Assembly: GCF_964355755.1 (NCBI RefSeq)
Contig: NC_092673.1
Span: 2,795,001 to 2,859,000 of the forward strand
DNA: 64,000 bases
Direction: 5' to 3'
Origin: Antedon mediterranea
Lineage: Eukaryota; Echinodermata; Crinoidea; Comatulida; Antedonidae
Of this stretch, positions 1 through 64,000 are shown one piece after another; the first letter of the stretch is position 1; each line of letters opens with the position of its first letter. A model generated the notes under the pieces. That model made no database searches. It was not told the DNA's origin and saw only the letters and a list, made by a program, of their open reading frames with translations. Both the position numbers and the translations under genes were made by a program.

Positions 1-1
1 A

Positions 2-751
2 CCTCCTGATGGCAACTGGGGTATGCTTGATGTCCATGGCAAAGAAATGGAGATGGCAGGAGGACTATCCCGAAAACTTAAGCGCGTCTTGCTATACGGC
101 ATGGATGACATGAATGGAAAAGAAACTATGAGATCGCTAGCCGAAAAAATTATCACCCTATTAAAACTCAACTTTGAGGCCGTACCAACAGGGTCCACAT
201 CCCACGTGACATGCTTTGCAACCTCAATAATCGCTAAAGATAAAAGGTCTCCATCCTCTTCATCACAAGAAGAAGATTCTGATTCACCAGAATTCAAAGG
301 ACATGTTTTGCCCGATCCATCATCGTCCCCAGTAACTACCCGTCCCAGATTGTCCTCATCTAAATCGAGTGACAGTGATGAGTTGGAGGCACATATCTCC
401 ACTCCCGACGTTCTCATTTTCAATTGGCAACAACTTGGCAAACCAATGAAAGTAAAGCTGGTTGTTTCGGTGAAAAAAGGTGATACGGATGGTGTCGCTG
501 ATCTTATAAAACCACTATTATCCAGATTGCCTTACCAAGGAGATAATTGGATCTTCGGACTGCATATAAATACGATGACAGCAACCATATGTGGAGTCGA
601 GCATAAACTCCGGAATGACGAGACATGGACAGGGAACCCAGTTAATGTTTACGTTTCCTCACCTATCTTCTTCAAAACGGTAATGCAGGCCTTCAGTATA
701 GAACGCTTCTGGGAGATGATATTGCACATTGGTACTATACTTACAAACTGA
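2..751 (+). CDS. C-terminal end of an unrecognised gene (5' partial)
   Basis: The frame is open from the window edge, so the first Met codon at 23 is probably internal; about 249 residues are visible before the TGA at 749-751. I do not recognise the family. The first part (LKRVLLYGMDD..., then an alpha/beta-looking stretch) is followed by a Ser/Asp/Glu-rich low-complexity linker at about residues 80-130. A second folded-looking segment starts near PDVLIFNWQQ and continues through DNWIFGLHINTM to the C-terminus. There are no Cys pairs, signal peptide or membrane segments, so an intracellular protein is likely. Composition is balanced and codon use is non-repetitive, unlike the satellite ORFs elsewhere in the window, which argues for a real terminal exon. 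It converges on the AUP1-like gene. Confidence 0.7.
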   Translation, partial: PPDGNWGMLDVHGKEMEMAGGLSRKLKRVLLYGMDDMNGKETMRSLAEKIITLLKLNFEAVPTGSTSHVTCFATSIIAKDKRSPSSSSQEEDSDSPEFKGHVLPDPSSSPVTTRPRLSSSKSSDSDELEAHISTPDVLIFNWQQLGKPMKVKLVVSVKKGDTDGVADLIKPLLSRLPYQGDNWIFGLHINTMTATICGVEHKLRNDETWTGNPVNVYVSSPIFFKTVMQAFSIERFWEMILHIGTILTN

Positions 752-1000
752 ACTAAATACAAACCCCTTTATGTATACATGTATGTGTACTGTATAAATG
801 TCATAGCCAATCTCACTCTGTTCGAAACTGATTTATAAAATCCATTTGTATGCCATTTGTACTGATAAGTTTGCCATCAATAGCCTATGTACGCTAACAC
901 AATCTATGATCATTACATAAAAGTGGGTTTTTTATTAGAATGGGGCAAGTCTTACCGTCTTGATTTTAATTTTTGTAGTTAAGTGTTTGCATAATTTAAT
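752..1000 (+). other. 3' UTR-like AT-rich spacer
   Basis: AT-rich stretch after the stop of gene 1 with no coding signal on either strand; it probably holds that gene's 3' UTR. No clear AATAAA was found. Confidence 0.35.
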
Positions 1001-1432
1001 TGATTTTGATATATTTGAATACCTTACAATTAATTCTCGGTATCCAGAGTCCCTCACCTTTAAACACATGTATGCTAGAACTAATGCATTTTAATACTCC
1101 CTGTTTGTTAATTTCCCTCGAATATGGGAATGTATCCCGCATGAAGTTCGTAACAAAGTCCTGTTTAACTTTGGGGGGTTTAGAAGGGATTTGAAAAAAT
1201 GTATTACTGATATTGAATTCATCTAGACTATCTCTGTGTTTTTATGTCTATTGCGTTTTTCGTACTATTAGTTGGGAATGCCACTCGACAGTGCAGTTCT
1301 TTTGAACTGATCCACTTTTGGTTACCCGCAGGTGCTGATAGTACTTTTGTTCTGTTTTGTTGAATGATGCCGTACCTTGTTTATGATTTTTGTATGTTAC
1401 CTGGAAATTGAATAAAATAAAAAAAAAATATA
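1000..1432 (+). mobile_element. 3' end of a non-LTR retrotransposon (LINE)
   Basis: In one + frame, with one stop, this region encodes a typical reverse-transcriptase C-terminus: ...RIWECIPHEVRN... followed by a basic FRRDLKK stretch and a stop. A short 3' UTR and an AATAAAATAAAAAA-type tail near 1411-1430 follow. The element is truncated and decayed. It sits where the last exon of the oppositely oriented AUP1-like gene would be expected. Confidence 0.6.
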
Positions 1433-1821
1433 TATTCCAGTATGCAAATTTGTTCGCGTGAATCAAAAAATACATGCGTATTCATGTTTCCATCTTCCAA
1501 ATCACCCTCTGTGACGAAGTCTAGTTTCTAGAGTTTTTCGCTTCAGTGAAATTGGTAAATTGGTAGTGCAAATTGTTTCTACTCTTTGTGAAGCGAAAAA
1601 TTGCGCAACCAATCAGAGCTCATGAAATGAGCTTTGACACGTTCATGAGCACTCATGTGAATCAAAAAGCTCATCAGACATGCCATGAACATAAAAATTG
1701 CTATTCGTTCTTCTAGTTGAAAAGGGTAGCGCAATTTTTTTCCAATGCGAAACGGTTGCGAATGTGTTAGGATGTTCAGAAATTAAATAAACTATTTTAA
1801 AAACGTTTTTATTAGCCTTAC

Positions 1822-4800
1822 CCCAGGTGGTACTATAGGTGGTTTCGAATCTTTTTGACTAGATGACAAAGGACTGGACAAAGACTCGGGTGTATATGTA
1901 ACTCTTTTTTCTAGTATATTTGAAATTGTTGTATCAATGCTATCTGTTCGAGCTGAAATGTAAAAAATTAATTAATATTAGTTACATGTTAATAGTTGAC
2001 TTATTTTATCACCAACATTGTTTGACTAGATAAATAACATTTGTTCGGTTGTTTAGATACCTTTACATGTGTTGTCTCCCTAAAAAAATTATTAACATTT
2101 TTGTTGTTGAACATGCCATTTTAATGTAACATAATCATTATTCACTTTGGTTAAATGTAACTGTTTATTTTGTCTTTTTATAAGTGAAATTTTAGAAATC
2201 TTTATTTTTCAGGATTTTAGAGGACAATTCATCTTTAAAGTATATAAAAAATATACAGGCCCGCCCTAGCCGGGCGGGGCCGGCCTAGCCTAGCCGGGCG
2301 GGGCCGGCCTAGCCTAGCCGGGCGGGGCCGGCCTAGCCTAGCCGGGCGGGGCCGGCCTAGCCTAGCCAGGCGGGGCCGGTCCAAGCCTATACCTATATCC
2401 TGTAATATAACTTGAATGGGAACATCAACTAAAACTTCTTTAACTTGTTTAGCCATTTTATGTTGACGTGAAGTGGCTTCAATTTTGTTTTCTGTTAGTC
2501 TTGCTCCTGAATGTTTCAAAAAGAAAATCAGAATAATTAAATTATTTATACAGTAATGTTAATAATAATTTCTTTTGGGCTTGAATATAAAATAATTGTT
2601 TTGACATTTTATGTCAACACTCTGCTCCTTAATATGACACTGATCTTGTTTTGTTCACATTTCTCAATGCTAACCTGATGGATGTTGAAACAACATTCTT
2701 TTTGCATACGCTACTTTATCGGCACTTGTATGATTGGTTGCCAGAATCTTTAATTTTTCTGCCATTATTGTCTGTACCTTATGGGCAAATTCATCAACGC
2801 TATGAGATTCCTCTTTATGAATAACTGGTAAAAATCTGCAAAGACATTCAAATTATTAGATAATCAGCAAGGAGGCACCAGATTGACACTGTATAACAGA
2901 ATTTGACTATGATATAGGAGTCACATACATATGTGACACTGTATAACAGAATTTGACTATGATATAGGAGTCACATACATATGTGACACTGTATCACAGA
3001 ATTTGACTATGATATAGGAGTCACATATATACAGTATGTGACACTGTATCACAGAATTTGCCTATGATACTGGGGCACATACAAACAATTTATCACTTGT
3101 CATCATTTTGTAAAATATGCTCTTACTTTAAATGAATAACTGTCACAGGAACAAAGAAAAACCAACAGATATCCTGCCACCATCGACTACCCAACACTTC
3201 TAAGCTGACTGGAAATAATGGACGTGTAGCGGTAACTAGCACTGGCTGGACTGGTTGGTCAAGTGAAAATGACCATGAGCTACAGTATATACAAGAAAAA
3301 CGGATTTACCCTTTAAAATGATAGAGCTACAGTTTTGATATTGAACTAAACACCTGATAAGTGAGATAACTACTAATATTTTATTTAATCAATATAGTCT
3401 ACCTACCTATATTTAAGTAAACCATGTGTTCCATTAGTAACAGCACCCTCTGGAAAGCTGAGGATTGGCAGTTTCTTTGTTAGACAATGTTGTTTTACAT
3501 TTTGAATTAGAATGTCTCTACCTTGCTTGGCTCCCATCTCCTTGAATCCAAGAAGCCATGTTAAAACTGAGGGGAGATTCCATACACTTGGCTAAAACAG
3601 TAAAACAAGAAGCATGTAACAAGCACTTAACTTATATTTGCCTCTCTCCACCCAGGTGTATAAAATTGGTACCGGTTAGATCAAGACACAACTTTGCGCT
3701 GATTACTAGCTGCATTATTATGGGAGTATGTTTCCATGTGTGTTTTATCCAAAAAATTAATGGGGTAATAATGTGCAGTGCATTGAGAGCTTGCTTATAT
3801 GCGCTATATAAAAATAGTTAGACATGCACAGTAGTTCCCCTATATGAGGGGACACCACTGAAAAGGGGTTGGCTGTAGTGTAAAAATATATATTCTGTGT
3901 CTTCCCTGAATGTGGATGTTCTGAGACATGCATTTAACTTCCTTGTGAAGAGTTAAAATCTGTCTCATTTCGTACTGGTCAGTAATTCCACCTCACCTTG
4001 AAAATATTGAATTAACAAAATAAATGCTGCTATTACCATTTACTGTAAAGCTTTGTCTACACTATCAAACTAGTTTGATAAAAAAGTGTTCTCAAATAGG
4101 GTAGTGATATGCCCAAATATGGTAGTGATATAACATCATCATGTCCATATATGGGCACATCACATTTGGTTGTCACATAAAGTTTGATAGTGTAGACAGA
4201 GCTTTAGGACCACCACATTTGCATAAAAAAAAACCACTTACGATTACAGAAGGCAAGATAAGGTCAATAGCGGCATGATCTAACGTTGAAACGTGATTGG
4301 CCACAATAACTTTTGAATTTGGATCACAATTTTCAATCCCTTCTTGAGTAACACACAAGCCAAGAACAAGAGAAAAGACACGCAAAACAAACCTAAGACA
4401 AAATATATCAAATACAAATTTATTGTGTGTTTTAAATTTATTTCATTTTTTTTATATGCCATTTTAATGTAAAATAATAGTTACTCACTTTTACCTGAAA
4501 AAAATGTAATTTAAACCAAAAATACTTAAATTGTCTGTCAAACAATGGTTAACGTTTCTCTTGTCTTTTTCTAAGTGAAATAAATATTTTGTTGTCATTT
4601 TCTAAGTGAAATAAATCATTTTTGTTGTTTTTATTACAGAAGTAAACTGCAAAATGGCCTATTTAAAGTCTGAATTATTAATCTTCATTTTTCATGTTTT
4701 TGTTTGTTCTTTAAATAGTGTTTTAGTTTTGAATAAATTTAAAAATTTCAATTTCTACTTAATTAGTATTAGTATTTAATTGTTACTTGTTAATCAGTTC

Positions 4801-6029
4801 TGAGAGTCACTTGTTGCAACATTTCAAATCAGTATTTGCTCCTGGTAAACTAAAAAATATAGATATAAAGTTTGCGGTACACCACGTATATTAGTTCTGA
4901 AAAGAACTGTTGAGTTTCTCGAGAGGACGATCAAAGCATATTGATCGAAACGTAGAGAAACTCAACAGTTCTTTTCAGAACTAATATACGCAGTGTACCG
5001 CAAACTCTATATCAACATTTGATACTAAAAAATGTTTTTGTTAACTTAGCAAATAATGTAACTATTATTATTGTTATTGGTTAAATACTTACGCTCTTAT
5101 TGGAGAAGACTTTGGAAGAATACAAGAGATGAGGAATGTATGCAATCCAATAAATATTCTAATAGTCACCAGAAAAAGACCAACTGGAAAGTATGGAACC
5201 AATAGGTATGCTACTAATCCACTTGGAAACCTATACAAAAATGCATTTCAAAATATATACTTATGTTTACTTTACTTTACTTGCTAAGGATAACCATAAG
5301 CGAATTAATTCATTATCCTGCTTAAAGGTGGCAATCCTGTTCACAAGACAACATATACACAAGATGCTCTATATAATATAAACATAGAATTAAAACTGAC
5401 TCCAAATAACGAGAGGCAAGCCATGATTTGGAGTTAGTATATACTATGTGTTATTTAAACCTAATCAGTGCATCTATTGATATATTCATTCTTATTGATA
5501 TATTAATATTAGTTTGTTGTTTTGTGAATGTTATTGTATGTTTGTTAATAATTAAACCAGAATGATTTAATTGACACAACTGTGGTCATCTTCTCACATT
5601 CCATAGTTGTTTTTTTTATAGGTCACTATGCATACAGTACACTATGTACACAGTGCATTATGTATACCTAATGCAATGCAATATAAAAGGAGAGCATACA
5701 ACTGACCCACTAATTTTATATAGAGCACAATTAGTCAAATTGTATTTTTGTAAGCGTTCCTAATGATCAGCTTTGGCTAGATGGACCACCCTTGTAAAAT
5801 ATTGTTAAAAATAAAATAAATAAATAAACAATATAAATTTTTTTAACGATACAAAGTGGCAATATTTTCTATTTTTCCACCTCCACCATTCTTCTAATTT
5901 TAATAATAATCACAATAATATTAATAAAGAAAATAATTGACAGATCAATGAATTATAAATAAATTGTATTGAAACCTACCGGTTCCTACTAAACAGATTC
6001 CTGATATCCTCTACACTGTTTGATGTCAT
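1822..6029 (-). CDS. AUP1: AUP1-like lipid droplet / ERAD protein (acyltransferase-like + CUE)
   Basis: Coding exons (all complement): 6029-5980, 5230-5093, 4392-4242, 3591-3407, 3279-3127, 2835-2675, 2506-2393, 1952-1822. All have GT-AG borders and matching phases, giving 361 codons. Residues 17-62 form the membrane hairpin (RIFIGLHTFLISCILP resembles vertebrate AUP1). The acyltransferase-like motif NHVSTLDH is at about 95-102, and FPEGAVTNGTHGLLKY follows. The CUE ubiquitin-binding domain, with KQVKEVLVDVPIQVILQDI, is at about 299-345. In the family, AUP1 sits in the ER/lipid-droplet monolayer and recruits the E2 UBE2G2 through a C-terminal G2BR helix. No such exon was found below 1822. Reading through the last donor gives a stop at 1794-1792, and AATAAA lies at complement 1813-1808, so a shortened terminus is possible. 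The exon at 6029 has a splice acceptor upstream, so a 5' UTR exon should lie further upstream. Confidence 0.85.
2096..2244. mobile_element. Partial copy of inverted-repeat element family B
   Basis: Shares TGCCATTTTAATGT..., the TTTATAAGTGAAA block and a GGACAATTCATCTTTAAA end with the full copy at 34206-34544. Confidence 0.5.
2257..2380. repeat. GC-rich 24-bp tandem repeat in AUP1-like intron 7
   Basis: About five copies of a 24-bp unit (core GCCGGGCGGGGCCGGCCTAG), far richer in GC than its surroundings. It starts about 12 bp past the 5' splice site at 2392, so the adjoining ARLGRPRP-type reading is a retained-intron artefact. Confidence 0.85.
2885..3085. repeat. 50-bp tandem repeat, four copies
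   Basis: The unit beginning GACACTGTATAACAGAATTT recurs at about 2885, 2935, 2985 and 3039. The last copy diverges to a GATACTGGGGCACAT end. It lies in an intron of the AUP1-like gene. Confidence 0.8.
4046..4206. mobile_element. MITE family A copy
   Basis: Terminal inverted repeats AAGCTYTGTCTACACTATCA / TGATAGTGTAGACAGAGCTT enclose short CCCAAATATGGTAGTGATAT direct units. Intronic in the AUP1-like gene. Confidence 0.85.
4448..4700. mobile_element. Partial copy of inverted-repeat element family B
   Basis: Matches 34206-34544 through TGCCATTTTAATGT, TTTCTAAGTGAAAT and AATGGCCTATTTAAAGTC blocks. Intronic. Confidence 0.5.
4862..5015. mobile_element. Foldback element with near-perfect long arms
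   Basis: Two arms of about 60 bp (TTTGCGGTACAC..., GTATATTAGTTCTGAAAAGA, ACTGTTGAGTTTCTC) are inverted around a short centre GATCAAAGCATATTGATC followed by GAAAC. Intronic. The centre resembles a ribozyme-like or Penelope-type stem (see findings). Confidence 0.8.
5260..5390 (-). mobile_element. SINE-type dispersed repeat fragment
   Basis: Contains CATATACACAAGATGCTCTA and GGTGGCAATCC blocks that recur inverted at 54940-55040, downstream of a tRNA-like head. It is the tail of the same element family. Confidence 0.55.
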
Positions 6030-6503
6030 TTCAGATCCTTGTACAACACACTCACAACTTTACACTAGAATTAAACAAATTAATACAAATAATAAAGAAG
6101 TTTTGTTGTTCGCAGGAGTTGATGAATAGTGAGCACTTAAAAGCCTTATTTATATGTTAGCAAGAAAGTCTCAGGGCTATGATTACTCTCATGAAGTTTT
6201 ATTGTGGATAATGGTAAGGCTAGGTAATTTTGTTTTGTGTTGAATTCACTAAATCAGAAGTCAGCTTCATGGCGCATGTTCAGTTAAAATAAACCATTGG
6301 GAGGTATATGTGCAACGACGACAAGGAACACTGTTGATAAGCTATTTCATCTTCTTTATTTTTCAATTATTATTAAACAGCTTATTTATTTATGAAAAAC
6401 GATCACTAAAATGGCCTTTTGTATATTCCATGCCCTCTCTCACTCCATGACCAAAGGAACCAGTTTAGTAGGCCCTGGCCCAGGGTCATACTGCCTTATA
6501 CTA

Positions 6504-6795
6504 ATGCACTTGTCAATTGTATGACCCATTATACGACCCCCGGGAGAGGTGCGTCATGTGACCTACCTTTAGTTGACCATGAAGCACCCATTTTGACGCA
6601 CTGTGACCATGTGTTTATGATATTTTTAGTGGTAAAGTGACGGACATTGACACACTATCGTTCATGTCGATGTGTGCGACGATCTTCTAGGTTTTTTGAC
6701 GCACCCCTGCATCAGTAATTATTAGTAAATGACGCACCAATAACGCACCTCTCCCGGGGGTCGTATAGTGGGTCATACAATTGACAAGTGCATAA
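6504..6795. mobile_element. MITE with about 52-bp terminal inverted repeats
   Basis: The left arm starts ATGCACTTGTCAATTGTATG and continues through CCCCCGGGAGAGGTGCGT. The right arm is its reverse complement, ending CATACAATTGACAAGTGCAT. Arms are nearly identical, which suggests a young insertion. No coding capacity. Confidence 0.85.
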
Positions 6796-8574
6796 TCTAT
6801 GCGGTAGGGCCTCTGTATCGTCCGTCATGCTAACATGTTTTAAATGTTCAATTTTATTGCTAAAGACTGCCATCTGTGAAAAGCGATGTTTTGTTGCAAA
6901 GAAACTGACGATTTATGTGTTTTTAAATGGAAAGTTTAACAATAGTTTAACTGATTTTTAAAAAACTTGTTTCTGCTCTGGAAAGAAAATAAATTTTAAA
7001 TAATTATACAAAATATATCAATAAATGTAAATTGACTACTAAGCTAGGCTACTATATTAGCCTACTAGGCCTAGACTAGAGGATGTATTATTAGTAACAT
7101 GTAGGCGCCCTACTTGATCACTTTTTATCATAAAACCCTGCGGGGCGTAGATTTAGTATGACCGGACAGTTAGGCCTCTCCACGCCTATTATTATCATTA
7201 TCAAGAGGTCAGTCAGGACGGTAGGGTAGGCCGACTGACTGCACATTTAACGAAGAGTTCGGAGAGGACAGGCCTAGCAAGTTATTAAAAATAGGCCTAC
7301 TAAACCTATCCTAGGCCTTGATATAGCCTATAATAATGCTCAATAACTTATTTAATAATAAACTAGTAGACATAAATATTTAAAATATTAATAAAACCAT
7401 TTGTTTACCTATTATTTTAAACTACTTATAATTATTTATTTTTTTGCAATGTGTCGAAGAAATCTCCATGATGCATAGCCTGCAAAGTACAGGCGTGTTG
7501 AAACAAACGGGGCCGTACCCCAGTATCCAATAGTTATTTAAACTGACGGAGGCTAATCATCACTTCTTCTTCTTTTAGAAACATAGCGATAGAGCAAATC
7601 ACGAATGAATCTAAGGAAGAACTATTAAGTCACTGCTTTATTTCCCATCATTTATCAGTAGGCCTATTAAACTATTATAGATTTTTAGACTCCGACTGAT
7701 TAAAACATTTCTTAGAAAAACAATCTTCGTTTTAATATCGAAAACGCTATATCCAAATGATCGTGCTCCAATTATTTTCACATTAATACTATAAAGGTCG
7801 GTTTTATATTTCGCACTAACCATCCTCTTGGTAATGCACGTGTGTCCTACATACCCTAGGACCTAAATGAGGTTTACATATGAGACTTATGTATTTTATT
7901 TATTTTTTGAAATTAAATTAATTCAAGACAATTTTCCCGTCTGTGTAATTCGGTTCGAAATGAAATTAATGCTTATAGACCACTTATAATAATTTATTTG
8001 ATTATGATTGTAGGCCATTACATTAAATAACTTAAACATTCAAATTTACCAATCAATCAATAATTATCAATCAATACCATATCCAATAACATTATTTTTG
8101 CCATATCAAAAGAAATTAATATAAATAATTAATATCATCCTCATATTAAAATATTATTTTAGGCCTATTAATTATCATTGTCAATGGATATTACCGTAAA
8201 CAGGCCAAAGAGTTATTATGACATGTTTATTTTAAGCCAATTTTAATCACTAGAACTAAAGTAATATTAGAAAAGATGTAGTGTGTAATTTAAACGGTTT
8301 AAACAAACATTATGAAAAAAAAAACAATCGATTCTAATCATAGTGTATAATAATAGATGGCGTAGAAAGCATCGTACATCGAATGAATTGTAATATCCGA
8401 TCCACTAGCAGCATCTAACGTTCAACTAACAAGTGTAATCATCGCAGACACGGTTATACCGGTACCTTATCAGGTGGTTAATAATTAAACGGTAGGAGGA
8501 GGAGGAGGAGCAGGAGCTGCAACAGGTAAATAGCGGGTTTATTAATGTGGCCTACATAAAGAAACCATCGTAAA

Positions 8575-8682
8575 AGGGAGAAATATCGTAGGAAGGTGAA
8601 ATATCGTAGAAAGAAGAGATATCGTAGGAAGAAGAAATATCGTAGAAAGAAGAAATAATATCGTAGAAAGAAAGACATCAGA
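8575..8682. repeat. Short purine-rich tandem repeat (about 18 bp)
   Basis: Imperfect repeats of GAAATATCGTAGAAAGAA, about six copies. The apparent Phe/Leu-rich reading on the other strand is a by-product. Confidence 0.75.
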
Positions 8683-9348
8683 TGATAATACTTATTAAAG
8701 AAATCGTCATGTAAGTACTGTTTGTTTCAGCTTATTACTGGTAAATAAACCTCTCAAACTATAAAAAAAATTAAGTGTTGTAATATTAGGCTCAGATAGG
8801 TTATCGTTGTAATTAAATATAATTAAGTTTTCAAATTTTATAATGACTATTACACATTTTCCCGCATGTCTCTCATTTGAATCCTGAATCTTAATTATCT
8901 CATGCAATGCATGCAGTATAATTAAAATCATTATTATTGTTATAATTTACTGAGAGAATGATTCGTCTTCATTTATCGGTGTCAATTATCTTGTCTCTGT
9001 TCTCAAGACCTGATTAAGAAACTAATTATCTTGATTCAGTTCAATAACACGGACTAATCAACCAACCCGGTTCTTAATTTCGTCGCGTTTGAGTAATTAA
9101 ATAATTATTTTACACTCTTGTTTAACCATGCAATAATATTTTAAAACGATTTCCAGGAATGCATTCCAAAAAACATATTTTAATATATTATTTTGAATGC
9201 ATTACTGGATTAAAATCATGTAAAGACATTCTGAACTAAATTAAGTTTATTTCAGATATGTTTTGTGGTAAATTTTTAAGAGATTTATATAAAAAAAAAA
9301 TGAAGTGTGAGGGAAGAACGAGACACATTCACTAGGCCTAATAGTTTT

Positions 9349-9487
9349 AAGCCATATCTACACAATCAAAATCGTGATGTGCCCAAATATGGTAGTGATA
9401 TACCCAAATATGGTAGTGGTATGACATTATGTGCACATCACATTTTTTTGTCACATAAAGTTTGATAGTGTAGACATGATAGCTTTA
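9349..9487. mobile_element. MITE family A copy (diverged left end)
   Basis: Shares TGTGCCCAAATATGGTAGTG units and the GTTTGATAGTGTAGACA right end with the other family A copies. Confidence 0.75.
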
Positions 9488-12269
9488 CACTCATGTTTGT
9501 CCTGAAGTAACATAATTACCATACTTATTACATACATATTTAGTTAATGTACCAGGCCAACAGACTTTAACGATCTCTTATATTATACAACTAAAATCTA
9601 AAACTAAAACAAAATTAAGCAATTTTAATACAAATAAAAGTATACATGAAATCGTTATTGAACTTTTTAAATAATTTTTTGATATTTGTTCCAATAGTTT
9701 AGGGAAGGAAACAAATCATCAGAATTACGATTTCCTTTCGAATTAGGAGTAAGAAATGATTTTGTAAACAATGGAATGTGACAGCATGAATACGTTTTCA
9801 ATTTAACAAAATGTTATTCATTAATTTTAAAATTCACATACTGGTTTTAAAAAAATCGTAAAGACATTTTAAATTTATTAAAATGATAAAACTGAAATTC
9901 CTTATATTTTTCCATACTAATCAATAAGTTGAATTTAAATCCATCGCCACGGCTACTAGATGACGATGCCTTTAAATTCAATAAACCAATTTATTTTGAT
10001 TACTGAAGTACTTTAGTTATAAATTTTATTTTGAATTTTGATGAGGCCGAAACACTTTTGTCTAACTGTATTGTTCCGTTGTTTGTAAGTGTTTTGACGG
10101 TCCGGTCAAGTGTTATAAGAATGCTTATTATATGAAATAATCAGCCTAAATCCATTCAGGGGCCTGTAACAGGTGGAGACTCATGATGGGACAATTTTAA
10201 CTCCTTTCAAATAAAAACACTTAAAAATTATACCTACACTGAACCAAATAATAATGATAAACATATCATAACTGTACAATTAATATATAAAATATTCTGT
10301 ATACGCTAGCCTAAATGTTTAATATTACAAAGTTCAAATCACTGCACAACGTAACATTGGATAATAACTGTACGTTTATTAAAGGATTGTTTTGAGTTCA
10401 ATTACAGAAAAACCAATATGAATTGACTGTTTTTGGACAATTGTTGTTCAAATTCACGATGCCTTCTTCAAAGGTATGTTATCGAATGCTGATTAAACTA
10501 TGCGAAAGGTCGTCATTTATTAGAAATAATATTCTGTATTTGCGGTCGTGGTTGGAAATTGAAGGAGGTTTGGGAAAGGATATTAAAAGAAAGAATGCAA
10601 AAATAATATTAAATCACGCATTGCCAACGTAGGTAGATCACAACAACAAGCTCCATGACGTATAACGCTGCAACATGAAATCACGCCTCTAGCGTAAATC
10701 CCGTTACGTATACGTACATCTTTGTAATAACATAATAATTAATTTGCAAAATATAATAGTTTTGTTTTTTAATTTTGTTGAATCTATAACATAGTCTTGG
10801 TTAAGCTTCAACTTCTATGTTGCCTTCAGTTGAAAGACAAAATTGCTCGTCAATAGAGAGAAAACTGATTCAAATTATTAATTTTAATATCTCAATATCC
10901 AAAAATATGATATTCGTTTATTAACATATTGATTCTCTCTTTAAAATAATAATAATAACAAAAATAATAATAATAAAATAAAACGTAACACTAATTGTAT
11001 AATACCGAAGTTTGAAGGATTTAAAACAAATCAGAATTTTATGAAACGTGATTTCAATTGTCTCAATTCTTCTTCAACAACATTGTTTTTGAATAAGCTT
11101 TTTATTAGAAGCAATTCAGTGCCTTGATGCTTAACTCGTGTTGAGAATTACAAAGCTTTACAACGCTTATAAATTATTAAATTGTATTTTTCGTGTTTTC
11201 AATTCATGTCTTGACAATGATTTCTGTTCTTCTGATATTGTCAAGAATATTATAGTTATCTTTGAATAACTGGAGCACTAATATATTTTATTGTTAAAGA
11301 ACAGAAGCGGTACCCTCGGGATGGCATTGGTAGGGGTGGATAAACATTAATTTGAACCCGGGTAATTGGATGATGGGTAGAGTAAGAGCTAAATTTGATG
11401 GGTAGGAACCCAGGAACCTACTAGGGTAAAACCAGGGAGATGCTCGCTTGGTAAAACTGAGCCTATAATATAACAGGCACTCTCGTATAATAAACCACTA
11501 GCAAAATGTAATATTAGTTATAGGCTAGTCTGGAAGATTAAATCTCCAATCGGTAAAAGTTAAACCTCTATAAAATCTGCGCCCATTATCCAGGCGTCAT
11601 AGACGCCAATTTTGAAGTCTCGCAAAAGTCATTTTTTTTCTCTTAATGACTAGTGCATGTTGAGCATTATAGAAAATATACGGTAAATTAGTGTTTGTCT
11701 TTCCAAACGCAAGACATGACGTCAATGCACTTCCGTTTAATTTGGGTGAAAATAATGTTCTAGGCCTACTCCTCAGACTCACAATTATGGAAAACACAAT
11801 GAAATGTTATCATCGCATAATAAATTGTGTTTAGAATGTTTGTTTTATAAAAAAGGAAACATAACTAAGGTCCGCTAACACAGATACAATTAGACTTTTA
11901 AGTTAATAAGGAATGTTGTCTCTTCGGACCATTTACGCCTGTTTTAAATGTATAGGCCTTATACAACAACACACATTTTACTCAACTTATTCCATAAGAA
12001 CACGACTTATTTCTAGGCCTTATGGCTGTATACTTTTGTATGTGTTTTAGAGGGCCTTATAATATTGAACATGAATACAGCAATGTAGTGTTTAATTATA
12101 CTCATCGAGTCTTGTTCATCAAGTGTGGAGGTTGAAAGACTAAACAAATTTAACAGAAGAATATACAGAAGATTTTTTAATTAAGTCTTTTAAATTTAAA
12201 GTGAGCCGAAATTGCTTACTTCATGATCACGTGGGAGTGTTTCTGACAGCTTAGACACATTGTATTGTT

Positions 12270-12453
12270 AAAGCGTGGTTCCCACTAGCGACGGAACGCA
12301 AGGACGTAACGCAACACAAATGAATTGACCAATCACAAGCGATGACTTATTCGCTTGTGATTGCTAACTGTCTATAACTTAGCTTGCCATTGGTTAAAAC
12401 GCTTGCGTTGCGTTTACGTCCTTGCGTTACGTTCTAGTGGGAACCAAGCTTAA
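12270..12453. mobile_element. MITE family C (GGTTCCCACTAG ends)
   Basis: Termini AAGCGTGGTTCCCACTAGCG and CTAGTGGGAACCAAGCTTAA. The interior has a subterminal AACGCAAGGACGTAACGC inverted pair and an ATCACAAGCGA hairpin. Confidence 0.85.
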
Positions 12454-13200
12454 CTCACAATTTTCCAAGAAACAGTTGATTCTGGCAGTTGTGTTATAGA
12501 TCAAAATCGATCGACTGCACATCATTGGTTAAAAATCATAAGTACGTTGTAGAAGGGGAATCTACGATGTGTGTTTTCATTTCATTCATAATCTATGGTT
12601 TCTGGTAGGAACAAGATTACCACACAATTAAAGGTTATCTTTCAAATTTATATTCGTAACGGTAAGTTACATTATGTTTTATACATTGGTGGTAAAGAAA
12701 AATTATATTCGTAAATATTTATTATATTTCTTGTTTTTTTGGTAAAAATTAATTATACTCGTAAGTTTAATTTATGTTTCATATTTTGTTGGCTGAAAGA
12801 ATTTAAGTTAGGTTTACTATTTGTAAATGTTGGTTAATAAAAAAATAATCTCCATTTTACTTATTTCTTCTTACTCATATTTACAGTAAAAAGTACTAAA
12901 GCACGTTTCCAGCGATTTTTTAAAAACAAAATTATGATAATTTTAATTTATTTTACATTTATTTTTAATTGTTAGCAAATTTTAATAAAAGCTATTTTTT
13001 TATGGAATTTGCGAATTGTAAATTATGAAAGTGAATAAATTAAATATTATTATAGATTTGAGTATATGGATATAAAAGTACATTAGTTTCTAACCTTTTG
13101 TCATGTATTTTGTCATATATTTTCTTTCTTCGATTATCGGTCCGTTTATCGGATTGAAAAGATTAATAAGTAAACGTATTTTCATTCCTTTCCCTTACAG

Positions 13201-13248
13201 CACTTCATCCGATATTATACGATTATAAGTTGAAATTACCAGGGCGTG
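13201..13248 (+). other. 5' UTR part of monoamine transporter coding exon 1
   Basis: A polypyrimidine tract and CAG end at 13200, a good 3' splice site. The ATG exon therefore probably begins at 13201, with an upstream non-coding exon and promoter not located. Confidence 0.5.
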
Positions 13249-16200
13249 ATGACCGAAAGCAACCATGTTTTTAGGATTACGGAAAAAGTTTATCGTATGC
13301 GACAGTCGAAAAATTTCTTATTGTTTATCGTGTTTATGGCTCTTCTACTCGACAACATACTTGTGACAGTCGTAGGTAATGTATACATTAATTTTATTCT
13401 TTAACCTTTAAAGCTTGGTTCCCACTAGAACGTAACGCAAGGACGTAAACGCAACGCAAGCGTTTTAACCAATGACAAGCGAAGTTATAGACAGTTAGCA
13501 ATCACAAGCGAATAAGCCATCGCTTGTGATTGGTCAATTCACTTGCGTTGCATTACGTCCTTGTGTTGCGTCGCTAGTGGGAACCACGCTAAAGAAACGT
13601 GACTTCCTCAAATGGGATTTTAATTATTTTAGTGTAATTCTATCAGTGGACAATGAAGTCGATGGGGCTAATGGTTGGATGATGCCTCGGTTGACTATAA
13701 TTAATTCAATTTAATTAATTGATGTAAACTAAAATACAACTTAGTAGTGTAATTCCCATATACCTTGGTTCCTCCTACTAAGACGCAACGCAAGTACGTA
13801 AGCCGCAACCCGATCAAATCATTCCAAATGCTGCTTGTGATTGGTCAATTCGCTTGTGTTGTTGCGGGCGCGGGTTACGTCCTTGCGTTGCATCCTAGTG
13901 ACGTGGGAACGTAAGTTTTGTAGTTGAATAGTCTCATCATATTGACAGAGTACGTTTACAGATATAAAAGAAGACCAAAAGAACTTCATTTTGCATGATT
14001 TACTAATTAAACTAAACTAATTATTCTCATTGATATTCACGTGACGTCACACAGTGTCACACACTCTTGAGAGATCTTTAAGTATGTTTTTCACACGTAT
14101 TTTATTAGTACATGTTGTAGATTTATTAGACACAACCAGCACACATCGTAAAGGCAAGAATGACACATTTCAATCAATTTAGTCAGAAAATAGACTTAAT
14201 TATTTTCTTTAGGACTAGCAGAACAAAAAAAACCTATAGGGCCTATGCCTATTTGTCATGTTACTACAATAACAATATAACAGATAATACCTGGCCTGAA
14301 ATGGCTGGTTTCGTTGCTAATCTCTTTCAATCATTTTTTATAATTAAAATCAGATAAGGCCTACAGTTATCAAATTACAAATAATGTGATAGCTTTGAAA
14401 ATTAACGTACAGTTAAAATATTTATTTTGATTGTAGGCCTAAGTATTTATTTTTTCAATATTGCATGTTATATAAGGTAATGTATTTCAAAATTAAAATA
14501 TCTTTTATTTTGATCGTAATTATTATTTTTTTTTAAATTGCATTTTATACAGTGCCTATAATTCCGGATTTCTTATATGAGCAGCAAGCGGAAGATAGAG
14601 AAAAGGCATTGCAGGCGACAGAATCAGGCGAAGTATATGAAGAATTGTATGGAAATTATAGTTATTCTGCCAATTATACTCCCATCGAACCCACAGTACC
14701 TGAAATACCTGTCGAAGATACTGTTAGACAAGAAAGTGTGTACATAGGAATACTGTTTGCTTCTAAAGCTATTGCTCAGCTTATTACGAATCCGTTTGTT
14801 GGACCACTCACAAATAGGTGTGTACCATGCTGGACTGTATCTAGGCAAAATCCGTAAAACAGCATTTTATATGACACCTGTATCATAGGCCATAACCTAT
14901 ATCTTCCATGATACATCCATCACATGTGATACACAGGAGTTGCTGTATTACGGGATTTGCCTAAGATACTGGACCGTATTGCCATGTGGAGATAATCGGG
15001 TAGTCATTGAGAAATAACTCCGTGACCAATAGTTATAGGAGACAAATAGGGCTAATACAAATCAATGCTTAGCATGTTTAAATTAAACACGTCAAATTGC
15101 ACTGATTTTTTAAAAATTATAACCAAATACATTAAAAAATATTTTCCACGAAAAAGTACTAATGAATGACCGTTCAATAGTGCGTACTATTGCACGCCAT
15201 GTGACCCACAATCGTCCAATAAAATGACAGGAATTTATTTAGGTGTTATATAATACAAATCATTGCTTAGCATGTATAATTTAAATACGTCATATTGCAC
15301 TGATTCTTGATAATAACAAAATAGACCAAAACTGTTCTCTATATAAAATATTCAAGATACGTATCGTCGTTGATGATCAAAATTAAAATTTTAATTGTAT
15401 ACCGATTGAAATCGACAAAAATTGGATAGTGAAGATGCAGTTCATTTTTTCTCGGGGACGTTTTTGACATTTCTATTATTCATTTTAAATTTTAATATCG
15501 TAATTTAAAATTAATAATTATACGTATAATTATACGATGTAAAGTCAGATATCTGCTTGCCACGAAATATGATAAACGGTTATTAATGTTGATGTGAAAA
15601 GCCTCTAGGATATACCAGTGACAGGTCAGTATCCTCCTTTATAACACAAAAAACAACTCAAATTAAAATGTTAAAGAAAAATCTAATCTAACGATGTAAA
15701 TTTATAAGTATTTGCATTAGTTATACCATAGAGTCAAGTCGTGTTTGAAATAATAATTAGGGTTACTCATTTAGCTTCGATATTGAACGTTCGGGTCTTG
15801 CCGAGTCAATTAAATTAGCGATTTTTTTGTTTTTACGACGCCACAATACATTTCGCTACAATTGAGTTGAAAAGTCACCTGTACTATTATCTCAAACCTT
15901 ATCTGAAGCTTTTTATTTATTTATTAGTCAACAAAATAAAATGAATATTACTGGTAACAGGTTGTTAAGCATCAATTTGATCAATTATTATACTGTTATA
16001 TATTTCAACTAAACTCAATACTATCCTCAAAGAGACGTGTCTACCAATTGTCATAACATAAATAAAAAAGTATATATTATAGGCTTAAATAGATTATTAT
16101 ATATATAAATATATTAAATTCAAAGGCAAATTTCTGAAAAAATGATAATGCTGTGGGTATCAGTGGCTGGATCTCATTGGAGATACAAAATAAGCACTGA

Positions 16201-19200
16201 CAAATGACAATGCTGTGGGTATCAGTGGCTGGATCTCAATGGAGATACAAAATAAGCACTGACAAATGACAATGCTGTGGGTATCAGTGGTTGGATCTCA
16301 ATGGAGATACAAAAAAAATAGGGAAAAGCTAACTACATCAAAACGATAAAGTAAAACAGCAGAGCTTTCGGCCAACACTAGCTCTTCATCAGTATATTAA
16401 TAAATATATTAATATATAAATATTATTTTTTTTGCAATAGAAATAAATATCTGCTTTTATTCTTACAGGATTGGATATCATATACCAATGTTTACTGGTC
16501 TTATTATTATGTTTATTTCAACACTTGGTAAGTGCTTCACAATTCAGGTGAAAGTTTATTACTTTCATCATATCTTCCGAGAATTACAAAAATAATTAAT
16601 AGATGTAACATTTTTGTGCCAAATAACTTGTTATTGGGGACTACAGTACTAGAATATTAATTTCACCTATCATGCCTTAAACATTAAAAATGATTACATT
16701 TCAGTTTACCGTTTAATTTTTATTTATAAAGAAATTCATTTCAACTCTGTATATTATTGAGGTCAAATTACGATAAATTGTACTTCAGATTAAACGGTAA
16801 TAGGGGAAATTACGATGTTGCAATTTGTCATCCCGAAGAAGCATAATTATAGCAATGTTCATTGTGTTTTTTCTTATCTTTAGTATTTGCATTTGGTGAG
16901 AGTTATGGCGTCTTACTCACGGCTAGGATGGTGCAAGGAATTGGCTCCTCGGCTTCAACGGTCTCTGGTAAGTAGGCCTACGTGGTCCCACTCCGGGACG
17001 CGATGACGTCGTACGCGCAACTACGTGAATAATTTGACCAATCACGAGCTTCTGAATGCCAATAAAAACACCTAAAATTCACTGCACTCTTTAAATCTGA
17101 TTCTTAGACATTTTATATATACAGTACTCTGCAATTTATATATACAGTACTCTGCGAGTTATATATACAGTAGGCTACTCTGCGAGTTATATATACAGTA
17201 GGCTACTCTGCGAGTTAGGCCTATATATATACAGTATACTCTGCGAGTTATATATACAGTAGGCTACTCTGCGAGTTAGGCCTATATATACAGTATTCTG
17301 CGAGTTATATATACAGTACTATGCGAGTTATATATACAGTAGGCTACTCTGCGAGTTATATATACAGTAGGCCTACTCTGCGAGTTATATATACAGTAGG
17401 CTACTCTGCGAGTTATATATACAGTAGGCCTACTCTGCGAGTTAGGCCTATATATACAGTACTCTGCGAGTTATATATACAGTAGGCCTACTCTGCGAGT
17501 TAGGCCTATATATACAGTACTCTGCGAGTTATTATACAGTACTCTGCGAGTTATTATACAGTACTCTGCGAGTTATTATACAGTACTCTGCGAGTTATTA
17601 TACAGTACTCTGCGAGTTATTATACAGTACTCTGCGAGTTATTATACAGTACTCTGCGAGTTATTATACAGTACTCTGCGAGTTATTATACAGTACTCTG
17701 CGAGTTATTATACAGTACTCTGCGAGTTATATATACAGTAGGCCTACTCTGCGAGTTAGGCCTATATATACAGTACTCTGCGAGTTATATATACAGTAGG
17801 CCTACTCTGCGAGTTAGGCCTATATATACAGTACTCTGCGAGTTATTATACAGTACTCTGCGAGTTATTATACAGTACTCTGTGAGTTATTATACAGTAC
17901 TCTGCGACTTATTATACAGTACTCTGCGAGTTATTATACAGTACTCTGCGAGTTATTATACAGTACTCTGCGAGTTAGGCCTATATATACAGTACTCTGC
18001 GAGTTATATATACAGTACTCTGCGAGTTATATATACAGTACTCTGCGAGTTATTATACAGTACTCTGCGAGTTATTATACAGTACTCTGCGAGTTATTAT
18101 ACAGTACTCTGCGAGTTATTATACAGTACTTTGCGAGTTATATATACAGTAGGCCTACTCTGCGAGTTAGGCCTATATATACAGTACTCTGCGAGTTATA
18201 TATACAGTAGGCCTACTCTGCGAGTTAGGCCTATATATACAGTACTCTGCGAGTTATTATACAGTACTCTGCGAGTTATTATACAGTACTCTGCGAGTTA
18301 TTATACAGTACTCTGCGAGTTATATATACAGTAGGCCTACTCTGCGAGTTAGGCCTATATATACAGTACTCTGCGAGTTATATATACAGTAGGCCTACTC
18401 TGCGAGTTAGGCCTATATATACAGTACTCTGCGAGGTATTATACAGTACTCTGCGAGTTATTATACAGTACTCTGCGAGTTATTATACAGTACTCTGCGA
18501 GTTATATATACAGTAGGCCTACTCTGCGAGTTAGGCCTATATATACAGTACTCTGCGAGTTATTATACAGTACTCTGCGAGTTAGGCCTATATATACAGT
18601 ACTCTGCGAGTTATTATACAGTACTCTGCGAGTTATTATACAGTACTCTGCGAGTTATATATACAGTAGGCCTACTCTGCGAGTTAGGCCTATATATACA
18701 GTACTCTGCGAGTTATATATACAGTAGGCCTACTCTGCGAGTTAGGCCTATATATACAGTACTCTGCGAGTTATTATACAGTACTCTGCGAGTTATTATA
18801 CAGTACTCTGCGAGTTAGGCCTATATATACAGTACTCTGCGAGTTATATATACAGTACTCTGCGAGTTATTATACAGTACTCTGCGAGTTATAGGCTACT
18901 ATTACTTATAGCTTCCAATCATAGACGGTCCTTACACACACATATACAATCAATATATTAATTAGTCAAGAAAAATGTCTAAAATGTTTCAATATTAAAC
19001 TATTTATTTTTTTTATTAAACTATCAATTTTCAACCCGGAGAGAAAACTAAATTCGACTGCAAGTCGTAATGTCTTATTATGACGAAAACAAGAATGATG
19101 ATTATGATGAAACATAACGTAGGCCTACACTTGTATCATAAATATATATGAGTTTGATATCATCTTGTATACCAATATAAAACGTTTATTATAATAGTAA

Positions 19201-22200
19201 ATTCAGGAAGGCATTCGTAATAACTACTTAATATTGTATATCCATATTCTTTGATTAAAATCTACTACTTAATAGTCTGTGGATTTAATTATAGGTTGTA
19301 CCATCGGCAATAATCATGATTTATTTGTGCGTAATATTATAATAATATACTCATACTTCATTTTTCCTGTGTAACAGCCCCTATTCAGGCGAAACTCTCG
19401 TGACAAGAGAAAGGCAATGCTTCAACATTATCAAGCCAATCCAATTCCTATTCAGGGGATAACTCTATTATGGAGACACTTTGTTAGGGCCCGAATTTAT
19501 TTCTATTTTTGCCAAAAAAAATTACGCAAAACTACACTACTAATGTGGATGAAGATAAACAGGAATAAAATAGTACATATGATAAATAATCCATCAGCTA
19601 ATAGTTATATTTATTTTTAATGCCATAGTAATGGCTGGTAATTTAGGTATTCAACATTAATATTTTTAATGCTAGGAATGGGCTTACTTGCTCAGCGGTA
19701 CACGGACCAAGAGGAGAGAGGAGCTGCAATGGGAATTGCATTAGGAGGCCTAGCATTCGGTGTTTTAAGTAAGTTTAGGCTACTAAAAAACGAATTGATA
19801 TATAAATATGGTAGTGGTCATTAGTACTTCTATTTTTCTATTGAATATTCACATTTCAAGCGTGTATGGTTAGGGCTTTTTAATTTCAAACACAGGACTA
19901 TCTACAAGACTACACATTGGTTTGCACTAAGTTTTCGTCTCTTATTGGTAATAGTAAAAACAGTTTCTTTCTTTTATAGTTGGTCCCCCTTTTGGTGGTT
20001 TGATGTACGACTTTGTTGGCAAAGAATCTCCATTTTTGGTGATAGCTGGACTAGCATTACTTAACGGTTGTAAGTAACTTAAAATAACACACAGTTTTTG
20101 CAAACCAAATGACGATGTCAAAATAGGCCTATGTTCTTACGCTCTCATGTCTACACTATTTCAAATGTGATATGCCCATTATGGACATGATGATGTCATA
20201 TCACTTATACCATATTTGGGCATATCACTACCATATTTGAGTGAGAATCCAGAGGTAAAGTCTCCCAAAAATATGGAAGAAATCTACAACACAAAATCGG
20301 ACCCGTGTTTATTATTGCTGTCTTTTTCAATTGTGTTAATATAATCAGTGATGGTTTAACCATGATTATACAGTAAACAGCATTTAACTTAAGCAATCTA
20401 CCTGGTAAACGTGCCGTTTTCAATTACATTCCTAGTTTATATTTGGATGATCAACGATTGCTTTAATATACCAAAACTTGGAGCTTCTGAAACACTACCT
20501 TTAGATTGAACGTGACGGCGCACTTCCTGTCGTCTGCTGTGTGTACACATCGCGCGCAACCATAATTAATTTTTATCTTGAAGACATTTAAATACGAACT
20601 AAGACGTCAGCGTTATGGCAATCAAAGACTAATCATTTTTAGTTTGAACTAATTATTTATCTAGAGATAAATGTATATTATATTTGAAAGAAAACAAGTG
20701 TTGAATACGGTGAGACCGCGCTATACAAAATTTATGACTTTTAGTTGACGTCATAAACCCAATACCTCCCCCACCCCAGGATCCTCCCCTGCAATACCCA
20801 CTCCTTTTTTGGCTGTTTTCTGTTTTCTCACTTGATTCATATTAATTTTATCCACAACATAATTATTATTATTTAGTTTTGCAGCTATCTGTGGTGGATC
20901 CAGTCAGAGAAGATTCAAATTCAGTAATGGAAGGGACGCCGTTACTGCAACTTTTAAAAGATCCATATATCCTCATTGGAGCCCGTAAGTTCGTTACTTT
21001 GCTACTCCGTAGATCAAAGGGTTTATCTGTGGTTGCGACACGATCAGTTCCACGATCAGACACCGCGCGCCGCGAAGTATATGTACAAAACTACTGTTGT
21101 CGCAGCCAGACATAAGATGAAAGGACTGTTACGAATTCGTATCTTGACAAGGCGAGCTCAGTGTCATGTTGTTAGATTGCCTTGAGCACGGCTACTGCAG
21201 TTGCACCCGTTTCCAAAAACACCATTGCTATCATTCAATGCATCAATCTAATCTGATTTATGAACGGTTTTTTTCTTGTCATTTTTGTTTAGTAACAATA
21301 ACGGGTGGAAACATGGCAATGGCGTTATTGGAACCTTCATTACCAATGTGGATGATAGAGACGATGAACCCAGAAAAATGGCAACTTGGTAAAATGCTTA
21401 AACTGTTTCTCATTAAACATTATGATAAACATTATCAGAACACCTAATATAACAATACAATACTATAGGCCTACCATTAGTAAGATCGTCGTTCAAAGTT
21501 GCAGGCGCAAAAATGGAATAACCTACTAACTAAAATTAAACATTCAACAATATTGCTTCATTTAAAGTTACAGAGAGCGATCTAATTTTTGTCACAAAAC
21601 TAAATATTTGTTCCCCTGACAGGACCACAATGCAAAACGTGTTTTCTTTTACCTGATTGTGTAATCCTGTATAAAGATGTAATCTTCTTTATGTGCCGTT
21701 TTGTCGTGTTAATGTTACCAAGAATGGATTTATTTCACGTATTTGTCTTCTTTTTAATAATTGTGTTGTTAAAGATAATTCTATTGATCTCTTTTTTGAC
21801 CGTTATAATTGTTTTTGTAATAAAATTAGTAAAATTGTATAAATTTGTATTGCTAGATTTTAAGATTTATATATATTTTTATATGGTATAGTTTATTCCA
21901 TTCTGTAAGGGGCGGGTTTCCCGCTGTTGAATGAGTTTGAATAAAATAAATAAAATAAAATAAATAAAATTGATAAATAAATAAATAAGTTACATTAAAA
22001 ACATTAATTTTACCTACAAATTCAATCTGTCAATAATGCACCAATAATTAAAATTACCGCTTACAAACAACTAAATAAAACCCCAATTTAATAATAGACA
22101 CATTTATTTAATTAAAAATCGTTCTTTTTGTCAATAGGTATAATATTTTTGCCTGCAAGTATATCGTATTTGATTAGTACAAATATTTTTGGACCATATG

Positions 22201-25200
22201 GCTACCGAATCGGCAGGTAAGAACCTCTTACATTACCGTACAGTACTATGGTAATAATCATCATCTATATATAGGTAATTAGGTCAAAGGTCATCATCAA
22301 TAATTATTAATCACTAATTGTAATCTATAATTGGCATCATTAGTTCAATAAGTGTGACATGAACATTTCAATTGCTTTCTTTGTTTGTTGGTAATTACAC
22401 ATTAATTAGTAGTATTATTCGACTGCTACACTTCATATTAGTATAATAGTTATTTGCATGCTAAGATTCCATTCACAGAACAACAATGATATAATAAATA
22501 ATTATTTCTTATTGAATTAAATTTTCCTAATTAGGGTATCTTAATGCATCATACGTCATATTCGATAACGATTCAAGGAATCTCATGTAAATTAATTACA
22601 TAATTACGTAATAATGTTCCATAATTAAAATGAGTAGAAATTAACTATCAACATCTGTTTTCAAAATTAAGGATAATTAGGATAGCGAAAGTTGACAATA
22701 CTTTAAATATGTGTATTTAATGTGTCTTTTTCTAGGTGGCTGTGTGCGATGCTTGGTATTTTGATAACAGCAGGGGCAATGGTGTTGGTAAGTAACACAA
22801 AAGTTCGTTATAATTATCATAATCTTCCCAACCTTTCCAAAGGTTCGTTATATACAGTACCCCATCCAAGGTTCGTTATGTACCCACCCCTCCCAAGCTT
22901 CGTTCTATACCTCACCCCTCCCAAGCTTCGTTATATCTCCACACCTACCCCTCCCAATGTTCGTTATATACCCGACCCCCACCCATCCCAAGTTTCGTTA
23001 TATACCCCAACCCCTCCCAAAGTTCGTTCTATACCCCACCCTTCCAAGGTTCGTTCTAGCTCCCCACTTCTCCCAAGCTTCGTTCTAGTATACCCTCACC
23101 CCTCACCAAGGGTCGTTCTATACCCACCCTCCCAAGATTCATTCTATATCCCAACCCCTCCCAAGATTCATTCTATATCCCAACCCCTCCCAAGATTCGT
23201 TCTATATCCCAACCCCTCCCAAGATTCGTTCTATACCCACCCTCCCAAGATTCGTTCTATATCCCGACCGGTCCCAAGATTCGTTCTATACCCACCCTCC
23301 CAAGATTCGTTCTATATCCCGACCCGTCCCAAGATTCGTTCTATACCCACCCTCCCAAGATTCGTTCTATATCCCGACCCGTCCCAAGATTCGTTCTAGT
23401 ATACCCTCACCCCTCACCAAGGGTCGTTCTATACCCACCCTCCCAAGATTCGTTCTATATCCCAACCCCTCCCAAGATTCGTTCTATACCCACCCTCCCA
23501 AGGTTCGTTATATACCCCAACCCCTCCCAAAGTTCGTTCTATACCCCACCCTTCCAAGGTTCGTTCTAGCTCCCCACTTCTCCCAAGCTTCGTTCTAGTA
23601 TACCCTCACCCCTCACCAAGGGTCATTCTATACCCACCCTCCCAAGATTCGTTCTATATCCCAACCCCTCCCAAGATTCGTTCTATATCCCAACCCCTCC
23701 CAAGATTCGTTCTATATCCCGACCCCTCCCAAGATTCGTTCTACATCCCGACCCCTCCCATGGTTCGCTACTGCAGTAACTCAATTAAAAACAATTCGGT
23801 ATGTATAATTATTATAAGAGAAAATGATGGTAAATATTGATAATAAATGAGAACAAAATCATGTATATAAACACATAACAAAAATATAATGTTAGAACAA
23901 ATATGTATTCATTTCTATATTTATATGAAAATGTATATGATGGAAATACAAGTGGGATTAACCTAACCAAAAAAAACCCCAATTTGACAGCTCCATATTT
24001 TATGCTAAACTTAATAATGTTACGTAGGCCTATACATTTGTTCATTTTTCAGATATCATTCAGCACATCTATTCCAGATATTATTACTCCAAATTTACTA
24101 CTTGGTTTTGCTGTCGGTAGGTCATTTTAGGTTTTTATTTTAGATTTTCATTCTATTTTCCATCTCCACCCCACCCCCCGCTCCCAAGAATATTTGAATC
24201 ATCAACAAATTATTCATCAGCATATTATAATATTTCGCTGTCAAACTACCTCTCTCTCTTTCTCATAGGCCTATTTCTGTAGCGTATACCATTTCATAAC
24301 ATAAGCAAACAACGAAAAAGCTACAGTTGTACATTAAGTCAATATAGTTTTTAAGTGTATTTTTAAAAATCTACTTTTAAGGTATGGTAGACTCCACAAT
24401 GCTGCCACTGATGGGATACTTAGTGGATATTCGTCACGTGTCTGTTTATGGAAGCGTGTACGCAATTGCTGACGTAGCTTTTTGCATTGGCTTTGCTATC
24501 GGTACGTTTTATACATACATTTTATGTCAAGTATTGTATTATTATTATTATTATGAACATTTTGAGTTCAAGCCAAAGGCTTTTCGTAATGTATTATACT
24601 AAGTAGAAGTTTCTACAGCTGGGGTATCGGGTGATGCATTATTTCTAAGGTAATATATAATTGACTTTATTTAAAATGATAATTAAAACTGATTATTTAT
24701 ACAAACATTTTAAAAATGATGTTATTTTTTTTAAACTGAACAAACGATACTGAAATATCTTTAAAGCATAATACAATAGCATCACTCTTTTGGATACCAC
24801 TGCTGTGTATAATATAAGAAAGAACTGATCATGCTTTAAATTAATTTGTACATTTTTTGATTATTAAGTACGGAATAATATTTTCTTCTTGAAGGTCCGT
24901 CTTTAAGCGGAGAAGTGATGTCAATAGTGGGGTTTCCATGGTAATGTATACTATTCCTTAAATTATGGTATTTAATTAATTTATTATTTATTATTTTAAT
25001 CTATTATAATTGTAATTAGGCCTAATAATGTGCACATAATTCACCCATTTCAATATTTTGTTATGTTTTATAAAGCTCTGTTTACACTATCAAACTTCAT
25101 CATGTGATGTGATGTGCCCAAATTTGTTGTCACGGTGTACATAATTAATCAATAGTAAAATAGATGAACATTTGAATATTTTTTATAGGATGATTCGTGG

Positions 25201-25879
25201 TATGGCCGTGCTTAATATAGCGTTTGCACCACTCTGTATTTTTCTACGAAATCCACCGCCAACAGAAGACAAACAGGTAGGCCTATAATGTTTGGTAAAA
25301 TAATAATGTTTGTAGAATTGTTGTTGAATTAATGTTTGATGATGGTTTGCCCAATTAATTTACAGAAATGACTATACTGCCTAAAGGCCAATTTACACAG
25401 ACGAGCAGTAATACAATATAGAATCTATGTTATTCCTTAAGCTTGGTTCCCACTAGCGACGTAAACACGTTTGGCGTTATATTACAACACCAAACATTGT
25501 GCTTTCCCCCGCCTGCGTGAAATTAAACATACTATACGATGTTTGCAGCACTATTGCATCGTCGGTAATCCCCACTTTAATTCAGCACTTTGCGTCGATA
25601 CGTCGCCGGGTTACGTTGCGTCGCGTTCTAGTGGGAACCACGTTTTACCGTTACCGCTCGTCTGTGTAAATTGGCCTTAATACACTTGTTACAATTCCGA
25701 TAATGATTTTTCATTTCCTAATAGAATTTAGAATTATGTTGATATATTGAGAATAACTTATTACATTTTTTTTGCTTGATTATCACTTTTAGATGATTCT
25801 GATGAATGAAGAGATGCCAATTACGTACGTTACTTCGAAGCAAACCGACTACCAGGCGGTTGAAGGCGTAGAAAAATGA
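13249..25879 (+). CDS. SLC18A2-like (VMAT): Vesicular monoamine transporter (SLC18A1/A2-like)
   Basis: Fifteen coding exons: 13249-13375, 14553-14817, 16469-16527, 16884-16967, 19676-19768, 19980-20069, 20877-20984, 21293-21388, 22138-22216, 22736-22787, 24053-24116, 24382-24501, 24895-24940, 25189-25276, 25793-25879. All are GT-AG, phases close, about 485 aa. It is a proton-coupled major-facilitator antiporter loading monoamines into vesicles. TM1 has [14 protein letters not shown] with its Asp. The luminal loop has sequons NYS and NYT. TM2 has [18 protein letters not shown] with the family Lys. [26 protein letters not shown] and [19 protein letters not shown] follow. The sequence fits VMAT better than VAChT ([14 protein letters not shown]-type blocks). 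The acidic C-tail ends VEGVEK. A polyadenylation signal AATAAA lies at 25977-25982. Introns are loaded with satellites and MITEs, but no exon is damaged. Confidence 0.93.
13410..13596. mobile_element. MITE family C copy (intron 1 of transporter)
   Basis: AAGCTTGGTTCCCACTAGAA ... CTAGTGGGAACCACGCTAAAG. Nearly identical to 12270-12453 in the opposite orientation. Confidence 0.85.
13762..13914. mobile_element. Diverged MITE family C copy
   Basis: CTTGGTTCCTCCTACTAAGA ... GTGACGTGGGAACGTAAG with the internal GCTTGTGATTGGTCAATTCG block. Intron 1. Confidence 0.7.
14826..14990. mobile_element. Inverted-repeat element abutting the exon 2 donor
   Basis: CTGGACTGTATCTAGGCAAA... near 14829 is mirrored by ...TTTGCCTAAGATACTGGACC near 14981. 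The element begins within about 10 bp of the 5' splice site at 14818. Confidence 0.65.
15045..15330. repeat. Two direct copies of an about 85-bp unit
   Basis: AATACAAATCAATGCTTAGC... (about 15056) and AATACAAATCATTGCTTAGC... (about 15252), both running into CACTGATT. Intron 2. Confidence 0.7.
16140..16315. repeat. 62-bp tandem repeat, three copies
   Basis: Unit containing ATGCTGTGGGTATCAGTGGC, TGGATCTCAATGGAGATACA and AAGCACTGACAA, starting near 16148, 16210 and 16272. Confidence 0.85.
16330..16395 (-). other. Hammerhead-ribozyme-like motif
   Basis: On the minus strand, CTGATGA (complement 16392-16386) is followed by AGAGCTAGTGTTGGCC and then GAAA (complement 16369-16366). This is the order of a hammerhead core around stem II. 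The stem is imperfect (one mismatch, one G-U) with two extra bases. It could be a decayed copy from a Penelope-like or retrozyme element, or chance. Confidence 0.3.
17105..18893. repeat. 1.8-kb satellite, 22-bp unit, in transporter intron 4
   Basis: About 80 copies of CAGTACTCTGCGAGTTATTA-type units, with longer variants carrying TAGGCCTA insertions and alternation between TATATA and TTATTATA forms. The higher-order pattern (blocks of plain units between paired TAGGCCTA units) suggests segmental amplification. ORFs across it are repeat read-through. Confidence 0.95.
20143..20242. mobile_element. MITE family A fragment
   Basis: TCTACACTATTTCAAATGTG... with CATATCACTACCATATTTG. The right terminus is lost. 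Intron 6. Confidence 0.65.
20998..21182. repeat. Dispersed about 190-bp repeat, copy 1
   Basis: GATCAAAGGGTTTATCTGTG ... GCAGCCAGACATAAGATGAA ... AGGCGAGCTCAGTGTC. The same sequence occurs in opposite orientation at about 54262-54475 in the PYROXD2-like gene. It begins immediately after exon 7 of the transporter. Confidence 0.75.
21640..21982 (+). mobile_element. LINE-type 3' tail
   Basis: GC-containing 3' UTR (AAGGGGCGGGTTTCCCGCTG) followed by AATAAAATAAATAAAATAAA repeats, typical of a non-LTR retrotransposon 3' end. Intron 8. Confidence 0.45.
22800..23775. repeat. About 1-kb minisatellite in transporter intron 10
   Basis: About 30-35 degenerate 28-32-bp units, AAGATTCGTTCTATATCCCA plus CCCCTCCC. 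It starts just after the donor of exon 10, so an open frame runs from the exon through it; that frame is not coding. Confidence 0.93.
25070..25140. mobile_element. MITE family A, short internal-deletion copy
   Basis: AAAGCTCTGTTTACACTATC then TGTGATGTGCCCAAAT and a broken right end. Intron 13. Confidence 0.6.
25385..25680. mobile_element. Nested MITEs: family C inside a GGCCAATTTACA element
   Basis: The outer arms AAGGCCAATTTACACAGACG and its reverse complement near 25660-25678 flank a complete family C element (TTGGTTCCCACTAGCG ... CTAGTGGGAACCACG, 25443-25643). The family C insertion therefore postdates the outer element. Intron 14. Confidence 0.85.
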
Positions 25880-25976
25880 AAAACAGACAGATATTCTCTA
25901 ATATTAATTATTATCAAAATGGGTCGCTAAATAAAACAAATATGCCATAAATTATTTTTCATAGACTAAAACGTAG

Positions 25977-25982
25977 AATAAA
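25977..25982 (+). terminator. Polyadenylation signal of the monoamine transporter
   Basis: AATAAA about 100 bp after the TGA at 25877-25879. Confidence 0.5.
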
Positions 25983-27576
25983 GTAATTTTATCGATGTAT
26001 TTTTTTTTCTTTGTTGTTATTTAACCTTTTCAACCTTTAAACAAAACTATTCCATTATTTTGTATACGTTGACAAATTACTCACTTTTATTGCTGATCAT
26101 AAAAACAAAATATAGGTTAGTTAATTTTTTCCAAATACCAATACCCCGTTTATTGGATCAGTTTGAGACAATGTAAATATATTTTAACAGTAGGTAAATG
26201 ACCAGTATAACTTGGTAAAAACTACCGGATTACCAAATATCTATGGCCACGTTAATGAATGCTTAATGAGATGGCCTATCAGTGCTAGGAGGAAAGATGT
26301 TCCAATACTGACATTCGAAGTATATTTTTTGCTAATTTTACCTAAAAGCCGATGTATTCAGTATAGACCTTGTTACGCATGCGCATTAGAAGTCTGTGGA
26401 CAGATTTATTCAGGATGGATGCATATGTAGAAGAAAGCGAGCATGAAATGAAAAAATCGACAATAATTAGGAAAACAAATGAATGTAAGTGTACGCTTGA
26501 ATCACTGGTTGGTTCAAACATTGTCATGTAATTGTCTGTAAAATTATATGTATTCTCTATAATTTGTTTTCGTTATGTCAAGAACAGTAACCAAATAAAG
26601 TCAATCAAACAAAACATTTTCATTTATTATTTTAAGCGGCGCCTTATTTTACTTCTCGCATAGCGTCAACACACGGATATAAGTGGTGATAAAAGTGGTG
26701 TACAAGTGTTTTTACTGTGGATCTACTTAAGATTCGTTGGCTGTTTTCAATTGGAGGATATCAACTGATTAATAATACTCCTTGTTTCCTAAGTGAATGA
26801 TTCAAGATACAAAAAGAATACGTAATATTGATGGTAAGAGCAGTTTAATAAGCATTGGGTAATATCGAGTAACCTTGAAATAGAACAATCGTATTGTTTC
26901 ATTGTTTAAGAAAATCTTCGATTTAAAAACTGAATAACATACATCAATATTCTTAATTTAAAACACGTTTAGTTAATTATGTCGGGTCGATTTCTTTACA
27001 TTGAAATTCCCCGTCGTGAATAATACCACGTGGTCTAAAGAAAAGCAGTGGATTACATATCACTTCGATTTCGTTTTAAATAATTACATTTCAGCGGTAG
27101 ATTATTTCTGAATGGTATTTGTTTTTTGGTATTTACAACTGGTTCACTTAAATGTGAACTCTATAGATTCATCCCCACACCTAACGTTCGAGTTAAAGCA
27201 TAAAGCTATGATGATGGTGGAGGTTTTCTTTCTGTAGTAGATAATAAGATGATATTCAATGTAGATGTAGCCTAGAGAGTTAGGATCCGATCGATCCGTT
27301 CCTAACTGGTGGGAACCGGCGGGACGGAGTTGTCCGAATCCTCGAAACTACCACCGATTAATCATGGTAATACAATCATTTAGGCGTGTCTTTAATCAAG
27401 TGTCATCTGGGTTTTAAAATTGATAGTATGCTATTGGGATGATAGGCCTACTCAGGGATAAAACAAAGGAAATCGCTTAGATTTTAAGCGGACGTTTAAG
27501 TATGGGCTTGAGACGTTTAATAATGTAGACAATGCTTTGAGATCGCTCATTTTTACTCGGTTACAGGTTAGACAAG
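25983..27576. other. Intergenic spacer, transporter to collagen-neurotrophin gene
   Basis: AT-rich with no coding region. A second AATAAA at about 26594 could be a distal polyadenylation site. The 5' UTR and promoter of the next gene should lie in its right half; I could not place a TSS. Confidence 0.4.
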
Positions 27577-30500
27577 ATGGCCACAACATCATATATTCTG
27601 GTAAGATACACGATTTATGGTGTAAGTAGTTGTTTATAGTTAGTTTAGTAGTTAGATATATATTTTATTTAGGGTTTGAACTACTAAAGTGATCAAAATG
27701 AGTATACATTAATGTCGAGGCTATACTGTATATAGCTAGGCCTATTGTATTAACCACGTGACTATGTAGCGTCGGTTTATTTATAATATATATATATATT
27801 TCCTTTAGGCCTATATTTATAATAATGTAGACACTAATTTGTTCTTGAGCTATGGAGAAATTTGTACTCTGTATTATTTTTTCGGAAATAAAAGATGAAA
27901 TGAAATTAAAAATCGAAGGATACGGCGGACTGCGCATGTTATGTTTATTATTGTGTATTAATGTATACTTATTGTTTAGATGCTTCCAAAAGCTTTCCAA
28001 CTAATTTCCATTATGGACTGCACCTAATTTTACAGATACTTGCTTTGGTAATTTTTGCTGCTGCGGAAAGAGGCGATGTGGAGGTATCGCGCCGAGTAAG
28101 AGCTGCGTCCGATGTAGTTTTGAAATTTAAAGGATGTCGCATGTAAGTTGATATCAATACATTACACAATAACAAAGAGTTTATTTTTAATAATCTATTA
28201 GGCCTATCTGCTACTGTCAAAGTGTATCTTAAGCACTGTCTACACATATCAAACTTTATGTGACAACAAAATGTGGCTGATGATTTCATATGACTACCAT
28301 ATTTGGGCACATCACATTTTTTTGTCAAAAAGATTACCTATAAAAAACCAGTTCAACAGTTCCTAATCCCTTTGTTTTCACAGATTTAATGTGGAATGTT
28401 TACATTTGCAAGGAAACAACGAATAAGACTAGTACCTATTTATCGCGGTGATTGCGTTCCACATTTCATTTCATTTCATTTATTCCACATTTATTTAGTC
28501 ATCAATTACATTACATCATAATTAAAGTACAACTGAAAACAGGGATCCTGCATAAAAAAGCTGTAGCTTCGTTTTTTTGTAGAACCCTTCTACATAAGAA
28601 CAAGTATATAGAACTTAAATAAAACAAAGGTGTTGTTAAAAAATGTTCCATAGATATAATGATAACAGTTTCATCATTATTTCAATCCCTAAACACAAAT
28701 CTGGGTCAGAAAATAATAGTAACGATTAGATATACATAAATAATTTTCTTGTGATAGCATGGTATACTACTGTTAAGCATTTCCCTAAAGGGCAAATCAA
28801 ATACAAATATATAAACTGAAAGATACACAAATTATGATAAATAAGTTAACAAACGTTTCATAACTAAACAACTTTTTTCATTAAACATGCAATATATTTT
28901 GTAATAGATAACATAACAAAAAAATATGCAGAAAATAATGTAAATATATATATGAGATTCTGTAATTGTTGAATAAAGGTGGTAGTTAACCACAAAAGAT
29001 AAAAAAAAAAATAATAATAATTTTCTATTTATTTACTGATATATTTTTTTATTTTTACAGTACTAGTGACCAAGCAAAACTAATAACCGCTCTTTATGGG
29101 GAAATACTAAACGTTCCAAGAAGGACTGGGAGAAGCGTTCGTGCTGCTGGTCTATTTGGTGTCAGTAGCAGCTTACAGACAACGGATGAACCGACAGTGG
29201 AGCCAACAGCAAATGTAACAGGAAGTGAATCATTATTGGAAGCCAAAAATGCAACAGACGCACCTCAAGAAAGTCTACAAGACATCAACAAAACCAAAGA
29301 AGAGGCAGGACACGGCAATATAGAAACCAACTTGCAACGGCAAACAACGCCGAAACCAATCGATAACTACCAGGATCAGGATGGCGGGAATAACCCGTCT
29401 GGCAATAAATGGAGTTCTTGGAGTTCTTGGAGGACATGGTCAACGGGACAACAGGAACAACCACATAATCCAATAAATAACCAAGACCAAGGTGTAGACC
29501 AGAACCCGTCTGGTAATGATTGGAATTCCTGGAGGACATGGTTCACAGGGCAACAACAACCACAAACCGACCAAAGACCAGAGAGAGGACAGAACCCGTC
29601 TGGTAATACCTACTGGGAGACCTGGTCTACATATGGACAGCAACCAACTGGGAGCAAAGACCATGATTGCGAAAATGATAAAGAGCAGTCAGAGATAAAC
29701 AGAGGACAGGCGGCTTCACTAGGTCATCGGGTATCTGGAATACAGGGCCCAAGGGGAGAAAAAGGCGGGAAAGCTCCATCTAACTCTGACAATACTAGAT
29801 CAAGTTGGTGGAGGACATGGCAAGATCAAGGCACACAAGCGCCGTCTAATAGTCCAGAGCCATCAACAAGTCAAAGTCCATATCGTACTGCAAGGGCCAA
29901 TTGGTGGAGAACGTCTAATTGGCAATATGGTCCTACAAGCCAAGTATCAAATCAGAGGAGACAGGGAACACGAGACGGTCAAGGAACTTATTCAAGTAGT
30001 TCATCTTGGTCAAGTTGGTGGACAACTTCTACTGGACAACAAGGCCCTTCGGGTAGTCAAGGACGTAGAGGTACTCAGGGTAGTCAAGGTGGACAAGGAA
30101 CAAGAGGAGAACAGGGCCCGACTGGAAATCATGGACCTCAAGGCGGGCAAGGGCAAACAGGAAGACAGGGTTCATCAGGTAGACAGGGACCAAGAGGAAA
30201 CGAAGGACGGTCAGGTGACCAAGGTCCACGAGGCGTACAAGGACCGAGGGGAAGTCAGGGGCCATCAGGTGGTCAAGGAAGACAAGGACCAAGAGGAGGA
30301 CAAGGACCATCAGGTAGTCAAGGACCTAGTGGTAGCCAAGGACCTCAAGGAAGACAGGGTCCACATGGAGGTCAAGGACCTCAAGGAGGACAGGGTCAAC
30401 GTGGAGGTCAAGGACCCCAAGGAGGACAAGGGCCAAGGGGAGGACAAGGACCATCAGGTAGCCAAGGACCTAGTGGTAGCCAAGGACCTCAAGGAGGACA

Positions 30501-32140
30501 GGGTACACGTGGAGGTCAAGGACCCCAAGGAGGGCAAGGGCCAAGGGGAGGACAAGGACCATCAGGTAGCCAAGGACATAGTGGTAGCCAAGGACCTCAA
30601 GGAGGGCAGGGTCCACGCGGAGGTCAAGGACCTCAAGGAGGACAAGGTCCACGTGGAGGTCAAGGACCTAAAGGAGGACAAGGACCAAGGGGAGGACAAG
30701 GGCCGAGTGGTAGCCAAGGACCTCAAGGAGGACAGGGTCCACGTGGAGGTCAAGGGCCTCAAGGAGGCCAGGGTCCACGTGGAGGTCAAGGGCCTCAAGG
30801 AGGACAAGGGCCTCAAGGAGGACAAGGGCCTCAAGGAGGACAAGGGCCAAGGGGAGGACAAGGACCAAGTGGAGGACAAGGACCTCAAGGAGGACAGGGT
30901 TCACGTGGAGGTCAAGGACCAACTGGAGGTCAGGGAGCATCGGGTAATCAAGGACCACAAGGAGGACAGGGTCCACGTGGAGGTCAAGGACCAACAGGAG
31001 GACAGGGAGCATCGGGTAGTCAAGGACCTCAAGGAGGACAGGGAGCATCGGGTAGTCAAGGACCTCAAGGAGGACAGGGAGCATCGGGTAGTCAAGGACC
31101 TCAAGGAGGACAGGGAGCATCGGGTAGTCAAGGACCTCAAGGAGGACAGGGAGCATCAGGTAGTCAAGGACCTCAAGGAGGACAGGGAGCATCGGGTAGT
31201 CAAGGACCTCAAGGAGAACAAGGGCCCAAAGGAGGTCAAGGGGAATCAGGCAATCAAGGACCCAGCGCGAGACAAGGTTCATCGGTCATCCAAGGGCCTA
31301 CTGGACCACAAGGAGGTCAGGAAACACAAGAACCACCACGGGGTCGTGATTCGTCAACGAGCCAGACGACCAGGTACTCATGTTCTACAATAACTAAGAG
31401 CAAAACTATTACCAAGGGAAAAAACAAAAGTGGAAAATCAGTATCTGTATTTCAGGGAACACTTTCCGATGGAACGAAATGGTATCAGACCATAGACAAG
31501 ATAAAATGCAAGTAAGTAACCTGTAGTGACAATGATGAACACGTATCATTCACACCCAATAAGTTTCAATACCTGGTTAATATTTTACCTAAAATAATCT
31601 ATATATATTTAAAACAAGGCCATATACATGGCTGGATCATCAGTCGCGTGTTCAAATTTGAGTTAGTGTTTAACAACCGACCGACCGACCAACCAACATA
31701 GTGAGCTATAGCGTCTAAAAATAATTTTGATATGACATTTTTGGCAATTTCCATTGTTAGGCTACACATTGTAAACTATTAAACCAACTCTTTGCAAAAG
31801 AATGTCTTTGCACAGACACCAGAGATCTGGAACCAACCTCGTTCCATCCGTTACACTACATCCCTTTTTCAATTCAAATCTCTCTTGAAAACTCACCTAT
31901 GTTGCGTTGTGCAATGTTCGATATTATTATTTTTTTATACATTAAATTTCAAATTAAATTGTTATTTTTAACAGGGGTAGATGTGGTGCAAACGGACAAT
32001 CTAAATGCGCTGTTAAATACTGCTATCGACAGGTCTTGGTTTACACAGGCTGCGGAGACGCTCAGTTCGGCGTTAATCTAGAGTTTCAAGAGGTCAAACA
32101 ACCATGTAGCTGCATATGCAAAGACGATCGCTACCAATAA
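27577..32140 (+). CDS. Secreted collagen-like protein with C-terminal neurotrophin/Spaetzle-type cystine knot
   Basis: Exons 27577-27600, 28036-28142, 29061-31511 and 31975-32140 give 915 aa with consistent phases (0, 2, 2). Order: signal peptide (about 1-20, ALVIFAAA). Pro-region with basic pairs and one Cys (KFKGC). Trp-rich repeats at about 100-370 (SGNKWSSWSSWRTWSTGQQ type, about six). Roughly 140 Gly-X-Y triplets at about 372-797, mostly GPQ/GGQ/GPR/GSQ. C-terminal knot at 818-909. The knot matches neurotrophins: first Cys818, ITKGKNKSGKSVSVF, YQTIDKIKC860 (42 apart; 43 in NGF), YC877, then C905-S-C907 exactly 28 later as in NGF. Extra Cys 864, 872, 887 and 909 could add disulphides. Collagen triplets would trimerise, whereas neurotrophins dimerise. 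Receptor and role are unknown. An about 20-bp minisatellite follows the gene. Confidence 0.88.
28228..28332. mobile_element. MITE family A fragment
   Basis: GCACTGTCTACACATATCAA and TTTGGGCACATCACATTTTT. Intron 2 of the collagen-neurotrophin gene. Confidence 0.65.
28460..28560 (-). mobile_element. Possible LINE 3' tail (minus strand)
   Basis: CATTTCATTTCATTTCATTT reads on the other strand as a TGAAA-type simple tail following a UTR-like stretch. Weak evidence; only the tail is convincing. Confidence 0.35.
30043..31320 (+). repeat. Coding Gly-X-Y (collagen) repeat block
   Basis: In-frame 9- and 18-bp units (GGAGGACAAGGACC, GGTAGTCAAGGACCT). The last third is a near-identical 36-bp array (GGAGCATCGGGTAGTCAAGG...) between 30985 and 31210, showing recent in-frame expansion. 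The frame is kept throughout. Confidence 0.93.
31590..31715. repeat. Dispersed repeat with GACC tract, copy 1
   Basis: ATATACATGGCTG...CAGTCGCGTGTT ... ACCGACCGACC ... ACATAGTGAGCTATAG. A second copy lies at 35925-36005. Intron 3 of the collagen-neurotrophin gene. Confidence 0.75.
31795..31905 (+). mobile_element. LINE reverse-transcriptase C-terminal fragment
   Basis: One + frame reads ...PEIWNQPRSIRYTTSLFQFK followed by SLLKTHLC, typical of the C-terminal end of non-LTR reverse transcriptases. Intronic and truncated. Confidence 0.55.
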
Positions 32141-32455
32141 TAAGCCAGGATTATGGTGGGCTACATAGGGTGTGACTGATAATTCATATGATGCATTAAA
32201 GCGCGTACCATCGATGTACGATGCCAAGAGTTATCAACAACCGTTTCACAGTTTAATCTATTTGTTTGTAAAACATAATATGAAAACGAATGTAGTTTAT
32301 ACTATTTCATTTTAATCTCAACGTTTTGATCAACTTGTTTTATTTTGTATAATGATATGAATATGAATGAATGAAACAAAAATGCAAATACGGCCGTTCC
32401 CTACAAATTTAACGCATAATGAGCGTATTGTTTTAAAAAAATGACTCTTTGTATA

Positions 32456-32468
32456 TAAAATAAATAAA
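32456..32468 (+). terminator. Polyadenylation signal region of the collagen-neurotrophin gene
   Basis: AAAATAAATAAAG about 320 bp downstream of the TAA at 32138-32140. Confidence 0.45.
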
Positions 32469-32614
32469 GATTAAAAATGAAAAAAAAAAACACACAAACT
32501 ATTGCATTCTCTAGAATAATGACGATCACATGTATGAGGAAAGAATGGAAAGAATGAATGAATGAATGAACAAACAAACGAGTGGATGATACTAACAAAC
32601 GACTGGAAGAGAGG

Positions 32615-33497
32615 ACAGACTAATGGATGGAGCAGTGGCCAGGCCACTGGAAGAGAGGACAGAGAACTGAAAGAGAGGACAGACGACTGAAAGAGAGGAC
32701 AGACCACTGGAAGAGAGGACAGGCCACTGGAAGAGAGGACAGAGGACTGAAAGAGAGGACAGACCACTGGAAGAGTGGCCAAACCACTGCAAGAAAGGAC
32801 AGACGACTGAAAGAGAGGACAGACCACTGGAAGAGAGGACAGACCACTGGAAGAGAGGACAGAAGACTGAAAGAGAGGACAGACCACTGGAAGAGAGGAC
32901 AGACCACTGGAAGAGAGGACAGAAGACTGAAAGAGAGGACAGACCACTGGAAGAGAGGACAGACCACTGGAAGAGAGGACAGAGGACTGAAAGAGAGGAC
33001 AGACGACTGAAAGAGAGGACAGACCACTGGAAGAAAGGACAGGCCACTGGAAGAGAGGACAGAGGACTGAAAGAGAGGACAGACCACTGGAAGAGTGGCC
33101 AAACCACTGGAAGAGTGGCCAAACCACTGGAAGAAAGGACAGACGACTGAAAGAGAGGACAGACCACTGGAAGAGAGGACAGACCACTGGAAGAGAGGAC
33201 AGAAGACTGAAAGAGAGGACAGACCACTGGAAGAGAGGACAGACCACTGGAAGAGAGGACAGAAGACTGAAAGAGAGGACAAACCACTGGAAGAGAGGAC
33301 AGACCACTGGATGGAAGAGAGGACAGACCACTGGAAGAGAGGACAGACCACTGGATGGAAGAGAGGGCAGACCACTGGAAGAGTGGACGACGACTGGAAG
33401 AGAGGACAGACGACTTGCTTAAAGAGAGGACAGACCACTGGAAGAGTGGACGACGACTGGAAGAGAGGACAGACGACTTGCTTAAAGAGAGGACATA
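32615..33497. repeat. 20-bp minisatellite between the two neurotrophin-like genes
   Basis: About 43 copies of GGACAGACCACTGGAAGAGA with variants (GACGACTGAA, AGGCCACTGG). The unit has few stop codons, so long ORFs appear in several frames on both strands. None has a non-repetitive domain and I treat all as artefacts. Confidence 0.95.
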
Positions 33498-34205
33498 GGA
33501 TTTAAAATGCGTGTCAAAAATTGACGCGAACGAATAAAGATCCTCCATATTCCAGGTCTACAGTACACTACTATAGAATAACATTGTTTCCTTTGCAAGA
33601 GAAGCCTTTAGTCCTACGTATGTTACCTACAACTTTATCCGTAGGTTGTAAAGAAGTTCTTATTTGGATATCCATTCTTCAATACTTACCACAACATCGA
33701 GGGACTACACACAATTTACCACAAACTACGTCAACAATAATAAAGAAAAACATTAACACAAAATTCCAATTGATTTCCAGTCAGTCAAAACTGTTTCCGG
33801 CCTGTTTCCTAAAAGCATTAACAATAACAATTCGTGGTCAACGTATTTACGTCAGTAAGTATACAAAAAAGTGTCTATCCTCGCACCACGTGACTTCGAC
33901 AACCAAGTGGGACACTGTTACATTAATGTCTGTGACGTCATATCGACGAAACATTACTAATTTTAAATGCAATATTAAACTATTTTAATTTTACACATCA
34001 AGAATGATTTATAGTAATGGAAGAACGTGACTATATTTTTATATTACTTAATTTGATTGTGTGTGCTTAAAATAGGCTAAATGAAAATAAATATTAATCC
34101 TAACTACCACTATCGATTATAATTTATTGTATTACGTCACGTAAATTCCATTAGGAAAAAAAAAAAAAATTTTTTTCTAATTTGTTTTAGTAGGCCTACT
34201 AATAT

Positions 34206-34544
34206 TAAAGATATATTGTGCCCTTGAAAACAATAATTTAAAAAAAAGTTTTTGATAAATATGCCATTTTAATGTCACTAATATGACCAAAAGTTGGACC
34301 GAAAAAAAAATTGTCTTCTTGAAAATACTGTAACTTAAAGCAAAAAATAGTCAACGTGACGGGAAGTCAATGTTTTTTTTGGTTGAATTTAACCGTTTGT
34401 CTTTTTACAAGTGAAATCCCTTTTTTAAAATTTTGTTTTCTACAGAAGTGATTAATTTTATTTAAAACTGCGAATGGCCTATTCAAAGTCTTTTAAAACT
34501 CATTAACCTACATTTTTATGTTTTTGGGGGACAATACATCTTTA
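34206..34544. mobile_element. Inverted-repeat element family B, full-length copy
   Basis: Ends TAAAGATATATTGTGCCCTT and GGGGGACAATACATCTTTA are inverted repeats about 340 bp apart. The interior holds TGCCATTTTAATGT, AAGTGAAATCCC and AATGGCCTATTCAAAGTC. Related copies lie at 2096, 4448 and 60557. Confidence 0.7.
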
Positions 34545-34592
34545 GTAATAATAAAAATCCTGATTTGATTAAAACGCATTTTTATATTTAGG

Positions 34593-34755
34593 TTAAAGCT
34601 CTGTCTACACTATCAAACTTTTGTTCCAAAAAATGTGATGTGCCCATATATGGACACGATAATGTCATATCACACCATATTTGGATATATCACTACCATA
34701 TTTGGGCACATCACACTTTTGTTGTCAAACTAGTTTGATAGTGTAGACAGAGTTT
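34593..34755. mobile_element. MITE family A copy
   Basis: Full-length; AAAGCTCTGTCTACACTATC ... GATAGTGTAGACAGAGTTTA. Confidence 0.88.
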
Positions 34756-35924
34756 AAGATTCTCAAGGTAATCTAACTTCTTTTTAAAGTTGTACAGAGT
34801 GCGACACAAGAGTTATGTCACTGACACACATACACAAATATTGGTCCTTGGTTCAACTAGATAAATCATTATGGAATTATAAATAGGATTAAAAGATTAC
34901 AAATAATCTGATATAATATCGACATCATCTGCCAATGATTCTATTATTAAATGTGTTTTATTTCCGTTCCCATTAGATACGGCCACGTTCAGATTTACGT
35001 GACCACCAACATTCGAAATCGTTCCAGTTGACTGGTCACAAGCCGCGTGCCATAGATATAAAATGTAGTCGTAGTTAGCAATCACTTTAGTAACTTTTGA
35101 GCATTCGGACCTTACGTTTCGTATACGTTATTTTTGCTGCATGATCAAATTGAGAAAAATGGTGAGTATGATAAAAATTGTTTAAACATATTGAAAATTA
35201 TGTGAACGAATTATGTCAATGTACAGTAAGACTTATAATTAACTAGGACTAAAATTTACGAACCTTTTTTTGCGCGACGACTAGAATATTACACATACTT
35301 CGTACTGTTCTTGCTATAATTTTAATATCGGAATATTTGAAACCTTCATTTAAAATTTTGTTTTAATAGATGTTATTGCCAATGATAGTTATTGTTCTGG
35401 TGGTGGTAGTTGACGGTGGCAGTCTAGGTAAAACGAAGGGGCCGGTGTTGAGAGGCTTAACGTCCCGTAACTATCAGAAACGATCGGTTTTGAATATGCT
35501 TAAAAGAAATGAAATAGGCCTACAGCAAAATAAACACGTTTCAAAAATTGAAGACGATGAAGATGTGTACATGTTCGTTGGTGAATGTACAATGTAAGTT
35601 ACAATGAATGTCTATTATATATGAATATATTATATTCATCATCATAAAATCTTATATTATGCATGTAATTATTATACTGCATATTATACTTATTTATATA
35701 AACAAAATAAGTATCATTGTGCAATGTAATGTTCGGAAATAGTGAAAAGAATGAAATACAGTATTTTGAAAAAAAAAAAACAAAATACGGTTTGCTTTAT
35801 ATATTTGTTCTTCATTTAGCAACATCTTTATACAGGATTACACAATCAGGTAAAAGAAAACCTGTTTTGCATTGTGGTACAAAATGGATACAAAAAAAAT
35901 CAGGGAAAAAATGTTTAGTTTATT

Positions 35925-36005
35925 GTGGAAAATATACATGGCTGCAGTCGCGTGCTTAAGTTAGTTTTTACCGACCGACCGACCGACATAGTGAACTAGA
36001 GTCGC
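35925..36005. repeat. Dispersed repeat with GACC tract, copy 2
   Basis: ATATACATGGCTGCAGTCGC ... ACCGACCGACCGACATAGTG. Intron 2 of the second neurotrophin-like gene. Confidence 0.75.
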
Positions 36006-36716
36006 GCTGCTACACAACATAGCCAGCAATAAAGGGAACACCCATATAAATTTGTCTGTTTTTTCTCAAGGATGTCTGGTTCATCTCATGGGGGTAAAAC
36101 AAAACCTATATCCGTATTGAGATACAAGTGACGTCAACGTTTACGTGTGGGTGGCACTATTAATTGACATTAACAATTACAGTAATTTAACGTCAATCTT
36201 CGTTTTTTTTTATTGTTTTTTGAAAATTATTTTTTTAGAACGAAAAAGCAAACCAATCTTATATTAAAGGCCTTTGGTGGAATTCTTCGTCAAGATATTT
36301 TTCTAAATGATGATGGAGAAACTGCTGAAAAAAATGTTTTGTACCGAGATTTAAAAGACAAAGATATTAAGAAAAGATACCAAGAGATCAATCAACATGA
36401 GATACGAAGAAGTCTTCTTGTTCATAATGAGAAATCATTAATGGCATTAATTAAAAGGGCTGGACGAAGAAATCAACCAGATAAAGAGGATACATCTGGA
36501 ACACAAAACAATGACATCGAGAAGAGTGCTGGGAAAACGCCTGAACGAATCGGGTATACCAGACATTGAGAGAAAGTGGAATTATTTTACGGCGAAAGTG
36601 TTGATTCCAGGATGAAAGTTTACCAGACTAAAGATAAAAAATGCAGGTAATGATCATTTTATAAACTTTTCAAACCGAGAGGCTAACCATCATTTCCTTA
36701 AAAATTGTTTACGCAC

Positions 36717-36883
36717 TTAAGCTCTGTCTCATTATACTATCAAACTAGTTTGAAAAAAAAAGTGATTTCCCAAAATATGGTAGTGATATACACTCAATAT
36801 GGTAGTGATATGACATCATCATGTCCATATATGGACACATCACATTTTTTTTGGTCAAGTTTGATAATGTAGACATGGCTTAA
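36717..36883. mobile_element. MITE family A copy
   Basis: TTAAGCTCTGTCTCATTATA ... GTTTGATAATGTAGACATGG. Intron 3 of the second neurotrophin-like gene. Confidence 0.8.
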
Positions 36884-37127
36884 CTCAGTTGATTATCAAC
36901 TTTAAAAATCTTGTTTATTTTTTCCAGATCACATTTACAAATTGCATTAAGTCATCGAAACGAATGCTACACACCAGCATTGGTCGTGAAAGGGTGTGGT
37001 GACGGTGATTTTGGTGTCAAACTGGAATTGCAACACATTAGGTGTGGTTGCTAATCACCACTGGTGAGGCCAGGAGTCAGGCTAGGTATTACAGGAATCA
37101 TATCTTCATGATATAATTGTTTATTCT

Positions 37128-37264
37128 TAAGCTAGTTTGATGATGTTCCTAAATATGGTAATGATATTCTTAAATATGGTAGTGATATGCTTAAATATGG
37201 TAGTGATATGGCATTATGTGCACATCACATTTTTTGTCACAAAGTTTGATAGACAGAGCTTTAG
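37128..37264. mobile_element. MITE family A copy (short)
   Basis: TTAAGCTAGTTTGATGATGT with three AAATATGGTAGTGATAT-type units and ...GATAGACAGAGCTTTA. About 75 bp after the second neurotrophin-like stop codon. Confidence 0.8.
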
Positions 37265-37393
37265 ATTAATGTACAGGCCTACATTTACATATCTTTATCG
37301 ATATCGTGAAGAATCATTTAATTTATATTCTTAATGAAAATATCTACAAATGCTATAAGAAGACAGAAGTGCAATAACATATTTATAAAAAAC

Positions 37394-37399
37394 TTTATT
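37394..37399 (-). terminator. Polyadenylation signal of the SRA gene
   Basis: TTTATT on +, AATAAA on -, about 180 bp past the stop at complement 37579-37577. Confidence 0.5.
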
Positions 37400-37576
37400 T
37401 CAATTTCAGTATAAAAGTCGATTGTTTAAAACCCATTTAATTAATATTTAAAACAATAAAACACTACAAAATAATAGGCAAACATGTATTTAAAAATGTG
37501 TATAAAAACACCAATATATATAATCTGCATATCTGGGCTTATCTAGCACCACAATTAAATTTATGATTGAAAGTTT

Positions 37577-40500
37577 TCACGACTTCTGTTCTTCTGTTTC
37601 TGAAAAGATATATTTGCATTTATGAATTAAAATATGCATATTAAATTTATCATTATTTATAATTTATACTAAATGTGCGACTTTTTTTATATTAAAATTA
37701 AAATAGATTAATTTATTTAGAAAGAAAGTATACTTGTAATCAATTCATTTAAAATTAGAACACATAAATTACAGTACAGTATATGATAAAGAATTGCATA
37801 CGTACATTTCATATTTATTAAATAAATAATATTTTATTATTTATAAATGTGCAATTTATTTTATATTAAAATTAAAATAGATTTATTTAGTAAGACAATA
37901 TACTTACAATAAAATCATTTCAAAATAGAATGCATAAACTACAGTATAATGTTTAATAAGGAATTCCATACATGGTTCATATTTATTAAATTAATAATAA
38001 ATTTGTATATTTGTAAAACATTGTGTAGTTTACCTTTGGTTGAGTTATGTTGTTTTTCATCAGTAATTTCTGTTTTTGGTTTTACATCTAAACTGAGTTT
38101 AGTTGGACTGGTGATTGAGTTATTGTTCTTCGTTGGACTGTCACCCCTGTCAATCAAGTCCCATGGGGGCGGGGCTTGGTCTTTGATACGTCGCAAGGCA
38201 TATTTGAAAATACCGAACCCAGACATTCCAGTTGTAAACCAGTATTTTTCGACTTTGTATAGTCCTGTAAAAATATAAAAAAAATAAATTGTTTAGGTCA
38301 CCTTCTATAAAAAAAACACAAATATATACGGAATACTAATCAAGAAGGCCCCTGGTTCGTCAGCATACGCTGTTTAGGGTCACCCTCTATAAATAAGGTA
38401 AAAAAAAAACACCATTTTTTAAATATATGGTCATTCAAAACTTGTTTCAATAATGTAATTGTAACCAAAACTGAAAACAATGAAATATCATATGCTAAAA
38501 ATAAAATATTATATAAATAACACTAATAACTTGAAGAGCTTCAATAAGTATTAACCATGTCTACTAAATCGATTTGAATAAGTGTTTATTTTTTTTTTTA
38601 ATGAATTTAAATTATTATATTACTTTTCCTAAGTATAGAGTAATAATGAACACATACCATCGTAGCGATAGCCATCTTCTGGTGCGAAAGGACTGTCAAG
38701 TTTGTAGCCACGGATTACGCGAACCGGTTTGCCGTTATCAACATTGCGACTTAACGCTAAGTTAACTGCAACACAATTTATGTTAATAATAATATCAACT
38801 TATAAAGGAAAAAAACAGAGTGGGGGACATGTGCAGACTTCAATTTTATGTGCAAGGTATAACCCTCTGTCTACACTATCAAATTAGTTTGACAAAAAAA
38901 GTGTGATATGCCCAATGGTAGTGATGTGCCCAAATATGGTAGTGATATGCTATCATCATGTCCATACATGGTCCACATCACATTTTGTTGTCACATAATG
39001 TTTGATAATGTAGACAGAGCTTAAGGTACACTAGTTATAAAAGGTGCAAAGTCAATAATATTGTTCAAATGAAGGGCCTACCTTTGGCTAAGGTTTGGTC
39101 TTTCGACTGTGGTGCAGTTCTCAGATTCTTTGGATTAGCTTTTGTTCCTTTCAGATCTCTTCCACCTAAAAAAAAAACAATTACTTTTTAAGCTTTGTCT
39201 ACACTATCAAACAAGTTTGACGAAAAAAATCATGTGCCCAAATATGGTAGTGATATGACATATGGGCACATCACATTTTTTTGGCAAAGTTTGATAATGT
39301 AGACAGAGCTTTGCCGCCTTATTATTCTAGTAATCATTTTATACTCTTGTAGGATAACTATCCAGTGTAAATTAAACATGGTTCTCAAATTTGGGGTGGA
39401 GGGAAAGCGGTGCACATGGTGGGTTTTGTAATTCTATCAGCATCTTACCAGATCCAGTGTATGTGAAGCAGTCACCAAGATCGATGTCATCTTCATAACC
39501 CCCAGATAGCGCTAGAGAGTAGCAGCCTTCCTGTTCATTGCCATGAATACCAGCTACTGTTGGCCTATGAATGCCAGCTGCTGAGCATTCCATTCTAGAC
39601 CACCACCAAGTACCAACCTCTACCCCTAAAAATTTAACAAGAATTTGTTATTTGACATACTTGATACAATATTAAGTATATAGAACAATGATGTTCAATG
39701 TACATTGTTGTTTTCAAATCTTCTGATAAACGTTAAGCACACGTATATTTTAATTCAATATTTATAGTTCATTTTATTTGTCCAAAAGGAAATTCATGTT
39801 AACATACAATTGTAAAAAAAATTAGTTGAAGGTTAGTAATACAGAAAAAGACAAAAATATTTGAAAAATATGACAGAGCTACAATAAACAATGAAATTAA
39901 CTTTGTTGATTAAAAAGCTGGATTGATTCTTCCCAAGCATTGTATTATCATTAAACTACACACCTGGTATACTGCCATATGAGTTCTCTCTTGGAAGTGC
40001 TTTCTTCTTTGGCTTGTAGTCAGCATCCTCAGAGAAAGAGTCCTCCTGCAGCTCCATGCCTTCTAGTGCTTTCTAAAATATTGATTTAAATCACAATAAA
40101 CATATATTAATTACTATAAAAAAAATTCTATATGCAAAAATTTTTATTATTATCGTAACACTTATTTGTGCACTTTGTATTTAACAATAAATACCTGTCC
40201 TTTGAGTCTTCGGGATCGACGGTGACCATTAGAAAAATCACTGCCATCTTCTGATTTGAACTCGACACCTTCTTCACGAATGACCACCTTTCGCGGTGTT
40301 TCTGGACGGGATTCTCGCTTTCTTTTCACAGTCTTCTTTACAACTTTAGGAAGTCTTTTAAACTACGCAGAAACAATTTTAGCATTATGACAAATTATAT
40401 ATTTAGTTTACTGCATCAATGGTTGCATTAAAAGGAATAGTAAGCTATACTACGGCTATGATACGGCTGGGTCTCCACAGTCCCCCTCTAAATTTCGCAA

Positions 40501-40782
40501 ATTGTAATGCAAAAGATAAGACATCAAATTAAGAACACTTTATTTCACTACTTTAAGGAAGTCCCGCCCCCCCCCCCCCAACCCCTATTTCATAAACATG
40601 GCACTGAAATACATGAAGATAAATCTATACAAGTACAATTTATTTTTTTTTAAATTAAGAAATCAATAATAATATTTTAAATAACTTACAGGATTGAGAA
40701 TGCCCAGTTCAGCAAGAACCTTCTTGTTTTCCTCAATATTTTTCAATCGAATCTTTTCATATTCTGATAATGCAGTTGGCAT
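37577..40782 (-). CDS. Stand-alone SRA-domain (UHRF1-type) protein
   Basis: Exons (complement): 40782-40690, 40362-40195, 40072-39964, 39625-39449, 39165-39082, 38765-38658, 38264-38034, 37599-37577; GT-AG, phases close, 330 aa. The N-terminus is [20 protein letters not shown], a helix-like start I associate with WDR76-type proteins. A basic, probably nuclear region follows ([23 protein letters not shown]). The SRA domain is at about 118-283: [80 protein letters not shown]. In UHRF1 this fold flips and reads 5-methylcytosine. The pocket-side YSL..GGYEDD is kept, while the NKR-finger region (GNKR in human) differs (GTKANPKN). UHRF1's ubiquitin-like, Tudor, PHD and RING parts are absent. A Ser/Lys-rich tail ends the protein. 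Confidence 0.88.
38859..39024. mobile_element. MITE family A copy
   Basis: CCTCTGTCTACACTATCAAA ... TTTGATAATGTAGACAGAGC. Intron of the SRA gene. Confidence 0.85.
39188..39312. mobile_element. MITE family A copy
   Basis: TAAGCTTTGTCTACACTATC ... TTTGATAATGTAGACAGAGC. Intron of the SRA gene. Confidence 0.85.
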
Positions 40783-41521
40783 TTTGACTGGTTCTCTTCT
40801 TATATTATAAATGACAATATGATATCTGTTGATAATTCAAACAAATAATGTAATGTAAATTACCCTTTACAATTCTACAATAAGATGTCCAATGAAGGGG
40901 CCTCTACTGTGGCGAGGTGCTGGATACAGGTGACCTCTGGGTCTATGTACTGAGGACGTACTGCCTTTCTAAAAAGCTGTTGCAACGCGGCCTGACATAC
41001 CACCACAACATGATGGATGGTTTGGGTAGGCCTCTAGCTAGGCTAGGCTAGGCCTATATGTTATATTGTCATTGATATGCTGAATTCGGTTAATTTACAA
41101 ACATTGATTGCCATTTATAAATATACAACTAGGCTAGTTTATGTCAACTAAAACAATATTAACATTACATTTTACAAGAAAGACTTACGCAAATAACACG
41201 TGCTTTCTATTGTATGACAGGTGGATTTTAAATTGGATTATGAAACCCAGAAATCGCGCGAAAATGTATTTTATTCAACCAGTTTTTGCAATAACAACAA
41301 GGGTTTAAAAATATATTTCTATATTAAAAAGTTAGTTTTATTTTAGGATTTGTATCAAATAAATATATTTTAGTTGATAAACCTAAATAAGATAATAAAA
41401 CGTTTTGCAATCAAATTGTATTTAAACACATTTTTTCTTAGATTAGGCTAGTATGTCTTGCCTGCTGTGTTTACTCAACCGTAACATTTACATCTAGCTA
41501 GGCTAGGGAGCTATATATCCA

Positions 41522-41555
41522 ATACCAAATTGGCGAGTAAATCATGTTTTACTTT
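41522..41555 (-). promoter_or_regulatory. 34-bp module upstream of the SRA gene (shared with PYROXD2)
   Basis: On the minus strand: AAAGTAAAACATGATTTACT then CGCCAATTTGGTAT, followed by a TATATA-like stretch toward the SRA gene. It matches 49219-49252 at 33 of 34 positions. Function is inferred from position only. Confidence 0.5.
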
Positions 41556-41737
41556 AAATTAAATTTATACGCTCTTCCACAAGGTCAATTGTTAGTTATA
41601 CATACAGACTATATTAAAACAATGATTTTGAACACGTAGGGCATTTCTTTGAATTCTTTCCTATTGTCGTTTTGTGGTAATTTACAGCTTTTTATATGTT
41701 TAACAAACGTACATAATCAATTGCGTCTGCATCATGC

Positions 41738-41768
41738 TAGACTACAACTTCCGGTAGTGACGTAATCA
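41738..41768 (-). promoter_or_regulatory. CRE/ETS-like promoter cluster
   Basis: The minus strand reads TTACGTCACTACCGGAAGTT followed by GTAGT. This combines a TTACGTCA (CREB/ATF-like) and an ACCGGAAGT (ETS-like) site, common in housekeeping promoters. It fits as the core promoter of the SRA gene, though no TSS evidence is available. Confidence 0.4.
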
Positions 41769-41884
41769 GCATATTTTTGGTAATAAAACTTTTTCACTAA
41801 GCTAGGGAATCTTCTGATATCAATATTTATTAGACCATACTTTAGTTAGCCAATCAAAATAAACGTATAAACAATTTTGCGGCG

Positions 41885-43990
41885 ATGTTGTTGAGGTAAA
41901 ATATACTGTGTTTTACAATAACCAATTTGGTTAGAGTAAAACACAATGATAAAGAATAGGAAACATTTAATAATATGATAAATGTCATTACATAGCAATT
42001 TATCACTGTGTTTTACTATAACCAATTTGGTTAGAGTAAAACACAATGATATAGAATAGGCAACATTTAATAATATGATAAATGACATTTACATAGCAAT
42101 TTAGCACTGTGTTTTACTATAAACAATTTGGTTAAAGTAAAGCAGAATGATAAAGAATAGGAATTTAATAATATGATATATGACATTTACATAGCAATTT
42201 AGCACTGTGTTTTACTATAACCAATTTGGTTAGAGTAAAACACAATGATAAAGTATAGGAAACATTTAATAATATGATATATGACATTCACATAGCAATT
42301 TAGCACTGTGTTTTACTATAACCAATTTGGTTAAAGTAAAACACAATGATAAAGAATAGGAAACACTTAATAATATGATAAATGACATTTACATAGCAAT
42401 TTAGCACTGTGTTTTACTATAACCAATTCGGTTAAAGTAAAGCAGAATGATAAAGAATAGGAATTTAATAATATGATATATGACATTTACATAGCAATTT
42501 AGCACTGTGTTTTAATATAACCAATTTGTTTAGAGTAAAACACAATGATAAAGAATAGGAAACGTTTAATAATAATGATTATTTACATAGCAATTTAGCA
42601 CTGTGTTTTACTATAACCAATTTGGTTATAGTAAAACACAATGATAAAGAATAGGAAACATTTAATAATATGATGTATGACATTCACATAGCAATTTAGC
42701 ACTGTGTTTTACTATAACCAATTTGGTTAGAGTAAAACACAATGATAAAGAATAGGAAACATTTAATAGCATGATAAATGACATTTACATAGCAATTTAG
42801 CACAATGTTTTACTATAACCAATTTGGTTATAGTAAAACACAATGATATAGAATAGGAAACATTTAATAATATGATAAATGACATTTACATAGCAATTTA
42901 TCACTGTGTTTTACTATAACCAATTTGGTTATGGTAAAGCACAATGATATAGAATAGGAAACATTTAATAATATGATAAATGACATTTACATAGCAATTT
43001 ATCACTGTGTTTTACTATAACCAATTTGGTTATGGTAAAGCACAATGATATAGAATAGGAAACATTTAATAATAATTATTATTTACATAGCAATTTAGCA
43101 CCATGTTTTACTATAACCAATTTGGTTATGGTAAAGCACAATGATATAGAAGAGGAAACATTTAATAATATGATAAATGTCATTACATAGCATGCAATTT
43201 AGCACTGTGTTTTACTATAACCAATTTGGTTAGAGTAAAACACAATGACAAAGAATAGGAAACATTTAATAATAATGATTATTTACATAGCTAGCAATTT
43301 AGCACAATGTTTTACTATAACCAATTTGGTTATGGTAAAGCACAATGATATAGAATAGGAAACATTTAATAATATGATAAATGTCATTACATAGCAATTT
43401 AGCACTGTGTTTTAATATAACCAATTTGGTTAGAGTAAAACACAATGATAAAGAATAGGAAACATTTAATAACATGATAAATGACATTCACATAGAAATT
43501 TAGCACTGTGTTTTACTATAACCAATTTGATTAGAGTAAAGCACAATGATAAAGAATAGGAAACATTTAATAATAGATAAATGACATTTACATAGTAATT
43601 TATCACTGTGTTTTACTATAACCAATTTGGTTAGAGTAAAACATTTTAACTATGATAAATGATATTTAGCACTGTGCTGGATACAGTAAAACACAAATAA
43701 AGAATAGGAAACATATAATAATATGATACATTTACATCCAAATTTAGTATTGTGTTTTACTATAGCCAATTTGGTTACAGTAAAACACAATGATAATGAA
43801 ATATTTATTATATGATATTATTTACATAGCAAAATATTATATTAAACATATCTTATTATCTAAACGTTATGAAAAGAATAGGATACATATAATGTAATAA
43901 TATAATAAATAAAAGTTACATAGTTTATCATCTTGTTTTACAGAACCAATTTGGTGACACAGTTAAACACAGTGATAAAGAATAGATACT
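41885..43990. repeat. About 100-bp satellite array, left
   Basis: About 20 monomers, each with TGTGTTTTACTATAACCAAT, then TTGGTTAGAGTAAAACACAA, AAAGAATAGGAAACATTTAA and TACATAGCAATTTAGCAC. Each monomer carries a self-complementary core centred on CCAATTTGG. ORFs across it are repeat read-through. Confidence 0.95.
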
Positions 43991-44004
43991 GTTTTAGGTT
44001 ATAT

Positions 44005-44402
44005 AACCCTAACCCTAGTTTGAAGCGACATAATAAATTCATCGCGAAAAAGTACGTATCGTATTTAGAAACTTTTGAAATTTGTTAGATATGTTTAATA
44101 GGTTCTTACGTCTATAAAACAAACAAAAAATATAAATTTCACAAAAAATTCGTGATTTTAATAATTTGCATTTCTAAAAATGTACACTTATGAAATACCA
44201 TACATTTTCCAACACATTTTTACTTCATTGATGATTCCCAGAAATCAAAATAAAACAAATTATGATATTTCTTTTACATTATAGATGTAAGAACCTATAT
44301 TGAACATGTACCAAATTTCAAACGTTTTTTAAGACGATACGTATTTTTATCGATGAATTAAGTATGTGATCGCTTCAAACTAGGGTTAGGGTTAAATAAC
44401 CT
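44005..44402. mobile_element. Foldback element with telomere-like ends, copy 1
   Basis: ATAACCCTAACCCTAGTTTG ... CAAACTAGGGTTAGGGTTAA, with subterminal TACGTATC / GATACGTA pairs. Arms extend well beyond 100 bp with imperfect pairing. Confidence 0.75.
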
Positions 44403-44623
44403 AACAGTTCCATTCTTTAACACTGTGTTTAACTTTTAACCAAATTGGTTTTAGTACAACACAATGATAAACTATGTACATTTTATTTTTCATATTACAT
44501 TATAGGATACATATAATGTAATAATAATAAATACAAGTTACATAGTTTATCATCTTGTTTTACAGAACCAATTTGGTTACACAGTTAAACACAGTGATAA
44601 AGAATAGACACTGTTTAGGTTAT

Positions 44624-45028
44624 ATAACTCTAACCCTAGTTTGAAGCGATCACATACTTAATTCATCGCGAAAAAATACGTATCGTATTCAGAAACATTT
44701 GAAATTTGGTAAATATGTTCAATAGGTTCTTACGTCTATAAAACAAACAAAAAAATAAAAGTTTCAAGACAAATTCGTGATTTTAATAATTTGCATTTCA
44801 AAACATTTACACTTATGAAAGACAATACATTTCCAACACATTTTTACTTCATTGATGATTCTCAGAAATCAAAATAAAACTATTAGGATATTTTCTTTTG
44901 CATTATAGATGTAAGAACCTATATTGAACATATCTACCAAATATCAAACGTTTTTCAAGACGATACGTATTTTTAGCGATGAATATTAAATATGTGATTG
45001 CTTCAAACTAGGGTTAGGGTTAAATAAA
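44624..45028. mobile_element. Foldback element with telomere-like ends, copy 2
   Basis: ATAACTCTAACCCTAGTTTG ... CAAACTAGGGTTAGGGTTAA. Close relative of 44005-44402 in the same satellite context. Confidence 0.75.
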
Positions 45029-45339
45029 CTAAAACAGTTCTATTCTTTATCACTCACTGTGTTTAACTTTTAACCAAAATGGTTATAGTAAAACACAATG
45101 ATAAACTTATATGTAAATTTTATTTTTCATAACATAAAATGTTTGATATTCTTTATAATATTTAATATTATATTTTAGGCCTACTATTAATGACGTATAA
45201 ATGCACACTACATCTGAAATAACTTTCTACTTCATTGGCGATTCTTACCAAAAAAAAAGAACTAATTTTGTTATGTATATAGAGCAACCTATTATAACAT
45301 GTCTTGTATGATTTTTATCTCGTTTCAATGACATTTTAT

Positions 45340-45632
45340 ACTACAATTCAAATGAAAAAGCATCACAAAAAAATACGTCTGGTATTCAAAAAGTTTCTAA
45401 ACTCGGTACACAGAAAAAAGGAAATGTTGAAAATGTATGGTCTTTCATAAGTGTGAATTTTTAGAAATGCAAATAATGGAAATCATCGATTTGTCTTGAA
45501 ATTTATAATTTTTTTTGTCTTATTGAACATATCTATACAAAATGTCAAACGTTTCTGAATACGATACGTTTTTTTTCTCGATGAATTTATAATGTCGCTT
45601 CAAACTAGAGGGTAGGGTAGTAACCTAACAAG
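45340..45632. mobile_element. Foldback element, diverged copy 3
   Basis: Ends ...CGATGAATTTATAATGTCGC TTCAAACTAGAGGGTAGGGT. The interior AAATGTATGGTCTTTCATAA matches the other two copies; the left terminus is lost. Confidence 0.6.
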
Positions 45633-46062
45633 TATCTATTCTGTATCACTATGTTTAACTGTGTAACCATATTGGTTCTAATAAAAAACAATGATAAACT
45701 ATGTAAATTGTATGTTTCATATATTACATCTTTGCCAAAAAAAATTATTGGGAATGTCAAATTTCTTTTTCATGACATATATCTACAAATTTCAGAAGCT
45801 TTTGAGTACGAGTATTTTACGCGATGTTTTTTTATCCTCATTTTAATATTTTGGTCAGGTCTGATTTTGGTAATGTAATTCACATGCATAAAGTTTTGTA
45901 TCCAAAAATTGTTTATTCTTGGGTAGAAATGAGGAAATAAATAGTATTCCTGTATAATATAATAATCAATAATAAAGTATAAAAAAAAGTGTTGTGTAAA
46001 CGAACGTTTTTTACGCTTCGAATTTTCTGTTACATTATGTTTGAATTGAAGCTACAGATATT

Positions 46063-46105
46063 GAATCATGGACCTATAAATTAGTAATTTATAGGTCCAT
46101 GATTG
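46063..46105. repeat. Perfect short palindrome (19-bp arms)
   Basis: ATCATGGACCTATAAATTA, one base, then its exact reverse complement. Confidence 0.9.
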
Positions 46106-46389
46106 AACATATCGTCACTCACCACACATTTTTTGTTTTGTATTTCGAAAGTATTTATTCTAAAGAACAATTGATGCAAACATCAACTGCGTATCTTATT
46201 TCATTAATTAATTATATTAATTATACTTTGGCGATTATTCGTCACACGAAGAGTCGAATATCGATTCGTCTCGTCATGGGAAGAAAACGTGCATTGCGCA
46301 CACTGTTTACGCGCCTCAACAATAAACGGCGAATATGCGATTCGTCACTTATGGAACGCCGTTTTACACAAGTTTTTGGCGATGATAAA

Positions 46390-46602
46390 AATTGCGTCGA
46401 TGATGAAATTTCGTCGATGAAAATTGCATCGACGCAATGTAGATTGCGTCGATGCAATGTAGATTGCGTCGACGCAATTTACATTGCGTCGATGAAAATT
46501 GCATCGATGAAAATTGCGTCGATGAAAATTGCGTCGATGAAAACTGCATCGATGAAAATTGCGTCGATGAAAACTGCATCGATGAAAATTGATGTGATGA
46601 AT
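46390..46602. repeat. 15-bp tandem repeat, left array
   Basis: About 14 copies of CGTCGATGAAAATTG and variants (GCATCGATGAAAACT). An open frame crosses it because 15 is a multiple of three. Confidence 0.92.
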
Positions 46603-47014
46603 TTAATTGATTATGAAAATTCCAAATGGTTTTAATTCAATCAATGATGAAAATGACTACTAGTAAAGTAAATGATGATGTTAATAATGATGTTAATAAT
46701 GTTATTATGTTGCTAAAAATTGACGGTTTCTGAATATTTTGATATGATAAACATGTTTACCGCTTGCGCTTGCGCGCGTTATAGACAAGCGCACAGTGAG
46801 CGCGCACTAAAACAATGTTGAAATATATGCACTGATTAACATTTTAGTGATTTATTGTCAACACATTTTAGCAATGGATCCATTATTGTCCTTTCGGACA
46901 CATTATATCTTCTAGCTAATTGCTTCCGTTAATCCACCAGTTCAGTACATAAAATTCAGATGTCCAGCATCCATGACATCATATTTAAATCATACCGGCA
47001 GGGAGATTGCAAAT

Positions 47015-47255
47015 TTCATCGATGAAAACTGCATCGATGAACATTTTTTTTTTTTCATCGATGCAGTTTTCATCGATGCAGTTTTCATCGACGCAATTTT
47101 CATCGACGCAATTTTCATCACATTAACGCAATTTTCATTACATCGACGCAATTTTCATCGACGCAATGTTCATCACATCATTACATCAATAATATATTCA
47201 TCGACGCAATTTTCATCACATCGACGCAATTTTCATTGCATCATCGACGCGATTT
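47015..47255. repeat. 15-bp tandem repeat, right array in inverted orientation
   Basis: TTTTCATCGACGCAA units, the reverse complement of the left array, with spaced variants containing CATCACAT. Confidence 0.92.
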
Positions 47256-47659
47256 TATCATCGCCTAAACTGGCATTCCATACTAATTGCGTGTGATCTG
47301 ATTGGTGTATTATAAATAAATTCATCGCGATGAATTTTTCAGTAGATGTAATGAGACAGTTCAGTAGATGTAATGACAGTTAATTTAATTGTTCTGCTCT
47401 TTTTGTACAAATCTATACTACTTTATATTATGGATTTTGTAGTACTGTTAAAATTATTAAATCTCTGGAAGTGTGTTTTACGAGTTACGGAGTATGTCCG
47501 CAAATTTATGCGTTTACGGTTTTAAAATGTGAGTTTTAAATAGCGAACATGATCTTGTTAGATGCACTACGCACGCAGTATTCCAAAATGTCTTACTAAT
47601 TGGGAGAAAATCATATTGTATCATATCATATTATATCCATTCTTTAAATTCATATTCTT

Positions 47660-49035
47660 TATCCAAAACTAAATTGGTATAGTAAAACACAGTGCTAGCA
47701 ATTTATCATATTATTAAATGTTTCATATTCTTTATCATTGTGTTTTACTCTAATCAAATTGGTATAGTAAAACACAGTGCTAAATTGCTATGTGAATGTC
47801 ATTTATCATATTTTTAAATGTTTCCTATTCTTTATCATTGTGTTTAACTCTAACCAAATTGGTTATAATAAAACACAGTGCTAAATTGCTATGTAAATGT
47901 TATATATCATTTTATTAAATTCCTATTCTTTATCATTGTGTTTTACTCTAACCAAATTGGTTATAGTAAAACACAGTGATAAATTGCTATGTAAATGTAA
48001 TTTATCATATTATTAAATGTTTCCTATTCTTTATCATTGTGTTTTACTCTAACCAAATTGGTTATAGTAAAACACAGTGATAAATTGCTATGTAAATGTA
48101 ATTTATCATGTTATTAAATGTTTCCTATTCTTTATCGTTGAGTTTTACTCTAATCAAATTGGTTATAGTAAAACACAGTGCTAAATTGCTATGTAAATGT
48201 TATATATCATATTATTAAATGTTTCCTATTCTTTATCATTGTGTTTTACTCTAATCTGATTGGTTATAGTAAAACACAGTGCTAAATTGCTATGTGAATG
48301 TCATTTATCATGTTATTAAATGTTTCCTATTCTTTATCATTGTGCTTTACTCTAACCAAATTGGTTATAGTAAAACACAGTGCTAAATTGCTATGTAAAT
48401 GTCATTTATCATGTTATTAAATGTTTCTTATTCTTTATCATTGTGTTTTACTCTAACCAAATTGGTTATAGTAAAACACAGTGATAAATTGCTATGTAAA
48501 TGTAATTTATCATATTATTAAATGTTTCCTATTCTTTATCATTGTGTTTTACTCTAACCAAATTGGTTATAGTAAAACACAGTGATAAATTGCTATGTAA
48601 ATGTAATTTATCATGTTATTAAATGTTTCCTATTCTAATTGCTATGTGAATGTCATTTATCATGTTATTAAATGTTTCCTATTCTTTATCATTGTGCTTT
48701 ACTCTAACCAAATTGGTTATAGTAAAACACAGTGCTAAATTGCTAAATGTCATTTATCATGTTATTAAATGTTTCTTATTCTTTATCATTGTGTTTTACT
48801 CTAACCAAATTGGTTATAGTAAAACACAGTGCTAAATTGCTATGTAAATGTAATTTATCATATTATTAAATGTTTCCTATTCTTTATCATTGTGTTTTAC
48901 TCTAACCAAATTGGTTATAATTTATTTAATTTCATTTCAAAAGACATTTACCTAAATTGCTATTTAAATGTCATTTATCAAATTATTAAATGTTTCCTAT
49001 TATTTATCTGGTTATATAGTAAAACACTGTGCTAA
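47660..49035. repeat. About 100-bp satellite array, right (inverted relative to left)
   Basis: About 13 monomers with TTTCCTATTCTTTATCATTG, TGTTTTACTCTAACCAAATT, GGTTATAGTAAAACACAGTG and CTAAATTGCTATGTAAATGT. These are the reverse complement of the monomers at 41885-43990. Confidence 0.95.
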
Positions 49036-49094
49036 ATTGCTATTGTATTAAGGACGAGTTCCGAGAAGATGTATTCAAAGCTACAACCAATCAG

Positions 49095-49135
49095 AACAGT
49101 GTTAATCAATATAGTCCATGGCTACAGCCAATCAT
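49095..49135 (+). promoter_or_regulatory. CCAAT boxes upstream of the PYROXD2-like gene
   Basis: AACCAATCAGA and AGCCAATCATA about 40 bp apart and about 220-260 bp before the ATG; NF-Y-type sites by sequence. Confidence 0.4.
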
Positions 49136-49218
49136 AAACGTCCAAATCGCAATAACCCCTAGGCTAATAGAAATTATTGGTCCGAGTAGCCTTTTCAACC
49201 AGACGTTGCGAGGTTTAA

Positions 49219-49252
49219 AAAGTAAAACATGATTTACTCGCCAGTTTGGTAT
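49219..49252 (+). promoter_or_regulatory. 34-bp module upstream of PYROXD2-like gene (shared with SRA gene)
   Basis: AAAGTAAAACATGATTTACT then CGCCAGTTTGGTAT, followed by TTTATATACC. The ATG is about 100 bp downstream. See the matching module at 41522-41555. Confidence 0.5.
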
Positions 49253-49352
49253 AGTTTATATACCTGGGCTAGGCACGTGTTTCACCATCATCAATAGCGT
49301 ATCAAAACAAAGTTAATATTTGTTGTAAACAAGGTTATTTAACTTTGTAGGT

Positions 49353-52300
49353 ATGTTTTTATCACTAGTACCATCTCAGATAACATGTCTTAGATCTTAT
49401 AAATCGCTAGCTAACCTCTCAAGAGCTGGAAAAAGGCACATTTACTCAAGGCCAACTTCCACCTACTCTACCCCGAACGAAGAACCGAAGACAAGTTACG
49501 ATGCGATCGTTATTGGCGGTGGACATAACGGTCTGGTATCGGTAAGTCAAGGTCTAGGCCTAGACAGGTAAACAATTGTTTGAGTGAAATAAGGCCATTT
49601 CTTGAATCATCATATTATTTGATGACAAGTTAAAGTTTAGGTTATTGGAATTTGCAATATAACATTGAATTATAATTAATTAAATGTCAAAAATATTTAT
49701 TATTATTTTTTATTATTTTACCCAACAACAGGCTGCATATTTACAGAAAGCTGGTTTGAATACTGTAGTACTTGAGAAAAGGCATGTGATTGGTGGAGCT
49801 TCCGTCACTGAAGAACTAATTCCAGGTGAAATTCCGCAATGCATGCGTGAATACGTACGAACAGAGTTTCCACTATGTATGGATACTAGTTTTCGTGTTA
49901 TTTTATGTTCAAATTGCGTAGCGCAAGTTCAAATTGCACAATTTAAAGATCTTTGAGCAATTTCAAATTGCGCATAACACATGTAAGGTAAAATCTAACT
50001 GTCTCTTCATTTTTACTGACTTTCAAGAGTGTGACAGCATGGAGCTCTAATTCTATAGCTCCATGGTGACGACAGTATAATCTGGTCTGAAAAAATACTT
50101 AAATACTTTAAAATAGTAAATGTATTTTATTTAACTTTTTTAAGGATTCAAATTTTCTCGATGCTCATATGTCCTAAGCCTGTTAAGACCAGATATTTAT
50201 GACGATCTAGAATTGAAGGTTAGTGTCAAATTAGTGAAATTAAGTAATGAAAATATTTGTTTAATTTGTATTTTTTAAGTTGTTTTTTACATAAATTTTA
50301 AATGAAGTATCTTTCCATTCAGTTTCATTTTAACTAACAAAATAAAATACATTACAAACAATTCTATACCAAGTATTTAAAATTCTATGTTTTTTTTATT
50401 CAGAGACATGGATTGAAAATTCACTTCCGTGAATACAACGCTTTCACACCTATTCTTGAAGATCCTGTCGTTGGAGGTCATCCAAGGTCATTGCTTCTGG
50501 GTTCACATGATGATGAAAATTATAAACAAATTGCTCAGTTTTCAAAAAAAGATGCTAAGGTTAGAACATATGACAAATATTTGATAATGATAAGATTAAA
50601 CGAGAACTTGCTACTGTAAAGGCCAATTTACAGTAATGGTAAGTGGAAAACCATGTAGCTTGTCCCACATAGAATCTATCTATCCTAAGTGGAAACCGGC
50701 CATCCATTCTGCGTTGTGTGTAAATGGTCATAAGAAATGACATATGTTCTATATTGTTATTACCATTAACGCTTGTCTATGGAAATTGGCCTTATAAGCA
50801 GTAAATTATATATTAAATATATTTGTGTTGTTCAAAAGTACAGTACAATAATGTATCACTTTTCTTCCCAGAATTATCCAATTTATGAACATCAGCTTCT
50901 GAATATGGCCAAAGCGCTTGGACCTCTACTGGACAATTCTCCAATAAATCTTGGAAACATGACAGGTTCCCTATTACAGAAGTTGGAGGAGGTGCACTCG
51001 CTAAAGGCCCTACTCTCCACAGGTAATATTTAAAGTATATTTTATAATCTGTATTTTTGTAATTATTGTTCATGATTCCTCATCTTGAAGAAATAATGTC
51101 TTCCTTATAGATATATTGGATTTTTTTGTTGAATATGCCATTTTAAAATACATCTTTATGTTTCATTACTAATCTTGGGATATTCTGAAGTTGATGCCAT
51201 AAATATTATTATATTTATATATATATATAATTATATTTTTTATGTTAAAGGGCAAGGGATTGGATCGGATCTGCCAGCTTTCTATGAACTGCTCACTGCA
51301 CCAGCTATAAAGGTATAGGATGTAAATACAGTTTAATAGTGCTATTAGGCTGTGATGAGAGATTCATTAAACGTTTAAATATAAACATTGTCTGTTACTG
51401 TATACAGTTTTTGCTTTTATTTATTATATAACTTTACGTTATTAGTTATAGTTTATGTACAGTATTGAAATCATCTTCCCATACAGGTTCTTGAAAAGTG
51501 GTTTGAATCGGAGCCTTTGAAAGCAACATTGGCAACTGATGCAGTAATTGGAGCCATGTTGAGTCCAAGCACGCCAGGCAGTGGGTATGTTTTAGCAGGC
51601 TTGAATGAGTATTCGAATCTTCTGACCTCAGGAGCAGTTGTGTAATGCATGGGGCAAAGGCCCCTGGCTTAGCACTCCTAAGAGGACCTCCAATGCTGGG
51701 TAGTTGTATTTGGGTTCCTATTGCACTGGAACCTCCAATGCTGGGTAGTTGGATTGGGGCTGCTCATGCCTGGGACTCCAACATGCACTGGGATCTTTAA
51801 CGCTGGTTAGTTGCATTGGAGCTGCACTTGGCCCCTTAAGCTCTGGAGCATCTGGGTTTAGCCAGTGAGTGCTCATAGCAGTACTGCTTAGGAGAACTAT
51901 GAATATTATTGTATCATCATTTTACTAACATTTCAGTTCAAGCAACAATTAACTCTTGTGCTCTTTTGTTAACAGCATACAAATAATGAATTTGTATGAG
52001 TTGAGTAAAGAGAATATTATGAGTTAAAAAATTCACTGTTTTTTTTAGTCAGGCTTTTAAAGAATGAAATATTCTCTCCATTCAACAAATACAAAATGTT
52101 CATTATTTATTTATATTTATTACTAAAGTAAACTTTTATTCAATAAATCTGCTTCTTCCGTCTTCAATATTGAAGGCTATATAATATAACATTTAATTGC
52201 ACTTTCAATTTATTAATAAACCATGCTTATATCATCATACTAATGGTATTGTTTTTTTAGCTATGTTTTGCTACATCATGTCATGGGTGAATTAGAGGGT

Positions 52301-55300
52301 AAAATAGGAGCATGGGGGTATGTTGAAGGGGGAAATGGTGCGCTTTCTGAGTGCATTGGTAAATCTGCTAAAGAACACGGTGCCACTATTTTAACAGAAA
52401 AGGTGAGAACATTGCAGAAAATGCTAAAACATAGTAGTGGTACATTACATTCTGTATACTGTACAATCAAGCAAAAAAAAGTTTAATTAGCAGAAATTGT
52501 AATAATTAAATTATTTATGTTATCATCATTGTACTATTTATTGTACTATTTACTATAAATCACCAAGTTTTTATCCCTTAATTGTGTATGCACTATGAAT
52601 TATTTTTCTAGTCTAATCTGTAGTATCATTTTGAGTTTTACAATTCTTTTTCATAATTGATTTAAATCTCTATTCCACTAAGTAATCTTTAACATTTTTA
52701 GCCAGTGTCTTCAATAATGTTAAATGCTGATAACAAAGCATGTGGCGTTGTCTTAGAGGATGGTACAGAGATCCACAGTCACATTATACTATCAAACGCT
52801 ACACCACATGTGACGTACAAACAGCTTGTGCCAGAGGGATCCCTTCCCAGTGACTTTGTTGAAGAAGTCAATAAAATTGATTATACTTCACCAGTTACAA
52901 AGATAAATGGTGAGAAATATGTTACTTCTTAAAGCTCTGTCTATACTGTCAAACAAAAAAGTGTGATGTGCCCAAATATGGTAGTGATATGCCCAAATAT
53001 AGTAGTGATATGACATCATCATGTTCATATATGGGCAAATCACATTATTTTGTCACATAAAGTTTGATAGTGTAGACAGTGCTTTATGTAATTTATTTTA
53101 TCATAGTTCACATTTGATATATTTTGTTTACCTTGTTTTTGAAGCAATAACATGTAAAAAGTGTTCCCCGAATTGGTGGTGGTCACAGTGCTAAAACATG
53201 CAAAACATCAACTTTCCCAATACCGGACACCTTTGAGCTAATATGCATGGTTTTCCTTAAAGTCTGGTATTCGGAATGTGTTTTTAATGGTAAAAGGGAA
53301 TTTAATACCTTTTGGTCCTTAAGAGAAGTCTGGTATTGGGAGAGTTTCCGGTTTTCAGAGACTCCGGTATTGGGAGAGATGACTGTATTATTAGTGTTCT
53401 CTTAATAGGATTGTCATCTGTGTTGAAGTGTCTCAAATGAGGAGTTCTACTATATAGTTTTAATTAGACAATGCCTTTTTATTGTTTCTTTTTGCCAGTG
53501 AAACCATAGGAAATGCCGTTTGTATATGTATTTTAGTTAAATGATGATTTTACATTTCAGTGGCTGTTGATCGCATACCTAATTTTCTTGCAATGCCTAC
53601 ACCAAAGAACAAACCAGGCCCACACCATGGTTGTACAATTCATCTTAACTCAGAGACTTGTCCAATGATAGAGGATGCATACAAGGTGGCTATGGAGGGC
53701 AAACTCCCTGAAAAGTAAGTATCATGTGCCCTTTTAAAAAAAATAAGTATGTTACCACAACAACACCCGTCCCCACAGTGCCATAACACCACACCACACC
53801 CCCCACCTCTTGTGAAACATGTCATCAATCTATTTTTTTCCAAAAACATTTTTTTTTCAAATTTTAGGCCAATGATAGAGATGTGTATACCATCGTCCTT
53901 GGATCCTACCATTTCACCAGAGGGTCGTCATGTAATCTCGTTGTTCACTCAATACACACCATATCATTTCAAAGATGGGCGTGATTGGGATGGAGATATG
54001 ATGGATAAATACAGAGACATAGGTAACTAATTTAATCACTTTGTTTGTTTCAATTAATACATTTTCTGTCTTGTTTGACATTTTTTAGTGGTCTAAGTAC
54101 AAATATAGGTGTTTATAATGAGTGTTTTACCTTGTTTGTAATTCCAGTATTTGATGGCATTGAGAATTATGCCCCTGGGTTCAAAGACAGCGTAATTGGT
54201 GCTGATGTTCTTCCGCCTCCTGAACTAGAAAGAATATTTGGACTAACAGGAGGGGTAAGTAATTGGTTTATGCAAGGCAAACTAACAACAGGACACTGGG
54301 CTCGCCTTGCCAAGATAGGAACTCGTAACAGTCCTTTGATCTTATGTCTGGCTGCAACAAATACCAACAGTACTGTACTATGTACATATTCTCTCTGATG
54401 CTCTGTGTCTGTTAAGAGGAGTGGAACTGATCGTGTTGCAGCCACAGATAAACACTTTGATCTCCTGAGCTCAGCATCCTGTTGTTAGATTGACTTGGTT
54501 TATGTAATAAAAATAACTATGTAATAATATAATTGATTTTTAGATAACTACAGTATTCGTTTATTAATTTTTCCATTAATACAATTCAATTCCTGTTGTA
54601 TCCTAAATAATTTAAATAATTTTCTAAATCCGATATTTTTCTTTTATAGAATATTTTCCATGGTGCTATGTCTCTAGACCAGTTATACTTTGCTAGACCG
54701 GTTTCATCTAGAACTGGATACCGGTCTCCACTAAGCGGTCTTTATCTCTGTGGTAGTGGTGCCCATCCAGGTAATGAAGCCCTCAACATGTTATTGGCAT
54801 TATCACGAGTGGAGTTGTGGCTTGGTGGTTATGATGCTGGGCTAGCAATTCAACGGTCCTGGGTTTAAGTTCTGTCATATGTCAGGACATTTTTCTAATG
54901 ACAAATCACAACTCCACTCCCAAAGGCTTGTAATAAGACTTTGTTTATGTAGAGCATCTTGTGTATATGTTGTCTTGTGAATGGGATTGCCACCTTTAAG
55001 AAGGATAGTGAATGAATTTGCTTATGGTTATCCTTGACAATGTGCCTAAATATATAAAAACATAACAAACAAAAACAAAACAAACATCAATTACTTTAAG
55101 TCATGGAAAATATGGCTTTCATTATAAAGTCATGGAAAGAAAGAAAATATATTTTTATTTTTATTTATTTATTTATTCGGTATATAAAAATATATTACAA
55201 AACGTCAGTCAAGGACTGAAATGAATTGTATTACAAATAACTAAAAATTAGTTAAAATTGCTATAAAAATAGAAACATCTTATTAAAATTAGATATCGTA

Positions 55301-55608
55301 CCATAAAATTATAAAACATACATGAATAAAAAACCTTAAAACATTCACTTATTACTTATATAAGATGACGCCATTTTTACAGTTATTTTGCATTAATATC
55401 TGTCATGTGAAACTGATCAAAAGTCATGTGGTTTTTGCTGTACATTTTATGGAAAGTCATGGAAACTCTGTATGAACCCTGTTGTAATGAATACAGAATT
55501 TTTCTTTTCTCAGGTGGTGGTGTGATGGGAGCACCTGGACGAAATGCTGCAAGTGTTGCCATTAAAGATCTGAAGCAGAAACGAAAACGGATAAAGATTA
55601 TTAAGTGA
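49353..55608 (+). CDS. PYROXD2: PYROXD2-like FAD-dependent oxidoreductase
   Basis: Fourteen exons: 49353-49541, 49732-49825, 50145-50218, 50404-50559, 50872-51022, 51251-51312, 51487-51584, 52261-52402, 52702-52909, 53561-53714, 53868-54022, 54148-54254, 54650-54770, 55514-55608. All GT-AG, phases close, 601 aa (human about 581). The Arg/Ser-rich, acid-poor first 40 residues look like a mitochondrial presequence. A Rossmann FAD motif [13 protein letters not shown] at about 51-63 is followed by [16 protein letters not shown]. Further family blocks are [81 protein letters not shown] and [17 protein letters not shown] near the end (second FAD-contact region). In mammals the protein is mitochondrial and phytoene-desaturase-like, with poorly defined substrate. 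It is divergent from the SRA gene. Confidence 0.93.
50615..50798. mobile_element. MITE with GGCCAATTTACA ends
   Basis: AAAGGCCAATTTACAGTAAT ... ATGGAAATTGGCCTTATAAG, same family as the outer element at 25385-25680. Intron 4 of the PYROXD2-like gene. Confidence 0.75.
52929..53086. mobile_element. MITE family A copy
   Basis: TAAAGCTCTGTCTATACTGT ... TTTGATAGTGTAGACAGTGC. Intron 9 of the PYROXD2-like gene. Confidence 0.87.
54262..54480. repeat. Dispersed about 200-bp repeat, copy 2
   Basis: Reverse-complement relative of 20998-21182 (GGGCTCGCCTTGCCAAGATA, TCTTATGTCTGGCTGCAACA, CAGCCACAGATAAACACTTT). It starts within about 10 bp of the exon 12 donor. Confidence 0.75.
54808..55050 (+). mobile_element. 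tRNA-derived SINE
   Basis: The head GTGGCTTGGTGGTTATGATG resembles a pol III A box. GGTCCTGGGTTTAAGTTCTG about 35 bp later resembles a B box. The tail AGAGCATCTTGTGTATATGT is shared with 5260-5390. Intron 13 of the PYROXD2-like gene. Confidence 0.6.
55150..55340 (-). mobile_element. Possible LINE 3' end (minus strand)
   Basis: TTTTTATTTATTTATTTATT followed by a unique UTR-like stretch. On the minus strand this reads as a TAAA-tailed 3' end. No coding part remains. Confidence 0.35.
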
Positions 55609-55959
55609 TTGATTCAACGTGTAATTTAATGGCTATAATAGTTATAAACAAATCTTGTTATATATAATTACAAAACAGGTGTATTAATAGACAGAAGTGG
55701 AGTTGACAGGTCGCAGTTCCTCGGAGATGGGTTCAGCTACAAAACATTTTTTTTTAAATGCATAATATATATATATGGTAGTGGTCTAATTTTATGCAGG
55801 AGTGATATTGTTTTTAGCATAGTAGTGTCCATAAGCGCTAACTGTATACAGTCAGTAGCCACCATTTGTGATCTAGTATCATGGTTACAAGGACCAGTAA
55901 CAGGTACACATCCAAATATTTAAAATGTACATGACACAATCTATGCAGTGTAATGCAGT

Positions 55960-56330
55960 GTAATAATAATAATAATAAATAACATTTATAAAGCGCAAGA
56001 GACAAAGGTTTCAAAGCGCTGTGTTTTCCAAGATCTGTACAAGTAATAGCGTGTGATTATGCTTCTCTGAAGAGATGAGTTTTGAGTTTAGTTTTAAATG
56101 TGATTACAGATTTTGATGAGCGTATTTCGAGGGGTAGAGTGTTCCAGAGTTTAGGGGCTGCTACGGCGAAAGCACGATCACCGTAAAACCGAGTGTAGTG
56201 TGTAATGTTATGACCAGTGTAGTAAAATGTGAATTTAATGTCTTGAAAACAGATTCTTAAAATATTTATAGCCCATTTATTATCAACCATGTTTGAAAAG
56301 CAGTTATTTTCTGTCAAGTCAACGTTGTAA
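55960..56330 (-). mobile_element. LINE reverse-transcriptase C-terminus and 3' tail
   Basis: The minus-strand frame 56317-56057 encodes RAFAVAAPKLWNTLPLEIRS followed by SKSVITFKTKLKTHLF and a stop. This is the characteristic end of CR1/L2- or RTE-type reverse transcriptases, followed by a short 3' UTR and a TTATTATTA tail near 55965-55980. 5'-truncated. Confidence 0.75.
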
Positions 56331-57057
56331 GTAAATATTTATACTGTAATATGTACATAATATTTTAGATAGACAGGGTTAGATGTGAATATAGTGTGAG
56401 TACTGTGAAACACATACTGTACATAGTAATACATTCGTAAATAAATTAATGTATGTATTTTTAATACTCTTGTTGCATAGTGTTATTGATTATTATTGGC
56501 ATGGATTATTGATTATTGGTATGGATAATTGATTTGTGTTTCGTAGTCACCAACGTCATCATTCATCCACAGAAAGTTGATGTAGTTTCACACCAAAATG
56601 TCACTCTCTTTATTACCAAAAAGCTATAGGCCTTAAGAACAGTTTATTTGAACCTGTGATACACTTTTGTACCTGAAGTGAAAGGTCACACATAACCTCA
56701 AAGCAAATACACGTTATTATAACATTCACAATAGGCCTACTGTAATTGACAGTGTCAATTTTTATAATCACTTATCAAGGTTTTGACAAACTTTGCATTT
56801 GTACAGCGCATGTTCACCCGTACTGTAGGCTTACTTATTACGTCATATCTTGGTCAAGTACCCCTTGATATATTACCTGAACTAGGTAAGGCGGCGTTTG
56901 ATGTTTTCCGAATTAATTTACCAACCCGGTGCACAAACTAGCGAAAGTCAAATCGGCGCAGGGACGTTTAACCGACACATCGTAACTAACAGTAGTTATG
57001 AACAATTAACCATAAGTTATTCAATTATATTATCAAAGTTCGTATACTTTTGGAACC
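56331..57057. other. Spacer upstream of the WAP-Kazal gene
   Basis: No supported gene. The short ORF at 56898-57098 overlaps the signal-peptide exon in another frame and has no family features. Promoter and TSS of the next gene probably lie here. Confidence 0.4.
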
Positions 57058-60000
57058 ATGCGATGTACGACAACTTCATCTACAAGAGGGCTCTTTAAAA
57101 TGATGGTGATTTCTGTAGCATTGCTGTATGCTAATTCAGGTAAATAATTGTCTTCAACTAACATGAGTTATTACGTTAAATCAGGGACGAGTTAAACTCC
57201 TCTCCTCCCTGGTTACATCGTTCTTTATTAGGTTATATGCATGATATGCATATAACCTCTTGATTCTGTCAAAATCTTTATTTATTTATTTATTTATTTA
57301 TTTATTCTTTCCTTAGCACTATTTTGTCCGTGCATTATCTTGGCATCAGTTTAATCTAGCTAAGTCAAGTTTTCAGAGTATATTCCTTATGGCCAGGAAT
57401 CGATGTGGTTATATTTTCACGATGCGTAATCAAAAATTACGCGGTCTACGCGCGATTTTACGAAATCACGTTTGTAATCATATCTTCACAAGCATGAATC
57501 ACAATTAAACAAAATTTGGTACTCATAAATTTCAGGTCATATTTCATCATATGGCAATACAATTACGTGCGTAGCGCATATAACGCTTGCGTACGCGCGC
57601 TTAAAATGTTCAAAATTGTCAAAATTTATTTTCGATGAAATTAGAGTACGTTTCAGGCAATTTTAAGCGTTTAAAAAATTGCCATGAGTGCGCAAATTTT
57701 TGCACGCGCACTGCGCGTTAAACGTTAATGCGCACTCTTTTTGCCCGATTTCTGTTTTACAATCTTTCTTTAATAATATCATCATATTTGATTCAGGTTT
57801 CAACTCGGAATTGCGTTATACGAGCACGTCAAAAGTGATTGGCTACGCACGTATAAGTTAACAAAATGGTGAAAATATGCTAAATTTTTAAATTAATATA
57901 TATTGTCAGAATGCAGGGGAACACCTATTTTTTATTTCATTTTCTTGAAGTGTATGTATCATATGTATGATTTATTATCAAATTAAGAGAACCAAAGTTG
58001 ATTAAGTCATCATTAATTGCATATTAAATTTAAAAAAAATAATTTCGACAATCAAACAAATTATGACATTTTCTTAGGCCAAAATAACAAACTTAACATT
58101 AACTTTCTTCCTTCAAAAGTTCATATATTAAAGTTAAAAGTATGTAGTTTGACAGTGCATCATTTGTTTACATTTTAAAGATGTCATCATAGTAAAAAAT
58201 TATAATTCATTTCGGTATGTAATAATCTATTTGCATCAAAGTGGTTACTGCATAGTAAATACACGGAGGAATCTTTCTACAAATTTTAGTCAGTTGTGTA
58301 TGGCTCGGTGGTCTGTGCTCGTGTCTATGGCATTCAAGGTACCGAGATCGAGTCTCACCTTGGGAAACGAAATAAGATTTTTTTTTTATTATCCGTATTG
58401 TTTGTTCAAATTTATTTCTTAGTGTATAGATTATACACATGATTTATAATGAAATCTAGATAAAAATTAACTTATGTCTTTATTATTATGTAACAACAAA
58501 TGTGGTTTATGACATTATACGCATATGGATCTTTGATCGGATTGTGATACCGGCTATGGTGTTCGCGTTAGCAAGGTACTAGGTCCTATCATATATTATA
58601 AATAATTAAAGATTCTGAGAAAATCAATCAATCAATATATCTTTTAAAAATCAATTATCTTTATTTAAATCAATGCATATAACCTATAATTCGTCATAGT
58701 GACGAATTAAATCTAGTTCATATTCTTGTCATATTACATTCATATATTATTTTGTTTATTTCTTATTTACTATAATCATTACCAATGTAAACAGTTGCAG
58801 CAATCAAATTTGGAGACTTTACTAAAATGTGTTTCTGAGTTAACTGTTCATAACAGATTGATAATAAATGATTATCTCTCTCACAAGCCTATAAGACCTA
58901 TAAAGTCTATTTGAACGTTTACAAGTGAGTTTTAAGAAGACTTAAGCTCTGTGTACACTATCAAACTAGTTTGACAAAAAAAGTGTGATGTGCCCAAATA
59001 TGGTAGTGATATCATCATTTCCATATATGGGCACATCACATTTTTCTTTGTCAAATAAAGTTTGATAGTGTACACAGAGCTTTAGATTGCCTTGGCAGAT
59101 GTACGGGCGCTTGAGAGGAAACAAAGGTTTCTTTCAAAAGTTTTTGAAGTGGATAACATAAATAAGTCCATCTCGGAACTAAGCTTCAGACGTGAACACG
59201 AGGCGAACTATAATGATACTGACAAGTAGGAGCAGGGCCATAAAAACATTTATAAATCAGGGTTGATGATTGTATCTCATCGAAACAAGAATGATTTAAA
59301 TAATGTATTTTGTTTTGTTAATTTAGCTCCACTGGTACAAGAAGGTGATAATTGTCCATATCGATCTAAAGAATACCGTGTTTTCGGAATGGAGGGGAAT
59401 TACTGTACTGACAAGCCTGCGTGTGTAGATGATCTGGATTGCGAACATCTCAACCAAACATGCCAATGCTCTAACATATGTGGACGTTCTTGTCAAAAAC
59501 CAAAAGTTGTACCTGGTAACTATCAATTCCTTTATTTATTCTTGTTATAATAGTGTAATGTTTTTAAAATAATTTAACAGAAAAGATTAATCAAACGAAA
59601 CCGCAAAGTACTCATTGGTGCTATCTCTCTCTACCGAAGCGAACAGTGTTTCCTATTATTGCATTATTATTAATATTATTATATACTTTATTCAGAAAAC
59701 AATAAATAAATGTCACAACTTATGGACAATGCTTAATACAGACTGTTAACAACTTAAAATACATAAAAAGATGAAAAAAAAAGAAATACAATGAGATCAG
59801 GCATCAAGCAGGCGGATTAAATAGTTAATAATAATTTGATTAAATAGGGGATTGTGGTGTTGCTAAAGATGTAATCTAGATGGTAATTGTGATATTTGCT
59901 TCCTATTACTACGGTTAATAACATCAAAATGTTTTATCATCGAACATTAGGTTGAATGTTCGTTTTGAAATTTATATTCACTGGGGATATACTTATTTAA

Positions 60001-62036
60001 TTTTTAGATATGCTGTTAAATAACAGATTCATTATCTGCTTTCTTTCAGAGTTTAGACCAGGAATATGTCCGTATGTACTTGAAATACAGACATCGTGTG
60101 AAAATGAATGCGAGGAAGACAAACATTGTCTAGATAAATCCAGTAGGTGCTGCCAAACAACGTGTGGAAAAAAGTGCACGGCCATCAACGCATCTGCTGC
60201 AGCACCAACTACCAATTATGTCACTAATGTAACGTCATTAACGAACACGTCATTACCCTCCTCGGAGGAATTGACGTCACCCAGAGTAGCAATATCGGCC
60301 AAAATGATGTCACCATCTGTTACACATGACGATTGTTATGTTCGTGAAGAAGATAAATACAAGAAGTTTTTTGGAGTATGGACGTACTTATGCAATAATA
60401 GAAGATATTGTAGAACTAACCAGGACTGTACTGAAAGTGAGGAATGCACGTGTCACTCAAATTGTGGCAAAGTATGCAAAATCAAACCTACGCCCACAGG
60501 TAAACATCATGTGACAAGTCTCGCAAAGCGCGAACATTTCTAGTAAACACACTTTCTAAAGATGTATTGTCCCCCTGAAAAACAATTTGTTGTTGGTATG
60601 CCATTTTAATGTCACATAATAGTTATCCACTTTGACCAAAAATTGGAAAGAAACAAATGTATTTACCTAAAAAAATTTTAAGCAAAAAATAGGAAACCGG
60701 ACCAGCCAATGAGTTTTTGATTGAATTTAACCATTTATTTTGTCATTTTATAAGTGAAAACATTTATTTTTTCCATTTTTTTCTACAAAAGTGATTAACT
60801 TTATTAAACTACAAAATAATGTCTGATTTTATCTGGATATTGAAGTGTTTCTTCGAAATACCAGACTAAACATTTTGGCAAATTTAGGCCTAGGCCCAAT
60901 ACAGGTCAATTTAGCAATTGAAGTGACGGTACCTATCTTTTGTATGTTAACAGTGAAAATCATTAGGTAGATTTTGCCATGCACTCACAGAAATTTACGG
61001 CGACGGCTGTACGGCGAGCGCGCGCGCGGTGATATCGTGAATCTCGCGATTGTTCTGAAATCATATGTACATCCCTAATACGTTGTTAAAATATGGTTCT
61101 ATGAAATAGTTCTCCTTTAGAAGCAGTATTATTTACACAAACATGCTATATTAAAATTCTAAATATAATGTACATAATTTGCTTTTTAGCGTTCGTACCG
61201 ATGTGTGTTGTTGATGCTATTCCAAAACAAAGTCAATCGACAAACCAGCAACATGCAGCCAACAATTCAAATTTAAAACCAGTCTTGATTCAAAATATGG
61301 CCAACCATATTGCGCATATAGCAGCCATAGAAAGAGGTAGGTCTAATAAAGGTAATATATTGTAAACATGGATTTGCGGCACGAGTAAAACCAACATTTT
61401 AAAAAATGGACTTAATTTTATGAAAAATAAATTGCAAGCTAAACGCAAACTGTACTAGATATGATCTTTAATAATTTAAGTAGGTACTAACTTTTCTATT
61501 GTAGGCCTAATGGTTTTTCTAATAAATATATGAATAAACTATAAGTCTGCAACATTTGCAAAAAATGTACTTCTCGCCCCTTCCTTCTCTTCTGTATTTT
61601 ATAGCACGTACATACTTTTTCCTTTATAATTACATATCTACCTATTCTTTTTTTTAAATTTCATTTCCAAAAAGACAATCAATAGGCCACCAGCTGTGGA
61701 AACAATACAACAAGAAAGGGTTATCTTATCATCTTTTTGTATTTATTTATTTTCTCATTGATTATAGATCCATGTTTAGCAGTGACCTGCCCTGGGGGTT
61801 ATAGCTGTATGGAAAAAAGACATGGTGGTATCGAATGCGTTTACAACGAAATCGATACGAACTGTCAAAAGAAACGTAAACCAATTTGTGCAAGTGATGG
61901 TAATATATACAAATCAAAAGAGGCTTTTCGAGAAGAACAGAGGCGCTTAAATAAATTGGGTATTAGACTTTACCAAGTAAGGAAAGGCTGTCGTAACAAG
62001 AACAGCACTAGTCAAAATAACAGCCGAAAACTCTAA
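57058..62036 (+). CDS. Secreted WAP-like / follistatin-Kazal cysteine-rich protein
   Basis: Exons 57058-57139, 59327-59515, 60050-60499, 61190-61336 and 61768-62036; GT-AG, every internal junction in phase 1, 378 aa. Start could instead be the in-frame ATG at 57100; both precede the hydrophobic MMVISVALLYANS signal peptide. Three WAP-like disulphide units follow: CPYRSKEYRVFGMEGNYC with CSNICGRSC; CPYVLEIQTSC with RCCQTTCGKKC; CYVREEDKYKKF with CTCHSNCGKVC. A Thr/Ser-rich linker with sequons (NVT, NTS) separates units 2 and 3. A Gln/Asn-rich exon leads to a follistatin-N-type unit (CLAVTCPGGYSCMEKRHGG) and a Kazal-like unit (KPICASDGNIYKSKEAF, final Cys in RKGC). These folds are found in protease inhibitors and growth-factor binders; the target is unknown. 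AATAAA lies at 62327-62332. Confidence 0.82.
58295..58375 (+). mobile_element. tRNA-like (SINE head or tRNA pseudogene)
   Basis: TGTATGGCTCGGTGGTCTGT (A-box-like) and GTACCGAGATCGAGTCTCAC (B-box-like) are spaced like a tRNA-derived pol III promoter. No intact cloverleaf could be confirmed by eye. Intron 1 of the WAP-Kazal gene. Confidence 0.45.
58942..59083. mobile_element. MITE family A copy
   Basis: TTAAGCTCTGTGTACACTAT ... TTTGATAGTGTACACAGAGC. Both termini share the compensating change TGTACAC, so the inverted repeat is kept. Confidence 0.87.
60557..60835. mobile_element. Inverted-repeat element family B, 3'-truncated copy
   Basis: TAAAGATGTATTGTCCCCCT start and shared interior with 34206-34544; right terminus lost. 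Intron 3 of the WAP-Kazal gene. Confidence 0.65.
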
Positions 62037-62326
62037 TCCAATACGCCGTCATATCGTGAACAAAAAATAATTAAATAAAAATAATGTATATATCAGATAA
62101 ATCGTCGATTCTTCGAGGCTGTAGAGATTGTCACCAACAGAAAATGGCGGGAAACAAAGAGAATGTCGGTTGATATGAACTATACAGTATTTCCCGCAGT
62201 TTCTGGTGTTAGAAATTTTACACCATACGAGAATGTAATGTAAATTTGGACTACTGTACTATAATGATGAAATAATGATGAACTACTATGTAAATATTCG
62301 ACATTGTAAATATAATCAATATGATG

Positions 62327-62332
62327 AATAAA
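62327..62332 (+). terminator. Polyadenylation signal of the WAP-Kazal gene
   Basis: AATAAA about 290 bp after the TAA at 62034-62036. Confidence 0.5.
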
Positions 62333-62339
62333 GGATTTT

Positions 62340-64000
62340 AAAACTGGACAATCTTTCCTTCAAACTGATTTGTTCGTTAGGTTATTTTATTACAATTTAA
62401 AGATTGGGTACACGTGTAGACGGGTCGAAGAGATGCCTTACTGAACCCGTTGACCTTGCTATCGGAGTCCATGTAATATAGTCATACTCAAGTACGAACT
62501 GTCTTCTCTTAATGAGGCATTAGCAAGTAATGTACAAATACTGGGTAGATAAAAAGATGATATTATAAAGTGAGCATAGCGATATTATAGTGTAATATCT
62601 CTATGATATGAGGTATTAAGCTTGATAAATAAATAAAGTTGTTTTGGCAAAATGCCATGTATCCTGTTTCGGATATCTGGGTGATCGGTTTTATAACCGT
62701 ACAAACTCAGTTATACCATAGAGACTGCAAGAAGTGCTATTCATACTATATCACCACATGCAATATACGATAACGTATTAAAAACTATTGTACAGTTTAA
62801 AGAGCATACACACTGCGGTTAGTTAGTGCTATCACATCTTTGATCCAGCAAAAGAAATCGCACAATGGTACGCAATCTTGCAGTTTGAGAAAGATTTTTT
62901 AGTTATGAAAAGTGCGTGACGCGATTTAAAGTTGGGTCTCAATCTTGTCTTTCACAACAGACTTGGATCGATAGATTTTCTTTCATCTATTCATTTTCTG
63001 GCAATTCTGTGTGAGATAAATGTTGGAGTTTTGAAAAGTGCGCGACGGAAGCCTAAAATCAAGTTTAATCTTGTCTAAAGACGCAAATAACTATTAGAAT
63101 ACTGGAGGTAGCGTCTCTTAGGCCTAATGTCTCACTCATTTTTGGGAAACGATTGTTGAGGAACCCATATTTACAGCTCCAAAAACATAGATTCTGTTTG
63201 TAATTTAAATGCGATATACTGTAAATTCTTGGTTAACTGTAGTTTTATTTTGACCTCGGAATTACCCGATGATAAGTGTTTGTGGAAAAGATACTCTTGA
63301 TTCTACAATCTGAAACAAATACAAATACGTTTTGTTCCAAACAATTGAAGTGTGACAATTCCACCAGCAACAATCAATAAGTAATCATTTATGATAAAAA
63401 CCCATTTGTGAAGATTAAATTATCTAGTCCAATCAAAATCATGCCATTTCAGCGTGCAAATACATCAGAATGACTGACCATTCAATTTCGGACACTGACC
63501 AATTGCTCATAGTTCATGATTAATATCTATTAATAAAAGAAATAGAGGTTTTTGCTATTATTATAGCAAAGCACTAAGAAGCCTTTTTAATACAAAACCG
63601 CATAAGGTATGAATAACAGGTATAGAATGGAAAAAAAAACCAAAACATGATTTTTGGTTAGTAAAAAATGGATGGAAAAAGTTCACATAAGGGTCACATA
63701 AGGGTCACATAAACTAAAAAACTGAATATGTTGTATTTCACATTCTGTTTGAAAGTCTTTTGGGCACAAACTAAGCCTGGAACATACATTAAAGTATAAT
63801 AAGTATTTTATTGACTGTGACATCACTATCTTCTAAAGCTCACGGTATGATGTAGTGATGATGATCTTATATTTCATAATTGGCCAGACAGTTTGGAAAT
63901 AATTTTTTGTGAGTTGGATAAACAGTGTAATATTGCATATTACAATATAAAATAAACTTTTCACGTTAAAATAGTTCTGTTATCAGAATTTCAAATGCGA
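62340..64000. other. Terminal intergenic stretch without recognisable gene
   Basis: No open frame above about 60 codons on either strand, no splice-linked exons I could support, and no clear repeat family member. Confidence 0.45.

Follow-up and report, generated by a model that had tools for sequence, protein, structure and literature searches.

A predicted protein with a divergent Spätzle/NT2-type cystine knot behind a collagen-like block

Can a cystine knot of the kind found in Spätzle and the neurotrophins sit at the end of a collagen rod? Spätzle and the neurotrophins are small diffusible dimers freed from short pro-domains. In ectodysplasin and the C1q/TNF-related proteins, a cytokine-type domain lies behind a collagen stalk. 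A family member on a collagen rod would couple growth-factor or Toll-type signalling directly to the extracellular matrix, a link that ectodysplasin provides in the TNF family. The question was raised by a 64,000-nt stretch of DNA (the window), in which an initial annotation had described a neurotrophin-type knot behind a long run of Gly-X-Y triplets. The window sits on contig C4 of a genome of 354 Mb in 18 contigs, which we searched for relatives. Here we ask whether the fusion is real, to which family the knot belongs and what such a protein might do.

Gene model and collagen-like block

The gene model comprises four in-frame exons between 27577 and 32140, all of whose introns are GT-AG, and it yields the 915-aa collagen-knot fusion that had been proposed (Table 1). 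The predicted protein consists, in order, of a signal peptide, a short pro-domain with one Cys, a linker with sequons, Trp repeats, the collagen block, a spacer of 36 residues and a C-terminal knot domain with nine Cys. Exon 3 extends in full from 29061 to 31511. An open frame of 841 codons (28990-31515) runs unbroken from the Trp repeats through the collagen block into the knot, whose first half it includes, in agreement with the earlier statement that the Trp repeats and the long collagen block occupy one uninterrupted exon. Since the first knot half and the collagen share this frame, the fusion is independent of the predicted splice. The splice predicted between exons 3 and 4 is itself partly backed by paralogs described below, in which an intron of phase 2 occupies the corresponding position. 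The collagen-knot architecture is confirmed as real.

Table 1. Positions of the collagen-knot gene, its relatives and other features (window positions unless a contig is given)
Feature	Position	Strand	Description
Exon 1	27577-27600	+	Signal peptide start (MATTSYIL); GT donor at 27601, in frame
Exon 2	28036-28142	+	Remaining signal peptide and pro-domain start, ending ..FKGCR(I); AG/GT borders
Exon 3, part 1	29061-29397	+	Pro-domain (ITSDQAKLITALYGEIL..) and linker with three N-glycosylation sequons
Exon 3, part 2	29398-30027	+	Trp-rich repeats, eight WxxW motifs
Exon 3, part 3	30034-31266	+	Collagen-like block, 137 Gly-X-Y triplets without interruption; Pfam PF01391
Exon 3, part 4	31375-31511	+	First half of cystine knot (Cys I and II, YQT..KC), in the collagen's own open frame
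Exon 4	31975-32140	+	Second half of knot (Cys III-VI and extra Cys), stop included; phase-2 intron before
Tandem copy without collagen	35159-37054	+	Exons 35159-35161, 35370-35593, 36239-36646, 36928-37054
Minisatellite	32602-33478		20-bp unit, 43 copies, 3' of the collagen-knot gene's stop codon
SRA-domain (UHRF1-like) gene, by look	38150-40840	-	Exons reading like such a gene
MITE-like dispersed repeat	34600-34750, 36720-36870, 38860-39020, 39190-39310, others		Inverted ends GCTCTGTCTACACTATCAAACT...GTGTAGACAGAGC; many copies in and around introns
Cys-rich open frames	60001-60543, 61686-62036	+	Resembling, by look, WAP-type and Kazal-type protease inhibitor domains
Related knot exons, C4	32440314, 32446192, 32451612-32452086, 32457210-32457981
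Related knot exons, C6	3717624-3718576, 2186315
Related knot exons, C2	3507163, 602653, 17744517, 17746505
Paralog L048, C2	3505889-3507290		Gly-rich block directly before knot, one open frame
Canonical neurotrophin, C2	39933087-39933398		250-codon open frame, pro- and mature domains

The initial annotation had put the collagen block at about 140 triplets. We counted 137 consecutive Gly-X-Y triplets (residues 369-779), and the block matched the Pfam Collagen model (PF01391) at 2e-23; it is the only part of the protein that Pfam recognises. A long uninterrupted Gly-X-Y run, a collagen-like trait, is thus present. The strict Gly period stands beside varied residues in X (12 types) and Y (7 types), which favours a collagen helix over a silk-like chain. 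The collagen trait of Pro in Y is absent (0 of 137), so there would be no 4-hydroxyproline, and GGQ makes up 40 of the 137 triplets; together these two features suggest a triple helix of possibly low stability. The 137 triplets would be expected to form a triple helix whose stability is uncertain. At the DNA level the block is a tandem repeat with units of 36 bp and 126 bp. The collagen-knot protein is nevertheless under constraint: none of the 137 Gly codons varies at position 1 or 2, whereas position 3 is free to vary (entropy 1.38 bits). Between repeat units, differences at third positions (0.44-0.64) are about two to three times more frequent than at first and second positions (0.16-0.29). 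A plain minisatellite would not give such a codon-position bias and is disfavoured. A search with the collagen block found about 100 collagen-like stretches in the genome, and those other loci that were retrieved carry different triplets.

Upstream of the collagen, residues 161-364 contain 18 Trp and form six degenerate Trp repeats. The WxxW motif is a C-mannosylation motif (PMC8433626), and the repeats may be C-mannosylated in the collagen-knot protein. A genome search at E up to 1 revealed no further copy of the pro-domain or of the Trp-rich region. The pro-domain aligned with that of the tandem copy downstream (score 24.2, compared to a shuffle maximum of 18.7). Aligned with the Spätzle-like paralogs at large, it gave no significant score: 28 of 150 shuffles did equally well. 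Among the relatives compared, the pro-domain is, by alignment score, common to the tandem copy only.

The tandem copy has three intron phases identical to those of the collagen-knot gene, including phases 0 and 2 around exon 2. Its fourth exon, encoding the second knot half, is 42% identical to the collagen-knot gene over the aligned part. It has no collagen, no Cys I and a shortened C-terminus, and an in-frame TGA (36567-36569, in its third exon) lies ahead of the knot half. Barring an assembly error at this locus, the copy is probably in decay.

Family assignment of the cystine knot

The initial annotation had suggested a profile search of the knot. Searched alone, the knot matched no Pfam model, passing neither the Spätzle (PF16077) nor the neurotrophin (NGF, PF00243) cut-off, and no match was found in the PDB. 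Relatives were found in the same genome, where related knot exons lie on C4, C6 and C2 (Table 1). At C4:32440314-32457981 at least four Spätzle-like knot genes are clustered, and with the C2 and C6 loci there are about ten genome-wide. The joined domains of three paralogs, S1, S2 and L048, passed the Pfam Spaetzle cut-off of 27 with 43.0, 46.6 and 38.9 bits, and one more paralog reached 26.9 bits. Two of the joined domains also passed Pfam NGF (27.9 and 34.6). Directly downstream of Cys II, a phase-2 intron is common to the collagen-knot gene, to paralogs on C4 and C6, to one on C2 and to the tandem copy.

The knot was compared with these paralogs by profile alignment, using shuffled controls in which every Cys was kept in place. 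Against the profile of Spätzle-like paralogs it scored 43.1 (hhalign 93.8%) compared to a shuffle maximum of 19.0. Against a wider set that included Drosophila Spätzle it scored 59.0 (hhalign 97.0%, shuffle maximum 19.8, z 19.4). Overall, z-scores against the Spätzle-like paralogs were 12-19. Since the Cys-preserving shuffles scored at most 20, the knot keeps family residues beyond its Cys. The signal was strong in the second knot half (hhalign 93%, z 10.9) and weak in the first (13.6, compared to a shuffle maximum of 12.6; z 3.7, 0 of 150 shuffles as good). Compared with the single sequence of Drosophila Spätzle, the knot scored at chance level (z 0.1). When a profile of the knot and three paralogs was searched against all PDB sequences, only Spätzle and NGF-family chains were matched, the best being Spätzle C-106 (E 0.006). 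The score against canonical neurotrophins was 10.9, compared to a shuffle mean of 12.4 (z -0.5). Because the paralogs match the knot and canonical neurotrophins do so only at chance level, we assign it to the Spätzle-like branch. Judged from these profiles, the knot belongs, as a divergent member, on the Spätzle/'NT2' side of the NGF-Spätzle superfamily, and the link runs through the paralogs. The description 'neurotrophin-type' thus holds at the level of the superfamily, where both the PDB profile and the paralogs support it, and fails for neurotrophins in the strict sense.

The knot domain has nine Cys, compared to six to eight in its relatives. The first two (C818 and C860) are 42 residues apart, as had been noted in comparison with 43 in NGF. 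A second spacing, 28 residues from YC to CxC, had been taken as shared with NGF. The number is correct (C877 to C905); the homology is probably not, since the family alignment places Cys IV at C872 (QSKC, opposite PSRC, FGRC and NSQC) and not at C877 (KYC). For the last Cys pair, the shared Pro (PCSCIC compared to PSCCVC) favours C907 and C909. Most paralogs also have C887, in a GC motif; C877 and C905 are either additional or shifted. The traits of Spätzle that are present are the six knot Cys, a Gln seven residues before Cys II, and a Pro and an extra Cys before the last pair, the extra Cys being displaced by one residue relative to the paralogs. In the sections of Wilson 2009 (PMC2772990) that bear on these residues, Gln and Pro are named as traits of Spz and neurotrophins, and Gln is described as common to both families and structurally important. 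Folding of exon 4 alone predicted a long beta hairpin (pLDDT 75). In Foldseek, this hairpin gave weak matches (best E 0.54), mostly to cystine-knot proteins, including IL-17, VEGF, NGF, BDNF, gremlin and VWF CK; these agree with a cystine knot but are not discriminating.

One paralog, L048, has in front of its knot a block of about 127 residues with a Gly content of 60%, largely in GGX triplets. With this block included, the score against Pfam Spaetzle was 35.3 bits. The block is not collagen, its Gly period being broken, and the knot intron is of phase 2 as in the collagen-knot gene. Gly-rich repetitive pro-regions are therefore not unique to the collagen-knot gene. The single canonical neurotrophin of the genome is a separate gene that lacks the intron splitting the collagen-linked knot. 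Its frame fits the single-exon neurotrophin precursors described for sea urchin and vertebrates in the relevant part of PMC2772990. Together with the overall appearance of the sequence, this may point to an echinoderm; a COX1 search of the assembly gave no match.

Possible functions of the collagen-knot protein

Spätzle and the neurotrophins act as dimers, that of Spätzle being disulfide-linked, and the stalk of collagen-bearing cytokines serves oligomerisation or matrix contact. By analogy with ectodysplasin and the C1q/TNF-related proteins, the gene may encode a secreted, matrix-anchored, multivalent ligand precursor with a Spätzle/NT2-type knot on the C-terminus of a collagen-like rod, a reading to which we give an even chance. 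The initial annotation had likewise proposed a trimerising, matrix-tethered ligand precursor, which remains putative. Speaking against the ligand reading are the lack of a Pfam hit for the knot on its own, its chance-level similarity to Drosophila Spätzle, its nine Cys, the absence of a furin-type site immediately ahead of it and the uncertain stability of the triple helix. The rods would pair three-fold and the knots two-fold through disulfides; combined, they would make a multivalent ligand anchored in the matrix, with networks favoured. A Toll- or Trk/p75-type receptor could respond to the ligand in situ, or only after a protease has cut between rod and knot, perhaps in the Arg-containing spacer PPRGRDSSTSQTTR. 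The genome is rich in TIR-domain genes (38 matches), and binding or activation of Toll by the knot is putative. More speculatively, and with doubt prevailing, the ligand might remain permanently on the collagen triple helix as a signalling matrix, Gly-triplet pro-regions having been gained more than once in the gene family.

The same parts could instead belong to a structural or adhesive matrix protein, in which the knot has lost signalling and is only a disulfide cross-linking end, in the way that mucins and von Willebrand factor are dimerised by their C-terminal CK knots. The WxxW repeats and Q-rich rod would then make up a glue, gel or cuticle. Extreme repeat content, a Q-rich rod of low charge and the Trp repeats point in this direction, as do the additional knot Cys (C877, C887 and C905), the strong divergence of the knot from its ligand-like paralogs and the presence of a Gly-rich block in another Spätzle-type paralog. 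Networks built from a three-fold rod and a two-fold knot fit equally well. However, the Cys-fixed shuffles indicate that family residues besides Cys were retained, the closest relatives of the knot belong to ligand families, and the short pro-domain common to the tandem copy was kept. We consider a purely structural role unlikely, although it deserves serious weight.

The two remaining explanations fare worse. The original wording, a canonical neurotrophin that gained a collagen pro-domain, has the superfamily right and draws on the spacing of Cys I and II, the G..V.V pattern and a Gln before Cys II, all of which resemble NT-3 by eye. It is contradicted by a profile score at shuffle level, by the misassignment of Cys IV, and by the canonical neurotrophin gene at C2:39933087, in which no intron splits the knot. 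The canonical trait of a single-exon mature domain after a furin-type site is also absent: the collagen-linked knot contains the phase-2 intron, and no RxxR lies directly before it. This origin is very improbable. A decaying or non-functional gene, with an expanded minisatellite for a collagen block, would be in keeping with the condition of the tandem copy (TGA before the knot half, Cys I missing), with the tandemly repeated collagen DNA and with a 20-bp minisatellite ~460 bp after the stop. Against this, neither the 841-codon frame nor any splice site is disrupted, and divergence at third codon positions is two to three times that at first and second ones. Decay is hardly probable.

Comparison with known systems

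A literature search found no collagen-bearing Spätzle or neurotrophin, and none with WxxW repeats among Spätzle members; the combination of collagen with a Spätzle-like knot appears to be undescribed. The gene resembles the Spätzle family (PF16077, the arthropod Toll ligands) in having a knot after a signal peptide and pro-domain, a multi-exon structure, and a Pro and an additional Cys close to the fifth knot Cys, and its in-genome paralogs pass the Pfam cut-off. In contrast, the collagen-linked knot itself reaches no cut-off and carries further Cys. To canonical neurotrophins (NGF, BDNF and NT-3; PF00243) it is related as a member of the superfamily by profile and by the spacing of Cys I and II. 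It differs in lacking direct profile similarity and in gene structure, and their pro-domain is short, furin-cut and without collagen.

A further comparison is with the deuterostome genes NT2 and NTb of the neurotrophin superfamily. In the portions of Wilson 2009 (PMC2772990) that concern them, deuterostomes are said to have no Spz genes and Spz-like traits of sea urchin NT2 are noted; NT2 has several exons and Pro136, and an extra Cys lies beside the fifth knot Cys in NT2 and in NTb. The Spätzle-like paralogs fit this account, the comparison being one of description only, and those portions describe no collagen block. If the organism is a deuterostome, the collagen-knot gene would further support the view that the Spätzle branch has persisted in deuterostomes. 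Erythroferrone (PMC10772735), a C1q/TNF-related protein, is likewise a secreted regulator with a collagen-like segment, and it oligomerises; its C-terminal domain is unrelated. In ectodysplasin and the C1q/TNF-related proteins the collagen stalk leads to a TNF/C1q jelly roll that is trimeric in itself, whereas the knot here comes from a family that dimerises two-fold.
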